DNA from: Bacillota bacterium | Lineage (GTDB): Bacteria; Sysuimicrobiota; Sysuimicrobiia; Sysuimicrobiales; Segetimicrobiaceae | Direction: 5' to 3' | Length of the DNA stretch: 64,000 bases | Assembly: GCA_021324255.1 (NCBI GenBank) | Contig: JAJPJL010000037.1 | Span: 1 to 64,000, forward strand | In this document: positions 1 to 64,000 of the stretch, piece by piece | How positions within the stretch are numbered: position 1 is the first letter of the stretch | Layout: the number at the start of each line of letters is the position of its first letter | Notes under the pieces: model-generated | The model's database searches: none | What the model was told of the DNA's origin: nothing | Seen by the model: only the letters and a program-made list of their open reading frames with translations | Translations under genes and position numbers: made by a program

Positions 1-195
1 CTCGCCGGCGTCTTCCTGCCCAACGAGTGGCATCAGACGATCGCGGCGGGGATGGCGACGATGGACGTGAGCCTCGAGGACCTCACGGTCGTCTCCGGCG
101 TGAGCCTGGGAGGCCTTCCGGTGCTCGTGATCGGCGCGCTGTTTGCCGGCTCGTACGTCCGCGGCCTGACGGCGGCGATGATCGAGGGCGCCTAA
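1..195 (+). CDS. C-terminal fragment of a hypothetical, probably membrane-associated protein (truncated by window edge)
   Basis: Open frame 1 from base 1 to TAA at 193-195 (LAGVFLPNEWHQTIAAGMATMDVSLEDL...GLTAAMIEGA*). Confidence 0.4.
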   Translation, partial: LAGVFLPNEWHQTIAAGMATMDVSLEDLTVVSGVSLGGLPVLVIGALFAGSYVRGLTAAMIEGA

Positions 196-214
196 CGACC
201 CGCCTGCGGCCGCG

Positions 215-1114
215 CTACTTGATGGCCGCGCTCGTAATGCCGGAGATGAACTGGTCGAGGAAGAAGCTGTAGAGAATCGCCACCGGCACGCCGACCAGCA
301 ACGCCCCGGCCATCAAGGATCCCCAGAAGTAGACGTCGCCGCGCATCAGATCGGTCGCGACCCCGAGCGGGATCGGCTTTTGATCGGAGACGGACACGAA
401 CGCGAGCGAGTACAGGAAGTCCTGCATCGACAGCGTGAACGCGAAGATGACCGCGGTCAGCATCCCGGCCCAACTCACCGGCACCACCGTGCGCACGAAC
501 GCGGCGAACCTCCCGCAGCCGTCCACCTGGGCCGCCTCCTCGATCTCGGCCGGGATGGTCTTGAAGAACCCGCTCAGCAGCCACGTGCAGAACGGGATCG
601 TGAACGTCGGGTACACGACCACGAGCGCCCATTTCGTGTCGATGAGGTGGGTGAGCGCCACGATGCGTGACAGCGGGATGAACAGCAGGATCGGCGGGAT
701 CAGGTACGCGCAGAAGATGCCGATGCCGAGTTTCTCCGCCCCGGGGAGGGCGACGCGGGCCAGCGCGTATCCGGCCGGGACCGCGGTCAGGAGCGTGATG
801 ATCGACACGAGCATGGCGATGGTAAGCGTATTGAAGATCCAGTCGCCGTAGTACGTATGCTGAAACAGGTAGGTGAAGTGTTCGAGCGTCGGCGGCTGGT
901 GGAACCAGAACGGAAATACGGTGGGGTTGACGAGATCGGCGTCGGTCTTGAACGACGTGATCGCCATCCAGAAGACCGGAAAAACCGCGATAATGACGAA
1001 CGGGGTCAGCCCGAGGTACACCAGGAGCCGCCGCCGCGCGGCGCGCGTGTGCGCCTGCCGCATGCTGCGCTGCGCGACCGACAGCCCCGGGCCGAGCGTG
1101 TGGACGGTGTTCAT
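215..1114 (-). CDS. Carbohydrate ABC transporter permease (MalG-like)
   Basis: Six-TM permease with EEAAQVDGCGRFAAF EAA motif; start ATG at 1114 overlaps the upstream permease stop. Confidence 0.93.
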   Translation of the reverse strand: MNTVHTLGPGLSVAQRSMRQAHTRAARRRLLVYLGLTPFVIIAVFPVFWMAITSFKTDADLVNPTVFPFWFHQPPTLEHFTYLFQHTYYGDWIFNTLTIAMLVSIITLLTAVPAGYALARVALPGAEKLGIGIFCAYLIPPILLFIPLSRIVALTHLIDTKWALVVVYPTFTIPFCTWLLSGFFKTIPAEIEEAAQVDGCGRFAAFVRTVVPVSWAGMLTAVIFAFTLSMQDFLYSLAFVSVSDQKPIPLGVATDLMRGDVYFWGSLMAGALLVGVPVAILYSFFLDQFISGITSAAIK

Positions 1115-2040
1115 GCCGCTTCCCGCCTTCCGAGGAACCGCAGCAAGAAGTACACGACCGGCAACAGGATCGGGAAGAGCAGGAGCGCGATCGCCGCGCC
1201 CCGGCCCAGCGCGCCGGCCTCGATGCCGATCTCGAGCGCCCGCGTCGGCAGTATTTCGGTCGTGTTCATCGGCCCGCCCTGCGTCAGCAAGAAGACGATG
1301 CTGATGTCGGTGAGCGTGAATACCGTGTCGAACAGCAGGCCGACGAACAGGATCGGCGCGATCATGGGCACGACGATGTAGTGGAACCGCAGGAAGAAGC
1401 CGGCGCCGTCGACCTTGGCCGAGTCCAGGATCTCCAGCGGCACCGCGGACATCCCGGCCAGCAGCACGATCGCGGCGAACGGGAACCCGCGCCAGACGTT
1501 CACGGTGATGACCGACGCCATCGCCAATCCGGGCTCGCCGAGCCAGTTCGGCCACCCGCTCATGAGGTGCAGGCGCGTCGCCACGTAGTTGATGGCGCTG
1601 AACTGCGGGTCGAACATCCACTTCCACGCGAGCGCGCTGATCGCGACGGGAAGCGTCCACGGAATCACCAGCAGCGAGCGGAGGATCTTTTTCGCGCCGA
1701 TATCCTGCATGAGCAGGAACGCGAGGAGGCCGCCGAGCACGGCCTTGAAAATCCCCGCGATGACGGTAAAGACGATCGTGTTGCGCAGCGCCTGGCGGAC
1801 GGTGCTGTCCGAGAGCACCGCGGCGAAGTTTTGGAGCCCGACAAACGGAGCGACGGAATTGCCGACGGTCGCGTCGCTCAGGCTCAGGTAGAGCGACCAG
1901 AGAAACGGGACGCCGACCAGCACCGTCATGTACAGGATGGCCGGCGCGAGCATCCCGTACCCGAACCACAGGCGCCGGCGCGTAAACGCGCCCGGCCGCG
2001 CGTGCACCAGTGGCCCGGTCACCATCTCGGCGTGTGCCAT
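1111..2040 (-). CDS. Sugar ABC transporter permease (MalF-like)
   Basis: Multi-TM protein with permease motif LEILDSAKVDGAGFFLRF. Confidence 0.93.
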   Translation of the reverse strand: MAHAEMVTGPLVHARPGAFTRRRLWFGYGMLAPAILYMTVLVGVPFLWSLYLSLSDATVGNSVAPFVGLQNFAAVLSDSTVRQALRNTIVFTVIAGIFKAVLGGLLAFLLMQDIGAKKILRSLLVIPWTLPVAISALAWKWMFDPQFSAINYVATRLHLMSGWPNWLGEPGLAMASVITVNVWRGFPFAAIVLLAGMSAVPLEILDSAKVDGAGFFLRFHYIVVPMIAPILFVGLLFDTVFTLTDISIVFLLTQGGPMNTTEILPTRALEIGIEAGALGRGAAIALLLFPILLPVVYFLLRFLGRREAA

Positions 2041-2114
2041 CCCAGCCCCTACACGCGGCCGTGGCCGCTCCCCCGGCTCAGGCCGGGGCCGGGGACGCCC
2101 CCGGCCCCGGCGTC

Positions 2115-3470
2115 TTACGACTTGTACTTGGCGTAGATGCCCTTAATCTGGCCGAGTCCCCACTTGATCGAACCTTCCAGGTCGTTGCTGTGGCAGTACC
2201 GAGCGACCATGTCGGGGACGACGAACGTCGACAGCACTTCCGCCGCGGGGGCCGTCGATGGTCCGGGGTACCCGAACACCAGGGCCACCTTGTCCCAGTC
2301 CTGGAGAACGGTCACCTTGGGGTCGCTGCCGAGCGCCGGCATGGGCTTCTTATACCAGCCCTTGAGATACGGCATGTTGTAGCCCTTGCTCGCCGTGAGC
2401 GAGAACTTCACATCGGCGCCGTACTGCTCCAAGAAGGCCTTTGCCGCCGGGACGTTCTTTGAAAACTTCCAGATGGCCAGAATCGTGGGATCCACGACGG
2501 CGGCCCGGCGGACCGATCCGATCGGCTCGGCCCCGGAAACGCCGACGTTGCAGTTGTTGTACAGCGTCGGATTGGAATCCTGGATCGACCGCAACGAGGA
2601 GAGCGCGTCGTGGATGTAGATCGCCACGCCCGAGTCCAGATACCGGTTGTCGGAGACGTTGTCCCAGGAAAAGACCTCCGACGTCATGCCTTCCGACCAG
2701 AGCGCCCGGCTGAACTTCATCGCGTCCCGGAGCGCCTTGGAGTCCCAACGGATCTCCTTCCCGCTCGGGTCGGCCTCCTCGACGCCGAACGCGTAGAAGA
2801 CGGCGCGCCAATTGTGGTTCGCATCGTTGCAGTGCGAGATCGCAAACCCGGCGGGGTGGCCCTTGCTCTTGCCAACGCGCGCGGCGGTGCGCAGATTCTC
2901 CCAGGTGTCCGGCGCGGGTAGGCTGTACTGCTTCCACAAATCCGTGCGCCACATGATCGGCTGCGGGATATAGAACTCGGGCACGGCGTACCACTGGCCC
3001 TTCACCGCGGCGACGTTCGACGCCATGGGGAGCCAGCCCCCGGCGTCCCGGCCGAGTTTCTCGCAAATATCGCTGACATCCACCCAGTGCGGGTAATACA
3101 GCGTCGTCTGGATGACCCCGTTTTGCTGGATGATGTCGTGGCCGGCGCCGGCGGACAGCTCGGCGGCCACGCGTGCCGGCAGGTCGTCGATATTGATGTG
3201 ATCGACACGGACGGTGACGTCGTTGGCGACGCCCCAGTCGTTCGCATACTTGTCAAAGGCGGTGTCGTAGGCGGGAACAAAGTGGCTCCACGTCAGGATC
3301 CGCAGCGAGCTCCCGCGGATTTGGGCCGGTGCCGCGCCCGCGGTCCAGGGCGCCGTCAGGGGAAGGAGTGCCGCGCCGGCGACGCCGGCGCTGGCGGTGG
3401 ACAAGAACTGGCGTCGGGTCATGAGCCGGTCGGATCGCGCGCGACGCCGTCGGGCTGCTTGCCGTGCCAT
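2115..3470 (-). CDS. Extracellular sugar-binding protein of ABC transporter (Tat-type signal)
   Basis: N-terminal RRRRARSDRLMTRRQFLSTASAGVAGAALLPL followed by a family 1 solute-binding pattern; next to two permeases. Confidence 0.9.
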   Translation of the reverse strand: MARQAARRRRARSDRLMTRRQFLSTASAGVAGAALLPLTAPWTAGAAPAQIRGSSLRILTWSHFVPAYDTAFDKYANDWGVANDVTVRVDHINIDDLPARVAAELSAGAGHDIIQQNGVIQTTLYYPHWVDVSDICEKLGRDAGGWLPMASNVAAVKGQWYAVPEFYIPQPIMWRTDLWKQYSLPAPDTWENLRTAARVGKSKGHPAGFAISHCNDANHNWRAVFYAFGVEEADPSGKEIRWDSKALRDAMKFSRALWSEGMTSEVFSWDNVSDNRYLDSGVAIYIHDALSSLRSIQDSNPTLYNNCNVGVSGAEPIGSVRRAAVVDPTILAIWKFSKNVPAAKAFLEQYGADVKFSLTASKGYNMPYLKGWYKKPMPALGSDPKVTVLQDWDKVALVFGYPGPSTAPAAEVLSTFVVPDMVARYCHSNDLEGSIKWGLGQIKGIYAKYKS

Positions 3471-3750
3471 CCTTATCCCTCCTCTATGATGTGTCCACGT
3501 CGGTCGGACACTACATCCCACGGATTGCGCTCCGGTTCGGTTTCACCCCCGTCCGTGCATGCAGACATCGTTGTTGCGGCGTGGACGTCGCCGATGGTTT
3601 TGGAGACCCCACGGGCTACGGGCATCATTAGGTACAGTTTGCTATCGTTTCAGCGCATTTTTCACAGATTCCTCTTACTATGCCGGCCGTGCGTGGACCG
3701 ATTGAACCACGCGGTCGTTTGCATTCGAAATCTCCCCTTGCCCAATATAC

Positions 3751-3764
3751 CGAACATATGTACG
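3751..3764 (+). promoter_or_regulatory. Putative LexA/SOS box upstream of imuA
   Basis: CGAACATATGTACG, one mismatch from Gram-positive-type CGAAC-N4-GTTCG; ~30 nt before the imuA start and next to TATAGT. Confidence 0.65.
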
Positions 3765-3794
3765 ATATAGTAAGCACTAACGGGGAGTCACCAC

Positions 3795-4394
3795 GTGAGA
3801 CGATCTTCGCTGCTTCGGCAGGCCGGCGCACCATCGCCTTCCGGGGCCATCACGCTCGCCGTACTGACAGGACAGTTGAGCGAGATCTCGGGGCTTGGGG
3901 CCACTGCCGGCCTGACGGTGGCCACCCGCCTCGTCCTTGACGCCCAGCGGCATGGAGAGCTCGCCGCGTGGATCACCCCTGCGGATCGCCCGTTCTTCCC
4001 TCCCGATGTCGCCGACAATGGCGTGGACCTCACGTCGCTGGTGGTCGTGCGGGTGCCGGACACGATGGCAGCGGCGCGGAGCGCCGACCGGCTTGCACGG
4101 TCCGGCGCCTTTGGGCTGCTGATCGTGGACCTGCAGGATGCCGCTGCGCTGCCTCTCCACGTGCTCGCCCGGCTCGCGGGATTGGCGCAGCACCATCACA
4201 CGGCGATCGTGTTCGTGACCCAAAAAGCGCCAGGCGCCCCCTCGCTGGGATCGCTTGTCGCCCTGCACGGCAGCACGACACGCGCGCGCCTGGCGGCGGA
4301 TACGTTCGCCTGCACCCTGCGCGTCGGAAAGGACAAGCGCCGGGGCCCCTGGACGGTTGAGGAGGTCTGCCGTGGACCGGCTGGCCTGCGTTAA
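3795..4394 (+). CDS. imuA: ImuA-like RecA/SulA-family mutagenesis protein
   Basis: Small RecA-like fold protein immediately upstream of a Y-family polymerase-like protein and DnaE2; C-terminal KDKRRGPWTVEEV resembles ImuA/RecA tails. Confidence 0.75.
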   Translation: MRRSSLLRQAGAPSPSGAITLAVLTGQLSEISGLGATAGLTVATRLVLDAQRHGELAAWITPADRPFFPPDVADNGVDLTSLVVVRVPDTMAAARSADRLARSGAFGLLIVDLQDAAALPLHVLARLAGLAQHHHTAIVFVTQKAPGAPSLGSLVALHGSTTRARLAADTFACTLRVGKDKRRGPWTVEEVCRGPAGLR

Positions 4395-5868
4395 CCTCCC
4401 GTCGTTCCCGCTGCAGGTACTCCTCCACGGCCATCCTGCATGGCGCGGCACGCCCACGGCCGTCCTCGAGGAGGAGCGGCCGCAGAGCCCGATCCTCTGG
4501 GTCGATCCGCATGCGCGTCGAGCAGGCGTGCGCCCAGGCATGCGGTTTGCCGCCGCGCTGGCGCTCGCTCCCGCGCTCAACGCGGGCTGTGTCTCCCCTC
4601 CCGCCCTGACGCAGGCGCGCGACAGGGTGACTGGCCGGCTCCGGCGGTTCGCCCCCGACGTTGAGCCGGCGGATGACCCGGGGATCTTTTGGGCCGGCCT
4701 CACCGGGCTCGAACGCCTCTATGCATCGCCGGCGCGATGGGCCGATGCGGTACGCGCCGACCTAGGCACCCTCGGGTTCGAGGCGACCGTGGTGACCGGA
4801 TTCACCCGGTTTGGCACCTATGCCGTCGCCCACGCCACCCGGGGGACGCGGAGCTTCCGGGACCCCCGCGAAGAGCGGGCGGCGGCCCTCGAGATCCCGC
4901 TCGCGCATCTGGCGATCGCCCCGGAGATCCGGGACGTCCTCGTCAAGCTCAACGTGACGACCGTCCGCGACCTCGTACGGCTCCCGGAAGCGGGACTCCT
5001 GGAACGGTTTGGGGTGAAGGCGTACCGGCTGCGCCAGGCAGCCGGAGCATCGCACACGACGCTGCGGCCGGTTGCCGAAGCGGCGCCCGTTCGCGCCCAT
5101 CGCACGCTCGATGAGCCGGAAACCGATCTGTCCCGCTGCCTGTTTGTGTTCAAGCAGATGCTCGATCCGATGCTCGCCACGCTGGCCGCACGGGGCACGG
5201 CGCTCGCCGCGCTCGAAATCCGGCTCGAGCTCGACCGATGCGGACCACGTGTGGAGCAGATCCGGCCGGCCGCGCCGACGCTCGACCCCGTGCAGGTGCT
5301 GGAGTTGGTCCGGCTGCGCTTGGAAGACCGGACGAGCGCCTCCGCGCACGACGCCCTGGCCGGGATCGTCGAGATCGATCTTACGGCCGTGGCGGTCCCG
5401 GCAACGCACGAACAGCTTCGGTTCTTCGGCAGCCCCCCGCATCGTGATCTCATCGCCGGCAACCGCGCGCTGGCGCGACTCCGGGCCGAGTTCGGCGAGC
5501 AGGCTGTGGTTCGTGCCCGGCTTCGTGACGGTCATCTCCCCGAGGCCCGTGTGACGTGGGAACCGGTACGCGCGCTCACGCCTCCCTCCCCCTCACCCGG
5601 ACGGCCGGGAACGCTCGTCCGGCGTATTTGGGCGCGCCCCGAGCCGGCCGCGCCCGCCGCGACGCGCCAGCACGACGGCTGGTTGATCCTCGGCACCGGG
5701 TATGGCGCGGTCGAGGATCTCCTCGGCCCCTACATCGTCTCCGGCGGCTGGTGGGTCCGCGAAGTGGACCGTGCCTACCATTTCGCGCAGACCCGGCGCG
5801 GCGATCTGTTGTGGGTGTACCACGATCGCCTCCGCCGGCGGTGGTTTCTTCACGGGCGGGTGGAATGA
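4372..5868 (+). CDS. imuB: ImuB-like Y-family DNA polymerase homologue
   Basis: GTG start after GAGGAGG; LACVNLPSFPLQVLL N-terminus, LNVTTVRDLVRLPEAGLLERFG helix-hairpin-helix, C-terminal YHFAQTRRGDLLWVYHDRLRRRWFLHGRVE. Confidence 0.88.
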   Translation: MDRLACVNLPSFPLQVLLHGHPAWRGTPTAVLEEERPQSPILWVDPHARRAGVRPGMRFAAALALAPALNAGCVSPPALTQARDRVTGRLRRFAPDVEPADDPGIFWAGLTGLERLYASPARWADAVRADLGTLGFEATVVTGFTRFGTYAVAHATRGTRSFRDPREERAAALEIPLAHLAIAPEIRDVLVKLNVTTVRDLVRLPEAGLLERFGVKAYRLRQAAGASHTTLRPVAEAAPVRAHRTLDEPETDLSRCLFVFKQMLDPMLATLAARGTALAALEIRLELDRCGPRVEQIRPAAPTLDPVQVLELVRLRLEDRTSASAHDALAGIVEIDLTAVAVPATHEQLRFFGSPPHRDLIAGNRALARLRAEFGEQAVVRARLRDGHLPEARVTWEPVRALTPPSPSPGRPGTLVRRIWARPEPAAPAATRQHDGWLILGTGYGAVEDLLGPYIVSGGWWVREVDRAYHFAQTRRGDLLWVYHDRLRRRWFLHGRVE

Positions 5869-5871
5869 GCC

Positions 5872-8800
5872 GTGTACACGCCGGTATGGTGCAAGAGTGC
5901 GTTTTCGTTTTTGGAGGGAGCATCGCACCCCGAGGAGTTGGTGGATGAAGCCCACCGCCTCGGGTTGCGCGCCATCGCGCTGACGGACCGCGACGGGGTG
6001 TACGGCGTGGTGCGCGCACACGTCGCGGCGCGCGAAACCGGCTGCCGTCTGATCCCAGGCGCCGAGGTGACGCTCACCGACGGCTCGATGATCGTGCTCC
6101 TCGCCCGCGATCGCGGCGGGTACGCCAATCTCTGCCGGCTGCTCACGCGGGGCCGGCTGCGGTCGCCCAAGGGGCAGTGCGCCGTGACGTGGGACGAGGT
6201 GTGCGCGCACGCGCACGGTCTTCTCGCACTGTGGGGAGGCGATCGGAGCCTGCTCGCCGGCGAGGAGGACCCCCACGCGACCGCCGGGGCGGTACGCGAG
6301 GCGTTCGGCGATGCGCTCTATGCGCTCGTTACCCGCCACCGCCGGGACACCGATCCCCGTCGGGAGGCGCGGGTGCGCGGGCGCGCCACCCGCCACAACC
6401 TCCCGGTGGCGGCCGCCGTCGAGGTGCTCTACCATACGCCGGCCCGCCGGCCGTTGCAGGACGCCCTCGTCTGCCTGCGTCATGGCCGGCAGCTCGTGGA
6501 CGCCGGGGGTGTGATCAAGCCCAACGCCGAGCACGCCCTGCGCTCGCCGCATGCGTTTGCCATGCTCTTCCACGACGATCCGGGCGCCGTGCAACGCACC
6601 GAGGAGATCGCGGCGCGGTGCGGCTTTGCGCTCGACCAGCTTCGCTACCGGTATCCGGAGGAGCGGATCCCCGAGGGCCTGACGCCCCAAACCTGGCTCC
6701 GCAATCTCGTCTTCACAGGCGCGCGGGAACGGTACGGGGGCGCGCTGACGGCCGACGTCCTGCAGCAGATCGAACGGGAACTGGCCGTGATCGACGAGCT
6801 CGACTACGGCGGGTACTTTCTGACGATGTGGGAGATCGTGCAGTTCTGCCGCCGGAACGGGATCCTCTGCCAGGGACGCGGCTCCGCCGCGAACTCCGCC
6901 GTGTGCTACTGCCTCGGCGTGACCGCGGTGGATCCGGTGCGGTCGAACCTGCTGTTCGAGCGCTTTCTTTCCCGGGAGCGCGCCGAGCCGCCGGACGTGG
7001 ACCTGGACATTCAGCACAATCGCCGGGAGGAAGTCATTCAGTTTGTGTATGAGCGGTACGGACGCTCGCACGCGGCGATGGTTGCCAATGTGATCCGCTA
7101 TCGCCCCCGGTCGGCGGTGCGGGACCTCGGCAAGGTGCTCGGCATCCCCGAGACCGCCGTCGACCGGCTGGCCCGGCTGCTCGACTACGGCGGGGAGGTC
7201 CCTGCGGAGGCGCTGCGGGCGGCCGGACTGGATGCGGATGCGCCGGCGCACCGGCATCTCCTACGGCTCGCCAACGAGCTGATCGGGCTGCCCCGCCATC
7301 TGTCCATCCATCCCGGCGGATTTTTGCTGGGGGATCATCCGGTGGACGAGATCGTCCCCATCGAAAACGCCACCATGGACGGCCGCACCGTCATCCAGTG
7401 GGACAAGGACGATCTCGAGGCGCTCGGCCTCTTCAAGGTGGACCTGCTCGGCCTCGGCGCGCTCACCCACCTGGACTTGACGTTCAAACTGTTGCACGAG
7501 CACCGCGGGATCGCGTACTCGATGGCCACGCTGCCGCCGGAGGACCCGGCGACGTACGCGATGGCGAGCCGCGCCGACACGATCGGGGTGTTCCAGATCG
7601 AGAGCCGCGCCCAGATGGCCATGCTCCCGCGGCTGCGGCCGCGCACCTTCCACGATCTCGTCGTCGAGATCAGCATCGTGCGTCCCGGCCCGATCACCGG
7701 AGGCATGGTCCATCCCTACCTGCGCCGCCGGAACGGCGAGGAGCCGGTCGAGTATCCGCATGCGCTGCTCGTCCCGGTGCTCGAGAAGACGCTCGGCGTG
7801 CCCCTGTTCCAGGAGCAGGTGATGCGCCTCGCGGTCGTGGCGGCGGATTACACGCCGGGCGAGGCGGACCAACTACGGCGCGACATGGCGGCCTGGCGCC
7901 GGACCGGCCGCATCGAGCGGCACCGCGACCGGCTCATCTCCCGCATGACGGCGAAAGGTATTCCCGCCGAGTTTGCGGAGCGCGTGTTCGACCAGATCCG
8001 CGGGTTTGGAGATTACGGCTTCCCGGAGGCGCATGCGGCCAGCTTCGCGCTGATCGCCTACGCGACCGCGTACCTCAAGTGTCATTTCCCCGCGGAGTTC
8101 ACCTGCGGGCTCCTCAACGCGCAGCCGATGGGCTTCTACAGCGTGGCCACGATCGTTGAGGACGCTAAACGCCACGGCATCGTGATCCGGCCCATCGACG
8201 TCCGGTGGAGCCGGTGGGATTGCACACTCGAAGCGCTCCCTGCCGCGCCCGCTGGCGGCGCCGGGGACCCGCGTCCTGCGTCGCAGGCCGGGCGCACCGG
8301 GGGCCCGCGCCTTGCCTTTGACGCTGGGGGCGCCGGGGACCTGGACCGAGCGACTTGGCATCACTCCAGCCATTGGAGCGAGGGAAAGGACACCGGCGCT
8401 CCCTCGCTGCTAGAGGGGTGCGGCTTGGCCGTGCGTATGGGGCTGCGGTACGTCCACGGGCTCGGCGAGGACGACGGGACGCGGTTGGTACGCGCCCGGG
8501 ACGAGGCGCCGTTCGCCTCGCTCGACGACTGCGTGCGGCGCGCCCGGATCGACCGGGGCGCGCTCGCCGCGCTCGCGGAAGCGGGTGCGTTCGAAGGATT
8601 TGGGATCGGCCGCCGGACCGCGTTGTGGCGCGTCCACGGCCTGGCACGCCGGCGTCACATCACGCTGCCGTTACGGATGCACGAGCCCACGCCGGCGCTG
8701 GAGACCTTGAACCTCCGCGAGCAAATCGCCTGGGACTACCGTGCGACCGCCCACAGCCCGCGGGGCCACCCGCTCCAGCCGCTCCGGGAAGAGCTCCGGG

Positions 8801-9129
8801 CCGCGGGTCTCCCGGACGCACGCACGGTCGGCACCCTCCCCCACGGCCGCTTCGTGCGCTACGCGGGGCTCGTGATCTGCCGGCAGACGCCCGGGACCGC
8901 GGCCGGTGTGACGTTCATGACGCTTGAGGACGAGACCGGGTTTGTGAACCTCGTGGTGTGGGCGCGCGTCTTCGAACGGTTTGCGCCGCTCGCCAAGACG
9001 GCGGCGTTCCTCGGCGTCTCCGGTACGATCCAGCGCGAACACGACGTTGTGCACATCGTCGCCGCCACGCTGTGGGCGCCGCGGGTGCGCCGCCGGCCGC
9101 CCGCGCTCCGCAGCCGCGACTTCCACTAG
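5872..9129 (+). CDS. dnaE2: Error-prone DNA polymerase III alpha subunit (DnaE2)
   Basis: PHP domain [75 protein letters not shown]; length about 1085 aa. Confidence 0.96.
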
Positions 9130-9416
9130 TGCGCGTCTCTGATGTTTGACGAGGGTAGATGGGCCGGCCGGATCTGCTCGGACGTACTGGCTCACGCCGT
9201 AGGCCCAGGAGCGAAGGGCAGATCCGGCCGGCTCGAACCCTTGCCCGAGTTCGGCGACGGTGCACTGGCACGCGCCCGCGCACGAACACCCGGGACCCGC
9301 TTCCCGCTTCTCAGATGGGGAGCGGGACGTGACGGCGCATCGACCGTGTCGCGATTCCACACATGCGGCATGCGCGCGCCCGCGCATCACGCGCCGCGAG
9401 CGCCGGACGTGCGCCG

Positions 9417-9659
9417 TCACCGCCCGAACAGCCCGACGACCCCGACCACGATGAGATAGAGCGCCACGATGTAGTTCAACAGGCGCGGCAGGATCAGGAT
9501 CAACACCCCGGCGATCAGTGCCACGAGCGGCGAGATCGTCGTCACGCTGGTGACGAGCGGCACCCGCGCGGTCTGCGCGGCTGCGGGCGCGCCGCCGGCC
9601 GCCGCCACCGCTCCGAGCGCGATCAGGATTGCAAGACGCCCGCACGAACGGGTCACCAT
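9417..9659 (-). CDS. DUF3096-like small membrane protein
   Basis: LVALIAGVLILILPRLLNYIVALYLIVVGVVGLFG pattern with signal peptide. Confidence 0.7.
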   Translation of the reverse strand: MVTRSCGRLAILIALGAVAAAGGAPAAAQTARVPLVTSVTTISPLVALIAGVLILILPRLLNYIVALYLIVVGVVGLFGR

Positions 9660-9806
9660 GGGTCACCTCCGATGGCCGCGTCGCCCGGCCTCGCGTGACC
9701 GGCGACATTCACGGGCCTACTGGAGTTGTGCCCAGGATGACCGGTCGCGCACGGGCGTCCGTGTCGCACGCCCGTACGACCTCGCGCGGTGTCTCCTGCG
9801 CCGCGC

Positions 9807-9833
9807 GTTTCGCGGCTGTCGCGACGGGGGTAG
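9807..9833 (+). promoter_or_regulatory. Possible SigB/SigF-type promoter for the sigma factor gene
   Basis: GTTTCG-N15-GGGTAG resembles GTTT-N12-15-GGGTA; ~100 nt upstream of the sigma gene. Confidence 0.35.
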
Positions 9834-9932
9834 AAATTCATTGAAACGGAACGGCGTCATTCCACGTGTAGAAGATCGGCGCGTCGAGGACGCGCCCGCC
9901 GCAACCCATTCCCGATTCGGAGTCATGCGATC

Positions 9933-10763
9933 ATGACTACTTCCCTCGCGATGTTCCGGTCCACGCAACGCGGCGACACGGCCCGCGCCGCCGGCCGTTC
10001 GCGGAAGCGCAAGTCCCGCGGCCCCTCCGAGGCCGAGGTGAACGCCATGTTTGCCCGGCTTCGCGAGACGCACGATCCGGCCACGCGCGACGCGCTGGTG
10101 CTCGCGCACCAGCACCTGGCATCCTACTTTGCGCGCCGGTTTCGCGACCGCGGGGAGCCGTTGGAGGACCTCGTGCAGGTCGCGCAGATCGGGTTGATCA
10201 ACGCGGTCGACCGGTACGACCCGACGCGCGGCGTGCGTTTTGGCACCTACGCCGCGGCGACGATCATCGGCGAGCTCCGGCGCTACTTCCGGGACAAGGT
10301 GTGGACGATCCACATCCCGCGGCGGCACCGGGAGCTCAACTACCGCCTCATGCAGGCGGTGGAGGTCTTGAGGCAAGCCCTCGGACGGTCGCCCACGATC
10401 GAGGAACTCGCCCGGCACACGGGGATTCCGTTCGACGTCGCGATCGAAGCCCTCGAAGCGTCCCACGCGTACGCGCCGGTGTCGTTGGACGAAGACTCGG
10501 CGGACCGCGCGCAGGAGGATTCGATCCAGCGGCTCGAGCAACTGGGCGCCGACGATCCGGGGATCGCCCGCACCGACGACGTGCTCGCGCTGGAGCACGC
10601 CTGGGCTCACCTCTCGGATCGCGAACGCGCCGTCCTGGCGCTCCGGTTCAAGGAAGGGCTCCCGCAGAGCGAGGTGGCGGAGCGAGTCCGGGTGTCACAG
10701 ATGCAGGTGTCGAGAATCCAGCGCCGGGCGCTGTTGCGGCTGCGCGCGCTCATGAACGAGTGA
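9933..10763 (+). CDS. RNA polymerase sigma factor, SigB/SigF/SigG-like
   Basis: Sigma70 region 2 LEDLVQVAQIGLINAVDRYDPTRGVRFGTYA; region 4 LSDRERAVLALRFKEGLPQSEVAERVRVSQMQVSRIQRRALLRLR. Confidence 0.95.
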   Translation: MTTSLAMFRSTQRGDTARAAGRSRKRKSRGPSEAEVNAMFARLRETHDPATRDALVLAHQHLASYFARRFRDRGEPLEDLVQVAQIGLINAVDRYDPTRGVRFGTYAAATIIGELRRYFRDKVWTIHIPRRHRELNYRLMQAVEVLRQALGRSPTIEELARHTGIPFDVAIEALEASHAYAPVSLDEDSADRAQEDSIQRLEQLGADDPGIARTDDVLALEHAWAHLSDRERAVLALRFKEGLPQSEVAERVRVSQMQVSRIQRRALLRLRALMNE

Positions 10764-10896
10764 GCACCGCGACGAGCGCGTGCGCGGAACACGCGGCGGA
10801 CGGGCGCTCGAAACCGCCCGCCGTCGCGGTGAGACTGCGGGCGACCAGTTGGTGAGTCCCGGGCGGCGCGCCGTCGGCCCGGCAGGGTCGCTCGGC

Positions 10897-11199
10897 TCAG
10901 CGCATCGCGGCCGCCTCGTGGTCGCGCCGGACGAACCGGTAGAACCGGCTCAACCGGCCCGGGCCGGTCTCTTCCTGGTATAGGAACCCCCAGTGCGCGG
11001 CGTCGAACGCGTGGAAAAACTCATCCCACGTGATCGGCTTGAGCGCCGCCTTGATGCGGTACTCGGGAAAGTCGATGCGCAGACTCGACGCGCGGCGCCG
11101 CCGGCTCACCCCGCCGACGGTCGCCGGCCTGCCGCCCCGGCGCTCGACCCACCGTCTGATCTCGCCGTGATCCACCGTGTATCTGACCGTGTCTGCCAT
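10897..11199 (-). CDS. Conserved small hypothetical protein (about 100 aa)
   Basis: HGEIRRWVERRGGRPATV...LRIDFPEYRIKAALKPITWDEFFHAFDAAHWGFLYQEE, a recurring small-protein family pattern. Confidence 0.75.
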   Translation of the reverse strand: MADTVRYTVDHGEIRRWVERRGGRPATVGGVSRRRRASSLRIDFPEYRIKAALKPITWDEFFHAFDAAHWGFLYQEETGPGRLSRFYRFVRRDHEAAAMR

Positions 11200-11350
11200 A
11201 CGCCTAGCCCGGCGACTCGTGGTGTCTCAGTGCCGCCCGCGCGTGTCGATCGGGGTGTTGCCTGTTCTACGTAGAACCTACCCATCGCGCGCACCCTGAA
11301 ACGACGCGCGCTCCGCCAGGCCGCGCCGCGTGGGCTTGTGACGCGCGCCG

Positions 11351-11512
11351 TTACGTCCGGCGGCGCCGCGGTTTCTTCGGCGCGCGCCGGCCGGCCAGCC
11401 GCGCCAGCACGCGAACCGATCGCCCCGATACCCGCATCTCCCGCCGCTTTGCGCGTCTCGCATCGCGGCGCGCTGCGTGAAGGTCGGGAGCCCCGGACTG
11501 TGGGCGCGGCAT
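11351..11512 (-). CDS. Small, very basic hypothetical protein (53 aa)
   Basis: GGGAGG at good spacing from ATG; MPRPQSGAPDLHAARRDARRAKRREMRVSGRSVRVLARLAGRRAPKKPRRRRT. Confidence 0.4.
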   Translation of the reverse strand: MPRPQSGAPDLHAARRDARRAKRREMRVSGRSVRVLARLAGRRAPKKPRRRRT

Positions 11513-11752
11513 CGGCGTCCTCCCTTGCCATCGGATCTCGCTCGCCGCGTTACCCTGCCTCCGCGGCGCGCGCCGTGGTACCATCTACTCGGCACGCGGC
11601 GCCGTGCGGGAACTTCGGCGCCGTGCCCGGCGTTCTTGCGGAACGGGGCTCGCGCCCGGCCGGCGCGGCGCCGCCGTTCCGCTCGCAAACCACGCGACTT
11701 CGCAACGCGCAGGACAGGCAGAAGCCGGCCGGGCCGCTGACCGCGGCTCGCC

Positions 11753-13264
11753 GTGGGAGGGAACGCGTACATGGGCGCGAGCGCATGGTCCCGCGGCACG
11801 GCGGCCGCCGTGACGCTGGTCTTCGCGGTCTGCTTGAGCGGGAGGCCGTCCCCTGCGACGGGCGATCCCTCGGACTCCGCCGCCGGCGCCGGCGAGACGT
11901 CGGTGCTCGTCAGCGGGATCCCGCTCGGCGCGAGTATCCCCCCCGACTTTCTCGGATTTAGCTTCGAGACCTCCGCGCTCGACACCGGCGTGTTCGCCCC
12001 GAACCATCCCGTGCTCGTCCGATTGCTTGCCAACCTCGGCCCGGGCATCGCGCGCTTCGGAGGGAACACGCTCGACCAATCCGCGTGGGCGCCCGCGGGC
12101 AGCTTCGAGAGCGCGACGTCCACGGTCACGGCGGCCGACCTTCAACGGATGTTCGACCTCACGCGGGAAGCGGGATGGCGCGTGGTGTTGGGCCTCAACC
12201 TTGGCCACTACGATCCCGAGGCCGCCGCCAGCGAGGCGGCCGCGGCGGCGCTGTTGGGGGCGCGATCGCTGCTGGCGTTTGAATTCGGCAATGAACCGGA
12301 CCTCTACGTTCGCACATACGCGGGCGCGCTGCGCCCGTCCACGTACGGCGTGCCGGACTATCTGCGCGAATGGCAAGGCTACCTTCGCGCCGTGCGGCAG
12401 CGGGTCCCCGGCGCCCGCATTGTCGGCCCGAGCATCGCGGGCACACCGGCGGGCGTCGAGATCCTGCGCCAGCTCGCCGAGGCCGAGCGCGACGAGATCA
12501 TGTTCGCCACGTCCCACCACTACCCGCTGGGGGCCCCGGTGACGGACCCGCTATCGCCCGCCTATGCCAGCATTCCGAACCTCGTCTCCGCAACACTCCG
12601 TGCCCGGGAGATCGACGAGATCGGCGGATGGGTGCGGACGGTGACGGACGCGGGTCAGTCGCTGCGGCTCACGGAGACCAACTCCGTATTCGGCGGCGGG
12701 AAGCACGGCGTGAGCGACACCCTGGCCGGCGCGCTGTGGACCGTCGATTACCTGTTCCGCGTCGCCCAGCTCGGCGTGATCGGCGTCAACCTGCACGCGA
12801 CGCTGGAACACTGCGGCGGGTACACGCCGATCTGCGCCCCCACGCTGGCGGATGCACGGGCCGACCGCTTCCGGGTCCAACCCAACTACTACGCCCTCCT
12901 GCTCTTCCACCTCGCCGCCCAGGGTCGGTTCATCCCGACCAAGGTCACGCCCAACCCGTACGTCACGGCGTACGCCACGCGCGGCTCCGACAGCGCGACG
13001 CGCGTCACCCTCGTCAACTTCGGCCCGCAGCCCGCGACCGTCAGGCTGCGCGTCATCGACGCCCCGCCCGCCGGGTCGGGGGAGATCACGCGGCTCCGCG
13101 GGCCTGCGCTCGAGGCCACAGACGGCGTCACGCTGGACGGGGCGGCCGTCGCTCCGGATGGAACACTGACCCCGGGGCCGGCGAGCCCGTGGACCGTCGT
13201 AGGAGGCAGGACCACCATCACGCTCGGCGGCGCGAGCGCCACGCTCCTCACGCTCGCGCCCTGA
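11753..13264 (+). CDS. Secreted glycoside hydrolase, GH79/heparanase-like
   Basis: Signal peptide; LARFGGNTLDQSAW-type and FEFGNEPDLY (acid/base NEP) motifs; C-terminal beta domain. Start could be 11771. Confidence 0.78.
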   Translation: MGGNAYMGASAWSRGTAAAVTLVFAVCLSGRPSPATGDPSDSAAGAGETSVLVSGIPLGASIPPDFLGFSFETSALDTGVFAPNHPVLVRLLANLGPGIARFGGNTLDQSAWAPAGSFESATSTVTAADLQRMFDLTREAGWRVVLGLNLGHYDPEAAASEAAAAALLGARSLLAFEFGNEPDLYVRTYAGALRPSTYGVPDYLREWQGYLRAVRQRVPGARIVGPSIAGTPAGVEILRQLAEAERDEIMFATSHHYPLGAPVTDPLSPAYASIPNLVSATLRAREIDEIGGWVRTVTDAGQSLRLTETNSVFGGGKHGVSDTLAGALWTVDYLFRVAQLGVIGVNLHATLEHCGGYTPICAPTLADARADRFRVQPNYYALLLFHLAAQGRFIPTKVTPNPYVTAYATRGSDSATRVTLVNFGPQPATVRLRVIDAPPAGSGEITRLRGPALEATDGVTLDGAAVAPDGTLTPGPASPWTVVGGRTTITLGGASATLLTLAP

Positions 13265-13374
13265 GCCGCGCCGGGGCGGCTTGCCCGGCTTGACGGAGGA
13301 CCGGTCTGTCGCCGCTCCGAACCGGGCGGCCCGGACCGACGTATCTAACCGCAGACGGCTCGGGAGGTACACCG

Positions 13375-13578
13375 ATGCCACCGGCTGCGCTCAACTGGGT
13401 CATGGTCGGGGCGGTGATCATCGTGGCCTGGCGGCTGCTGCCCCCGGCGCAGGCCTGCGTGGCCACGATCGTGTGCGCCGGCACCCTGTGGCTCAGGTTG
13501 CACCCGGTCATGGCCGCACACTTGCTGACCGCGGTCGGGCGCCTGGGAGACGCCGCCGACCCGCTGCGGCACTGGTAA
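13375..13578 (+). CDS. Small membrane protein
   Basis: RBS GGGAGG 8 nt before ATG; MPPAALNWVMVGAVIIVAWRLLPPAQACVATIVCAGTLWLRL. Confidence 0.5.
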   Translation: MPPAALNWVMVGAVIIVAWRLLPPAQACVATIVCAGTLWLRLHPVMAAHLLTAVGRLGDAADPLRHW

Positions 13579-13709
13579 TCACCGAGTCTTCATGCGCCGG
13601 GCCGGCGCGGCCCCTGCCGGGCGCGCCGGCCCGGCACGCGTGAACCAACCGGCGCCCCTCCACGTGTGCTTGAAAGGATCGCTCGCGCGCGAGGGGATCG
13701 ACGAACGTC

Positions 13710-13856
13710 ATGCTGGAATCGCTGCTGCACGGCGCGGTCAGGCTTGTGGGGTGGCAGTGGTCGCCGTATCTCGTGACGCTGGTGCCGGCCGCGCTGCTCT
13801 CCGCGATCATCTTGCTCGGCGCCGGCGGACGGCTCAGGCGTCGCGGTCATGGATAG
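13710..13856 (+). CDS. Small single-TM protein (48 aa)
   Basis: MLESLLHGAVRLVGWQWSPYLVTLVPAALLSAIILLGAGGRLRRRGHG*; hydrophobic segment with basic C-tail. Confidence 0.4.
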   Translation: MLESLLHGAVRLVGWQWSPYLVTLVPAALLSAIILLGAGGRLRRRGHG

Positions 13857-13893
13857 CGGGATCGACGCCTGATCCTGCGGGCGCGCGGACGCG

Positions 13894-14148
13894 TTACGTG
13901 GCGCCGCGACGCTGCCTCCCGCGCGCCTTACGGCGGTTGAGCACCTCGGCGATGCGGCACAGCAGCGCGTCGCTCGGCCGCGCGCGGCCGTTGATGATCT
14001 GGTTCAGGTGCGACGCGCTCACCCCGGCTTCCATCGCGATCGCCGAACGGCTGACTCCGGCCGCGTCGCACCACGCGCGGAGCTCTTGGACGACGGCGGG
14101 GACCGGGCGTGCGTCCGAGCGGATGTGTGTCGAGCGTAATCGCGTCAT
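13894..14148 (-). CDS. XRE-type helix-turn-helix protein
   Basis: GVSRSAIAMEAGVSASHLNQIINGRARPSDALLCRIAEVLN HTH pattern. Confidence 0.85.
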   Translation of the reverse strand: MTRLRSTHIRSDARPVPAVVQELRAWCDAAGVSRSAIAMEAGVSASHLNQIINGRARPSDALLCRIAEVLNRRKARGRQRRGAT

Positions 14149-14194
14149 GTCGAACCGTTCCGTGGTTGCCCGCGACCGCCGGCGCCGGCCGTCC

Positions 14195-14461
14195 TTACGA
14201 GGAACCCCCAGGGGCGTCCGCTCGCGACCGGCCCGCCGCGGCTCGCGGCCCGGCGGCGGAAACGAGCGCCTCGCGCGCCACGAGCGGCTGGTACGCCGCC
14301 ACCGCGGACAGCCTCAGCAGCCATTGATGGTACCGTGTCGCGGCGCCCTCGTCGAACGTCGGGACCATCCGATCGGCGCGGCCCGCAGCGGCCCTGCGGC
14401 CGGTCGCGGTCCCCGGCTCCGACCGCCGTTGCCGTACACCCTGCCGCCACAACCCTCTCAT
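14195..14461 (-). CDS. Small hypothetical protein upstream of XRE gene
   Basis: ATG after AGGTGA; MVPTFDEGAATRYHQWLLRLSAVAAYQPLVAREALVSAAG segment. Confidence 0.5.
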   Translation of the reverse strand: MRGLWRQGVRQRRSEPGTATGRRAAAGRADRMVPTFDEGAATRYHQWLLRLSAVAAYQPLVAREALVSAAGPRAAAGRSRADAPGGSS

Positions 14462-14527
14462 CGCGTCACCTGCAGCGGAACCTAGGCGATGTGATCTCGC
14501 TCGAAGCCGGTCATGCTCACATGCCAC

Positions 14528-14622
14528 CCGTGACATACATACCACATTGAGCGCGCCATGTGCCGCGCAACGAGGTTTCGTGACGCGGGAATGTGCGGTC
14601 GATTCGCGGCTCGTCCGTTCGA
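14528..14622 (-). promoter_or_regulatory. Copy A of a duplicated ~95-nt intergenic element
   Basis: Gapless alignment to 18468-18562, 72/95 identical by hand count; upstream of 14195-14461. Confidence 0.7.
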
Positions 14623-14668
14623 CGCGCGCCGCAGATCCAAATAGGGAGCGAGGCGGCTCGAGCGAGGA

Positions 14669-15250
14669 TCAGTACCTGCAAGGCCCGCCGCCGGCGGCGG
14701 CGAGGCACGCCACTTCCCCGCTCGCGCGCACCGCGATCGTCCTGGAGCCGGCGTTGTTCGCGATGACGATCGTTTGGTCCGTCGAGTACGGCGTCCCCGT
14801 GGTGTCGTCCGGCATGCCCTGACAGGTGAACAGCAGCTGGTCCGACGGGAACGACGCGCTCGCGACGGTGAGACCGGACGGCAGCTGGTCTGTCTCGACG
14901 GTCGACCAGGTGCCGGCGACCGGGATCGCGCACCGATTTGCCACGGCGCCTCCCGCCGGTGACAGCGTCTGCACCGTGTACGTCCCGCTCGCCGTGGTGA
15001 AGGACACCAGCGTCAGGTAGTGCTCGGTTCGCGCGCGATCCGCGGCCGCGCGGAGGGCGGCGGTCAGTTGCTGCGCGCCGAGGTCAAGGTTGCGGGATGC
15101 CTGATATCCCTGGAGCAGCGGAATCGCCGCCACCAGCAGGACGGCGATGATCGCGAGTGCGACCATCAGCTCGACCAGGCTGAGCCCGCCCTCGCGGCCC
15201 CGGGCCGCATGCCGCCGACGCGTCCCCGCGATGCCGGTCACACCACGCAC
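14669..15250 (-). CDS. Prepilin, GspH/FimT-like
   Basis: Type IV prepilin N-terminus REGGLSLVELMVALAIIAVLLVAAIPLLQGYQ. Confidence 0.9.
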   Translation of the reverse strand: MRGVTGIAGTRRRHAARGREGGLSLVELMVALAIIAVLLVAAIPLLQGYQASRNLDLGAQQLTAALRAAADRARTEHYLTLVSFTTASGTYTVQTLSPAGGAVANRCAIPVAGTWSTVETDQLPSGLTVASASFPSDQLLFTCQGMPDDTTGTPYSTDQTIVIANNAGSRTIAVRASGEVACLAAAGGGPCRY

Positions 15251-15260
15251 GGCCGCGCCC

Positions 15261-17411
15261 TCAGTACACTTCGCGCCAACCGGCCCGGCTGGCGCTCGTG
15301 TCGAAGAGGTTGTTGATCGTGGCGGTGTACTGCAGGGCCACCGGGAAGTACGGGGGCACCGCCTGCCCGTTGAGCGGCCGGGAATCGAACACGATATTTT
15401 GGTTGTAGCCGCTCGCGAGGCCGTTGCCGTTGAAGGTGCCGGTGTAGCCCGCGTAATACGAGATCTGGCCCCCCAGGTTGTTCCAGCAGCCGCCGTCGGG
15501 CTGCCACTGTCCGCCGCACGTGGAACTGCCGGTGTTGGAATAGACCGACCCGTAGTTGGTCACGCCGATCTGGCCGCCCCCGGACATGACGAACGCGTCC
15601 GTCGTCAAGGTCGGCGGCGCGTTCGTGACCATCACGTTGCCGGTCGCCGAGTAGATGCCGAGAATGTTCGCGGGCTGCGCGCCGCTGGACGCCGGCTGTG
15701 TCTGGTAGATGATATTCTCGTCGATGTTGATGTCGCCGCCGGCGGCAACGTCCAGGGCCGTGTTCGACTGGATGCACGAGCCGACCAGGCTCGTATTGTT
15801 GGGATTCTGGCCGAGATCGCTGCTATCTCCGGGGCACGATGACGACGAGTTCACGGTCCGCCCGCCGAGCGCGGCGATGCTGCCGCTCGTGTAGATCATG
15901 CCGTTGGGCTGGCCGGCGTAGGTCGCCGTGGAGGTGCTTTGGCCGCCCCCCGTGAGGGTCTGCACGGTCGCGACCGTCGTCTGGTTGGCCGTCTGGTTGA
16001 TCGTGATCGTGACCACCTGGGTCCTGACCTGGGCCGACGGGTTGGTCTGCGTCACGGTGATGACCTGGTTACCGCTCCCGTCGATGGAGAAGCTCATGCC
16101 GGTCAGGTTACTGTCCTGGATGTAGACCCCGCCGTTGAGCGTCGCCGGCGATCCGGCCGCCGGCAGGTAGACTCCGTTTGGCGGGGGGTTGGTGCTGCAC
16201 GTATTCGAGCACAGACCCAGGTCTTGATTGATCTCCTGGTTCGTGACGGCCGACGTGTCCCCGGGATTCCCGCCGATCGCCGCGCGGATCTGGCTGTAGG
16301 CGTTCCCGGGCATCGGCACCATGTTCGCCAGCCGGTTGAAATTCGCCCCGCCCTGCATGTAGGTCGGATTGTCGGCCGAACACGGAGTGCTTCCCGTGTG
16401 CCGCGGGGAGCACCAATCCGCGATGTCCTGCGGGTTGCCGTTGTTGTAGAAGTGCACGTAGCCTTGCGATGCCTGCGTGCCGGCCACGCACTGGCCGTTC
16501 TGGTAGCTGAAACTGTAGTTGGCGCTGCCCACGGAGCTGTCGAAGACGGGGTCGCCCGCCAGCCACAACTCCCCGTTCGTAAACACCGGGCCGTTGAAGA
16601 CGTTGCCGGTCGTAAAGTACCCGTTGTTCGTGCACTGGCCGTTGCTCGGCGGCGGGCCGAAGAAGTTCGAGAAGAACGCGTAGTCGGCGAAGCTGCCGGG
16701 TGCGATCGTCACGTCAAAGTCCTTCTGCACCTGGACCTGGCGCGTCGCCTGCAGCGAGACGCCGCGGGACAGTACCGCGTACGTGAAGTAAAAGGTATAG
16801 GAATAGGCCGTCGCCGGGCCGGACCGCTTGATGTAGACGCCCCCAACCTGCCGGGGCGTGATCGTCACCTTGGCCGTGTACGAACCGTCCCCGAGTGATT
16901 GCACCTGGTCGCCCGTGTAGAGCGCGAGGTACATCGTCGGGTAGTTCGCCACCTGGCTGACCACCTCGTAGGTCGCAGGCGCCGAGCCGCCGGTCCAGGT
17001 GCTGTTCCAGCTGGCGTTGGTGAGCGTGTTGCAGCAGGTGTTCGAGCTGCTCTTGAATCCCGCGTAGTTCAGAATGGCGAGCGGCGCGTTGTTCGCGTAG
17101 ATCGTGGCCAGGTCGGCGGCGAGCTGGGTCTGCCCGCCCGCAACGGTTTGGGCGTTCTGCAAGCTCTCCACGAGCTGGTAGACGGCTTCGCGGCCCACGG
17201 TCGCGCCGCCGTCGGCCAGGTACAGGGCGTCCGCAGCCGCGCGCTGCCCCCGGCTCAGGATGACTTCCTTGCCCGCCAAATCGAGCACGAGCAGCACGAG
17301 CGCCGAAATCACGAAGATGATCGCCAGCACGGTCACGAGCGCCAGGCCGCCCTCCGCGGCCGCACGGCCGGGGTGCCAGCGTCGCCGCAGCACAGAGCGC
17401 AGGTGTCTCAC
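15261..17411 (-). CDS. Large PilX-like pilus assembly/minor pilin protein (about 716 aa)
   Basis: GTG start after GGGAGGGG; EGGLALVTVLAIIFVISALVLLVLDLAGKE...ADALYLADGGATVGREAVYQL; lies between prepilin genes. Confidence 0.8.
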   Translation of the reverse strand: MRHLRSVLRRRWHPGRAAAEGGLALVTVLAIIFVISALVLLVLDLAGKEVILSRGQRAAADALYLADGGATVGREAVYQLVESLQNAQTVAGGQTQLAADLATIYANNAPLAILNYAGFKSSSNTCCNTLTNASWNSTWTGGSAPATYEVVSQVANYPTMYLALYTGDQVQSLGDGSYTAKVTITPRQVGGVYIKRSGPATAYSYTFYFTYAVLSRGVSLQATRQVQVQKDFDVTIAPGSFADYAFFSNFFGPPPSNGQCTNNGYFTTGNVFNGPVFTNGELWLAGDPVFDSSVGSANYSFSYQNGQCVAGTQASQGYVHFYNNGNPQDIADWCSPRHTGSTPCSADNPTYMQGGANFNRLANMVPMPGNAYSQIRAAIGGNPGDTSAVTNQEINQDLGLCSNTCSTNPPPNGVYLPAAGSPATLNGGVYIQDSNLTGMSFSIDGSGNQVITVTQTNPSAQVRTQVVTITINQTANQTTVATVQTLTGGGQSTSTATYAGQPNGMIYTSGSIAALGGRTVNSSSSCPGDSSDLGQNPNNTSLVGSCIQSNTALDVAAGGDINIDENIIYQTQPASSGAQPANILGIYSATGNVMVTNAPPTLTTDAFVMSGGGQIGVTNYGSVYSNTGSSTCGGQWQPDGGCWNNLGGQISYYAGYTGTFNGNGLASGYNQNIVFDSRPLNGQAVPPYFPVALQYTATINNLFDTSASRAGWREVY

Positions 17412-17442
17412 GATTCCCCTCCCTCGTGCGGATCGGTGCCGC

Positions 17443-17964
17443 TCACCAGCTGCACGGGTTCGTCGCTTGGAGCGTGTTGCGTGGGAAGACCGTCGTCGTG
17501 AACGTCCGCGTTTGCGCGCCGGCCGTCGCCGTGATGGTGAGGGCCAGCTCGCCGCCGTTCCAGGTCGGGCCGAACGCCGTGATGTCCGCGCCCACCTCGG
17601 ACGCCGCCGGCGCGGCCCCGGCCGGCGGGCCGGCGGCGCGGGTGACCGTGGCCCCGCTCTGCGCGTACGTGACGCAGTAGTCGGACGCCGATACGGCGTT
17701 GCCGGCCGGCACGTGAATCTCGACGGAGCTTCCGGTGACCCTGATGTAGTCGGCCCAGCGCGCCTCCTCGACGATGCGCTCCAGCACATACCGCGCGTTC
17801 TGCTGCACCTGGAAGAAGTTGTCGGTCAGCCTGGACGACTGCGCCTGCGTGCTGAGGAGCGCAAAGATGCCGCCCGCGGCGATGGAGAACACCGCCATCG
17901 CCACCATCATCTCGACAAGGGTGACGCCGCGCACGCCCCGCGGGCCGGCGGCGGATGCGCTCAC
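17443..17964 (-). CDS. Prepilin, PilW-like
   Basis: GVTLVEMMVAMAVFSIAAGGIFALLSTQAQSSRLTDNFFQVQQNARY. Confidence 0.88.
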   Translation of the reverse strand: MSASAAGPRGVRGVTLVEMMVAMAVFSIAAGGIFALLSTQAQSSRLTDNFFQVQQNARYVLERIVEEARWADYIRVTGSSVEIHVPAGNAVSASDYCVTYAQSGATVTRAAGPPAGAAPAASEVGADITAFGPTWNGGELALTITATAGAQTRTFTTTVFPRNTLQATNPCSW

Positions 17965-18416
17965 GGGCCCACCACCGTGGTCAGGCTGACCTCGGGCGCC
18001 GTGCCGCCGCCGAGGTACACGGTAGCGGTGATCGTCTCGAAGTTCATGGTGCCGTTCGTCGAGACCGAGGTCTGAAGCTGATACGGTGTTCCGGACACCG
18101 CGGCGCGGGCCTGGGCGGGCACCGGAAAGGTGCCTGAGGCGGTCGTTTCACGCGCCGTCTCGAGCGCCTGGCGGGCAATGTTGGTCGCGGCCGTCAACTC
18201 GTTCGTCTGTGAGGCCTGGCCCATGCTCCAATCAAACCCGGCCATCAGCGGCACCAGCACGAGGGCGAGGATGCCGAGCGCCACCATGATCTCCACCAGC
18301 GTGAAGCCCCCCTGGCATCCCTCGGACGGGCGGCGCCGCCTATGCGCCCGCCCCGCGGGGCGCGTCATCTGCCCCGGTGCGAAAGACTGGTGTTTCCGCG
18401 TTCGCAGCGCCGGCAT
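17961..18416 (-). CDS. Prepilin, PilV-like
   Basis: QGGFTLVEIMVALGILALVLVPLMAGFDWSM; ATG at 18416 after a G-rich RBS. Confidence 0.88.
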   Translation of the reverse strand: MPALRTRKHQSFAPGQMTRPAGRAHRRRRPSEGCQGGFTLVEIMVALGILALVLVPLMAGFDWSMGQASQTNELTAATNIARQALETARETTASGTFPVPAQARAAVSGTPYQLQTSVSTNGTMNFETITATVYLGGGTAPEVSLTTVVGP

Positions 18417-18467
18417 CGGTCGGTCCCCCCTTTCGCGTCGGTGCGTTCCGGGCGAGCATTCCGAGTA

Positions 18468-18562
18468 CCGTGAGATACATACCAAAGTAAGCGAGACAAG
18501 TGCCGTCCCAAGCGGTTTTGTGACGGCACAATGTGCGTTCGATTTGTCCTTCGTCCGTTCGA
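18468..18562 (-). promoter_or_regulatory. Copy B of the duplicated ~95-nt element, upstream of the prepilin operon
   Basis: Gapless alignment to 14528-14622; contains perfect 8-bp hairpin GTGCCGTC/GACGGCAC. Confidence 0.7.
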
Positions 18563-18806
18563 TTCAAAGCCGATCTCGGGAACGGCGCGTTGCGTCGGTC
18601 GCGCGTCACTGCACCGTCTTAGCAATGTAGGATTTCTGCCGCGTGGCGCGCTCGCCGGCGGGCCCGACCGGCGCCGCGGCGCGCCGCCCGAGAGGGACGC
18701 CGTCTCCGGCCGGCGAACGCGCAGTCGCTGACGGCCCGCCCCATGCGGGCGCGGCCGCCCGGCCCGGGCGCCGCGAGTCGCTACCCACGGCGAGAAAGGC
18801 GGAGCG

Positions 18807-20393
18807 ATGACGAAGCTCTTACCCGAACAGCAGACCGCCCTGGCGTGGACAGCGGAGCATCAACCGCGGCTGTCGCGCTTCTGTGAAGAGATCTGGCACT
18901 ATGCGGAGCCGGCCTGGCGGGAGTACAGGTCGGCCGCGGCGTACTGCGAGCTCCTCGAGGCGGAAGGATTTCGGGTCGAGGCGGGCACGGGCGGGATGCC
19001 GACGGCGTTCCTCGCGACATTCGGCGACGGCCCGCCCGTCCTCGGCTCCTACGCGGAGTACGACGCGGTGCCGGAGAATTCGCAGCAGCCCGTTCCCCGC
19101 CCCGCTCCGCGGGAGGGCCTGCACCCGTACGCGGCCGGACATACGGATCCCCACTCCGCGCTCGGCGTGGCGGCCCTCACGGGCGTGCTCGCGGCCAGGG
19201 CGGCGATGCAGCGGCACGGCCTGCGCGGGACGCTCCGCTTCTTTGGCGAGCCCGCCGAGAAGGTCTGCGGATCCAAGCCGGTCCATGCGGCCAAGGGCTA
19301 CTACGACGGCGCCGACGCCTACATTGCCTACCATCCCAACCCGTACAACACCGTCGCGTGGGAGACGCAGTGCGGCGCCTATTGGAGCGCGCAGTACGTG
19401 TTTGAGTGCGCGGACCCGGAGACGTGGATCGATCAGACGCTGCTGCCGTACCGCCACTCGCACGCCGCCGCCCGGTGTCCCGGCGCCCTGGACGCGGCGT
19501 GCCTCATGTATACGATGACCAAGTATCTCAAGGAGGCCATGTTTCCCCACACGGGAACGTGGACGCTCAACGAGTTCATGATGGTGGGCGGGCAGTGCAC
19601 GTCCGACAACCTCCCGCCGCGGTACGCGGCGATCCAGTATGCGTGGCGGTCGCCGAGCCTCGGCATCCAGGAGCAGGTGGCGCGGGTGCTCGAGGCCAAC
19701 GCGGCGCACGCCGCGGCGGCAACGCATTGCCGTCACCGCGTGCGTTGGATCACCCGGACGCGCGTGGGGCTCCCCAACCGCGCGCTGGCGGAGATCGTCT
19801 ACCGCAACCTCGAGCTGGTCGGGCCGCCGGCGTGGGGCGAGGATGCGCGCCGGTTTGGGCGCGCGATCCAGCAGTCCTTGGGTGTCGTCCCGATGGACGA
19901 TCCGTTTGTGGAAACGTGCCAGCGCCTCACCCCGCCCGCCGAGTACGAGGCCAGGCTCCGCGAGGCGCTTCCCGGCTGGCAGACGCACTTCACCTCGGAC
20001 GATTACGTCGAGTACACGTGGCACGCGCCGACTGCGCGGTTGTTCACGGGCCGGCCCCGCCTGCGGCCGCCGCGGCCGGGCTACGAATACCCGGCGTGGG
20101 CCGCGAACGCGCTCGGCGGGGTCCCGGCGTGCATCGACCCGATGACGTTTACGGCCGGACGAACGATCGCGGCCAGCCTGGTCGAGCTCCTCGTCGATCC
20201 CGGCCGCCTGGCAAAGGCGCGCGCGGAGTTCGAGGAACGCACCGGGGGCGGGGTCGCCGGCTCGCGCTGGGTCGCCCCGCTGCTGCCTCGGGAGTTCGTG
20301 GCGCCCGTGGATCTGCGGTGGCCGGAGTACGTGACGACGCCGCGGGGCGAGGAGTGGTGGATCCCCACGCCGCACCCGTCGTCGCCTCGGTGA
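18807..20393 (+). CDS. M20-family amidohydrolase (AbgB-like)
   Basis: FCEEIWHYAEPAWREYRSAAAYCELLEAEGFRVE, LGSYAEYDAVPENSQ, GTLRFFGEPAEKVCGSKPVHAAKGYYDGADAYIAYHP. Confidence 0.88.
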   Translation: MTKLLPEQQTALAWTAEHQPRLSRFCEEIWHYAEPAWREYRSAAAYCELLEAEGFRVEAGTGGMPTAFLATFGDGPPVLGSYAEYDAVPENSQQPVPRPAPREGLHPYAAGHTDPHSALGVAALTGVLAARAAMQRHGLRGTLRFFGEPAEKVCGSKPVHAAKGYYDGADAYIAYHPNPYNTVAWETQCGAYWSAQYVFECADPETWIDQTLLPYRHSHAAARCPGALDAACLMYTMTKYLKEAMFPHTGTWTLNEFMMVGGQCTSDNLPPRYAAIQYAWRSPSLGIQEQVARVLEANAAHAAAATHCRHRVRWITRTRVGLPNRALAEIVYRNLELVGPPAWGEDARRFGRAIQQSLGVVPMDDPFVETCQRLTPPAEYEARLREALPGWQTHFTSDDYVEYTWHAPTARLFTGRPRLRPPRPGYEYPAWAANALGGVPACIDPMTFTAGRTIAASLVELLVDPGRLAKARAEFEERTGGGVAGSRWVAPLLPREFVAPVDLRWPEYVTTPRGEEWWIPTPHPSSPR

Positions 20394-20654
20394 CACCTCG
20401 AAAACAGGACGGTCCGGCGGGGCCGCGACGCCACCGTGCCGGTCCGTTCACGCGCGCGGGCGGGAGCGCGGACCTGGCCGTTCCGCATGTTCGCGAGTCT
20501 CCTCTCGACGGTGTTGGATCGACGGACCACTCACCTCATTCCCCCGCGCCCCGCGCCTGTTCCCACACGCGCTCGGTGGTCGTGGCCGCGGTCGCCATGT
20601 CGCGGCTGTGTCGCCGCTGAGAATGCCGGCCGCCCTTTGGAGTATCATTGGGTT

Positions 20655-21581
20655 ATGTTGCCGCGGCGGATCCTCATGTTGTTCGTGGACGGCGTCGGCC
20701 TGGGGGAACGCGACCCCGCCACGAACCCATTCGTGCGCGCCGGTACGCCCGCGCTCCGCCGGCTCCTCGGCGGGCCGCTGGCGGGCCGCGAGGCCGTGCG
20801 CACCGACCTCGCCACGCTCGTGCCCCTCGACGCGCGGCTCGGTGTTCCCGGATTGCCGCAGAGCGCCACCGGGCAGACCGCCCTGCTGAGCGGGGAGAAC
20901 GCGGCGGCGCTGCTCGGCCGGCACCTCACCGCCTACCCGACGCCGTCGTTGCAGCGCCTGCTCGCCGTCCGCGGGCTCTTCGTGCGGCTCGGCGCCGCGG
21001 GCGTGCAGGCGGCCCTCGCCAACGCGTACACCGACGGGTACTTCGCCGCGGTGGCCCGGCGGCGGTTGCGTCACGGCGCAATCACCCTCAACGCCATGCA
21101 GGCCGGCGTCCGCCTTCGCGATCTCGCGGACCTCCGCGCCGGGCGGGCGGTGTACCACGACCTCACGAACGCGGGACTCCGCCGCCAAGGGCTCGAGATC
21201 GCGCTCGTGAGCCCGGAGGACGCGGGGCGCCGGCTTGCCGCCATCGCCCGCGCCGAGACCTTTACCGTGTTCGAGTTCTTTCAGACGGACCTCGCGGCGC
21301 ACGGTCGCGCGGGCGAGCCGATCGAGGTGATCGAGCGGTACGATCGGATGCTCGGCGCCGCGCTGGACGCCCTCGACCTCGGTGAGACGCTCGTGGTGAT
21401 GACGAGCGACCACGGCAATCTCGAGGACGGCCGCACCACCGCCCACACGCTCAACCCGGTGCCCGCGCTGCTCGTCGGCGCCGGCCGCGACGTCCTGGCG
21501 TCGCGGCTCGGCGCCATCACCGACGTCGTTCCCGCGTGCCTGGATCTCTGGTCCGCGCCGGCGCCGGTGCCCTCGGCATGA
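20655..21581 (+). CDS. Alkaline-phosphatase-superfamily metalloenzyme
   Basis: MLFVDGVGLGERDPATNPF...LPQSATGQTALLSGENAA...VMTSDHGNLED metal ligands. Confidence 0.85.
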   Translation: MLPRRILMLFVDGVGLGERDPATNPFVRAGTPALRRLLGGPLAGREAVRTDLATLVPLDARLGVPGLPQSATGQTALLSGENAAALLGRHLTAYPTPSLQRLLAVRGLFVRLGAAGVQAALANAYTDGYFAAVARRRLRHGAITLNAMQAGVRLRDLADLRAGRAVYHDLTNAGLRRQGLEIALVSPEDAGRRLAAIARAETFTVFEFFQTDLAAHGRAGEPIEVIERYDRMLGAALDALDLGETLVVMTSDHGNLEDGRTTAHTLNPVPALLVGAGRDVLASRLGAITDVVPACLDLWSAPAPVPSA

Positions 21582-23962
21582 CCCCGCGGGCGCTGCGCGT
21601 GCTGGGGTGGCCCGCCGTGCAGGAGCGGTTGGCGGCGGCCTGCGCGTCGGCGATGGGGCGCGAGCGGGCGCTCGCGCTCGCGCCCGTGCCGTGGGTGGAC
21701 GAGGTGGAGCGGCGCCAGCGGGAGACGTCCGAAGCGCGGCTGCTCTTGGAGCAGGCGGGCGGGCTGCCGGTGCGCGGGGCCCGCGACATCCGTGCGACGG
21801 CGCATCGGGCGCGGATCGGCGGCGTGCTCGGCCCGCGCGAGTTGCTCGACATCCGGGACACGCTCGCCGTCGCCCGCACGCTCAGGGGATTTGTGGTTTC
21901 GCGGCGCGACGGCGCGCCGGTGCTCGCCGAGATCGCGGAGCGCATCCAGGTCTTCACCGACCTCGAGGCCGAGATCGCGGGGGCGCTCAACGACGAGGGC
22001 GTGGTGGTGGATGGGGCGAGCCCCGAGCTGGCCCGGATCCGCCGGGAACGGCGGACGGGCGAGGCGCGCCTTCGAGAGCGCATGGAGCAGGTCTTGCGGA
22101 CACCGGCCCTCGCGCGTATGCTCCAGGAACCGCTCGTGACGATCCGCAACGAGCGCTACGTCGTGCCCGTGCGCGCGGAAGTTCGCGAGCAGTTCCCCGG
22201 CGTGGCGCATGACCAGTCCGCCAGCGGCATGACGGTCTTCATGGAACCGCTCGCGGCCGTGCCGCTCGGCAACCGCCTCCGCGAGCTCGCGGCCGCCGAA
22301 CAGCAGGAGATCGCCCGGATCCTCGCGGCGCTGAGCGCCGCGGTCGGCGCGGCCGGCGAGCAGATCGGAGAGACCCTGGCGCGGGTCGCCGACCTTGATC
22401 TCGCCGCGGCGAAGGCGCAGGTGAGCGCGGCCATGGCGGCCGCCTCGCCCCGGCTGAACGCGGAGGGGCGCCTCGATCTGCGCGAGGCCAGACACCCCCT
22501 GCTGACGGGCGCCGTCGTGCCGATCGACGTCCGGCTGGGCGGCGCGTTCCGGACGCTCGTGATCACCGGCCCCAACACGGGCGGCAAGACGGTCACGCTG
22601 CGCACGCTCGGGCTGCTGACGCTCATGGCGCAGGCCGGCCTGCACATCCCCGCGGCGGCCGGCAGCGACCTCGCGGTGTTCCCGCAGGTCTTCGCCGACA
22701 TCGGCGACGAGCAGAGCGTGGAGCAAAATCTCTCAACGTTCTCGTCGCACCTGGTCGCGATCGTGGAGATCCTCACCGCCCTCGCGAAGGAGCCCGCGGG
22801 CGCCGCGCGCGCGCTCGTGTTGCTCGATGAAATCGGCGCCGGCACGGATCCCGCCGAAGGCGCCGCGCTGGCGCGCGCCCTCATCGAGGCGCTGCACGAC
22901 GCCGGCGTGTGTACGGCGGTGACGACGCACTATAACGAGCTCAAGTCGCTGGCGTTCACGCACGAGGGCGTGGAAAACGCCTCCGTCGAGTTCGACGAGG
23001 AAACGCTCCGGCCCACGTACCGCCTGCTCATCGGCACACCGGGCCGCAGCAACGCGCTGGCCATCGCCGCACGCCTGGGCCTCGCGGCGGCGATCATCGA
23101 CCGCGCCCGGCAGTATCTCGCGCCGCACGCGGCGGACCTGACGCAGGTGATCCGCCGGGTGGAGGAGGAACGGGACCGCCTCGCCGGTGAGCGTGAGGCC
23201 GTCGCCCGCGAACGCGCCTCACTCCGCCAGGCCGCGGCCGCCGCGCACGCCGAGACCGAGCGGCTTGCCGCCGACCGCGGGCGCGCGCTGGAACGGTTCC
23301 GGGACGAGCTCGCCGCGCTGCAGCGGCGGGCGCGGGCGGAGCTCGACCGCCTGCTTGCGACGCGCCCCTCCGCGCCGGCCCCGGATGCGGCCGCGCGGGT
23401 GCGCGCGTACCTGCGGGACGTCCGGGACGTCTCCCAGCGGTACGCCGCCGAGACACGCCCGGCTGCCCCCGGCGCGCCCCCGGCCGAGGTTCGACCCGGG
23501 GACGCCGTGGTGGTGGCATCGCTCGGTCAGCGGGGTGTGGTTCAGGCATCCCCCGACGCCCGCGGGGACGTGGAAGTGCAGGTCGGTCCGCTCAAGATGC
23601 GCGTGCCGAAGGACGAGCTCCGGCTCGACGCAGCGGGCGGCGAACCCCGGGGACCGCTCCGCGTCGCGGGCGCCGCGATCGAACCCGGCGGCGTCACGGC
23701 CAGGACGTCCTCCGTGCCGGTGTCGCTGCACTTGCGGGGGAAACGAGCAGAGGAGGCGCTCGCGGAGCTCGACAAGTATCTGGATGATGCCGCGCTCGCC
23801 GGCCTGCCCCGCGTGGTCGTGGTGCACGGCAAAGGCACGGGGACACTCCGCCGCGCGGTCCACGAATACCTGGCCCACCATCCCGGGGTGGCGTCGTTTC
23901 GCCTCGCGCCGGACGCGGAGGGCGGATCGGGAGCCACGATCGTGGACCTCGCGGAGCCATAG
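21578..23962 (+). CDS. mutS2: Endonuclease MutS2
   Basis: Walker A ITGPNTGGKTVTLRTLGLL, LVLLDEIGAGTDPAEGAALARALIE, C-terminal Smr domain VVVHGKGTGTLRRAVHEYL. Confidence 0.96.
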   Translation: MTPRALRVLGWPAVQERLAAACASAMGRERALALAPVPWVDEVERRQRETSEARLLLEQAGGLPVRGARDIRATAHRARIGGVLGPRELLDIRDTLAVARTLRGFVVSRRDGAPVLAEIAERIQVFTDLEAEIAGALNDEGVVVDGASPELARIRRERRTGEARLRERMEQVLRTPALARMLQEPLVTIRNERYVVPVRAEVREQFPGVAHDQSASGMTVFMEPLAAVPLGNRLRELAAAEQQEIARILAALSAAVGAAGEQIGETLARVADLDLAAAKAQVSAAMAAASPRLNAEGRLDLREARHPLLTGAVVPIDVRLGGAFRTLVITGPNTGGKTVTLRTLGLLTLMAQAGLHIPAAAGSDLAVFPQVFADIGDEQSVEQNLSTFSSHLVAIVEILTALAKEPAGAARALVLLDEIGAGTDPAEGAALARALIEALHDAGVCTAVTTHYNELKSLAFTHEGVENASVEFDEETLRPTYRLLIGTPGRSNALAIAARLGLAAAIIDRARQYLAPHAADLTQVIRRVEEERDRLAGEREAVARERASLRQAAAAAHAETERLAADRGRALERFRDELAALQRRARAELDRLLATRPSAPAPDAAARVRAYLRDVRDVSQRYAAETRPAAPGAPPAEVRPGDAVVVASLGQRGVVQASPDARGDVEVQVGPLKMRVPKDELRLDAAGGEPRGPLRVAGAAIEPGGVTARTSSVPVSLHLRGKRAEEALAELDKYLDDAALAGLPRVVVVHGKGTGTLRRAVHEYLAHHPGVASFRLAPDAEGGSGATIVDLAEP

Positions 23963-23971
23963 TCGACGCCG

Positions 23972-24922
23972 ATGGAGGCACGGTCGACGCACCGGCACAC
24001 GGGACACGGAACCGAACGATCGCGGTCCATCCGCGCGCTCGGCCTCGCGCTGGCCGTGACGCTCGCGCTGATGCTGGTGGAGGCGGTGGGCGGATGGGTC
24101 ACGGGCAGCCTGGCCTTGCTCGCGGATGCCGGCCACTTGCTCGCCGACGTCGGCGCGCTCGCGCTCGGGGCGGCGGGAAGCTGGCTGGCGCTCCGGCCCG
24201 CCACGGCGCAGATGTCGTACGGCTACCGCCGCGCCGAGATCCTCGCGGCGGTGACAAACGGCGTGGCCCTGTGGGCCATCGCCGGAGCGATCGTGTACGA
24301 AGCGATCCGCCGCCTCGAGGCGCCGCACCACGTGCTCGCCCCCGGGATGCTCGCCGTCGCGGTGGTTGGCCTCGCCGGCAATCTCGCGAGCACCATGCTG
24401 CTGGCCCCGACCGGCGGCGAGAATCTCAACGCGCGCGCGGCGTTCATCCACGTGCTCGCGGATGCGGGGGCGGCGGTCGGCACGATCGCGGCGAGCCTGG
24501 TCATCCTCGCGACCGGGTGGACCGGCGCCGACACCCTCGTGAGCTTCGGCATCGCGGCCTTGCTCGTCGCGAGCTCGTGGCCCTTGATCAAGGAAGGGCT
24601 GGAGATCCTGATGGAGGGCACGCCCCGGGGAATCTCGCTCGCCGCGGTGGAGTCCGCGATGCGCGGCGTCCCGGGCGTCGTGGACGTGCACGACCTCCAC
24701 GTGTGGTCGCTCACCGCGGGCGTCCCCGCGCTGAGCGGGCACGTGCGGATTCACGACGCCGCGGAAGGCCAGCGCATCCTCGTCGCGCTGTGTAGCCGCC
24801 TCCACGAGCAATTCGGCGTCAACCACACCACGCTCCAACTGGAGAGCGAGGCGCTCGACGCGCGCTGGCACGCCGCCTGCGAGAGCGACGGGCTCTACCG
24901 CGTGGACGGCGGCGCGCGGTGA
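23972..24922 (+). CDS. Cation diffusion facilitator family transporter
   Basis: GSLALLADAGHLLADVGALALGAAGSWLALRPATAQMSYGYRRAEILAAVTNGV; HDLHVWSLTAGVPALSGHV. Confidence 0.96.
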   Translation: MEARSTHRHTGHGTERSRSIRALGLALAVTLALMLVEAVGGWVTGSLALLADAGHLLADVGALALGAAGSWLALRPATAQMSYGYRRAEILAAVTNGVALWAIAGAIVYEAIRRLEAPHHVLAPGMLAVAVVGLAGNLASTMLLAPTGGENLNARAAFIHVLADAGAAVGTIAASLVILATGWTGADTLVSFGIAALLVASSWPLIKEGLEILMEGTPRGISLAAVESAMRGVPGVVDVHDLHVWSLTAGVPALSGHVRIHDAAEGQRILVALCSRLHEQFGVNHTTLQLESEALDARWHAACESDGLYRVDGGAR

Positions 24923-24982
24923 CCCGGCGGGCGGCACCGCGCGCGTCGCGACCGTCCGCGGCGCGATGATATAATCACCGGC

Positions 24983-26341
24983 ATGACGACGCTCAGCCCG
25001 CATCAGCAGCTCGAGCAGCTGCGCCGCGGCACGGTCGAGATCATCACCGAGAGCGCCCTGCTCGAGAAGCTCGAGCAGGGCCGGCCGTTACGCGTCAAGC
25101 TCGGCCTCGATCCCACGGCGCCCGACATCCACATCGGCAACGCCGTGGTGCTGCACAAGCTCCGGCAGTTTCAGGACCTCGGGCACGAAGCGATCCTCGT
25201 CATCGGCGACTTCACGGGGTTGATCGGAGACCCGTCCGGGAAGTCCGAGACCCGGCCGGCCCTCTCCCCCGACGAGGTGCAACGCAACGCGGCGACGTAC
25301 CGCGACCAATATAGCTTGATCCTCGACCCGGCGCGGACGCGCGTCGTCTTCAATAGCGAGTGGCTGCGGCCGTTGACGTTCTATGACGTGATCCGGCTGG
25401 CCAGCCGCGCCACCGTGCACCGGCTCCTCGAGCGGGACGACTTCGCGAAGCGGTTCCGGGAGCATCTGCCGATTCACCTGCACGAGCTCCTCTACCCGCT
25501 CTGCCAGGCGTACGACTCCGTGGCGATTCGGGCCGACGTCGAACTCGGGGGCACCGACCAGAAGTTCAACAACCTCATGGGCCGGGAGCTGCAGCGCGAG
25601 CTCGGCCAGGATCCCCAGGTCGTCGTGCTGACGCCGCTGCTCCCCGGGCTCGACGGCGTCCAGAAGATGAGCAAGAGCCTCGGCAACGCGATCGGGATCA
25701 CGGAGCCGGCGGGGGCCATGTACGGCAAGGTGATGTCGCTCGCGGACAGCCTGATGATCCCCTACTTCGAGTACTGCACGCTGGTGCCGCTCGACGAGAT
25801 CCGCGCGATGGAGCAGGCGCTGCGCGCCGGCGACCTCCACCCGCGCGACGCGAAGCAGCGGCTCGCGAACGCGATCACGGCGCGGTACCATGGGGACGCC
25901 GCCGCGCGCGTGGCGGCGGACGAATTCACCCGCGTGTTCAGGGAGCGCGAGCTTCCCGCGAGCGTCCCGGCGCGGGTGCTGTCGCGCGACACGCTCAGGA
26001 GCAAGGGGGCGCTGGACGAGCCCAACTGGGTGCGGCTGGAACCGCTCCTGGTGGAGCTCGGGTTTGCCGCCTCCAACAGCGATGCCCGCCGGTTGATCCG
26101 GCAAGGCGGCGTCGGGCTGCAGCCCCCCGCGCACGGGGACGGCGGCGCCGAGCAGCCCCTTCGCCTCCCGCATGACGCCTCGCGCCTCATCAGCCTCGGC
26201 GTGCTCGAGGATCTCGGCAAGGGAGGGTTTCGAGTCTGCGTCCCGGACGCCGGTCCCGGCGGACCGCCCCCGGCCGAGCGCAGCGGCCTCCTGGTCCGGG
26301 TCGGCCGCCGGCAGATCGCCCGCGTCTGGCTCGGCGCGTGA
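24983..26341 (+). CDS. tyrS: Tyrosyl-tRNA synthetase
   Basis: LGLDPTAPDIHIGNAVVLHKLRQFQDLGH (HIGH-like), LDGVQKMSKSLGNAI (KMSKS), C-terminal S4-like region. Confidence 0.96.
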   Translation: MTTLSPHQQLEQLRRGTVEIITESALLEKLEQGRPLRVKLGLDPTAPDIHIGNAVVLHKLRQFQDLGHEAILVIGDFTGLIGDPSGKSETRPALSPDEVQRNAATYRDQYSLILDPARTRVVFNSEWLRPLTFYDVIRLASRATVHRLLERDDFAKRFREHLPIHLHELLYPLCQAYDSVAIRADVELGGTDQKFNNLMGRELQRELGQDPQVVVLTPLLPGLDGVQKMSKSLGNAIGITEPAGAMYGKVMSLADSLMIPYFEYCTLVPLDEIRAMEQALRAGDLHPRDAKQRLANAITARYHGDAAARVAADEFTRVFRERELPASVPARVLSRDTLRSKGALDEPNWVRLEPLLVELGFAASNSDARRLIRQGGVGLQPPAHGDGGAEQPLRLPHDASRLISLGVLEDLGKGGFRVCVPDAGPGGPPPAERSGLLVRVGRRQIARVWLGA

Positions 26342-27966
26342 GCTCGACCGCGCCCGCGGTGCGCGGCGCCCGCGCCGGCAGCAGCGCGCCGGAGCGGTGC
26401 GCGGCCGAATCGAGCGCGCGCGCGCCATGGGAAGGTGTGCATTTGCCCGCGGGCGCGTACGCGTGGGGCCTGACGGCCAGCGCCGCGCTCGGCGCCCTTC
26501 TCCGTGCGGCCCACATCACGCGCCCCTTCAACAGGCTCATGGCCTGGAACGAGGGGCATTACGCGATGATCGCGCTCAATTTCGACCGCTACGGGCTGTG
26601 GAGCCAGCACAACGAACTCGGCATCGACCGCACGTTTTCGCCGGGGGTGCCGTGGCTCATCTGGGCGTCGTTCCGGCTGTTCGGTCCGGTGGAATGGGCG
26701 GCGCGGCTTCCGATCGTCCTGAGCGGGGTTGCGGCGATCGTCCTCCTCGGCATTGTTGTCCGCCGTGTGACACGGAGCGAACAGATCGCCGTCATCGCCG
26801 CCGCCTGCGCGGCCGTGGCGCCGGGGCTCGTGTACTTTGCCCAGAACGTGCAACTCGATACCCCGAGCATCTGCTGCGCGCTCGCGGGGGCCGCGCTCAT
26901 GCTCCGGTACCGCGACGACCGCCGGGCCGGCGATCTCGCCGGCGCCGGGCTCTGCCTGCTGGTCGCCGTCTGGTTCAAGTTCACGGCGGCATTGCTCTAC
27001 CCCGTCTTCCTCCTGTTCTGGTGGCCGGCCCGTCCCACGCGTGCGGTGGCGGCGGCAGCAGCCGCGGCCGCGTTTGTTGGCCTCACCGCGCTGCCGAGCG
27101 CGGCGTGGATCGTCGCCAACTGGCTCGCGCACGAGCCCGGCGGCGAGTTCTTCCACCGCGACTGGACCGCCACGGGCGTGCTCAAGGCGCTGTCGGAGAT
27201 CCCGCTCGCCGTGGAAGCGCACTTGTTCGTGCCGCTGTTTCTCTGCCTCCTCGCCGGCCTTGGGACCGTGGTTCGATGGCGGTCTCGATTCCGCTGGTTG
27301 GGGGTCTGGTGCGCGCCGTGGCTCGTGCCGTACGTGATCGCGCCGTGGGACAGCCTCGTCAATCGCTACTACGACCTGCCGATCGCCTACGTCTGCGTCG
27401 TGCCGGCGGCGCTGGCGCTGTGGCGAACGCGCCTTTCCCGGCCGCCCGGGCGGGCGTCACTGCCGCGCGTGACGTGGGCCGCGCTGACGGTGGTGGTCGG
27501 GCTCACGGCGGCGTACGATCTGTGGGATCCCACGACGGACCGTATCGCGCGGGCGACGACGCCGCACGCGGCGCCGATCGATCCCGCGCCGTTCTACTCG
27601 GCGCGCCTGGTGTCGAGGCTCCCCCCCGGCCGCACCATCGTGGACACGCCGCAGACGATGTTCTACGCGGGCGGGGATCCGCACTGGATCGACTACACGG
27701 GCGGCGACGTGCGTTGGAAGATCGACGGTGAACAGTACGACTACATCGTCCTGAACGACTACGGCCACGGCCAGGAGCCATACTACGCGATCGACGAGGC
27801 CCTGCGCGCCGACCTGGCGGCGCACGGGTACGTCCAGATCGGGCCCGCGTTGTGGGCGCAGGGCCGGACACGGATCGCCGACCTCGGCGGGTACCGCGAC
27901 CTCAACGTGCCATCGTGGGCGCCGCGCCCGGCGTGGGTGGCGCCATCGCCGCTTGCGCGGCGGTGA
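26338..27966 (+). CDS. ArnT-like/GT39-family membrane glycosyltransferase
   Basis: Multi-TM with WNEGHYAMIALNFDRYGLWSQHNE and FSPGVPWLIWASFRLFGPVEWAARLP; overlaps tyrS stop. Confidence 0.82.
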   Translation: MSSTAPAVRGARAGSSAPERCAAESSARAPWEGVHLPAGAYAWGLTASAALGALLRAAHITRPFNRLMAWNEGHYAMIALNFDRYGLWSQHNELGIDRTFSPGVPWLIWASFRLFGPVEWAARLPIVLSGVAAIVLLGIVVRRVTRSEQIAVIAAACAAVAPGLVYFAQNVQLDTPSICCALAGAALMLRYRDDRRAGDLAGAGLCLLVAVWFKFTAALLYPVFLLFWWPARPTRAVAAAAAAAAFVGLTALPSAAWIVANWLAHEPGGEFFHRDWTATGVLKALSEIPLAVEAHLFVPLFLCLLAGLGTVVRWRSRFRWLGVWCAPWLVPYVIAPWDSLVNRYYDLPIAYVCVVPAALALWRTRLSRPPGRASLPRVTWAALTVVVGLTAAYDLWDPTTDRIARATTPHAAPIDPAPFYSARLVSRLPPGRTIVDTPQTMFYAGGDPHWIDYTGGDVRWKIDGEQYDYIVLNDYGHGQEPYYAIDEALRADLAAHGYVQIGPALWAQGRTRIADLGGYRDLNVPSWAPRPAWVAPSPLARR

Positions 27967-28060
27967 TCGCGGAACGGAGGCAGCGGAGGCGTAGGAGCGT
28001 ACCTGTGTGTTGACGCTCGCTCCGCCCCTCCAGTATGATGACGGCGTCCGCAACGGGGAC

Positions 28061-28137
<77 letters not shown>

Positions 28138-28286
28138 CATTGTTCAGATTCTGAACGGCGATTCACCGGGGCGCGCGGCTCTCGATCCGCAGTCTGTCAG
28201 CAACTACCGTGGCCTGCTCTTGCGCCCCAACTGCGGGATGGCGTACGCTGGCAGGGTTGCGTTGGCCTGTGGGAGGCATCGCTGCC

Positions 28287-28976
28287 GTGGACCGATGGCA
28301 CGATCCAGAATTCGCTCGGGCATGGGACCGCCGCGCGGAATTCGGCAATCCCGCACGGGAAGAGCATCTGAGCGTGATCACCGCGATCGTGAGGCGGATC
28401 TATCAGCCCGGTTGCGCCATTCTTGATCTCGGGGCAGGCTCCGGCCAGGTCGAGCAACGCATCATCCGAACCTGTCCACAGGCCCGCGTCGTCGCCGTTG
28501 ATGCCTCGCCGGCCATGCTCGACCTGGCGCGAGACCGGCTCCGTGGTGCGAACGGCCGCGTCGAGCTCGTTCATGGCGACATCAGTACCCCGTCGCGCCT
28601 CGTGGTACCCGAGCACGACTATCAGATCGCGCTCGCGGTCCAGGCCCTGCACCACATTACGGACGCAGCCAAGCGGGAATTGCTGGCGTGGCTCCACGCT
28701 CGTTTGATGCCGAACGGCATCGTGATTATCGCCGACCGCGTCCAGCTCGAACCCGCGCTCGGTACCGTGTACAAGGCCGCGTGGGAATGGGAGGAAGACC
28801 GCGCAAGCGCGAAGAGCGGCTGGGATGGGCAGGCCTTCCTCAGGCGCTTCGAGGCCAAGGGAGACCACACGGCCACGCTCGAGGATCACTACGCGGCGTT
28901 GCGTGCGGCGGGGTTCGTCGCCACGTGCCTGTATCTTCGTCTCCACCGAGTGCTGTTCGTCGCCTCGAAGCGCTGA
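28287..28976 (+). CDS. Class I SAM-dependent methyltransferase
   Basis: AILDLGAGSGQVEQRIIRTCPQARVVAVDASPAMLDLARDRL; GTG start with GGGAGG upstream. Confidence 0.88.
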   Translation: MDRWHDPEFARAWDRRAEFGNPAREEHLSVITAIVRRIYQPGCAILDLGAGSGQVEQRIIRTCPQARVVAVDASPAMLDLARDRLRGANGRVELVHGDISTPSRLVVPEHDYQIALAVQALHHITDAAKRELLAWLHARLMPNGIVIIADRVQLEPALGTVYKAAWEWEEDRASAKSGWDGQAFLRRFEAKGDHTATLEDHYAALRAAGFVATCLYLRLHRVLFVASKR

Positions 28977-29098
28977 GCCGGCGGTCGCCGCGGGGGGCGA
29001 GCGTTCGTACGGGGCACGAATGACCGGCGGGCCGCGCGACAATGGCCCACCCGTGCGCCGAGTCCTGCTCTGTCGTGGACCATACGGAAAGGGCCGGG

Positions 29099-29656
29099 CT
29101 AGCGGCTTCGTACAGCCAGCGCGATCGGCAGACGGTCGCGGATCATGGATGCGGCCGTCTTCTTGGGGCGGCCCGGCTTCCGCCGCGGCGTCCGGTCCCA
29201 CGCCTCAAGGAAATGCGTGAGCGACGTGCGGTCCCACACGGGGCCGGATGAGAGCCGGGCTAGCGGCGCCGGGAAATATTCGGTCTTGGCGAGCGCAGAG
29301 ACGCGCTGGCGCGATACCTTGAGTAAGCCCGCCACTTCCGTAACCCCGACGAGCTTGGGGATGGTCGATCGCTCGGCCTCGAGCGCGAACTCGATCTCCG
29401 TCATCACGGTGAGGCGCACGACATGAGCAGCATGCGGGACCGCAGCCTGCACGATGCGCCGTCCCCGTTCCGCCGCAGCGAGCATTGTCGGCGCCGTTAC
29501 CGGAATGCTCACGCCAGCGCGGTCCTTCTTTACACTGACGGCCGAGACGCCATAGGGCTCGAGGGCCGTCAACAGTGCCTCGCCATCGGCCTCGGTCCAC
29601 GATCCCGCTATCTCGATATCCACGATCCATGTCTTTCTCGCCATCGCCATCATCAC
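29099..29656 (-). CDS. HTH protein with N-terminal ferredoxin-like domain (putative antitoxin)
   Basis: KLVGVTEVAGLLKVSRQRVSALAKTEYFPAPLARLSSGPVWDRTSLTHFLEAW (AlpA/MerR-like HTH); starts 25 nt after the HicA-like stop. Confidence 0.7.
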   Translation of the reverse strand: MMMAMARKTWIVDIEIAGSWTEADGEALLTALEPYGVSAVSVKKDRAGVSIPVTAPTMLAAAERGRRIVQAAVPHAAHVVRLTVMTEIEFALEAERSTIPKLVGVTEVAGLLKVSRQRVSALAKTEYFPAPLARLSSGPVWDRTSLTHFLEAWDRTPRRKPGRPKKTAASMIRDRLPIALAVRSR

Positions 29657-29681
29657 CCATATTCGTCATCGCCCTGATCCG

Positions 29682-29885
29682 TTATCCGTTCCACCGGAAT
29701 CCGCTCCGCTTGAGTCGATGGATCGCCATGCGGAGCGAACCTTGCGTTCCCGGCGTACCGCTCAGGACCACCATCGGCTTTGTCCGGTCTGGCGGGAAGC
29801 ACTTCCAGTGCCCGCTCCCCGCCTTCTGAATCCGCCAACCCTGTCTCGCGAGCTCCTCAAGGATGCGATTCAGGTCCGAACCCAT
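29682..29885 (-). CDS. hicA: HicA-like toxin
   Basis: MGSDLNRILEELARQGWRIQKAGSGHWKCFPPDRTKPMVVLSGTPGTQGSLRMAIHRLKRSGF, HicA-like GWRxxxxxGSGHWKF and short size; RBS GAGGTGG. Confidence 0.7.
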   Translation of the reverse strand: MGSDLNRILEELARQGWRIQKAGSGHWKCFPPDRTKPMVVLSGTPGTQGSLRMAIHRLKRSGFRWNG

Positions 29886-29896
29886 CGTGCCACCTC

Positions 29897-29969
29897 TTGT
29901 TGACTCTGTCAATAGGTAATTACTACGGAATCCCGACATTGTCAATAGTAATTACGACATTGTCAACAA
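29897..29969 (-). promoter_or_regulatory. Promoter/operator of the HicA-like module with repeated GACATTGTCAA sites
   Basis: GACATTGTCAA at 29935-29945 and 29956-29966, GACTCTGTCAA at 29902-29912; outer inverted repeat TTGTTGAC(29897-29904)/GTCAACAA(29962-29969); repeated TTGACA on minus strand. Confidence 0.65.
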
Positions 29970-30134
29970 ATACCGGCCGCGCGGCCGCATGACAGTGCCG
30001 ATTCGTTTGGCGCGAATCCACGAGGGCGATGTATCCGTTGTTCCGGCAACGCGGACCGCCGGGAGTGACCGGTCCGCACGGGAGGCCGGCAGTGGCACGA
30101 ACGATGAGGGACTGATACGATTGGGCTTGCATCA

Positions 30135-30195
30135 GGCGATGGAGCTCGCCTCAACCGCCCCGGTGCTCCTGCTTCGCGGGCTGATAGCTCCTACC
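30135..30195 (+). promoter_or_regulatory. Fluoride riboswitch (crcB motif) aptamer
   Basis: GGCGATGGAGCTCGCCTCAACCGCCCCGG...GCGGGCTGATAGCTCCTACC matches the crcB pattern GGxGAUGG..CC..AACxGC....GCxGGCUGAUxxCUCCUAC. Confidence 0.9.
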
Positions 30196-30219
30196 CCACA
30201 CCAGGGTAGGGGCTTTTTT
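30186..30219 (+). terminator. Expression-platform terminator of the fluoride riboswitch
   Basis: AGCTCCTACCC/GGGTAGGGGCT 11-bp stem (one G-U) then TTTTTT; 5' arm is shared with the aptamer 3' side. Confidence 0.88.
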
Positions 30220-30244
30220 CGCGCCCCTGCGGAGGAGAAACGGC

Positions 30245-31462
30245 ATGGACCATGTCTGGTTTTTGGCCGCGCTCTGGATCGGGCTCGCGCTTCTCGCCAC
30301 GCTGTTTGCCGCGTGGCTCCACGTGTCGGTCGCGCTCACGGAGATCGTGGTCGGGGTCGGCGCGTCGTGGTTGATCACGTCCCGCTGGGGACCCGCGGCG
30401 TTGGGTGCCGATCAGGGATGGATCACGTTCCTGGCGAGCGCCGGCGCCGTCATACTCACCTTTCTGGCGGGCGCGGAGCTCGATCCGGTCGCATTCCGGA
30501 GGAGTTGGAAGGAGACCACGGTGCTGGGCCTCGTCGGATTCCTGGCGCCGTTCCTCGGGGCAGCGTGGATGGCGAAGGTGGTGCTCGGGTGGGACCTCCA
30601 CGCCGCGTGGCTCGCCGGCGTTGCGTTGTCGACCACGTCGGTCGCGGTTGTCTACGCGGTGCTCCTGGAATTGGGACTCAACAAGACGCCGTTCGGCAAG
30701 GTCATCCTGGCGGCGTGCTTCATCAACGACCTCGGCACGGTCGTCGCCCTCGGACTCTTGTTCGCGCCGTTCACCTGGAAGACGGCGGTCTTCGGGCTTG
30801 GCGCGGTAATGGCCCTCGTCACGCTCCTCTGGACGACCGGACGCCTCTTTCGGCATCACGGCGGGAAGACGTCGGAATTCGAAGCCAAGTTCCTGCTCTT
30901 CGCGTTGTTCCTGCTGGGATGGCTCGCGGCGTGGTCCGGGTCCGAAGCCGTCCTACCGGCCTATCTCATCGGCATGGTGCTCGCGGGCTCGGTGGGCCGC
31001 GATCAGGAACTGATCCGCCGGCTCCGTACGCTGACCTTGGGCCTGCTGACGCCGTTCTATTTCCTGCGCGCCGGGTCGTTCGTGCAGGTGCCGGTGCTTC
31101 TCGCCGGTCTCGGCACGTTCGCTGCGCTGTTCCTCGCCAAGGCCGTGAGCAAGTTCGTCGGGATTTTCCCCATCACGCGCGTGTTCCGCTATCCGAAGCC
31201 CGACGCGGCGTACACGACGCTGCTGATGTCGACGGGGCTCACGTTCGGCACGATCTCCTCGCTGTACGGCCTCTCGCATGGAATTATCACGCGGTCGCAG
31301 TACTCCTTTCTCGTGGCGACCGTCATCGCGAGCGCGGTGGTGCCGACGTGGGTCGCGAACCGGTTCTTCCTGCCGCGCCATCACCTGCGACCGGTGGACG
31401 GCTCGGAAGGGGACGTGGCGCTGGAGGAAGCTGCGCGGAACGCGGTCACGGCCGACGACTGA
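30245..31462 (+). CDS. CPA2-family cation:proton antiporter (Kef/NhaS-like)
   Basis: About 12 TM; ELDPVAFRRSWKET, GVALSTTSVAVVYAVLLELG, ACFINDLGTVVALG antiporter motifs. Confidence 0.92.
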   Translation: MDHVWFLAALWIGLALLATLFAAWLHVSVALTEIVVGVGASWLITSRWGPAALGADQGWITFLASAGAVILTFLAGAELDPVAFRRSWKETTVLGLVGFLAPFLGAAWMAKVVLGWDLHAAWLAGVALSTTSVAVVYAVLLELGLNKTPFGKVILAACFINDLGTVVALGLLFAPFTWKTAVFGLGAVMALVTLLWTTGRLFRHHGGKTSEFEAKFLLFALFLLGWLAAWSGSEAVLPAYLIGMVLAGSVGRDQELIRRLRTLTLGLLTPFYFLRAGSFVQVPVLLAGLGTFAALFLAKAVSKFVGIFPITRVFRYPKPDAAYTTLLMSTGLTFGTISSLYGLSHGIITRSQYSFLVATVIASAVVPTWVANRFFLPRHHLRPVDGSEGDVALEEAARNAVTADD

Positions 31463-31542
31463 CGACACGTGGGCCCAGCGGCTGGCTCTGGGGCTCAGTC
31501 GGGCCATGCCCGGCTCGGGATTCTACTTTGAGCCTGGTTGAG

Positions 31543-32178
31543 TTACGGCACCGCCCGCGACAGAAACGGCGAGCCGCGCTCGACGAAGCGCCACGGCGCC
31601 TCCGCCGCGGCGGTGATCCCGATGCGGGGCGTGCGCGCCACGGCGGCCGGCGGCCGGCCCTGCGCCAGATAGAGCGACCCCTCGATCAGGTCCACCCGGT
31701 TATGCCCGAGCGTGATCCCCATGGCCTGCGTCAGCCGACCCGGCCCGCTCGCGAGGAGCCGCAGTTCTCGCACGCGGCGGCGGGCGCGCATGAGCTCGAG
31801 GCCCAGGATCGGTTCGAGCGCACGAAGCAGCACGGCTCCGGCGACGCCCTCGCGTTCGGTCACGACGTTCAAGCATACGTGGGTCCCGTAGCTGAAGTAC
31901 ACGTACGCGGTGCCCGGCCGGCCCCACATGACCTCGCTTCGCGGCGTGCGCCGGTACGCGTGGCTGGCCGGATCCCGCGGACCGAGGTACGCTTCCACCT
32001 CGACGATGCGGCCGGCGGTGCGGCCTTCCGGCGACTCGTGCACCAAGTAACAGCCGAGCAGCGCGGGCGCGACGGCGAGGGTGTGTTTGGCGACGCGGCT
32101 TCGAGGCAGGCGACAAAACACCGCCGGCGGACCGGCCGCGCCGGCCGGCCGCGCCGATGCCGCCCGGCGGCCCCGCAT
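31543..32178 (-). CDS. 3-methyladenine DNA glycosylase (Mpg/AAG family)
   Basis: [73 protein letters not shown]. Confidence 0.94.
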
Positions 32179-33902
32179 CACCGGCCGAGGAAGTCGAGCA
32201 GCCTGCGCCACGGCCACGCGTTGACGACGTCCTTGGCCTCGGCCCATCCACGCCGCGCCGTGCCGACGCCGTACACGATGTGCGCCAGGTGCTCGGTGCG
32301 GTGGGCGTCGCTGTTGATCGCAAGCAGGACGCCGCGGTCGCGGGCGAGACGCACGTGGGCGTCCCGCAGGTCGAGCCGCTCCGGCGAGGCGTTGACCTCG
32401 AGCACGGTCTCGGTCCGGCGCGCGCACTCCACCACGGCCTCCATATCGAGGTCCATCGGCTCACGCTCACCGATGAGGCGCCCCGTCGGATGTCCCAGCA
32501 TGTCGAGGTGCGGATGCTCCAACGCGCGCAGGACCCGCCGGGTCAGGGCGTCGCGCGGCATCTGCATGCGCGAGTGCACCGAACCGATGACGAGGTCGAG
32601 CGAGGCCAGCACATCGTCGGGGTAGTCGAGGGACCCGTCCGCCAGGATCTCCACCTCGGCCCCGAGGAGCACGTGAATGCCGACGCGGTCGCCGGCCCGC
32701 GCCGCGGCATCCGCGTGGTCGCGCAGGGCCTCCGCGGCGACGCCGCCGGCAAACTTGAGGGACTGCGAGTGGTCGGTGACGCAGATGTACTCGTAGCCCC
32801 GCGCTTTGGCGGCCCGGGCCATGGCGTCGACCGTGTCCTGCCCGTCGCTCCAGACCGTGTGCATGTGCAGGTCGCCGTGGAGGTCTTGGACCGTCGCCAG
32901 CGCCGGGAGCGCCCCGCGCTGCGCCAGCTCGAGCTCGCCGCGGCCCTCGCGAATCTCCGGCGGCACCCACGGCAGGTCCAGCGCGCGATACACGTCCTCC
33001 TCGGCGCGGCCGGCGATCCGGGCGTCGTCGGCAACGCGGAACACGCCGTACTCGTTGATCTTGAGGCCGCGGCGGACGCCCAATTCGCGGAGCTGCACGT
33101 TGTGATCCTTGCTGCCGGTAAAATACTGCAGGGCCGCGCCGTACGCCTCGGGATCGACCGCGCGCACGTCGCACTGCACGCCCGCACGGCCGAGGATCAC
33201 GCTGCTGCGCGTGGGCCCGCGCGACAGCACCTGGGCGACCTGGGGAAGCGCCGTGAACGTATCCATGACGGGTTCCGGCGCGCGCGTCGCCACCACCACA
33301 TCGATGTCCGCGATCGTGTCGCGCATCCGCCGGATGCTGCCGGCAAGGCTCGTGGCCTCGGCGCCCGGCACGCGGCCGAGAGCCTCCACGATCACCTGCG
33401 CGTACGGCAAGACGGCGCCCAGCCCGTGGCGGGTCGTCTGGCGGCGCCGCCGCTCGATGCCGTGCAGGATGTTCTCCTCGGTCCGGGCCCCCATACGCGG
33501 CAGCCGCCGGATCTGGCCGGCACGGGCGGCTCGCTCCAACGCATCGATGTCCGAGATGCCCAGGTGTTCGTACAGGAGCCGCGCGGTCTTTGGGCCGATC
33601 TCGGGCAGCGTCATCAACTCCGAGAGGCCCCGGGGGATCTCGCGCTGCAGCTCGTCGTGGTAGGCGACGGTGCCGCTCTTGAGGTACTCCTCGATGCGCT
33701 GCGCCAGGCCGGCGCCGATCCCGCCGACCCCGCGCAGCCCGCCGCGCTCGGCGATCACGGCGATGTCCTCGCCCAGGCTCTCGAGCGCCCGGGCGGCCCG
33801 GCGGTAGGCGTTGATGCGAAACGTCGACTCCTCTTTGATCTCGAGGAAGTCCGCGATCTCAGCGAAGATCCGTGCGAGCTCGAGATTGCGCGACGCGGGC
33901 AC
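32178..33902 (-). CDS. polX: DNA polymerase X family with C-terminal PHP domain
   Basis: HhH motifs, [60 protein letters not shown]. Confidence 0.95.
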
Positions 33903-33907
33903 CTATC

Positions 33908-34438
33908 CTAGAAGGTCGCGCCGCCCGGACCGATGCGCGGTACGCGCACCGGCAGGACCGGGAGCAACGCGGCGGTGACGCGGGCGCTGGCGCGCAGCAG
34001 GTACGGAGCGACCTGCGAGTGCGAGGCATCCGCGGAGATCACGCCGCGAAACGGCGCCGCCAGCGTGACCATGAGCAGCGCGGCGACCAGGACCAAGCCG
34101 CGGAACGCTCCCAACAGCGCCCCGACGACGCCGGCCCCGGGGAACGGCAGCCCCGCCAGCCCCAGCCGCAAGAGGTACGACGCCGGCAGATAACAGACGA
34201 GCCAGATCGCGAGGAACGAGCACAGCGCCGCCCAGGGGAGCGGCAGCATGGGCAGAAACACGGCCACGTTGCTCGCGGCGGCGCCGTAGAGCGCGGACGC
34301 GGCGAAAAACGCCCCGGCCAGCGCGGCCACATCCGCGAGCCCGCCCCAAACGCCGTAGCGCGAGCCGCGCAGGATGGACACCAGCACGATCGCCAGCGTG
34401 ACCCAGTCGATCCAGTTGAGCGCGATGGTGCGGGACAT
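33908..34438 (-). CDS. CvpA-family membrane protein
   Basis: LNWIDWVTLAIVLVSILRGSRYGVWGGLADVAALAGAFFAA. Confidence 0.8.
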   Translation of the reverse strand: MSRTIALNWIDWVTLAIVLVSILRGSRYGVWGGLADVAALAGAFFAASALYGAAASNVAVFLPMLPLPWAALCSFLAIWLVCYLPASYLLRLGLAGLPFPGAGVVGALLGAFRGLVLVAALLMVTLAAPFRGVISADASHSQVAPYLLRASARVTAALLPVLPVRVPRIGPGGATF

Positions 34439-34459
34439 GCGCCGCCGTCCCCCCCGGCC

Positions 34460-36694
34460 TCACTCGCGAAGCTCAGCGCCCGCGCGCGTCCGTAGCGCTA
34501 TTCGGACCCGGGTCAAGATTTCCTCCGCATCGTCCGCCGCGAGCGTGCGGTCCGGGGCGCGCAGGCGGACCCGATACGCGAGGCTGCGATGCCCGGCCGG
34601 TATCGGCGGCCCGGCGTAGACGTCGAACAACTCCGCGGCCTCGAGCCACGGGCCGGCGGCCTCGCGAATGATCGTCTCCACCCTCCCCGCCGCCACCGCG
34701 TCGGGGACGACGGCCGCGAGATCGCGCTCGATCTCGGGATACCGCGGCAGCGCCGTGAAGGCCCGCGCCGTGATGATCGGCCGCGGGGCGGGAACGGGCG
34801 GGATCTCGTCACTGACCCGCGCGCCCCCCGGGCGGCCCGCGGCCAGGCCGTACAGCGCTTCCAGGTCGATCTCGGCGACGTACGCGCGGTGCGGCAGCTT
34901 GGAGGCGGCCACGAGATCCGGGTGCACCTCGCCGTAGCGCGCCACCGGATGCCCGCCGATGCGCAGCTCCGCGGAACGCCCCGGATGCCACCAGCGGGCG
35001 GGGCCGAGCGGTGAGGTCCCGGCGAGATCCGCCGGCGCCGCGGAGAGCGGACACACATCGTCCGCGGACAGGGCCAGCTCCTCGCAGAGGACGTCCAGAA
35101 TCCAGCGCAGGTGGTGGAGATCGACCGACGCATGTTCCGCGGGGACGTTCCACCCGCGACGCCACCGGCCCATGAGCGCGATCGCCAGACTGCGCCGCTC
35201 CCACGGACGATGCCCGTCGCCTCCCGGCACGAAGATGCGTCCGAGCTCGAAGATGTGCGCGTCCCCGATGCGGCGCGCAGCGTTGGTCGCCAGCACCTCG
35301 AGCACGCCCGGCACGAGCGACCGGCGCAGCGCGTCGTGGTCCTGCGTCAGGGGATTTGCGATCGCCGCACGCGGCTCCCCGTCCGCGAGCTGCGGCGCGG
35401 AGCGTACCAGCGTCAGCGTCAACGCCTCCACGAGCCCGCAGCCGGCGAGCGTGTCGCGGACGGCCCGGTCCGCGGCAAGGACGGGGGCCATGGTCCCCGG
35501 GGTCGTGTCGCCCCGCGGCAACGTCGCCGGCACCCGGTCATAGCCGTACACGCGAGCCAGCTCCTCGATGAGGTCTACCTCCGCGACGAGATCCGGCCGG
35601 AAGGTCGGCACCTGGACCGACAGCGTGCGGCCGGGAGTGACGCGGCATCCCAGCGCGCGCAGGATGCGGACCATCTCCGCGGGGGCGATCTCCGTGCCCA
35701 ACACCGCGCACGCTCTGGCCGGCCGCAGGCGAACCGTCGCCGGCTGCACCGGCGCCGGATAGACGTCGACCATTCCCGCGAGCGCCCGGCCCGCGGACAT
35801 CTCCGCCAGCAACCACGCCGCGCGCGACTGCGCCGCGGGAGGGGCGTTGGGATCCGCGCCGCGCTCAAAGCGCGCGGCCGCCTCCGTGCGAAGACCCAGG
35901 CGCCGAGCCGTTCGCCCGATCGTGGGCGCATGCCAGTACGCCGCCTCCAACAACACCGTGGCCGTCCGGTCGCCGATCTCCGTGTCCCGGCCGCCGATGA
36001 TGCCGGCGAGCGAGACCGGCCGCGTCCCGTCCGTGATGACCAGCATGTCGGGGTCGAGGGTCCGGGTCACCCCGTCCAGCGTCTCCAGGGTCTCGCCCGG
36101 ATGCGCCCGGCGGACCAGGAGGCGCCGCGTGCCGAGGCGATCGCAATCGAACGCGTGCATGGGTTGCCCGGTTTCGAGCATCACGTAGTTGGTCACGTCC
36201 ACGACGGTGTTGATCGCGCGCACGCCCGCGGCCTCGAGGCGGCGCCGCATCCAGGCAGGGGAGGGGCCGATGCGGACGTCCTCGATCACAGCAGCGGTGA
36301 ACCGCGGGCAACCCGCCGGATCCTCCACCTCGATCCGGACCCGATCCCCGGCATCCCGAGGCGCGGCCACGGGCGCGGATGCGCCCCGCCGCGACGTCCG
36401 GCCGGCTACCGTCCGGCGCGTCCGTCCGGTGTGACGGCCGGTCCGCGGGCGCTCGGCGTAGCCGTCCGGCAGGCGCACGGGGTGACTGAGCAACAGTCCT
36501 ACCTCGCGGGCGATCCCGAGCAGGCACATGCAGTCCGGACGATTGGACGTCACCTCGAGATCGAGGACGACGTCCTCGCCGGCCTGGATCACCTCCTCGG
36601 CCGGGAGACCGGCGCCGGCGAGGCGCTCGGCCAGCACGTCCGGCGCGATGTCGATGTCCACGTACTCCCGCAGCCACTCGAGCGGCACCCGCAT
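34460..36694 (-). CDS. pheT: Phenylalanyl-tRNA synthetase beta subunit
   Basis: MRVPLEWLREYVDIDIAPDVLAERLAGAGL, VVDVTNYVMLETGQPMHAFD, B5/DHH and FDX-ACB domains. Confidence 0.95.
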   Translation of the reverse strand: MRVPLEWLREYVDIDIAPDVLAERLAGAGLPAEEVIQAGEDVVLDLEVTSNRPDCMCLLGIAREVGLLLSHPVRLPDGYAERPRTGRHTGRTRRTVAGRTSRRGASAPVAAPRDAGDRVRIEVEDPAGCPRFTAAVIEDVRIGPSPAWMRRRLEAAGVRAINTVVDVTNYVMLETGQPMHAFDCDRLGTRRLLVRRAHPGETLETLDGVTRTLDPDMLVITDGTRPVSLAGIIGGRDTEIGDRTATVLLEAAYWHAPTIGRTARRLGLRTEAAARFERGADPNAPPAAQSRAAWLLAEMSAGRALAGMVDVYPAPVQPATVRLRPARACAVLGTEIAPAEMVRILRALGCRVTPGRTLSVQVPTFRPDLVAEVDLIEELARVYGYDRVPATLPRGDTTPGTMAPVLAADRAVRDTLAGCGLVEALTLTLVRSAPQLADGEPRAAIANPLTQDHDALRRSLVPGVLEVLATNAARRIGDAHIFELGRIFVPGGDGHRPWERRSLAIALMGRWRRGWNVPAEHASVDLHHLRWILDVLCEELALSADDVCPLSAAPADLAGTSPLGPARWWHPGRSAELRIGGHPVARYGEVHPDLVAASKLPHRAYVAEIDLEALYGLAAGRPGGARVSDEIPPVPAPRPIITARAFTALPRYPEIERDLAAVVPDAVAAGRVETIIREAAGPWLEAAELFDVYAGPPIPAGHRSLAYRVRLRAPDRTLAADDAEEILTRVRIALRTRAGAELRE

Positions 36695-36703
36695 ACGCCT
36701 CTC

Positions 36704-37747
36704 CTACACCTGCCGCAGAAACCGGAGGTCACCCTCGTAGAACAGCCGGATGTCGTCGATCCGGTGCCTGAGCATGGCGAGCCGCTCCACGCCCATGCCC
36801 CACGCGAACGCGGTGTACCGCTCCGGGTCGATGCCCGACAGTTCCAGCACGCGCGGATGAAACATGCCGCATCCCAGGATCTCCACCCAACCCGACCGCT
36901 TGCAGACGGCGCACCCGCGCCCGCCGCAGATCACGCACCCGATCGCCATCTCCGCGCTCGGCTCCGTGAACGGAAAATAGGACGGGGCAAAGCGCGTGCG
37001 CGTATCCGGGCCGAAGAACGCGCGGGCGAAGTGCAGCAGGACGCCCTTGAGATCCGAGAAGCGCACACCCTCGCCCACCATGAAGCCGTCGAGCTGCTGA
37101 AACATCGGCGAGTGACTGGCGTCGACGGGGTCGCGCCGGTAGCAGTGGCCGTAGGAGATCGCGCGCATCGGCGGGGTGCGCCGCTCCATCACGTGGACGT
37201 CCACGACCGTGGTGTGGGTGCGCAGCACCCACCCGCCGCCGAGGTAGAACGAGTCCTGCGCGTCGCGCGCGGGATGATACGGCGGCATGTTGAGGCGCTC
37301 GAAGTTGTCGTGGTCGGCCTCGACCTCCGGACCCTCGACCACCTCGAAGCCGAGCCCGATGAAGATCTCCGCCATCTCCTGCATGGTGCGCGACAGCACG
37401 TGCCGCCGGCCCGGCAGCGGACCCCGGCCGGGCAGCGTCACGTCGATGCGCTCCTCCGCGAGGCGTGTCAGGCCCGTCTCGGCGGCCAGCGACTCCGCCC
37501 GGCGCCGCACGGCCCGCTCGACGTCGGCCTTGAGCGCGTTGAGCAGCTGCCCGAGCCTCGGGCGATCCTCGGCCGGGGCGCCGGCGAGGGCGCGAAACGC
37601 CTGCGCGATCACGCCCTGGCGGCCGAGGTACCGGATGCGCACCTCCTCCAGGGCGGCTTCCGATGAGGCGCCGGCGCACGCGCGCTCCGCCTCTTGCCCG
37701 ACCTCGGCAATGCGCTGTAGATCCTCGACGGACAGTTGCCCCGCCAT
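36704..37747 (-). CDS. pheS: Phenylalanyl-tRNA synthetase alpha subunit
   Basis: DASHSPMFQQLDGFMVGEGVRFSDLKG, FRFFPFTEPSAE-type motif, WVEILGCGMFHPRVL. Confidence 0.96.
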   Translation of the reverse strand: MAGQLSVEDLQRIAEVGQEAERACAGASSEAALEEVRIRYLGRQGVIAQAFRALAGAPAEDRPRLGQLLNALKADVERAVRRRAESLAAETGLTRLAEERIDVTLPGRGPLPGRRHVLSRTMQEMAEIFIGLGFEVVEGPEVEADHDNFERLNMPPYHPARDAQDSFYLGGGWVLRTHTTVVDVHVMERRTPPMRAISYGHCYRRDPVDASHSPMFQQLDGFMVGEGVRFSDLKGVLLHFARAFFGPDTRTRFAPSYFPFTEPSAEMAIGCVICGGRGCAVCKRSGWVEILGCGMFHPRVLELSGIDPERYTAFAWGMGVERLAMLRHRIDDIRLFYEGDLRFLRQV

Positions 37748-37778
37748 CGTCCGACGCTCCCGGCGCGGCGCGCCAACA

Positions 37779-38046
37779 AAAATGCACCTCCGCCGCAAGG
37801 GACGGAAGTGCTGCTTCCGCGGTCCCACCCTTCTTCCGCCCGCAGCCACGAACGCGAGCGGCAACTTGAGGCGGCCCGGAATAGGGGTCCGGGCGGTCCC
37901 GTCCGCCTACATCCGGCCGCGCGCCGGCATCAGCGAACGACTCCGGAGTGAACGCACGCGGCGGGCGCGGACCGGCTCGCAATCGGTGACCGGTCCTCCC
38001 TTGGCGCCGCGATCCCGCGCACCCTCTCCATCATCGCGGTCTCGCT
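37779..38046 (-). promoter_or_regulatory. T-box leader upstream of pheS
   Basis: Minus strand AGCGAGACCGCGATGATGGAGAGGGT (stem I start), TTCAC specifier candidate at 37950-37952, stem I closure TCGCT, antiterminator T-box AGGGTGGGACCGCG (37818-37831), terminator GCACTTCCG/CGGAGGTGC + TTTTT. Confidence 0.93.
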
Positions 38047-38069
38047 ATGATCGCCGGTACCCTCCGGCG

Positions 38070-38198
38070 CTAGTTCAAGATCGCCACTACCCAGCGCGGC
38101 CGCCCGGTGGTGAGCCGCCGATACAGCAGATACGCCCAGACGGAACCCGTGGTCTCAAACACTCGCCAGAAAACCTCCGGCGTCCACGTGATCTCCAC
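38070..38198 (-). CDS. YqzL-like micro-protein (42 aa)
   Basis: GTG after GGGAGGGG; VEITWTPEVFWRVFETTGSVWAYLLYRRLTTGR resembles YqzL pattern W..F..TG...AYLLY. Confidence 0.6.
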   Translation of the reverse strand: MEITWTPEVFWRVFETTGSVWAYLLYRRLTTGRPRWVVAILN

Positions 38199-38398
38199 CG
38201 CGCCCCTCCCGCGTCGAACGCTGCGTTTCTGAGGCCTCCGAAGGGAACGACGTCGCGTGTGGCCCTCTGAGGTCAGCGCTAGTATAACACAGGCCTGCAC
38301 GTCCTGCTACGCGCGCGCGAGATCGCGCATGGTTGCGGCGAACCGGCAGGATGAGCCGTCTACGTGCGAAAGGACCGGGGGATCACCACCCGTGCGCG

Positions 38399-39184
38399 CT
38401 AGATGAAGCCGCGCGCGCGGTAGAGCAAAATGGCGGCCGCGGCCGCCACGTTCAGGGACTCCACGCCGTTGGCGACCGGTAGGCGGACCGTCTCCGCCCC
38501 GGCATGAGACCACGCGGCTCCGGGACCGGCGCCTTCGTTGCCGAAGATCATCGCGAGCGGGCGGGCAAACGATGCATCGGCGGCGAGTTGTCCGCCGAGC
38601 GGGCCGGCGATCATGAGCCGGATGCCCCGCCCGCGCAACTCCGCGGCCGCCGCGCCGGCCTCGACGTAGTGACGAAGCGGCACGAGAAACGCCGTGCCCG
38701 CGGCCGCCCGCAACGCCTTTGGCCCGAACGGATCCGCGGTGCCGCCGGTCGTCAGGACGGCGGTCGCGCCCACGGCCGCCGCCGTGCGCACTATCGTCCC
38801 GACGTTGCCCGGGTCCTGCACCGCGTCGAGGACCACGATGAGCGCGTCCGGCGCGGCGAGGACCGCGTCCGGCGCGGGCACCGGACGGCGCGCGAGGCCG
38901 ATCACACCCTGCGGCGTTGCGACCTGTGCCAGCGCGGCGTACACGTCCGGCGCGGCGACGACCTCCCGTGCGCCGTGGGGGCCCGCCGCCGCGCGCAATG
39001 CCGCGAGCCGGGCGTCATGCGCGGCGTCGGGCGTATAGACCAGCAGGTCCAGGGACGCGCCGGCGGCCGCCGCGGTCTCGAGGGCGCGCCAGCCCTCCAC
39101 GAGGACCCGGTCCGCCCGCCGGCTGGGCCCGCGCAGTTGGGCGCGCAATTCGCGGATCAGGGGGTTGCTCCGGCTCGTAATCAT
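38399..39184 (-). CDS. TrmH/SpoU-family RNA 2'-O-methyltransferase
   Basis: MITSRSNPLIRELRAQL, DAVQDPGNVGTIVRTAAAVGA, MIFGNEGAGPGAAW, VANGVESLNVAAAAAILLY. Confidence 0.93.
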   Translation of the reverse strand: MITSRSNPLIRELRAQLRGPSRRADRVLVEGWRALETAAAAGASLDLLVYTPDAAHDARLAALRAAAGPHGAREVVAAPDVYAALAQVATPQGVIGLARRPVPAPDAVLAAPDALIVVLDAVQDPGNVGTIVRTAAAVGATAVLTTGGTADPFGPKALRAAAGTAFLVPLRHYVEAGAAAAELRGRGIRLMIAGPLGGQLAADASFARPLAMIFGNEGAGPGAAWSHAGAETVRLPVANGVESLNVAAAAAILLYRARGFI

Positions 39185-39258
39185 GGAGCCCGCCGGTCTT
39201 CCCGCGCCCCCGTGCCGCGCCGGACGGCGCGGCGCACGCGCGGCGCCCGCAAACGAGC

Positions 39259-39284
39259 GGGCCCTCCCCGCTCCGGGAGGGCCC
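39259..39284 (-). terminator. Hairpin between rplT and the SpoU methyltransferase gene (terminator-like)
   Basis: Perfect 10-bp stem GGGCCCTCCC/GGGAGGGCCC; weak U-tract. Confidence 0.5.
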
Positions 39285-39307
39285 GACCGTCCCATGTGCG
39301 GCTCCGG

Positions 39308-39661
39308 CTACTTGTCCGCCTGCGCGCGCTTGACGAGCGCTTGAAATGCATGGTCATCCCGCACGGCGAGATCGGCAAGCACCTTGCGGTTGATCTGGAT
39401 CCCCGCGCGGCGCAAGCCGCAAATGAGGCGGCTATAGGACGTGCCGTGCGTCCGAGCCGCGGCGTTGATTCTGGCGATCCAGAGGCGGCGGAAATCGCGT
39501 TTCCGCGCACGCCGGTGGGCGTACGCCTGGGCCAGCGCCCGCAGCACCGTCTGGTTGGCCATCTTGAACCAGCGGCTCTTCTTTCCCCAGTAGCCCTTGG
39601 CGAGCTTCAGCACCTTGTGGTGCCTCCGCCGCGCCACCATGCCCCGCTTTACGCGTGCCAT
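39308..39661 (-). CDS. rplT: 50S ribosomal protein L20
   Basis: [62 protein letters not shown]. Confidence 0.98.
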
Positions 39662-39749
39662 CGCGATCCCCCCTTGTCCCGGCGCCTTCGACGCGCAGAC
39701 TGCCGCGGGCGCGGCTCATCGCGGCGTCCCGCCGCCCGCGCCCCCCCCG

Positions 39750-39947
39750 CTAGCGGTAAGGAAGCAGGCGGTTGATGCGCGCCGTGTCGGACGATTCGAC
39801 CTCTCTCGTTTGAGCCAGGGATCGCTTGCGGGAACCGCGCTTGTGGACCATGAGGTGTCCGCCCAACTGGCGCCCGCGCAACAGGCGGCCGCGGCTGGTC
39901 ACGCGCATGCGCTTCGATGCCCCGCCGTGCGTCTTGAGCTTCGGCAT
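39750..39947 (-). CDS. rpmI: 50S ribosomal protein L35
   Basis: MPKLKTHGGASKRMRVTSRGRLLRGRQLGGHLMVHKRGSRKRSL. Confidence 0.97.
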   Translation of the reverse strand: MPKLKTHGGASKRMRVTSRGRLLRGRQLGGHLMVHKRGSRKRSLAQTREVESSDTARINRLLPYR

Positions 39948-39972
39948 CACGACCTCCTTCCGTACGCGCCGC

Positions 39973-40500
39973 TCAGGTCTTCTTCGGCGCGAGAATCATC
40001 ACCATGTTGCGGCCCTCCATCAACGGATGCCGCTCCACCACCGCCACCTCGGCGAGTTGTTGCGCCATGCGCCGCAAAATCTGCTCGCCCACCTGCGGAT
40101 GCGCCATCTCGCGCCCGCGAAACCACATCGACACCCGAACCTTGTCGCCGTCCCGGAGAAAACCGCTGACCGTCCGCGTCTTGGTCTGCAGATCGTGCTC
40201 CCCGATTTTGGGGCTGAGCCGCATGCCTTTGAGCTCGGAGGTCTTCGACTTTTTGTGCGCGAGCCGTTCACGCTTGGCCTGCTCGTACTTATACTTGCCA
40301 AAGTCCATGACCCGGCAGACTGGCGGCGACGCGGTCGGCGCCACCTCCACCAAATCGACCCCGGCGTCCTGCGCCTTGGCGAGCGCCTCCTGCAGCGACA
40401 TGACACCCAACTGCTCCCCGTTCGCCCCGATCAGCCGCACCTCACGGGCCCGGATGCGGTTGTTGATCCGCGTCTCTCGCTCGCGCTCTATGGGTGTGAT
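39973..40500 (-). CDS. infC: Translation initiation factor IF-3 (inferred non-canonical ATC start)
   Basis: ...ERETRINNRIRAREVRLIGANGEQLGVMSLQEALAKAQDAGVDLVEVAPTASPPVCRVMDFGKYKYEQAKRE; homology runs upstream of the first ATG/GTG; AGGAGG at 40511-40516. Confidence 0.92.
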   Translation of the reverse strand: MTPIERERETRINNRIRAREVRLIGANGEQLGVMSLQEALAKAQDAGVDLVEVAPTASPPVCRVMDFGKYKYEQAKRERLAHKKSKTSELKGMRLSPKIGEHDLQTKTRTVSGFLRDGDKVRVSMWFRGREMAHPQVGEQILRRMAQQLAEVAVVERHPLMEGRNMVMILAPKKT

Positions 40501-40536
40501 GGGTGTTCGGCCTCCTTCTGTCCTGTAATATGGAAC

Positions 40537-40561
40537 GAGGAGATGGCTATGCCATCTCCTC
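40537..40561 (-). promoter_or_regulatory. Strong hairpin in infC leader
   Basis: GAGGAGATGGC-ATA-GCCATCTCCTC, perfect 11-bp stem about 37 nt before the inferred start; no U-tract. Confidence 0.55.
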
Positions 40562-40699
40562 CACGATGATCGTCCGCGTAAACCCTGCTGGCAACTCCCG
40601 CGCCCGGCGACGAGCGCCGCAGGGTGAGAAGCAGATGGCTTCTGCTTGAGCAGTCATTCAGTTTTGACGGTATAACGGTAGCATACCCCCCGGCGCACG

Positions 40700-42982
40700 T
40701 CAACGAACTGCATGCTCGCGGGCGCTGCGCTCCCCGACGTTGGCGCCCCAGGGCAATACGCGCGCGATCACGAGGGCCTGATCGTCCGTCGGCCCGTCGC
40801 CGCTCCAGCGGCCCACGGCCGCCATGATCTCGTCCGCGATCCGCTCCGGCTGCGCCTCCCGCAGCTCGATCAGGGTGTCGACGAGCCGCTGGTCGCCGAA
40901 CAGTTCCCCGTCCGGGCGGCGCGCTTCGGTGATGCCGTCCGTAAACATGGCCAGCAGATCACCGGGGCCCACCTGCACTTCCACCGCCGGGTAGCGGGCC
41001 GCGGGGTCGACGCCGAGCAGCAACCCGGGCGCGTCGAGCGCCTCGGGCGCCTGCACGCCGGCGCGCAGGAGGAACGGCGCCGGGTGCCCGGCCCGCGTGT
41101 ACCGGAGCGTTCCCGCCTCGGGGTCGACCATGCCGTAGAAGAGGCTGACGAACAGGCCGGAGGCGGCGTCGCGGGTGAGCACGGCGTTCATCCGCGCCAC
41201 CACGGCCTCGGAGGGACGGCCGTCCAGCACGAATGCCTCGAGGAGATACCGCGCCCGGGCGGACAGCGTGGCCGCGGGAATGCCCTTGCCCGTGACGTCC
41301 GCAATGGCCAGGCCGACGCGGCCGTGCCCCAAGGGAAGCACGGCGTAGAAGTCGCCGCCCACCTCGCGGCTCGGCACATACCGGCCCGCGATGGCCATAC
41401 CGGGCAGCCGGACGCTGGGCGTCGGCACCAGGGCCTCTTGAATCACGCCGGCGATCTCCCGCTGGCGTCCGTAGGCGCGCGCATTGTCCACGGCCAGCGC
41501 GACACGGTCGGCAAAGGCTTCGATGAGGCGAACGTCTTGGGCGCGAAAGTCTCGTTCCCCCCGCGCGATCAGCTCCAGCACGCCGATGACGCGGCCGCCG
41601 ACGCGCAGCGGCACGCACGCCGCGGCCCGCACGCCCTGCGCGAGCAGGCGCGGGTCGAGCGCACGGAACGCTTCCTCCCCCGAGAGGACGAGCGCGCGCC
41701 CGCCGTCCGCCACCCGTCCGGCCAGCCCTTCACCGCGCGCCAGCCGCCGCGCCCCCGCCGCTCCCGTGTCGGAGTCCTGCGGGACGATGAGATCCCCCGT
41801 CGCGTCATCGACGAACCACACGGTGCCGCCGTCCGCGCGCAGCGCCGAGGCGATGTGCTGCACGAGCCTCGCAAGCAGTTCGTCGAGCCGTACCGTGGAG
41901 AGCGCCGCATCGCTCACGCTCTGCAGGGCGTTGATCTCCGCGTGGGACCGCGCCAGCCGCTCGCTCATCTCGTTGAACGCGGTCCCCAGCTCGCCCAGCT
42001 CGTCGGTGCGGCGCATGCGCACCCGGTATCCGACCTCGCCGCGGCCGATCGCCCGCGCGCCGTTGGCCAGGGCCACGATCGGCGCCGTCAGTTCCGCGCC
42101 CAACACCCAGGCGAGGAACACGCCGAGGCCGACCGCCGCGACCACCCACCCCAGCTCTTCCTGTCCGCCGCGCCGCACCGGCGCCAGGGCCGTCCGTTCC
42201 GGCTCCAGGACCACGGCCGCCCAGCGCAGGTCGGCGATCGGCACCGCGGCTCCGATCTGGGGCCCGCCGGCCGCTGCGTCCCGGTAGCCCTCGATCATGC
42301 TCGGCTGACCGCGAAGCGCCGCCTGCACGGCGGGCAGCGATGCGAGCGCGTTGACCGGCCGGCCGGGCCGCCGCAGGTCGAACACGACGCGGCCGCCGTT
42401 GTCCACGATGATGCCGTCCATGTCGGAGGCCAGCCCGGTCGGCAGCATCGGCCGCACGCGCGTCAGATCCACGACGCCGTCCACCACCGCGGCGAGTCGG
42501 GGACCCTCGGGGATCCCGGTCGCGACCTCGAGTTCCGGGCGGCGGTTGGGAGCGCTGATGACGCCGGCGGCCCACGGCGCACCCGCGCGCACGGCGGCGA
42601 ACGCCCAGTGGGTCGCCACGTTCGTGTAGGCATCGCCGGGGGGCGCCGACGCCTCCACCCGCCCGTCGGGCATGATGAGGCCGAGCCAGAGAAACGAGGT
42701 ATCGTAGGCGCGGATCGACGCCAGCAACTGCACGATCCCGACCACCGGGTAGGGTTGGCTCTCCACTGCCGACCCCGCCGCCAGTTCCGCGTGCACCGTA
42801 TTTTCGACAAACGTGCTGAAATCGGATGCCAGCGTGTGCGCGGCATCCTGTTGCGTGCGCAACACGAGGTTACGGCGGCCCTGGTCCTGTTGCAGGCTCA
42901 ACAGCACACCGAGCACCAGGACCGGGACCATACAGATGAGGATGACGCAGGCGACCTTGCCCCGAATACCGAGCCGCATCAC
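40700..42982 (-). CDS. Membrane PP2C (SpoIIE/RsbU-type) phosphatase with Cache-like, HAMP and GAF regions
   Basis: TM + HAMP-like ANGARAIGRGEVGYRVRMRRTDELGELGTAFNEM, GAF, C-terminal SREVGGDFYAVLPLGHGRVGLAIADVTGKGIPAA. Confidence 0.93.
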   Translation of the reverse strand: MMRLGIRGKVACVILICMVPVLVLGVLLSLQQDQGRRNLVLRTQQDAAHTLASDFSTFVENTVHAELAAGSAVESQPYPVVGIVQLLASIRAYDTSFLWLGLIMPDGRVEASAPPGDAYTNVATHWAFAAVRAGAPWAAGVISAPNRRPELEVATGIPEGPRLAAVVDGVVDLTRVRPMLPTGLASDMDGIIVDNGGRVVFDLRRPGRPVNALASLPAVQAALRGQPSMIEGYRDAAAGGPQIGAAVPIADLRWAAVVLEPERTALAPVRRGGQEELGWVVAAVGLGVFLAWVLGAELTAPIVALANGARAIGRGEVGYRVRMRRTDELGELGTAFNEMSERLARSHAEINALQSVSDAALSTVRLDELLARLVQHIASALRADGGTVWFVDDATGDLIVPQDSDTGAAGARRLARGEGLAGRVADGGRALVLSGEEAFRALDPRLLAQGVRAAACVPLRVGGRVIGVLELIARGERDFRAQDVRLIEAFADRVALAVDNARAYGRQREIAGVIQEALVPTPSVRLPGMAIAGRYVPSREVGGDFYAVLPLGHGRVGLAIADVTGKGIPAATLSARARYLLEAFVLDGRPSEAVVARMNAVLTRDAASGLFVSLFYGMVDPEAGTLRYTRAGHPAPFLLRAGVQAPEALDAPGLLLGVDPAARYPAVEVQVGPGDLLAMFTDGITEARRPDGELFGDQRLVDTLIELREAQPERIADEIMAAVGRWSGDGPTDDQALVIARVLPWGANVGERSAREHAVR

Positions 42983-43057
42983 CGTCTCCCCGGTCCGGTT
43001 TCGCGCCCGGCCACTCGCTCGCGCGTGCGACGACCGCGCGGTCCTGGTCGCCCGTCG

Positions 43058-43420
43058 TCAGGGCTGGCGCGACCCGTGGGCCCGCGCTTTCTCGATCGCT
43101 TCCGGTTCGGTGGAATAGATCGGGAACACCTGATCCAACCCGGTGATCGTGAACAGCTTGCCGATCTTGGATTGCGTGGACACCAGGGCGAGGGTTCCGT
43201 CGCGCTCGTGGATGCGCTTCAGGGCGGCGGTCAGCACCCGGAGCGCCGTACTGTCCATGTACGTCGTCTTCGACAGGTTGACGACGAGCAGCGGGGGCGC
43301 GCCGGCCGCCCCGCGCGTCAGGGCCTCCTCCAGCCGCGGTGCGGTGTAGAGGTCGATCTCACCCGCCACATCGATCACCGTCACGGTCCCTTCCGTCCGG
43401 GCTCCGATCTGGAGCTCCAT
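43058..43420 (-). CDS. STAS-domain anti-anti-sigma factor
   Basis: VIDVAGEIDLYTAPRLEEAL...LLVVNLSKTTYMDSTALRVLTAAL. Confidence 0.93.
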   Translation of the reverse strand: MELQIGARTEGTVTVIDVAGEIDLYTAPRLEEALTRGAAGAPPLLVVNLSKTTYMDSTALRVLTAALKRIHERDGTLALVSTQSKIGKLFTITGLDQVFPIYSTEPEAIEKARAHGSRQP

Positions 43421-43466
43421 CGCCGTTTCCCTCCCTCCGCGCGCGCCCCACCGGGCGCCGCGGCCC

Positions 43467-43748
43467 CTAGTCGTCGTCGCGCGTGACCAGCGCCGCCTGG
43501 TACAGTGCGATGCCCTTGTTCGCGACCGCAGACGCGATGAATCCGAGCAGAAACAGGAACAACCCCTTGCTCGCCACCATCAGAATCGTGTCCCCCATGG
43601 ACCGTGCGGCGGCGGATTCGGCCAGCGCGCCTGAGGCGACCAGCTGCAGATACGCCAGGCAGAACACGGCGAGCAGGAGGAGCACGCCGATGACAAACAC
43701 CGCCATACCGGCCGACCGCCCCGCGCCGTCTCCACCGGTGCGCCCCAT
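43467..43748 (-). CDS. Small two-TM hypothetical protein
   Basis: MGRTGGDGAGRSAGMAVFVIGVLLLLAVFCLAYLQL...KGLFLFLLGFIASAVANKGIALYQAAL. Confidence 0.6.
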   Translation of the reverse strand: MGRTGGDGAGRSAGMAVFVIGVLLLLAVFCLAYLQLVASGALAESAAARSMGDTILMVASKGLFLFLLGFIASAVANKGIALYQAALVTRDDD

Positions 43749-43780
43749 GCGGTCACCCCCGCGCGTCAGGCAGACGCGTG

Positions 43781-44608
43781 CTACTCCAGCCGGGCGCCGG
43801 CGAGCGCGGTCTGGCACGAACACGACCGCACCCGAGGCAGCCGCTCGATCATCGCGGCGAGCAGCCGGCGGAGCTTCTCGTTGTTCTCCCGAAGCACCGT
43901 GAGCACCGCCTCGTGCGACACCGGCGAAACGTCGGGGGATCCCTCGAGCCCGACATCGTAATCCGTGATCAACGAGACGTTGACGTAGCACAACGCCAGT
44001 TCCCGGGCGAGGTGCCCTTCGGGATAGTTGGTCATGTTGATGACTTCCCATCCCTGCGAGCGAAACCAGCGGCTCTCCGACCGCGTGCTGAACCGGGGAC
44101 CCTGGATCACGACCACGGTGCCGCGATCGTGCACGGGAATCTCGGCCGCCCGAGCGCTTTCCACCGCCAGCTGCCGTAGCGTCGGGCAGTACGGGTCCGC
44201 GGCGGAGACGTGGGTCACGACCGGTCCCTCATAGAACGTATCCGCGCGGCCCCACGTTCGGTCCACATACTGGTCGCAGATCACGAAGTGCCCCGGCCTG
44301 ACATGGGGCTGCAGGCTGCCCGCCGCGCAGGGGCCGAACAGCCATTCGACGCCGAGAGACTTCATCGCCCAAACATTCGCGCGGTAATTGATCCGGTGCG
44401 GCGGCAGGCGATGGGTCCGGCCATGCCGCGGCAGGAACGCCACGGCGCGCCCGGCGATCTCTCCCAGCATGAACGCGTCACTCGGTTCGCCGTACGGCGT
44501 CTCGATCTTGTGTTCGCGGGCGCCCTCCAGTAGCGAGTAAAAACCCGAGCCGCCAAACACCCCGATCTCTGCGCGCGGCACCGGCGCCTCCTTCTCCTCC
44601 ACTGTCAT
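43781..44608 (-). CDS. mtnP: S-methyl-5'-thioadenosine phosphorylase
   Basis: AEIGVFGGSGFYSLLEGA, FLPRHGRTHRLPPHRINYRANVWAMKSLGV, QGPRFSTRSESRWFRSQGWEVINMTNYPE. Confidence 0.96.
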   Translation of the reverse strand: MTVEEKEAPVPRAEIGVFGGSGFYSLLEGAREHKIETPYGEPSDAFMLGEIAGRAVAFLPRHGRTHRLPPHRINYRANVWAMKSLGVEWLFGPCAAGSLQPHVRPGHFVICDQYVDRTWGRADTFYEGPVVTHVSAADPYCPTLRQLAVESARAAEIPVHDRGTVVVIQGPRFSTRSESRWFRSQGWEVINMTNYPEGHLARELALCYVNVSLITDYDVGLEGSPDVSPVSHEAVLTVLRENNEKLRRLLAAMIERLPRVRSCSCQTALAGARLE

Positions 44609-44962
44609 GGTCAGTGCTCTGTAGCGATGATTCCCACTCCATCGTGCCCCGCGAACGATCCACGGGAACCGGGCGCGCGCTCGTTTGTGATCCCAACCGT
44701 CCCTGGTAGGCGGAAGATGTCCGACACACCGCGGGGCCGCCAGACAAAACACGCCGACGCTTCCGCCGGCGGCCGCACCCTATGCGGATGCCGCCCGCAC
44801 AGCGGGGCACGCAAAATTGCGGCTCTGGCTGCTACGATGGTATCATCTGCGTGAACGAGGGGTCAACGTGCGCGGGCGCTCACCTGCCGCCCGGTTCCCA
44901 CGGGCGCGACACACGCGCCGAAGACATCGTCGTTCCCTGGAGTCAACTCCGTTCGTTCGGAG

Positions 44963-46138
44963 GTGTCGATGCAGGCGGCGCACAGCCTGGTTCGCCCGTT
45001 TCGCGGGCCCAGCCGTGTGTGGTACGGATTCGGCGCGGCGGCGCGCGCGGCCGAATGCGCCGCCGAATTCGGCATTGCCCCCGGCTCCGCGCTCGTCTAC
45101 ACCGATCCCGCGGTCGACCGCCTCGGCCTCGCGCGCGAGCCGATCGAGAGTCTCCGCTCCGCGGGGTTTGACGTGCATTCGTTCTCGGAGATCCCGGGGG
45201 AGCCCACGGTGGAGGTCGCGGATCGAGGGGCCGCCGCCGCGCGCGCGCTCTCCCCCGCGCTGATCGTCGGCGTCGGCGGCGGAAGCGTGATGGATGTCGC
45301 GAAGCTCGGCGCCGCCATGGTCGAGAACCCAGGGAGCGTGCTCGAGTACACGCATGTGGGCCGCCGGCGCCTGCGGGGCCGCGCCGTCCCCACCATCCTC
45401 GTGCCGACGACCGCGGGGACGGGCGCCGAGGCCAGCCAGAACGCCGTCGTGACCGCCGGGGCCAAGAAGGCGTTTGCCAACAACTATCCGCAGCTGCTGG
45501 CGGCCGGCGTGTTGCTCGACCCGGGCCTCACGGTCTCGCTGCCGCGCGATGTGACCGTTCACACCGGGCTGGACGCCCTGAGCCACTGTGTCGAAGCGCT
45601 CTTGTCCACGCACGCCACGGCGCTCACCGATCTCCAGGCCGTGCGAGGGATCGCCCTCATCGCCGAGTGGCTGCCGCGGGCCCATGCCGACGCCGGCGAC
45701 GAGGCGGCGCGCGCCGGCATGGTGCTCGCCGCCTACTGCGGCGGTCTCGCCCTCAACGCCGGCATGGTGCTCGGCCACTCCATCGCGTACACCGTCGCCA
45801 ACCGCCTCCACGTACCGCACGGTTTGTCGTGCGCCCTTGCGCTGCCGTACGCGGTCGCGTACAGCCGGGAGGCTGCGCCGGACCGCCTGCGCCGCATCGG
45901 TGACGCCGCCGGCGGCGCCGACCCCGTACGCAGAATCGAGCTGCTGTGCCGCGATCTCGGCGTGCCGGAAGCGCTCAGAACGCTCGGCCTCGAGCGGACG
46001 CACCTCGGCGAAATGGTGGACGAGTGTCTCGAGCACTATCCTCGGCCGAACAATCCGCGGCCGCTCGAGCGCGGCCCGCTGCTGTCCCTCTACACGGCGA
46101 TGTGGGAGGGGCGCCCCGCGTACGCATGGACGTCCTAG
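44963..46138 (+). CDS. Iron-containing alcohol dehydrogenase
   Basis: GVGGGSVMDVAKLGAAMVENPG, PTTAGTGAEASQNAVVT, AALNAGMVLGHSIAYTVANRLHVPHGL metal ligands. Confidence 0.94.
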   Translation: MSMQAAHSLVRPFRGPSRVWYGFGAAARAAECAAEFGIAPGSALVYTDPAVDRLGLAREPIESLRSAGFDVHSFSEIPGEPTVEVADRGAAAARALSPALIVGVGGGSVMDVAKLGAAMVENPGSVLEYTHVGRRRLRGRAVPTILVPTTAGTGAEASQNAVVTAGAKKAFANNYPQLLAAGVLLDPGLTVSLPRDVTVHTGLDALSHCVEALLSTHATALTDLQAVRGIALIAEWLPRAHADAGDEAARAGMVLAAYCGGLALNAGMVLGHSIAYTVANRLHVPHGLSCALALPYAVAYSREAAPDRLRRIGDAAGGADPVRRIELLCRDLGVPEALRTLGLERTHLGEMVDECLEHYPRPNNPRPLERGPLLSLYTAMWEGRPAYAWTS

Positions 46139-46833
46139 CGCCGTACCGCGGGGTGCGCGGGCGCCGCTCCGCCGCGATCCTGTTCGACCTCGATGGCACG
46201 CTGCTCGACAGCGCCGAGCTGATCGTCACGGCGTTTCAAGAGACGTGCCGCTCGCTGCTCCATCGCGATGTCGATCGGGCGACGATCCTGCGGGACTGGG
46301 CGCGCCCGATTCGGGAGCGCTTTCACGCGCTCGCGCCCGATCGCGACGAGGCACTGTCCCGGGAGTACCTCCGGCGCTACCTCGCGCTTCACGACCGGCT
46401 GGCGCGTCTGTTCTGCGGCGTTCCCAGCCTCCTCCGCGCGCTCGCGGCACGCCGCTACGCGATGGCCATCGTCACGTCCAAGCGTCGAGCCACGACCCAG
46501 GCGGCGGTGAGCGCGTTCGGCCTCGCCGAGTGGTGCCCGGTGATCGTCGCGGACGAGGACACCGCACGGCACAAACCCGACCCCGAGCCCGTATGCCTCG
46601 CGGCGAGCCGCCTCGGCGTCGCCGCGAGCGACACCCTCATGGTCGGCGATACGCCGTTCGATGTCGACGCGGGCCGCGACGCGGGCGCCGCGACGGCCGG
46701 CGCGCTGTGGGGCGCCGTCGATCCGGAGGCGCTGCGGGCCGCGCGGCCCGACTACATCGCCGCGCGGCCCGAGGACCTGCTCGTGCTCTGCCCGCCGCGG
46801 GACGGCGCGCCGCCGGCGGCGACGGTCCCGTAG
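46126..46833 (+). CDS. HAD-superfamily hydrolase (phosphoglycolate phosphatase-like)
   Basis: AAILFDLDGTLLDSAELIVTAF, IVTSKR, HKPDPEPVCLAASRLGVAASDTLMVGDTPFDVDAGRDAGA. Confidence 0.94.
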   Translation: MDVLAPYRGVRGRRSAAILFDLDGTLLDSAELIVTAFQETCRSLLHRDVDRATILRDWARPIRERFHALAPDRDEALSREYLRRYLALHDRLARLFCGVPSLLRALAARRYAMAIVTSKRRATTQAAVSAFGLAEWCPVIVADEDTARHKPDPEPVCLAASRLGVAASDTLMVGDTPFDVDAGRDAGAATAGALWGAVDPEALRAARPDYIAARPEDLLVLCPPRDGAPPAATVP

Positions 46834-46845
46834 CGTCACGAGCGC

Positions 46846-49596
46846 TCACGGCCGGCGCGCGCCGCGCAATCGCGCGATGTAGATGCGGGCCGCCTGGTCC
46901 ATCGAGGCGGCCCTCAGGCGCTCCTCTTCGGCAAATCTCGCTTCCTCGGTCGCCCAGCGGTCCGCGGCCGCGTACGCCTCGTCCTCGGCCTGCCGCACGG
47001 CGTCGGTCGGTCCGCGCTCGTCCCTCGCGAACGACCCCACCGATGCCACGGCGGCGCCGATGCGGTCGACGATCGCCGGCACGCGCCGGATGGTCACCTC
47101 CGCGAGGAGCGCCGCGGCCGCCGCGGCCGCGACCGGCGGCCACGCATCCTCGGTGCCGGTGCCGCGTCCCTCCCGGAAGGCCTCCTCGGGCCGGCGCAGG
47201 AGCCGTCCGCCCGTCGTCTCCGCAAGCTGCGCCAGGAGTGCCGGGTTGCCACCCGGCTCACGCAGTTCCGGCGAATACGGCACGACCAACCCGGCGGCGC
47301 GCGTGCCGACGGGTCCGCGCGCGTCCGCGGCGGCCACGACGACCGAGTACGTGCCCGGCGCTTGCGCGGGCCACTGCGCCTCGTACCGTCCGGGCGCCGT
47401 CTGCACCGCGTCGACGACGCGGCGGATCCCGCCGGGACCGTCAACCTGCGCCCGGAGGTCGAGACCGTCCCACGGGGCGCCGTCCGGCCGGCGGGCGTCG
47501 ACGACGAGCCGCCCCGATGCGCTCTGCGGGTCGCGGCCGACCGATACATAGAGGCCCGCCTGTTCGTCCCGCAGGGTCCAGCGCACGGCCTGCGACCAGA
47601 ACCGTGCGACGGCGGACCACGCGGCCCAGGGCGCGGTCCACCGCGTGCCGTCATCGGAGGTAAACGCGACCGCATGGCCCAGACCGTACCGCCAGGTCGC
47701 GAGCACCGGGTCGCCGCGCGGCCCGGCGAGCGCGACGTCCGCGCCGGCCTTGGCGACCGCCGCGACATACCCCTCGATCGGCGGCGGTGTCGGCAGGCCG
47801 GCGAGCGTCGGCGCGGCCTCCCCGTGCTCGAGCGGCGTCGGCTCCTCGACGAGGTACGAGCGGACGGCGACGAGCGCCTCGGTCGTGAAGATCTGGGGGA
47901 TCGCGTAGAGATCCTTCGCCACGTACGACCGGCCGCCGCCCCACCGCGCGAGATTGCGCATGAACGCACGATCCGCGTCCGAACCGATCGCCACGGTGCT
48001 GATCGTGACCTTTTGCCGCGCCAGCGCGGAGGCCAGCGTGTGGAAATCTCCGGGATCGGTGAGGCCGTCGCTCGCGACGATGATGTGCCGTACCTTCGCC
48101 GGGGACGTGGCCAGAAACTTCCCCGCCGCGGCGAGCGGCGGGTACATGAGCGTGCCGCCGCCGGCCTGGATGCGGGCGACCTCGGCGAGGATACGGTCGC
48201 GGAACCGCGCTTCGGTCGGCGGCACCAACCAGCGGTACGTCTGGTCGAACGTGATGACGCCGACCTGATCGCGCGGGCTCAGCAGGTCGATCACCGACGA
48301 CGCGATCTCCTTCGCCAGCGCCTCCTTGCCGATCTCCGTCCCGAACGCCTCCATGCTCCCGGAGGTATCGATGACGAGGACGACCGCCACCGTCGGAAAC
48401 GCCGTTCGCTCCCGCACGTCCATCCGCACGGGCAGCATCGCCTCGAGCGGCGTCCCCGCGTACCCGCCGACGCCGTAGCTGTGCGGGCCGCCGATGACCA
48501 GGAGCCCGCCGCCAAGGATCCCCACGTAGGTCTGGAGCGCCGTCTGCTGCGCGGCGCTGAGATCGCCGGCGCCGACGTCGTCCAGCACGACGCTGCCGTA
48601 CGGCGCGAGCGCGGCCGGCGCGGCGGGGATCCCGTCCGGCGTCCGAACGTCGACGCGAAGGTCCTGCCGGGCCAGCCAGTCCGGTAGCACGGTCGGCTCG
48701 GTGGTGACAAACAGGACGCGCGGCGCGCCAGTCACCACGACCATGGCTTCCCCGTGATTGTTGCCGGTGAGCGTGTCGGGCGTGGCGGCGACGTCCACCC
48801 GATACCGCACGGTCGTCTCCCCGGCGGCGCGATCCGTAAAGGACAGGGCCGTCTGCCCGGCGGACAGGGCCACGTGGCGGGTCGCGATCGGCGCCCCGTT
48901 GCGGCTCCACGTGACCGTGGCGTCCGCCGGCACGGTCGCGCGGACCACGGCGCGCACCTGATACGTCTCGCCGGCGTGCACCTCCGGCGGGGCCACGACA
49001 TCGTCCACCAGCACCTCCGGCGGCGGCGTGCCGCCGAGCGGCACCGCGTCGATCACGATCCCGTCGGCCGCCGCACGGCGCGCGGCGGCCGCGGCGTCTC
49101 CCGCGTTTTCGGCGCCGTCGCTCAGCACCACGATGCGCCGGGCGCCGTCAGGCGGGAGGGCCTGGCGGGCCAGGTCGATCGCCGCGCCGATGTTGGTCGC
49201 GTCGGGCTCGGGCGCGGCGCGAAGCGCGTCCGCGGCCGGGTGCGGCGTTACCGGGAGCTGCAGCAAGGGCGCCCCCGCAAAGGTCACGAGCCCCGCTTCG
49301 TCCTGCGGGTGCATCCGCGCGAGCGCGTCCGCCACGAACGCGGCGGCCGCGCCGCGCGCATCCGGGGTCATGCTCATCGACCGGTCCACGACGAACATCA
49401 CACGTGTGCCCGACGACGGTGCGCGCAGCATCGGCTGCGCGAGCGCGAGGATCGCCAGCGTGAGCGTGGCCATGCGGAGTACCGTGGCTACCCGCCAGCG
49501 GCGGCCCAGGCGCCGCCGCCCGAGACGCCACACGACGAGCGCCGCCGGGAGCAACCCGAGCCACCATGGGTGCTCGAACTGGACCGGCGGCGTCAC
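46846..49596 (-). CDS. VWA-domain membrane protein with GATase-1-like central region (BatB-like)
   Basis: Two MIDAS-like motifs FVVDRSMSMT and LVIDTSGSMEAFG; start/stop overlap with neighbour. Confidence 0.9.
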   Translation of the reverse strand: MTPPVQFEHPWWLGLLPAALVVWRLGRRRLGRRWRVATVLRMATLTLAILALAQPMLRAPSSGTRVMFVVDRSMSMTPDARGAAAAFVADALARMHPQDEAGLVTFAGAPLLQLPVTPHPAADALRAAPEPDATNIGAAIDLARQALPPDGARRIVVLSDGAENAGDAAAAARRAAADGIVIDAVPLGGTPPPEVLVDDVVAPPEVHAGETYQVRAVVRATVPADATVTWSRNGAPIATRHVALSAGQTALSFTDRAAGETTVRYRVDVAATPDTLTGNNHGEAMVVVTGAPRVLFVTTEPTVLPDWLARQDLRVDVRTPDGIPAAPAALAPYGSVVLDDVGAGDLSAAQQTALQTYVGILGGGLLVIGGPHSYGVGGYAGTPLEAMLPVRMDVRERTAFPTVAVVLVIDTSGSMEAFGTEIGKEALAKEIASSVIDLLSPRDQVGVITFDQTYRWLVPPTEARFRDRILAEVARIQAGGGTLMYPPLAAAGKFLATSPAKVRHIIVASDGLTDPGDFHTLASALARQKVTISTVAIGSDADRAFMRNLARWGGGRSYVAKDLYAIPQIFTTEALVAVRSYLVEEPTPLEHGEAAPTLAGLPTPPPIEGYVAAVAKAGADVALAGPRGDPVLATWRYGLGHAVAFTSDDGTRWTAPWAAWSAVARFWSQAVRWTLRDEQAGLYVSVGRDPQSASGRLVVDARRPDGAPWDGLDLRAQVDGPGGIRRVVDAVQTAPGRYEAQWPAQAPGTYSVVVAAADARGPVGTRAAGLVVPYSPELREPGGNPALLAQLAETTGGRLLRRPEEAFREGRGTGTEDAWPPVAAAAAAALLAEVTIRRVPAIVDRIGAAVASVGSFARDERGPTDAVRQAEDEAYAAADRWATEEARFAEEERLRAASMDQAARIYIARLRGARRP

Positions 49597-51383
49597 GCGT
49601 CACCGCCCCGCTGCCGCGTGGCGAGCGCCCACTCGCCGAGGAGCGCCGCGATCCCCACGAGCAACAACCACGGCCAGAGCGGCACGTGCACCAGCACGGT
49701 GCCGGCCGAGGTCCCCGCCGTCGACACCGGGGCCGGGGCCCGTCCTGGACGGATCATCCCCGCGTTCGGCGATCCGATCTCCGCGGCAAAGGCGCGCGTC
49801 CCCGCCGCCGTCGAGAAGCGGTAGAGGCCGGCGCGAGCAAACGGCGGCAGCACGAAGGCGCCGTCCGTGGCGCGCACGTCGACATGGCGCCCCAGCGGAT
49901 CGGTCAGGCTGCCGGCCCGCTCCGCGCCGGCCGGGACCTGCACCTCGTCCCCGACCGCCACGTGATCCACCGCCACGCTCAACCATGCCAGCATGTTGCG
50001 GACGAGAATCGGAAAGGCGGCGTGCTTGGGCAGGTCCGAATCCTCGAGGGCGAAGCCGAGGACGAGCGCCCGGACGCCCCGACCGGTGTACTCCCAGACG
50101 AGCGGCGTGGCGCCCGCCACGAGGACGCGTCCGCTGTCGACCGCCAGCTCGAGCGCGCGGTCGATCCGCACATCGCTCAGGTCGACGAACCGCAGGACCG
50201 GATCCTGGCGGTCCCACGTCGCGATCCCCGGGTGCGCGGCGACACCGGACGCCGTCGCCGGCAGACCCGGCGGCACGGCGCCGATCACGAGGTAGGTGCC
50301 GGGCGGCAGCGGCCCGGGATCGACGCGGTCGAGGATGACGACGTCGAAGGCGGCCCACGCCGCCGGGTCCACGGTCGCGGTCTCCACGGCGCGCGCCACC
50401 GGCAGCACCCGCAGCACCCGTTCGAGCGCGGGATTGCCGTGGCTCACGAGCAGCACGGAGCCGAGCGCCGCGGGCGCCAGGAGCGCCGTCGCGTCGTCGT
50501 CCTCTGGCAGCACGTCGTGCGTGACGATGTGGGCGTGAAGCACGCCGGCGCCTTGGACCGGGAACACCGCGCTCGCCGTGCCACCGGCGGGCACGGCGAG
50601 CGTCGCGCGGTACACGGGCGCGTCGCCGAGGCGCACGTCGAGTGGAATCCTGCGCGCGCCGCGGCCCCAGTTGGCGACGCGCACGAGCGCCTCCGGGCGG
50701 ACGGCGTCCGTCAGCACGCGGAACGCAACGATGCCGGCGTTGTCCTCCGCCGTGCCGACGACCTGGTAGGTGACGCCGGCCGCGGCCGGCGGCGCGCCCC
50801 GCGCCGCGTCGGTCCACACAAAGACCCGGCCGTCCGCCGCCGAGTCCGCCAGCTCGCTCGCCAGCGTGACGGCGGCATCGAGGTCCCCGGCGGCGTCCCA
50901 CGGCTCGGCACGCCGCAGCGCCGCGGCCACGGCACGATGATCCGCCGACAAGGGCGCCAGCACGACGGGATGCGGCGCCGCGAGGATCACCGCCGCACGC
51001 TGGCCCGGCTCCAGGCGCCGCGCCACCGCCAGCGCTTCCGAGCGCGCCCGCTCGAACCGCGTCGGCGACACATCGCGCGCTTGCATCGACAGCGACGCGT
51101 CGAGGACCAGCACCACGTCCCGGCCGGCCACGGCGCGGCCCAGAACGGCCGGGCGCGCGAGCCCCACGACCATCGCCGACAGGGCGAGCAATTGGAGCGC
51201 GAGCAGCACGCTGCGCTCGATTCGCCGCGACGGCCGAAACGCCGCGAGCGCGGGCACGGACCGCTGCCACAACAGGATGCTGCTGACCGGCTGGTCGCGG
51301 CGCCGCATGCGCAACAGGTACAGCAGCACGAGCAGCGGGAGCGCGGCGAGGCCCCACAGGGCCGCGGGAGCGCCGAGGGTCAC
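49593..51383 (-). CDS. BatA-type N-terminal membrane domain + VWA protein
   Basis: APAALWGLAALPLLVLLYLLRMRRRDQPVSSILLW, VLVLDASLSMQARD. Confidence 0.92.
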   Translation of the reverse strand: MTLGAPAALWGLAALPLLVLLYLLRMRRRDQPVSSILLWQRSVPALAAFRPSRRIERSVLLALQLLALSAMVVGLARPAVLGRAVAGRDVVLVLDASLSMQARDVSPTRFERARSEALAVARRLEPGQRAAVILAAPHPVVLAPLSADHRAVAAALRRAEPWDAAGDLDAAVTLASELADSAADGRVFVWTDAARGAPPAAAGVTYQVVGTAEDNAGIVAFRVLTDAVRPEALVRVANWGRGARRIPLDVRLGDAPVYRATLAVPAGGTASAVFPVQGAGVLHAHIVTHDVLPEDDDATALLAPAALGSVLLVSHGNPALERVLRVLPVARAVETATVDPAAWAAFDVVILDRVDPGPLPPGTYLVIGAVPPGLPATASGVAAHPGIATWDRQDPVLRFVDLSDVRIDRALELAVDSGRVLVAGATPLVWEYTGRGVRALVLGFALEDSDLPKHAAFPILVRNMLAWLSVAVDHVAVGDEVQVPAGAERAGSLTDPLGRHVDVRATDGAFVLPPFARAGLYRFSTAAGTRAFAAEIGSPNAGMIRPGRAPAPVSTAGTSAGTVLVHVPLWPWLLLVGIAALLGEWALATRQRGGDA

Positions 51384-52282
51384 CGCACCAACCCGCCCTG
51401 GCGGAGGTACCGGAGCACGAGCACGTCCGCGGGGACCGACGACGCGGTCCGCACGTAGTCGATCGCGTGACGAAAGCAGAACGCCTCGAGATCGCGGAAG
51501 TACGCGTCGCGGGCCGTCGCGTACGCCCGCAGGGCCTCGGCGTCGACGGTGAGCTCCAGCGCCCGGCCCGTCTCGACGTCGATGAGCCGCAGGTCGCCCG
51601 CGAGCTGCGGCGCGAGCTCCTCGTCCGCCAAGATGTGCACGAGAAACGTCTGGAATCGATGATGGCGCGCGTGCAGCAGCGCGGCCGCGTACCCGCGGGG
51701 ATCCAGGAGATCCGAGACCACGACGAGCAGGCCGCGCCGTCCGGTCGCGCCGAGGCGGCGGGTCAGGGCCTGCTCGAGGTCCGTGCGGCCCGCCGGCTCC
51801 AGCCCATCCAGAAACCGCAACAGGTCAAAGGCCCGCGCGCGGCCGCGGAGCCGCGCAAGACTGGGCCCCTGCTCGGACGCAAACGCCGTCACCCCGACGC
51901 GATCGAAGTTGCACAGGCCGATGTACCCGATCGCGGCGGCGACGCGCTTGCCCAGCGCAAGCTTGCTCGGCATCCCGGCCGCCATCGACGCGCTGGTGTC
52001 GAGGAACAGGTGCACGTCGAGGTCTTCTTCCTCGCTGAACAGCTTGACGAAGACACGGTCGAGCCGGGAGACGATGTTCCAGTCGATGTACCGGTAATCG
52101 TCCCCCGCCTGATAGGCCCGGTAGTCGTCGAACTCGATCCCGCGGCCCCGCACCAGGCTGCGCCGCTCGCCGCGCTGCTGGCCGCGGACGAGGCGGCGGC
52201 TCACCAGGCTCAGCGACTCGAGGCGCTGCAGGAACTCCGGATCGAAGAGCTGCGCACCGTGATCGGCGGCCGTCCGGTCCAC
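51380..52282 (-). CDS. DUF58 domain protein
   Basis: GRGIEFDDYRAYQAGDDYRYIDWNIVSRLDRVFVKLFSEEEDLDVHLFLDTSASM. Confidence 0.93.
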   Translation of the reverse strand: MDRTAADHGAQLFDPEFLQRLESLSLVSRRLVRGQQRGERRSLVRGRGIEFDDYRAYQAGDDYRYIDWNIVSRLDRVFVKLFSEEEDLDVHLFLDTSASMAAGMPSKLALGKRVAAAIGYIGLCNFDRVGVTAFASEQGPSLARLRGRARAFDLLRFLDGLEPAGRTDLEQALTRRLGATGRRGLLVVVSDLLDPRGYAAALLHARHHRFQTFLVHILADEELAPQLAGDLRLIDVETGRALELTVDAEALRAYATARDAYFRDLEAFCFRHAIDYVRTASSVPADVLVLRYLRQGGLVR

Positions 52283-52290
52283 GCGGGCAC

Positions 52291-53300
<1,010 letters not shown>

Positions 53301-53304
<4 letters not shown>

Positions 53305-54884
53305 GGAGCGCCTCCCTGGGTCTGGAAGTACTGGCGCACCAGCGAGACGTACGCGGGCGGCAGGGGCGCCTCCGACACGGATTGGTCGAGCTCGTGCGCG
53401 ACCGATGCCGGCAGCCGCCGGGCGGCGACGTGGGACGTCCCCGTCTGGCCGGGCGCGACGATCAGCCGCATCGTCGAGGGGCCCTGCCCCGGCGTTCCCC
53501 CGAGATGCTCGGGCACGTGCGTCCCCTGCAGACGGGGCGCGGCGGCCCCGAGCTGCGGCCCTGTGCCCTGGCCCGGGAGGCTCCCCTGGTTCGGGCCGGG
53601 CGGGGGCGGCGCCGTTCCGCTCTCGTCGATGGACGGCGGATTGGGGCCGGATGCCTGGGGCGAGGAAGTACTCTCAGACGGCGTCTCGGAGGCGCGAGCG
53701 TCGGAGCCGGCGCCCAAGGGACCGGATTTGGCGATGCGCGTCGCGGCTTGCTGCATGCTCTGCCGCGCGTCGCCGAGCGCCTGGGCGTCACCCGCCATGC
53801 GCTCGAGCCCCTCGAGGTCTTGCAGCGCTTCGTTCATGGATCCCGCGGCGGCGGAGAGATGTCCCTGCGACGCCTCGCGCCGCGCCTGCGCGACACGCTG
53901 CCGGGTCGAGACCGGCGCATTCATCTCCTCGAGCGAATTCGCCAGCGCCCGCATCTCGCGCGACAGCATCCGCGGCTCAACCGGCTGGCCGCCGCGCTCC
54001 AGCTGCCCCGTCAACCCCCGCACCTCGCGCACGGCGGCGTTGAGGCGCTGCAGGCGGTCACCGCCGGACGCCGACGGCGACGCGGCCGGGGCTCGCCGGC
54101 CGCCGCCCGGCGCCTGCACCTCCGGCAACGAGGCCTCGAGCTGGCGGTGCAGCAGATCCTGCGTGGCGCCAAGCTGACGGTTGAAATCCTGCACCAACCC
54201 CAGCGCCCGCTCCCGGTCCATCCGGGGCCCTTGCAGCCGCTCGCCGAGCGCCCGCATCTGCGGCCCAAAGCGCCTCGCCTCGGGCAACGCCTGCGATGTG
54301 CCGAGCGCTTCGAGGCGGCGCCCGGCCTCGGTGATGGAGCGTCCCTCGCGATGGACCACCGCGAGCGCCCGCGCGGCCGGGGTGGCCGGCAGCGACCAGC
54401 CGCTCAGAAACAGGGACCACAGAAGGAGCGCGAGCCCGCCGGCGAGCACGAGCCCGGCCTCTCGCGGGGCGCGCAGCGGCGCCACGCGCCTGGGGTCGAG
54501 GTCTTGCGCCGCGGCCACGGCGTCGGCGACCTGCAGGCGGGCGAGCCCCGGGGGCCGCGCCGACTGCGCCAGCAGCTCGACGGCGGTGCTGAGCCGGTCC
54601 TGAAGCCCGGCGCGCCGATCCGTGATCCTCGCGGTGTCGAGCGCCGTCGGCCACGACAGCCGTAGAATCACCGGGTACGCCCCGAGCAGCAGCGCCGCGA
54701 GCACGAGCGACACCCGCCCTAACGGCAGCGGCACGGGGAGCACCATCGTGGCCAGCGCCCACGCCACCAGCGCACCCGCCGTCCAGGCGGCCCCGCGTGC
54801 GAGCCGCTGCCATGTGGCGACCGTCGCCAGGCGGCGGGCGATGCCGCGAAGGAGCGCCGTGAGCTCGAGCGCCTCGTGCATCAT
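53301..54884 (-). CDS. DUF4175-like membrane protein with long low-complexity/coiled-coil region
   Basis: N-terminal TM pair, then helical Gln/Arg-rich region and Pro/Gly/Ser-rich linker. Confidence 0.65.
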
Positions 54885-55588
54885 GGGGTGCCGAACCTCC
54901 GCAGCGCGGCGTAGGCCAGACCGCCGGCGCCGAGCCCCAACGCCGTGTAGCATGCGGCGCCCAGGACGGGCATCGCTCCCGCGGCGGCCTGGGCGGCCGC
55001 CACGACCGGGTTCGCCCAACGGAACGCGTCCGGCAGCGCCAGGGTGGCGACGAAGATCGCGAGCAGCGCGGTCCAGTGCGCCAGCGTGCGCGTAAACTCC
55101 GCTTCGAACACGATGCCGCACAGCAACCCGATCTGGGCCACCGCCCACGCCTGCAAGGTCACAAGCGCGCACACCCCCCCGAGCGCGCCGAGCGGCAGGC
55201 GGCGAATCTCCATCGCCAGTATCAGCAGCGGCAGCGCGAGCAACTCCCAGTAGACGATCGTCGCGAGGGTCGCCAGGCTCTTGCCGGCAACGATCGTCCG
55301 GCGGGAAAACGGTCCGAATGCGAGGTCGACCGCGGGCCGCTCGCCCTCGACGGCGATCTCCTGCGCCGCGCAGGCAGACGCGAAGTACGTCACGAGCACG
55401 ACTTGCACGCCGAGCAGCGCGAGCGCCAGACCCACGGAGCCGCGCGACGGATCATGTTGATTGAGCTCGGGGGGCAATCCGAGCAGGAGGAGCAGCGCGA
55501 GAATCCCGAGGTACGCGAGCTCCATGATGCGAATCTTGCGGCTGCTCCCACGGGCCCGGAGATCTCCTCGCAGCACGGCGTTGGCCAC
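54881..55588 (-). CDS. ABC-2-type permease-like membrane protein
   Basis: VANAVLRGDLRARGSSRKIRIMELAYLGILALLLLLG...FGPFSRRTIVAGKSLATLATIVYWELLALPLL. Confidence 0.75.
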   Translation of the reverse strand: MANAVLRGDLRARGSSRKIRIMELAYLGILALLLLLGLPPELNQHDPSRGSVGLALALLGVQVVLVTYFASACAAQEIAVEGERPAVDLAFGPFSRRTIVAGKSLATLATIVYWELLALPLLILAMEIRRLPLGALGGVCALVTLQAWAVAQIGLLCGIVFEAEFTRTLAHWTALLAIFVATLALPDAFRWANPVVAAAQAAAGAMPVLGAACYTALGLGAGGLAYAALRRFGTP

Positions 55589-55598
55589 GGCGCCCGGA

Positions 55599-57416
55599 CT
55601 ACCGCCGCCCGACCGGTAGCAACAAGATCGTGGGACGGCGGTCGAGCCCGCCCCCGTCCGCCAGCTGAAAGACGGGCGCACCCGGCTGGATCTCTCCAAC
55701 GAAAAGCGGCGTCGTGGGACTGATTATAGCATCGTCGTTTGGGCCCACAAAGACCCACGACCGGTCGTGCGCCGTCGTCTCACCCCCGCCGGACTCCCAA
55801 CCTTTCGGATCCAGCACGATCGTGGAGTCGGGACCCGCATCCCCGATCCAGTACCAGCGATGTCCCCAGTGGAGCTCCGCGCGACGCGCCCGCGCGCCGA
55901 GCGAGACGCGCAGCGCGCGACCGTCGGGCGACAGATCGGCGCGGGCCGACGACGCCACCGCGGCCGTCGCGGCGAAGGCGCGAGCCTCGCCGTTCTCCAG
56001 TACGCCGTCGAGCAGCGTGGCCTCGTCAGTTACTACTATCCGGAGCGCGCCCGAGGCCGTCACCGGCATGACCACGCTGCCGGCCGGCACGCGGACGGTG
56101 TAACGACCGCCGTACGGCACGGCAACCGTGCCCACCGTCATCGCCCGGGCGGCGGCCGTGTCCGGCGCCTGCTCCAGGAACGTGGCTTCGACCACGGAGG
56201 TCGAGCGCGCGCGCACGTCGCCGGCGAGCCGCCAAAAGACTGCGGCCGCAAGCAGGACCGCCGCGGCGGCGGCGAGCACGCGGGACCGCGTCAGCCCGTG
56301 CCGCCCGATGAGGTACAGCGCCGCGAGGTACGCCAGCACCGCTCCGCCGACCTCGGCGTGTACCAGCGGATCGATCGCAGGGGCGGCCGGCAGCTGTTCC
56401 GCCGCGGCGTCGACCTGCACCGGCGACACGCCCGCCGGCCCGAGCGCCGCCTGCCAGAGCGCCGTGCGACCCGGCCAACCCGCAAACGGCGGCGCGCCGG
56501 GATCGAAGCCCCACATCTGGACCCACCCCGCTCCGGCGTGCGCGCCGGCGATCACGGGGATTCCCCCCGCGCGGCGGGCGCTCGCCCCGGGATGCGGGCG
56601 CAGCGCATCGACAGGGTAGGGACCGGACGGTAATGACGCGCCGGCCGGCGGAGACGGCTCGGACGCAACGACCGCCGGTGTCCCGATCGATGCCGGCAAA
56701 ATGTCGTCGAGCGCGTCGAGCGAGGGTGCGCCCGGCGGGGCGATGACGACGAGTCGCCCGCCGAGGCGGACCCACATCACGAGCGCATCCCGCTGGGCCT
56801 GGTCCAGGCGCGCGGGATCCAGGTCGCGCGCCACCAGGAGATCAATCGCCGCATACTCCTGCCAGCGGCGCGGCAGCGCTTCCGGGCCGACGTAGGCGGT
56901 GACCACCCGTTCCGGAAGGCCTCCGAGCGGCGCCAAACCGGAGGCGCTGTCCGAGATCTCCACCGCGACGCGGCCCCCAACCTTCTGGGGATCGATGGGC
57001 ACCGCCTGCCGCAGCCGCTCGCGGCCGCCGATCGACACCCGCACCTCGAGCGGGCGGCGAATGTCACCGAGCTGGATCGGAGTCTCGAATGTCCGGCGCA
57101 CGCCCGCAACGGCCACAAACGGCACCACGGTCGTGGTCACCGCCTCCCCCTCCGTGCGGCCCAGGACGGGAGCGTCGACCTCGATCCTCCCCGGGCCGGC
57201 ATAGGGCAACGGCGGCAGCACCACCGTCAGTGGAACCGGGACGCCGACGCGGACGGCCCCGCCGAAACCGAGTCGGGCCGACAAATCGTCGCCGTAGGCC
57301 GCCGTGGGGTGCATCCCGCAGATCGCGGCCACGACCGCCCAAAGCAAAGCGAGGGCATGGCCGGCCGGCCATGCCCTCGCGCGAGCGCTCTCGTCAGGAC
57401 GACTTGGCCGCCGCAC
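55599..57416 (-). CDS. Secreted/membrane protein with GATase-like region, MoxR-operon member
   Basis: Signal-like ARAWPAGHALALLWAVVAAICGMHPTAAYG, DLLVARDLDPARLDQAQRDALVMWVRLGGRLVVIAPPGAPSLDALDDILP; start codon uncertain (57416, 57347 or 57314). Confidence 0.7.
   Translation of the reverse strand: MRRPSRPDESARARAWPAGHALALLWAVVAAICGMHPTAAYGDDLSARLGFGGAVRVGVPVPLTVVLPPLPYAGPGRIEVDAPVLGRTEGEAVTTTVVPFVAVAGVRRTFETPIQLGDIRRPLEVRVSIGGRERLRQAVPIDPQKVGGRVAVEISDSASGLAPLGGLPERVVTAYVGPEALPRRWQEYAAIDLLVARDLDPARLDQAQRDALVMWVRLGGRLVVIAPPGAPSLDALDDILPASIGTPAVVASEPSPPAGASLPSGPYPVDALRPHPGASARRAGGIPVIAGAHAGAGWVQMWGFDPGAPPFAGWPGRTALWQAALGPAGVSPVQVDAAAEQLPAAPAIDPLVHAEVGGAVLAYLAALYLIGRHGLTRSRVLAAAAAVLLAAAVFWRLAGDVRARSTSVVEATFLEQAPDTAAARAMTVGTVAVPYGGRYTVRVPAGSVVMPVTASGALRIVVTDEATLLDGVLENGEARAFAATAAVASSARADLSPDGRALRVSLGARARRAELHWGHRWYWIGDAGPDSTIVLDPKGWESGGGETTAHDRSWVFVGPNDDAIISPTTPLFVGEIQPGAPVFQLADGGGLDRRPTILLLPVGRR
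57349..57380 (-). terminator. Perfect 32-nt palindrome after the FmdB gene (terminator-like)
   Basis: GCGAGGGCATGGCCGG/CCGGCCATGCCCTCGC followed on the minus strand by TTTGCTTTGG. Confidence 0.5.
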
Positions 57417-57699
57417 CGGCTGCCGGCGTAGAGGACTCTTTCGCCTTCGACGCCGCCGCATCTTTTGGCGTGGACTCCTTGGCCGGCGCGGCGGACTTCC
57501 CGTCGCCGTCGGACGGCGGCGGCGTCTTCCGGTAGTCGTTGATGTGGAACCCCGGCCCCTTAAAGATGATCCCCACCGGAGAAAACACCCGGCGCACGGG
57601 CGCGCCGCAGCGCTCGCAGCGCTCCACGTTCTCGGCCACCCCGTGCCTCACCTCGAACTGGTGGCCGCATTTGGTGCACCGGTATTCATAGAGCGGCAT
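57394..57699 (-). CDS. FmdB-family zinc-ribbon protein
   Basis: MPLYEYRCTKCGHQFEVRHGVAENVERCERCGAPVRRVFSPVGIIFKGPGFHINDYR. Confidence 0.95.
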   Translation of the reverse strand: MPLYEYRCTKCGHQFEVRHGVAENVERCERCGAPVRRVFSPVGIIFKGPGFHINDYRKTPPPSDGDGKSAAPAKESTPKDAAASKAKESSTPAAGAAAKSS

Positions 57700-57910
57700 G
57701 TTCCCACCTCCACGCACGACACACCGGCGGCCGCGCCCGCGGCGGCGGCGCTGGACACGACAGGCCGGCGATGCATTCTATTGTGGCGATTCGACGTATT
57801 TCGCGCAGGCTTCCCTGCGGGTAAGCAGCCACGCAACTACATAATATTGTCGGCGCGCGGTGCGGCCGTGTCAAGCCGGCGCGGATGGGCGGCTGGCACG
57901 GCTGTGCGCC

Positions 57911-58966
57911 TCACCGGCGCTCCAGGGTGGCGACCCACACAGGACCGCGGCCGCCGTCCGTATCCGTGCCGAAGGCGATGCGAAGGCCATCGGGAGACCA
58001 CCGCGTGACGATCGATCGCGCGTACGGAGGAAGCTCGGGATGATAGGTTGCGACCCGGAGCCGTGCGTCCGTCGCGACGTCCGCGATCTCGACCGCCACG
58101 TCATCCGGACCGAGCAGGGTCCCGTAGGCGATAAGCGTGCCGGCGGGCGCCCAGGAAATCCCGGTGTAGTCGCCCGGCGGCGTGAGGGCCCGGCGGCCAG
58201 ACCCGTCGGGCCTGGCCACTACTACCTGCTCGCGGGTCCCGGGCTCGGCCGGGACCCGCGCGACGTAGGCGATCCACCGGCCGAGCGGGTCGAAGACGGG
58301 ATCGCGCATCGCCTCGCGGTGCGCCACCCGGCCGACGGTTAGGCGCGCGGCCGCCTCCACGCGGACGAGGCGGCTTGGGCCGCCCCCGGCCGGCCCAAGC
58401 GCGACGAGCATCGCCCGGCCGTCCGGCAGCCATCCGATCGCTTGGGCCGTGACGCCGGCAGGGAGCACCGCCCCCTGTGCCGCGCCGTGCTCCGCGTCCC
58501 ACGTTGCCAGCCGATCCGCGCCGTCGCCGGACGTCACGTACGCGAGGCGGCGACCGCGAGGATCCCAGGCGGGCAACCGCGCCGTCTGCGCCGCGGGGAG
58601 CCGCTCCTCCGGCCGCGCGTCCGGATACACGAGATACAAGCCTCCGCCGGCCGCCGCCGCGAGGCGGCGCCCGTCCGGCGACCAGGCGATCTCTGTCACC
58701 CCGGACAACGACGCGAGGCGGTGGAGGCCCGGCCGTCCGAGCGCCAGCCGCCACACGCCGTCGTCCGCGCCGAATGCGAGGAAGCGCGCCGACGGGTCCC
58801 AGGCCGGCGGGCTCGTGGCCGCGACATCGGAGGCCTGGACCACCCCCGTCACCCGAAGGAACGGCGGCCCGAGGCCCAGGGGCGTCCGCGTAATCGTGCA
58901 GCCCAGCAGCGCGAGCGCGGCCGCGAGCATGATGCCGGCGAGCCGCGCCCGATCGAGCTCCGTCAA
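57911..58966 (-). CDS. TolB/WD40-like beta-propeller lipoprotein
   Basis: Lipobox LALLGC; repeated WSPDGRRLA, WDPRGRRLAYV, WSPDGLRIAFGTD; start TTG 58966 or ATG 58930. Confidence 0.85.
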   Translation of the reverse strand: MTELDRARLAGIMLAAALALLGCTITRTPLGLGPPFLRVTGVVQASDVAATSPPAWDPSARFLAFGADDGVWRLALGRPGLHRLASLSGVTEIAWSPDGRRLAAAAGGGLYLVYPDARPEERLPAAQTARLPAWDPRGRRLAYVTSGDGADRLATWDAEHGAAQGAVLPAGVTAQAIGWLPDGRAMLVALGPAGGGPSRLVRVEAAARLTVGRVAHREAMRDPVFDPLGRWIAYVARVPAEPGTREQVVVARPDGSGRRALTPPGDYTGISWAPAGTLIAYGTLLGPDDVAVEIADVATDARLRVATYHPELPPYARSIVTRWSPDGLRIAFGTDTDGGRGPVWVATLERR

Positions 58967-60183
58967 CAGACGCTGTACTTGCCTTCGGCCAGCTCCCGGC
59001 AAAAGACGTGGATGCCTGCGAGTTCCCGGTCGAGCACTTCGCGGACGCGGCGTGTCACGACCGACTTGCGGACGCCCCGCTGCGCGATGATCTGCGCCGC
59101 GGTGACCGGCTGGTCGATCGGTTTCCCGATCTGGCTCACCATCCAGACGTACACCTCGCGCAGGCCGGGCACCTCGTCGTACACTTTTTGCGCGACCAGG
59201 TGCGTGAACACGGAGTAGATCTTCCCGACGTGTGAGACCGGGTTTTTGCCGGCCGCGGCCTCCGTGCCCATCGGGCGGTTGATCGCGATGACGCCGTTGA
59301 CCTTGTTGCCGCGGCCGATCTGCCCGCTGTCTCCGGATTCCGCGGAGGTCCCGAGCACGGAGAGATACACCCCGGCAAGGCCCCGCCCGGGCTCGTCCAG
59401 GGTGTTGAGGTCGAACGCGACCCGCTCCATCGTCGTGCGCTTCGCGAGAAAGGTCATCACGGCGTCGTAGAGCTCCTGCTTGCGGCGGAAATAGTGGGCC
59501 TCTCCTTCCACAAAGCGATCCACGAACGCGACGGCGGCCGTGAGCCTGAGCGCCCGGTCCATCCGCACGCCCATGACCTTGACGTCCTCCCCCGCCTCGG
59601 GAAAGTCTTCCTTGAACGTGCGCGAGTTGATGAATTGCTCGGTTTCGCGGACCAGCCGCTCGGTCTCCGTCATCGGCCAGTACCCCACGGCGGCGGAGGT
59701 GTCGTTGGCCCCGGCGGTGTCGCGGTTGAAGATGTCGACGAGCTCGGCCGACCCCGGTTTGATCTCGATCTGGTAGGTGACGTGCGGCCCATCCTGGTCG
59801 TCCGGTCCGCCCGGCTCCACGAACCGCAGATTTTCGCGGAACCAGTTCTTGGCGGTCCGGATCGCGATCTCCCTGATGGGAAGCTCGCGCCCGTTCATCC
59901 CGTAGGCCGCCCGGTCGCCGAAGATCAGCTTCATCGGTTCCCGAATCGTGCCGCCCCCGAACCGGACCTCGGCGTCGCCCGCGACGAGGAAGGCCTTGTC
60001 GATGTTGTGATGGAGGATGTGGCCGAACTGGCTCTGATATTCCTTGCTCAGCTCCACCGACACGCGATCCATGATCGCGTCGCAGATCGAGTCGGGGTGG
60101 CCGACACCCTTGCGCTCGACCATCTCGACCTGGGTTTCGCCGACCGGCACCCCCGACAGGGTCTCGACCAGAATGTCCCGCAT
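58963..60183 (-). CDS. metK: S-adenosylmethionine synthetase (archaeal-type/AdoMetS class)
   Basis: MRDILVETLSGVPVGETQVEMVERKGVGHPDSICDAIMDRVSVELSKEY; about 406 aa, divergent from the canonical bacterial MetK and resembling the archaeal-type family. Confidence 0.92.
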   Translation of the reverse strand: MRDILVETLSGVPVGETQVEMVERKGVGHPDSICDAIMDRVSVELSKEYQSQFGHILHHNIDKAFLVAGDAEVRFGGGTIREPMKLIFGDRAAYGMNGRELPIREIAIRTAKNWFRENLRFVEPGGPDDQDGPHVTYQIEIKPGSAELVDIFNRDTAGANDTSAAVGYWPMTETERLVRETEQFINSRTFKEDFPEAGEDVKVMGVRMDRALRLTAAVAFVDRFVEGEAHYFRRKQELYDAVMTFLAKRTTMERVAFDLNTLDEPGRGLAGVYLSVLGTSAESGDSGQIGRGNKVNGVIAINRPMGTEAAAGKNPVSHVGKIYSVFTHLVAQKVYDEVPGLREVYVWMVSQIGKPIDQPVTAAQIIAQRGVRKSVVTRRVREVLDRELAGIHVFCRELAEGKYSVC

Positions 60184-60289
60184 CGCGTCCCTCCTCGGCT
60201 AGCGCGGCGCCGTGACCACGGCCCGGCGCGTCCGCGGTGCATGCGAGCGTCGCATGCCCGCTAGGCAAGTCCGTCCGGCGCCCGCCCCG

Positions 60290-61339
60290 TCACGGCAGCG
60301 TCAAGTGGACCGGGTGCATGACGTCGCGGACCGTGAGCGCCAGGATCAGGCACAACAACAGGGCCAACCCCACTAAATGGATGTAGCCTTCACGCCGCGG
60401 ATCGAGCGGCCGCCGCCACAGGCCTTCGACCAGGAGAAACGCGGCCCGGCCCCCGTCGAGCGCCGGCAGGGGAAACAGATTGAACAGACCGATGATGATG
60501 CTGAAGAACGCGGTGAAGTAGAGAAACGTCTCCCCGCCCGCGTGCGCGGCCTGTCCGAGCACGTTCACCGCGGTGACGGGACCGCCCAACTGTCCGAGCA
60601 ACTGGCCGGACCGGGCCAGCGCGCCAAGCGCGGTCAGATAGGCCACGACGTCGCGGCCCGTCGTCAGCACGCCCCACCCGATCGCGCGGATCGGATCGGG
60701 ATGGGTCCGGGAGACGGCCGGCAGGAAGCCGGTCAGCCACACATGCTGCCGGGGGTCGTATTTCGTCGGCACGTGGACCAGAAAGCGCGTGGGCCCGCGC
60801 TGAATCAAAAACGACAACGTCCGCCCATTGCTGGTGTGGATCAGCCGGATGACCTCGTTGCCGTCCGTCATCGTGCGGCCGTCGATCGCCAGGATGACGT
60901 CGCCCGGCCTGAGGCCGGCCTGCGCGGCGGGATCGCCGGGCACCACCTTGTCGATGCGGGTACTCACCTGGGACGGCACCCCGTACAGCACGGCGATCGC
61001 CGCGAGCAGGACGATCGCGAGGAGGAAGTTCATCGCGGGCCCCGCGCAGACCACCGCGATGCGGGCCGGCACGGACTTGGCCCGGAACCGTCGCTCCGGC
61101 GGCACGTCCGGCGACGACGCCTCGTTGTCTTCGCCCGCCATGTTGACGTAGCCGCCGACCGGCAGCAGGTTGAGGCTGTACGTCGTCTCCCCCGCGGTAA
61201 AGGCGAACAGCTTCGGCCCGAACCCGATCGCGAATGCGTGGACCGCGATCCCCACGCGCTTGGCCACGATCAGGTGGCCGAGCTCGTGCACCAGGATCAT
61301 CAACTCCAGCGCCAGGATCGCCAGAATGAGCGTCGGCAC
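60290..61339 (-). CDS. rseP: RIP site-2 metalloprotease with PDZ domain
   Basis: ELMILVHELGHLIVAKRVG (HExxH), PDZ DPAAQAGLRPGDVILAIDGR, FNLFPLPALDGGRAAFLLVE. Confidence 0.96.
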   Translation of the reverse strand: MPTLILAILALELMILVHELGHLIVAKRVGIAVHAFAIGFGPKLFAFTAGETTYSLNLLPVGGYVNMAGEDNEASSPDVPPERRFRAKSVPARIAVVCAGPAMNFLLAIVLLAAIAVLYGVPSQVSTRIDKVVPGDPAAQAGLRPGDVILAIDGRTMTDGNEVIRLIHTSNGRTLSFLIQRGPTRFLVHVPTKYDPRQHVWLTGFLPAVSRTHPDPIRAIGWGVLTTGRDVVAYLTALGALARSGQLLGQLGGPVTAVNVLGQAAHAGGETFLYFTAFFSIIIGLFNLFPLPALDGGRAAFLLVEGLWRRPLDPRREGYIHLVGLALLLCLILALTVRDVMHPVHLTLP

Positions 61340-61397
61340 TACCGACCACCTTCCTCGCGCTCTGCCGAATCGATGCTGTGGACGCGCGGCGACGGGA

Positions 61398-62594
61398 TCA
61401 CGGCGCCCGCTCCGGGTGGACGCGGAGCGGCCGTTCCGGCGCGGAGCCGGCGTACGCCGCCTCCGCGTCCGCGCGGGCTCTCCGATCCGCGTCCAGAATA
61501 CCCTCCAGGCTGTCCGCCGCGCCGTCTCGGTGCCCGTCGAGGACGCGCCGGATGAGCCGCGGGATCTCGAGGAAGCCGATCCGTCCTTCGAGGAACCACC
61601 GCACCGCGATCTCGTCGGCCGCGCTCAAGGCGGTGGACGCGGTACCGCCGCGCGCCAGCGCCTCGCGCGCGTACTCCAGCAACGGAAAGCGGCCCGGGTC
61701 TGGAGCCTCGAAGTGGAGGGCGCCGAGGCGCCGCAGGTCAAGCACGGCGACGCCGCTCGGCCGGCGCGCGGGATGCGTCAGCGCGTACTGGATCGGCAAG
61801 CGCATATCGGGCGGGCCCAGCTGCGCAAGCACCGCGCCGTCGATGAGCTGCACACACGAGTGCACGATGCTTTGCGGGTGGATGACCACGTCGATCCGGT
61901 CGCCGGGGACGCCGAACAGCCAGTGCGCCTCGATGACCTCAAACCCCTTGTTCATGAGCGTCGCGGAGTCGATCGTCACCTTCGGCCCCATCCGCCAGGT
62001 GGGGTGCCGCAGCGCGTCGGCGGGTGTGACCGCGGCCATCGCCGCCGCCGGAGCGCGAAGAAACGGTCCCCCCGAGGCCGTCAGCCAGAGCCGCGCGACC
62101 TCCGCGGGGTCGCGGCCGGCGAGGCACTGCAGAATCGCCGACGGCTCGCTGTCCACCGGGACCACGCTCGCTCCGGACCGCGCCGCCGCCTCCATAACAA
62201 GGGCGCCCGCGGCAACGAGCACTTCCTTCGTCGCGAGCGCGACGTCGCGCCGCGCGCGGAGCGCCGCCAGGGTCGGCGCGAGACCCGCGATCCCGACCAC
62301 CGAGACGAGCACGATATCCGCCGCGGGCCCCGAGGCCAGCTGCGCGATCGCGTCCGGGCCCCACACCACCTCGCCCCGCCAGTCCGGCACCGCGTCGCGC
62401 ACGGCGGCCGCCGCCGCGGCGGTCGAAACGGCCACGGCGTCCGGCCGGACCTCGCGGATCTGGCGTCCCAGCGTGTCGAGATCGCGTTGCGCCGACAGCC
62501 CGACGACGCCGATCTCGGGCGCAAGCCCGCGGACCACGTCGAGCGCCGCGCGTCCGATCGACCCGGTCGATCCGACGACGATGACGCGCCGCAT
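61398..62594 (-). CDS. dxr: 1-deoxy-D-xylulose-5-phosphate reductoisomerase
   Basis: MRRVIVVGSTGSIGRAALDVV, LATKEVLVAAGALV, PVDSEPSAILQCL, TASGGPFL, WRMGPKVTIDSATLMNKGFEVIEAHWLFG. Confidence 0.97.
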   Translation of the reverse strand: MRRVIVVGSTGSIGRAALDVVRGLAPEIGVVGLSAQRDLDTLGRQIREVRPDAVAVSTAAAAAAVRDAVPDWRGEVVWGPDAIAQLASGPAADIVLVSVVGIAGLAPTLAALRARRDVALATKEVLVAAGALVMEAAARSGASVVPVDSEPSAILQCLAGRDPAEVARLWLTASGGPFLRAPAAAMAAVTPADALRHPTWRMGPKVTIDSATLMNKGFEVIEAHWLFGVPGDRIDVVIHPQSIVHSCVQLIDGAVLAQLGPPDMRLPIQYALTHPARRPSGVAVLDLRRLGALHFEAPDPGRFPLLEYAREALARGGTASTALSAADEIAVRWFLEGRIGFLEIPRLIRRVLDGHRDGAADSLEGILDADRRARADAEAAYAGSAPERPLRVHPERAP

Positions 62595-63463
62595 CAGCGT
62601 CCCGGCCACCACGCCATCACCGCGTAGCCGGCGACCGCGGCCAGCAGCAGGCCGTCGAACCGATCCAGAATCCCGCCGTGGCCGGGCAGCGCCAGGCCCG
62701 CATCTTTGACGCCGACTTCCCGCTTGATCGCGGACTCCCAGAGATCGCCGCAGACCGCCGCCAGCGCGCACACGATGCCGACGCACGCGCCGACCGGGCC
62801 CGGCAGCCCGGCCGCCGCGGCGAAGATCACGCCGCAGACGGCCCCCGCCGCCACGCCCCCCGCGGCGCCCTCGAGCGACTTGCGCGGGCTGATCGTCGGG
62901 AGCAGCTTGCGCCGCCCCCATGCCAGCCCCACGAAGTACGCGGCGCTCTCGGACGCCCACACGACGCACACGACGAGGAGCGGCGGCAGCGGTCCCGGCC
63001 CATGCAGCGGTCCGACCGGCAGCGTGCGCAGGCGCACGAGGTAGCTGAACAGGTACCCGACGTAGAGGGCGCCGAGCACGGTGACCCCCGCGTTGGCGAG
63101 GGCGCGGTCCGCCCGTCCGCCGCGCAACTGCACGAGCATCGTGTAGACGAGCAGCGCGGGCAGCACCAGCGGCTCCCACGCCGACGGGTAGGCCGCCCCC
63201 GCCACGAACAGCACGGCGCCGCCGAGGCCCGCTTCCCACACGGGGGAATACCCTGCGCGCTCGGCCATCCGGTAGAACTCGCGCAGGCCGACGATCGCCG
63301 TGCACGCCACGCCGAGCGCCAGCCACGCACCGCCCGCCAGGATCAACGCAACGGTGAGCGCGCCGCCGAGGAACGCCGTGACGGTGCGGTGCAGCAGCGT
63401 CCGCTCGGGCCTCCGCACCGACGCGGGCGTCACAACGCCGCCCGGCCGGGACAGGCTATCCAA
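62594..63463 (-). CDS. cdsA: Phosphatidate cytidylyltransferase
   Basis: Multi-TM; C-terminal GDLWESAIKREVGVKDAGLALPGHGGILDRFDGLLLAAV. Confidence 0.96.
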   Translation of the reverse strand: MDSLSRPGGVVTPASVRRPERTLLHRTVTAFLGGALTVALILAGGAWLALGVACTAIVGLREFYRMAERAGYSPVWEAGLGGAVLFVAGAAYPSAWEPLVLPALLVYTMLVQLRGGRADRALANAGVTVLGALYVGYLFSYLVRLRTLPVGPLHGPGPLPPLLVVCVVWASESAAYFVGLAWGRRKLLPTISPRKSLEGAAGGVAAGAVCGVIFAAAAGLPGPVGACVGIVCALAAVCGDLWESAIKREVGVKDAGLALPGHGGILDRFDGLLLAAVAGYAVMAWWPGR

Positions 63464-64000
63464 GCTCGACGCCCCCGAATCGGCGGTCGCGCGCCTGGTA
63501 GGCTTGGATCGCGGCGAAGAAGTCGAGCTTCCCGAAGTCCGGCCACCGCACGTCCGTAAAGTACAGTTCCGCGTACGCCAGCTGCCACAGCAAGAAATTG
63601 CTCAGCCGCTGCTCGCCCCCCGTTCGAATCAGCAGGTCCGGATCCGGGAGATCGGGCGCAAAGAGGTAGCGGGCCAGCGTGTCCTCGTCGATCTCGTCCG
63701 GCGACAGCCGCCCGGCGGCCACGGCTTCGGCCAGCCGCCTGGCCGCCTCCGTGAGCTCCCGCCGGCCCCCGTAGTTCAACGCGAGATTCAGCGTGAGTGA
63801 CGCGTTGCCCTCGGTCAGCGCGATGACACGCCGGAGCGCGGTCCGCACGTCGTCCGGCATCTCGTCGATCATCCCGGACACCCGCAGCCGGACGCCGTTG
63901 CGATAGAGACCGTCGGCCTCCACCTGGAGCGCGTCGATCAACAGCTCCATGAGCGCTTCCACTTCCTCGAGCGGCCGCCTCGAGTTCTCCGTGCTGAACG
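63456..64000 (-). CDS. uppS: Isoprenyl (undecaprenyl) diphosphate synthase, 5' end beyond the window
   Basis: FSTENSRRPLEEVEALMELLIDALQ...LNLALNYGGRRELTEAARRLAEA...PDLLIRTGGEQRLSNFLLWQLAYAELYFTDVRWPDF. Confidence 0.97.
   Translation of the reverse strand, partial: FSTENSRRPLEEVEALMELLIDALQVEADGLYRNGVRLRVSGMIDEMPDDVRTALRRVIALTEGNASLTLNLALNYGGRRELTEAARRLAEAVAAGRLSPDEIDEDTLARYLFAPDLPDPDLLIRTGGEQRLSNFLLWQLAYAELYFTDVRWPDFGKLDFFAAIQAYQARDRRFGGVELG

Follow-up and report, generated by a model that had tools for sequence, protein, structure and literature searches.

A duplicated 95-bp element before a minor-pilin operon and an HTH-protein unit is a probable lineage-specific DNA control region

Closest described systems

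In Pseudomonas aeruginosa, the promoter of the fimU-pilVWXY1Y2E minor-pilin operon is bound directly by AlgR and Vfr (PMC8787478). By analogy, this promoter is the best functional parallel to the 95-bp element described here, which occurs twice in the window (the whole stretch of DNA that was analysed, 64,000 nt). The logic appears similar, as in both cases a minor-pilin operon would follow an upstream multi-site DNA control region with dedicated regulators (PMC8787478). The present element differs in being duplicated before the unit of a helix-turn-helix (HTH) protein, and neither a LytTR-domain protein nor a CRP/Vfr-type inverted repeat was found here. The regulators AlgR and Vfr do not carry over to the element. 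An AlgR/LytTR operator (CCGTTCG likeness, 20-bp repeats) was rejected because no LytTR protein was found; it was absent from six genomes, with control genomes positive. A sigma-54 promoter (GG-N10-GC likeness in three of the four known copies) was rejected because rpoN was not found, Sigma54_DBD being absent from six genomes (metagenome-assembled, about 95% complete; control genomes positive). Since neither protein was found, sigma-54 and LytTR (AlgR-like) control are both unlikely.

Three other systems share single features with the locus. SigB/F and ECF promoters, like the element, combine an upstream box containing GG with a GGTAT-like box across a spacer of 16 nt; the resemblance of GGCAC-N16-GGTAT to them is presumably one of layout only. 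The upstream box of SigB/F promoters is GTTT, whereas that of the element is GGCAC, and no regulon beyond two sites was seen here. As in Cro/C1-type autoregulators, one copy is followed, apparently within the same unit, by an HTH gene, but the element is without a significant palindrome. Cro/C1-type proteins usually bind palindromes, and some regulators use direct repeats. The c-di-GMP-I (GEMM) riboswitch shares the leader position before pilin genes, and a CGCACA...AAACC likeness to it is one that we take to be superficial. The element differs from this riboswitch in having no conserved helices and no match to it at E ≤ 5 (window copies) or E ≤ 10 (copies of the congener G001). It is of an ordinary kind, a lineage-specific control region, and not a new element class.

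The two copies, their neighbors and their distribution

A first-pass annotation of this DNA had described a duplicated element of about 95 nt, with 72 of 95 positions identical without gaps, in the leader or promoter position of two minus-strand units. Both points were borne out. A repeat search of the window returned a single family of direct repeats, 95 nt long, whose members lie at exactly 14528-14622 (copy A) and 18468-18562 (copy B), and together with an ungapped scan it gave the same 72/95 identities (76%). The next best place in the scan with copy A matched at only 45 of 95 positions (mean 25.9, sd 4.3), which excludes a chance match between A and B. The copies and the genes around them are as follows.

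18468..18562, minus strand: copy B of the 95-bp element, preceding the minor-pilin operon
17961..18416, minus strand: minor prepilin (N_methyl), first gene of the operon
17443..17964, minus strand: minor prepilin (N_methyl)
15261..17411, minus strand: PilX-like protein (DUF4900)
14669..15250, minus strand: GspH-like minor prepilin (N_methyl/GspH-like)
14528..14622, minus strand: copy A of the 95-bp element, preceding the small-ORF/HTH unit
14195..14461, minus strand: 88-aa ORF, weakly supported as coding, preceding the HTH gene
13894..14148, minus strand: 84-aa Cro/C1-type HTH protein (HTH_31/HTH_3), candidate regulator
9933-10763, plus strand: SigB/SigF/SigG-family sigma factor, about 4 kb from copy A

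From the end of copy B to the ATG at 18416 of the four-gene prepilin operon the distance is 51 nt, and from copy A to the ATG at 14461 of the 88-aa ORF it is 66 nt; over the copies of both genomes that carry the element it ranges from 46 to 66 nt. The 88-aa ORF (14195-14461) has no Pfam family. G001 retains the core TRYHQWLLRLSAVAAY of this ORF, whose dN/dS is 0.57; together this is weak evidence for coding. The 84-aa HTH protein has four matches in the genome of the window (G000) and five in G001, apparently a small expanded family in the genus. Elsewhere in the window, the error-prone polymerase DnaE2 (4255-9129, plus strand; NF004225, 1340 bits) lies behind a 537-aa ORF that looks ImuB-type by eye, and the two probably make up a putative mutasome pair.

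G000 (3.7 Mb, 142 contigs) contains copies A and B only. Two more were found in G001, at orthologous places (L011:10592-10686 and L011:14677-14771) and again before the pilin operon and the HTH unit, so that four copies are known in all. The first-pass annotation had held that a lack of homologues in relatives, or a match to a known dispersed repeat, would argue against regulation. One relative did yield homologues, and a dispersed repeat or MITE was ruled out, as there are just two copies per genome in G000 and G001. A phage, plasmid or viral origin was rejected on zero matches in the respective collections. DNA, profile and pattern searches of 43 genomes of the order found the element in G000 and G001 only. 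A sequence-only profile run on 12 genomes of the family scored these four loci at E ≤ 1.5e-26 and no other place lower than E = 0.11, and a wider scan of genome contigs matched a single locus, apparently G001's own. As only two species carry the element, both of them soil bacteria, the four copies make up a small and non-independent sample.

In a third congener, G002, the pilin operon stands elsewhere in the genome and without the element; the large protein is 65% identical. Since only G000 and G001 carry the element, it is a feature of one sub-lineage. The gene order around it is likewise specific to these two genomes, and the whole flanking order differs in the others. In G002 (L040:4703-8494), a sugar-transferase-like gene, part of an apparent exopolysaccharide cluster, immediately precedes the minor-pilin operon, and pilM/N/O/Q-like genes follow it, these names being those of the ORFs as read, with no profile search behind them. 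A change of place of the operon within the genus is suggested.

Gap-free alignment of G000 with G001 gives 91.6% identity for copy A and 87.4% for copy B, whereas the adjoining aligned non-coding DNA is 53-77% identical. The stretch from the element to the start codon is 77% (A) and 53% (B) identical, that upstream of B 69%, and a 129-nt indel lies directly outside the distal border of copy A. Synonymous sites in the small ORF and the HTH gene, the two genes tested, differ at 29% and 22%, i.e., they are 71-78% identical. The 95-bp block is under purifying selection. An excess of conservation over the surroundings had already been claimed from A and B; the comparison of the two species agrees and shows it better than the A-B alignment alone. 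Over 95 positions, the pairwise identities are 87 for A-A, 83 for B-B and 68-73 for A-B. The copies thus group by place and not by genome, and therefore the duplication is older than the split of G000 and G001, with constraint having preserved both copies.

Boxes, repeats and RNA helices in the element

All four copies agree in 64 of the 95 columns, and these invariant columns are clustered (31 runs vs 42.8 expected, p = 0.005). On the minus strand, the invariant blocks are TCrAACGGACGA, AATCGAnCGCACATT, CGTCACnAAAC, GGCAC and TGGTATGTATnTCACGG; their helical phasing was not significant when run lengths were kept (p = 0.21). The parts of the element are as follows.

18551..18562 (copy B) and 14611-14622 (copy A), minus strand: distal direct repeat 1, block TCGAACGGACGA
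18530..18544 (copy B) and 14590-14604 (copy A), minus strand: distal direct repeat 2, block AATCGAnCGCACATT, 20 bp from repeat 1
18515..18525 (copy B) and 14575-14585 (copy A), minus strand: block CGTCACnAAAC
18479..18504 (copy B) and 14539..14564 (copy A), minus strand: putative promoter-like pair GGCAC-N16-GGTAT

The proximal half has the layout GGCAC-N16-GGTATGTAT, in which both boxes are fully invariant and 7 of the 16 spacer positions are invariant over the four copies. Within the window, the GGCAC-N16-GGTAT pair occurs at A and B only; genome-wide, the promoter block alone, with up to three mismatches, showed no clear excess over the control. The distal half carries on its plus strand the direct repeat GTGCGnTCGA / GTCCGTTCGA at a spacing of 20 bp, a marginal signal (p = 0.02), and inverted repeats in the element were not above chance (p = 0.94). 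The box-spacer-box layout of the proximal half and the direct repeat of the distal half are what make the element look like a promoter preceded by an operator of tandem sites, an arrangement that would serve two units.

The first-pass annotation had left open whether the element was a regulatory RNA or an operator, and had named a hairpin in each copy. Both hairpins are present in the window's copies. In G001, however, three pairs of the 8-bp stem GTGCCGTC/GACGGCAC of copy B are lost by one-sided changes, and the inner ACGA/TCGT stem of copy A is lost as well. Zero pairs of the copy B stem show compensatory changes over the four copies, and A and B have no helix in common. The RNAalifold consensus is weak (-5.5 kcal/mol, covariation term -0.19), and the folding of single copies is ordinary, with z-scores between -1.3 and +0.3 against shuffles. 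An Rfam search of the element region, which that annotation had proposed, was run at gathering and permissive thresholds; no family reached threshold, the best being Atu_At1 with 22.7 bits vs 60. The same annotation had stated that sequence conservation without covariation would argue for a protein operator rather than an RNA, and this is the pattern found. With four sequences, the absence of covariation is weak evidence by itself, and more weight lies on the loss of the proposed stems. The operator part of the earlier proposal therefore stands, on position, purifying selection, clustered blocks and lack of covariation, and the RNA part is unsupported, given the broken stem, the lack of a common helix, the ordinary folding and the absence of an Rfam family at threshold. 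Elsewhere in the window, a Fluoride riboswitch (RF01734, 50.4 bits) was found at 30126-30200 on the plus strand, directly upstream of a Na/H-exchanger-family gene (30245-31462; PF00999), a possible fluoride-resistance transporter.

Proposed control region and alternative readings

We propose that the element is probably a duplicated DNA control region, consisting of a promoter and an upstream operator, which places the two minus-strand units under one regulator. Four copies stand at fixed places in two species, with purifying selection, clustered blocks and no conserved RNA helix. Conservation above the flanks, clustering of the blocks and a fixed place before genes are the features looked for in a promoter or operator, and all of them were found. 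The shared element would co-regulate the minor-pilin operon, through copy B, with the small-ORF/HTH unit, through copy A. The proximal half would be the core promoter GGCAC-N16-GGTATGTAT, with a predicted transcription start near TCACGG and a leader of perhaps 45-70 nt. The distal 48 bp or so may bind an activator or repressor at the tandem direct repeats, which are 20 bp (about two helical turns) apart. A consensus scan of the element found no canonical sigma-70 promoter (TTGACA / TATAAT, 16-18 nt spacer), and because this pair is absent, an alternative sigma factor may read the promoter. The SigB/F-type factor at 9933-10763 was considered as a dedicated reader. G000 has four SigB/F/G-like proteins, and the orthologue of this one is 94% identical in G001 and 71% in G002; since G002 is without the element, this role is unsupported by the distribution. 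A 760-aa HAMP-GAF-SpoIIE phosphatase encoded at 40700-42982 (minus strand) is a candidate partner-switch regulator for SigB/F-type sigmas.

One alternative is an operator without an internal promoter, in which a regulator or nucleoid protein would occupy the 95 bp and transcription would start elsewhere. The missing canonical promoter would suit it, as would the downstream block TGGTATGTATnTCACGG, which is unusually long for a -10 region, but the conserved box-spacer-box pattern of GGCAC-N16-GGTAT and the short and constant distance to the start codons make it unlikely. A structured leader RNA, riboswitch-like or protein-binding, on the minus strand before both units could account for the position before both genes and for the 8-bp stem in copy B of the window; the conserved blocks would then be unpaired ligand-contacting nucleotides, and long invariant blocks can occur in aptamers. 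Considering that this stem is broken in G001 and missing from copy A, that the consensus structure is weak, that folding is no better than in shuffles and that no Rfam family matched at threshold, we regard such an RNA as slightly more unlikely still.

The two copies lie in direct orientation on either side of the pilin operon, G002 has this operon at another place, and only G000 and G001 share the gene order around it, all of which would fit direct repeats left as a scar of recombination or transposition when the operon moved in, without present function. Such a scar is very improbable, as both copies have remained far more conserved than their neutral neighbors since the species split, the genome has no further copies, and phage, plasmid and viral collections gave no match. 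An integron attC-type site was rejected because the end motifs do not fit by eye. Hardly any credence is given to a short conserved coding segment: by eye, minus-strand frame 1 runs without a stop in three of the four copies but is interrupted by one in copy A of G001, and the variable columns are spread evenly over the codon positions (12/9/10).

Returning to the promoter with an upstream operator, the Cro/C1-type protein encoded downstream of copy A would be the closest candidate binder, which would give an autoregulated pilin switch; coordination of the pilins with this HTH protein is something we infer from linkage. In its full form, the 84-aa protein would bind the tandem repeats in both copies, with TCGAACGGACGA, CGCACATT or CGTCAC as candidate contact blocks, and would jointly switch on or off the minor pilins and its own production, while a non-canonical sigma factor reads GGCAC-N16-GGTATGTAT. 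We offer this self-regulating switch as a tentative and doubtful model. Comparison with a single congener was enough to recast a two-copy "RNA motif" as a DNA element. If the proposal is true, the element would mark where the expression of type IV minor pilins is controlled in a genus represented here by metagenome-assembled genomes alone, with a testable candidate regulator named beside it.
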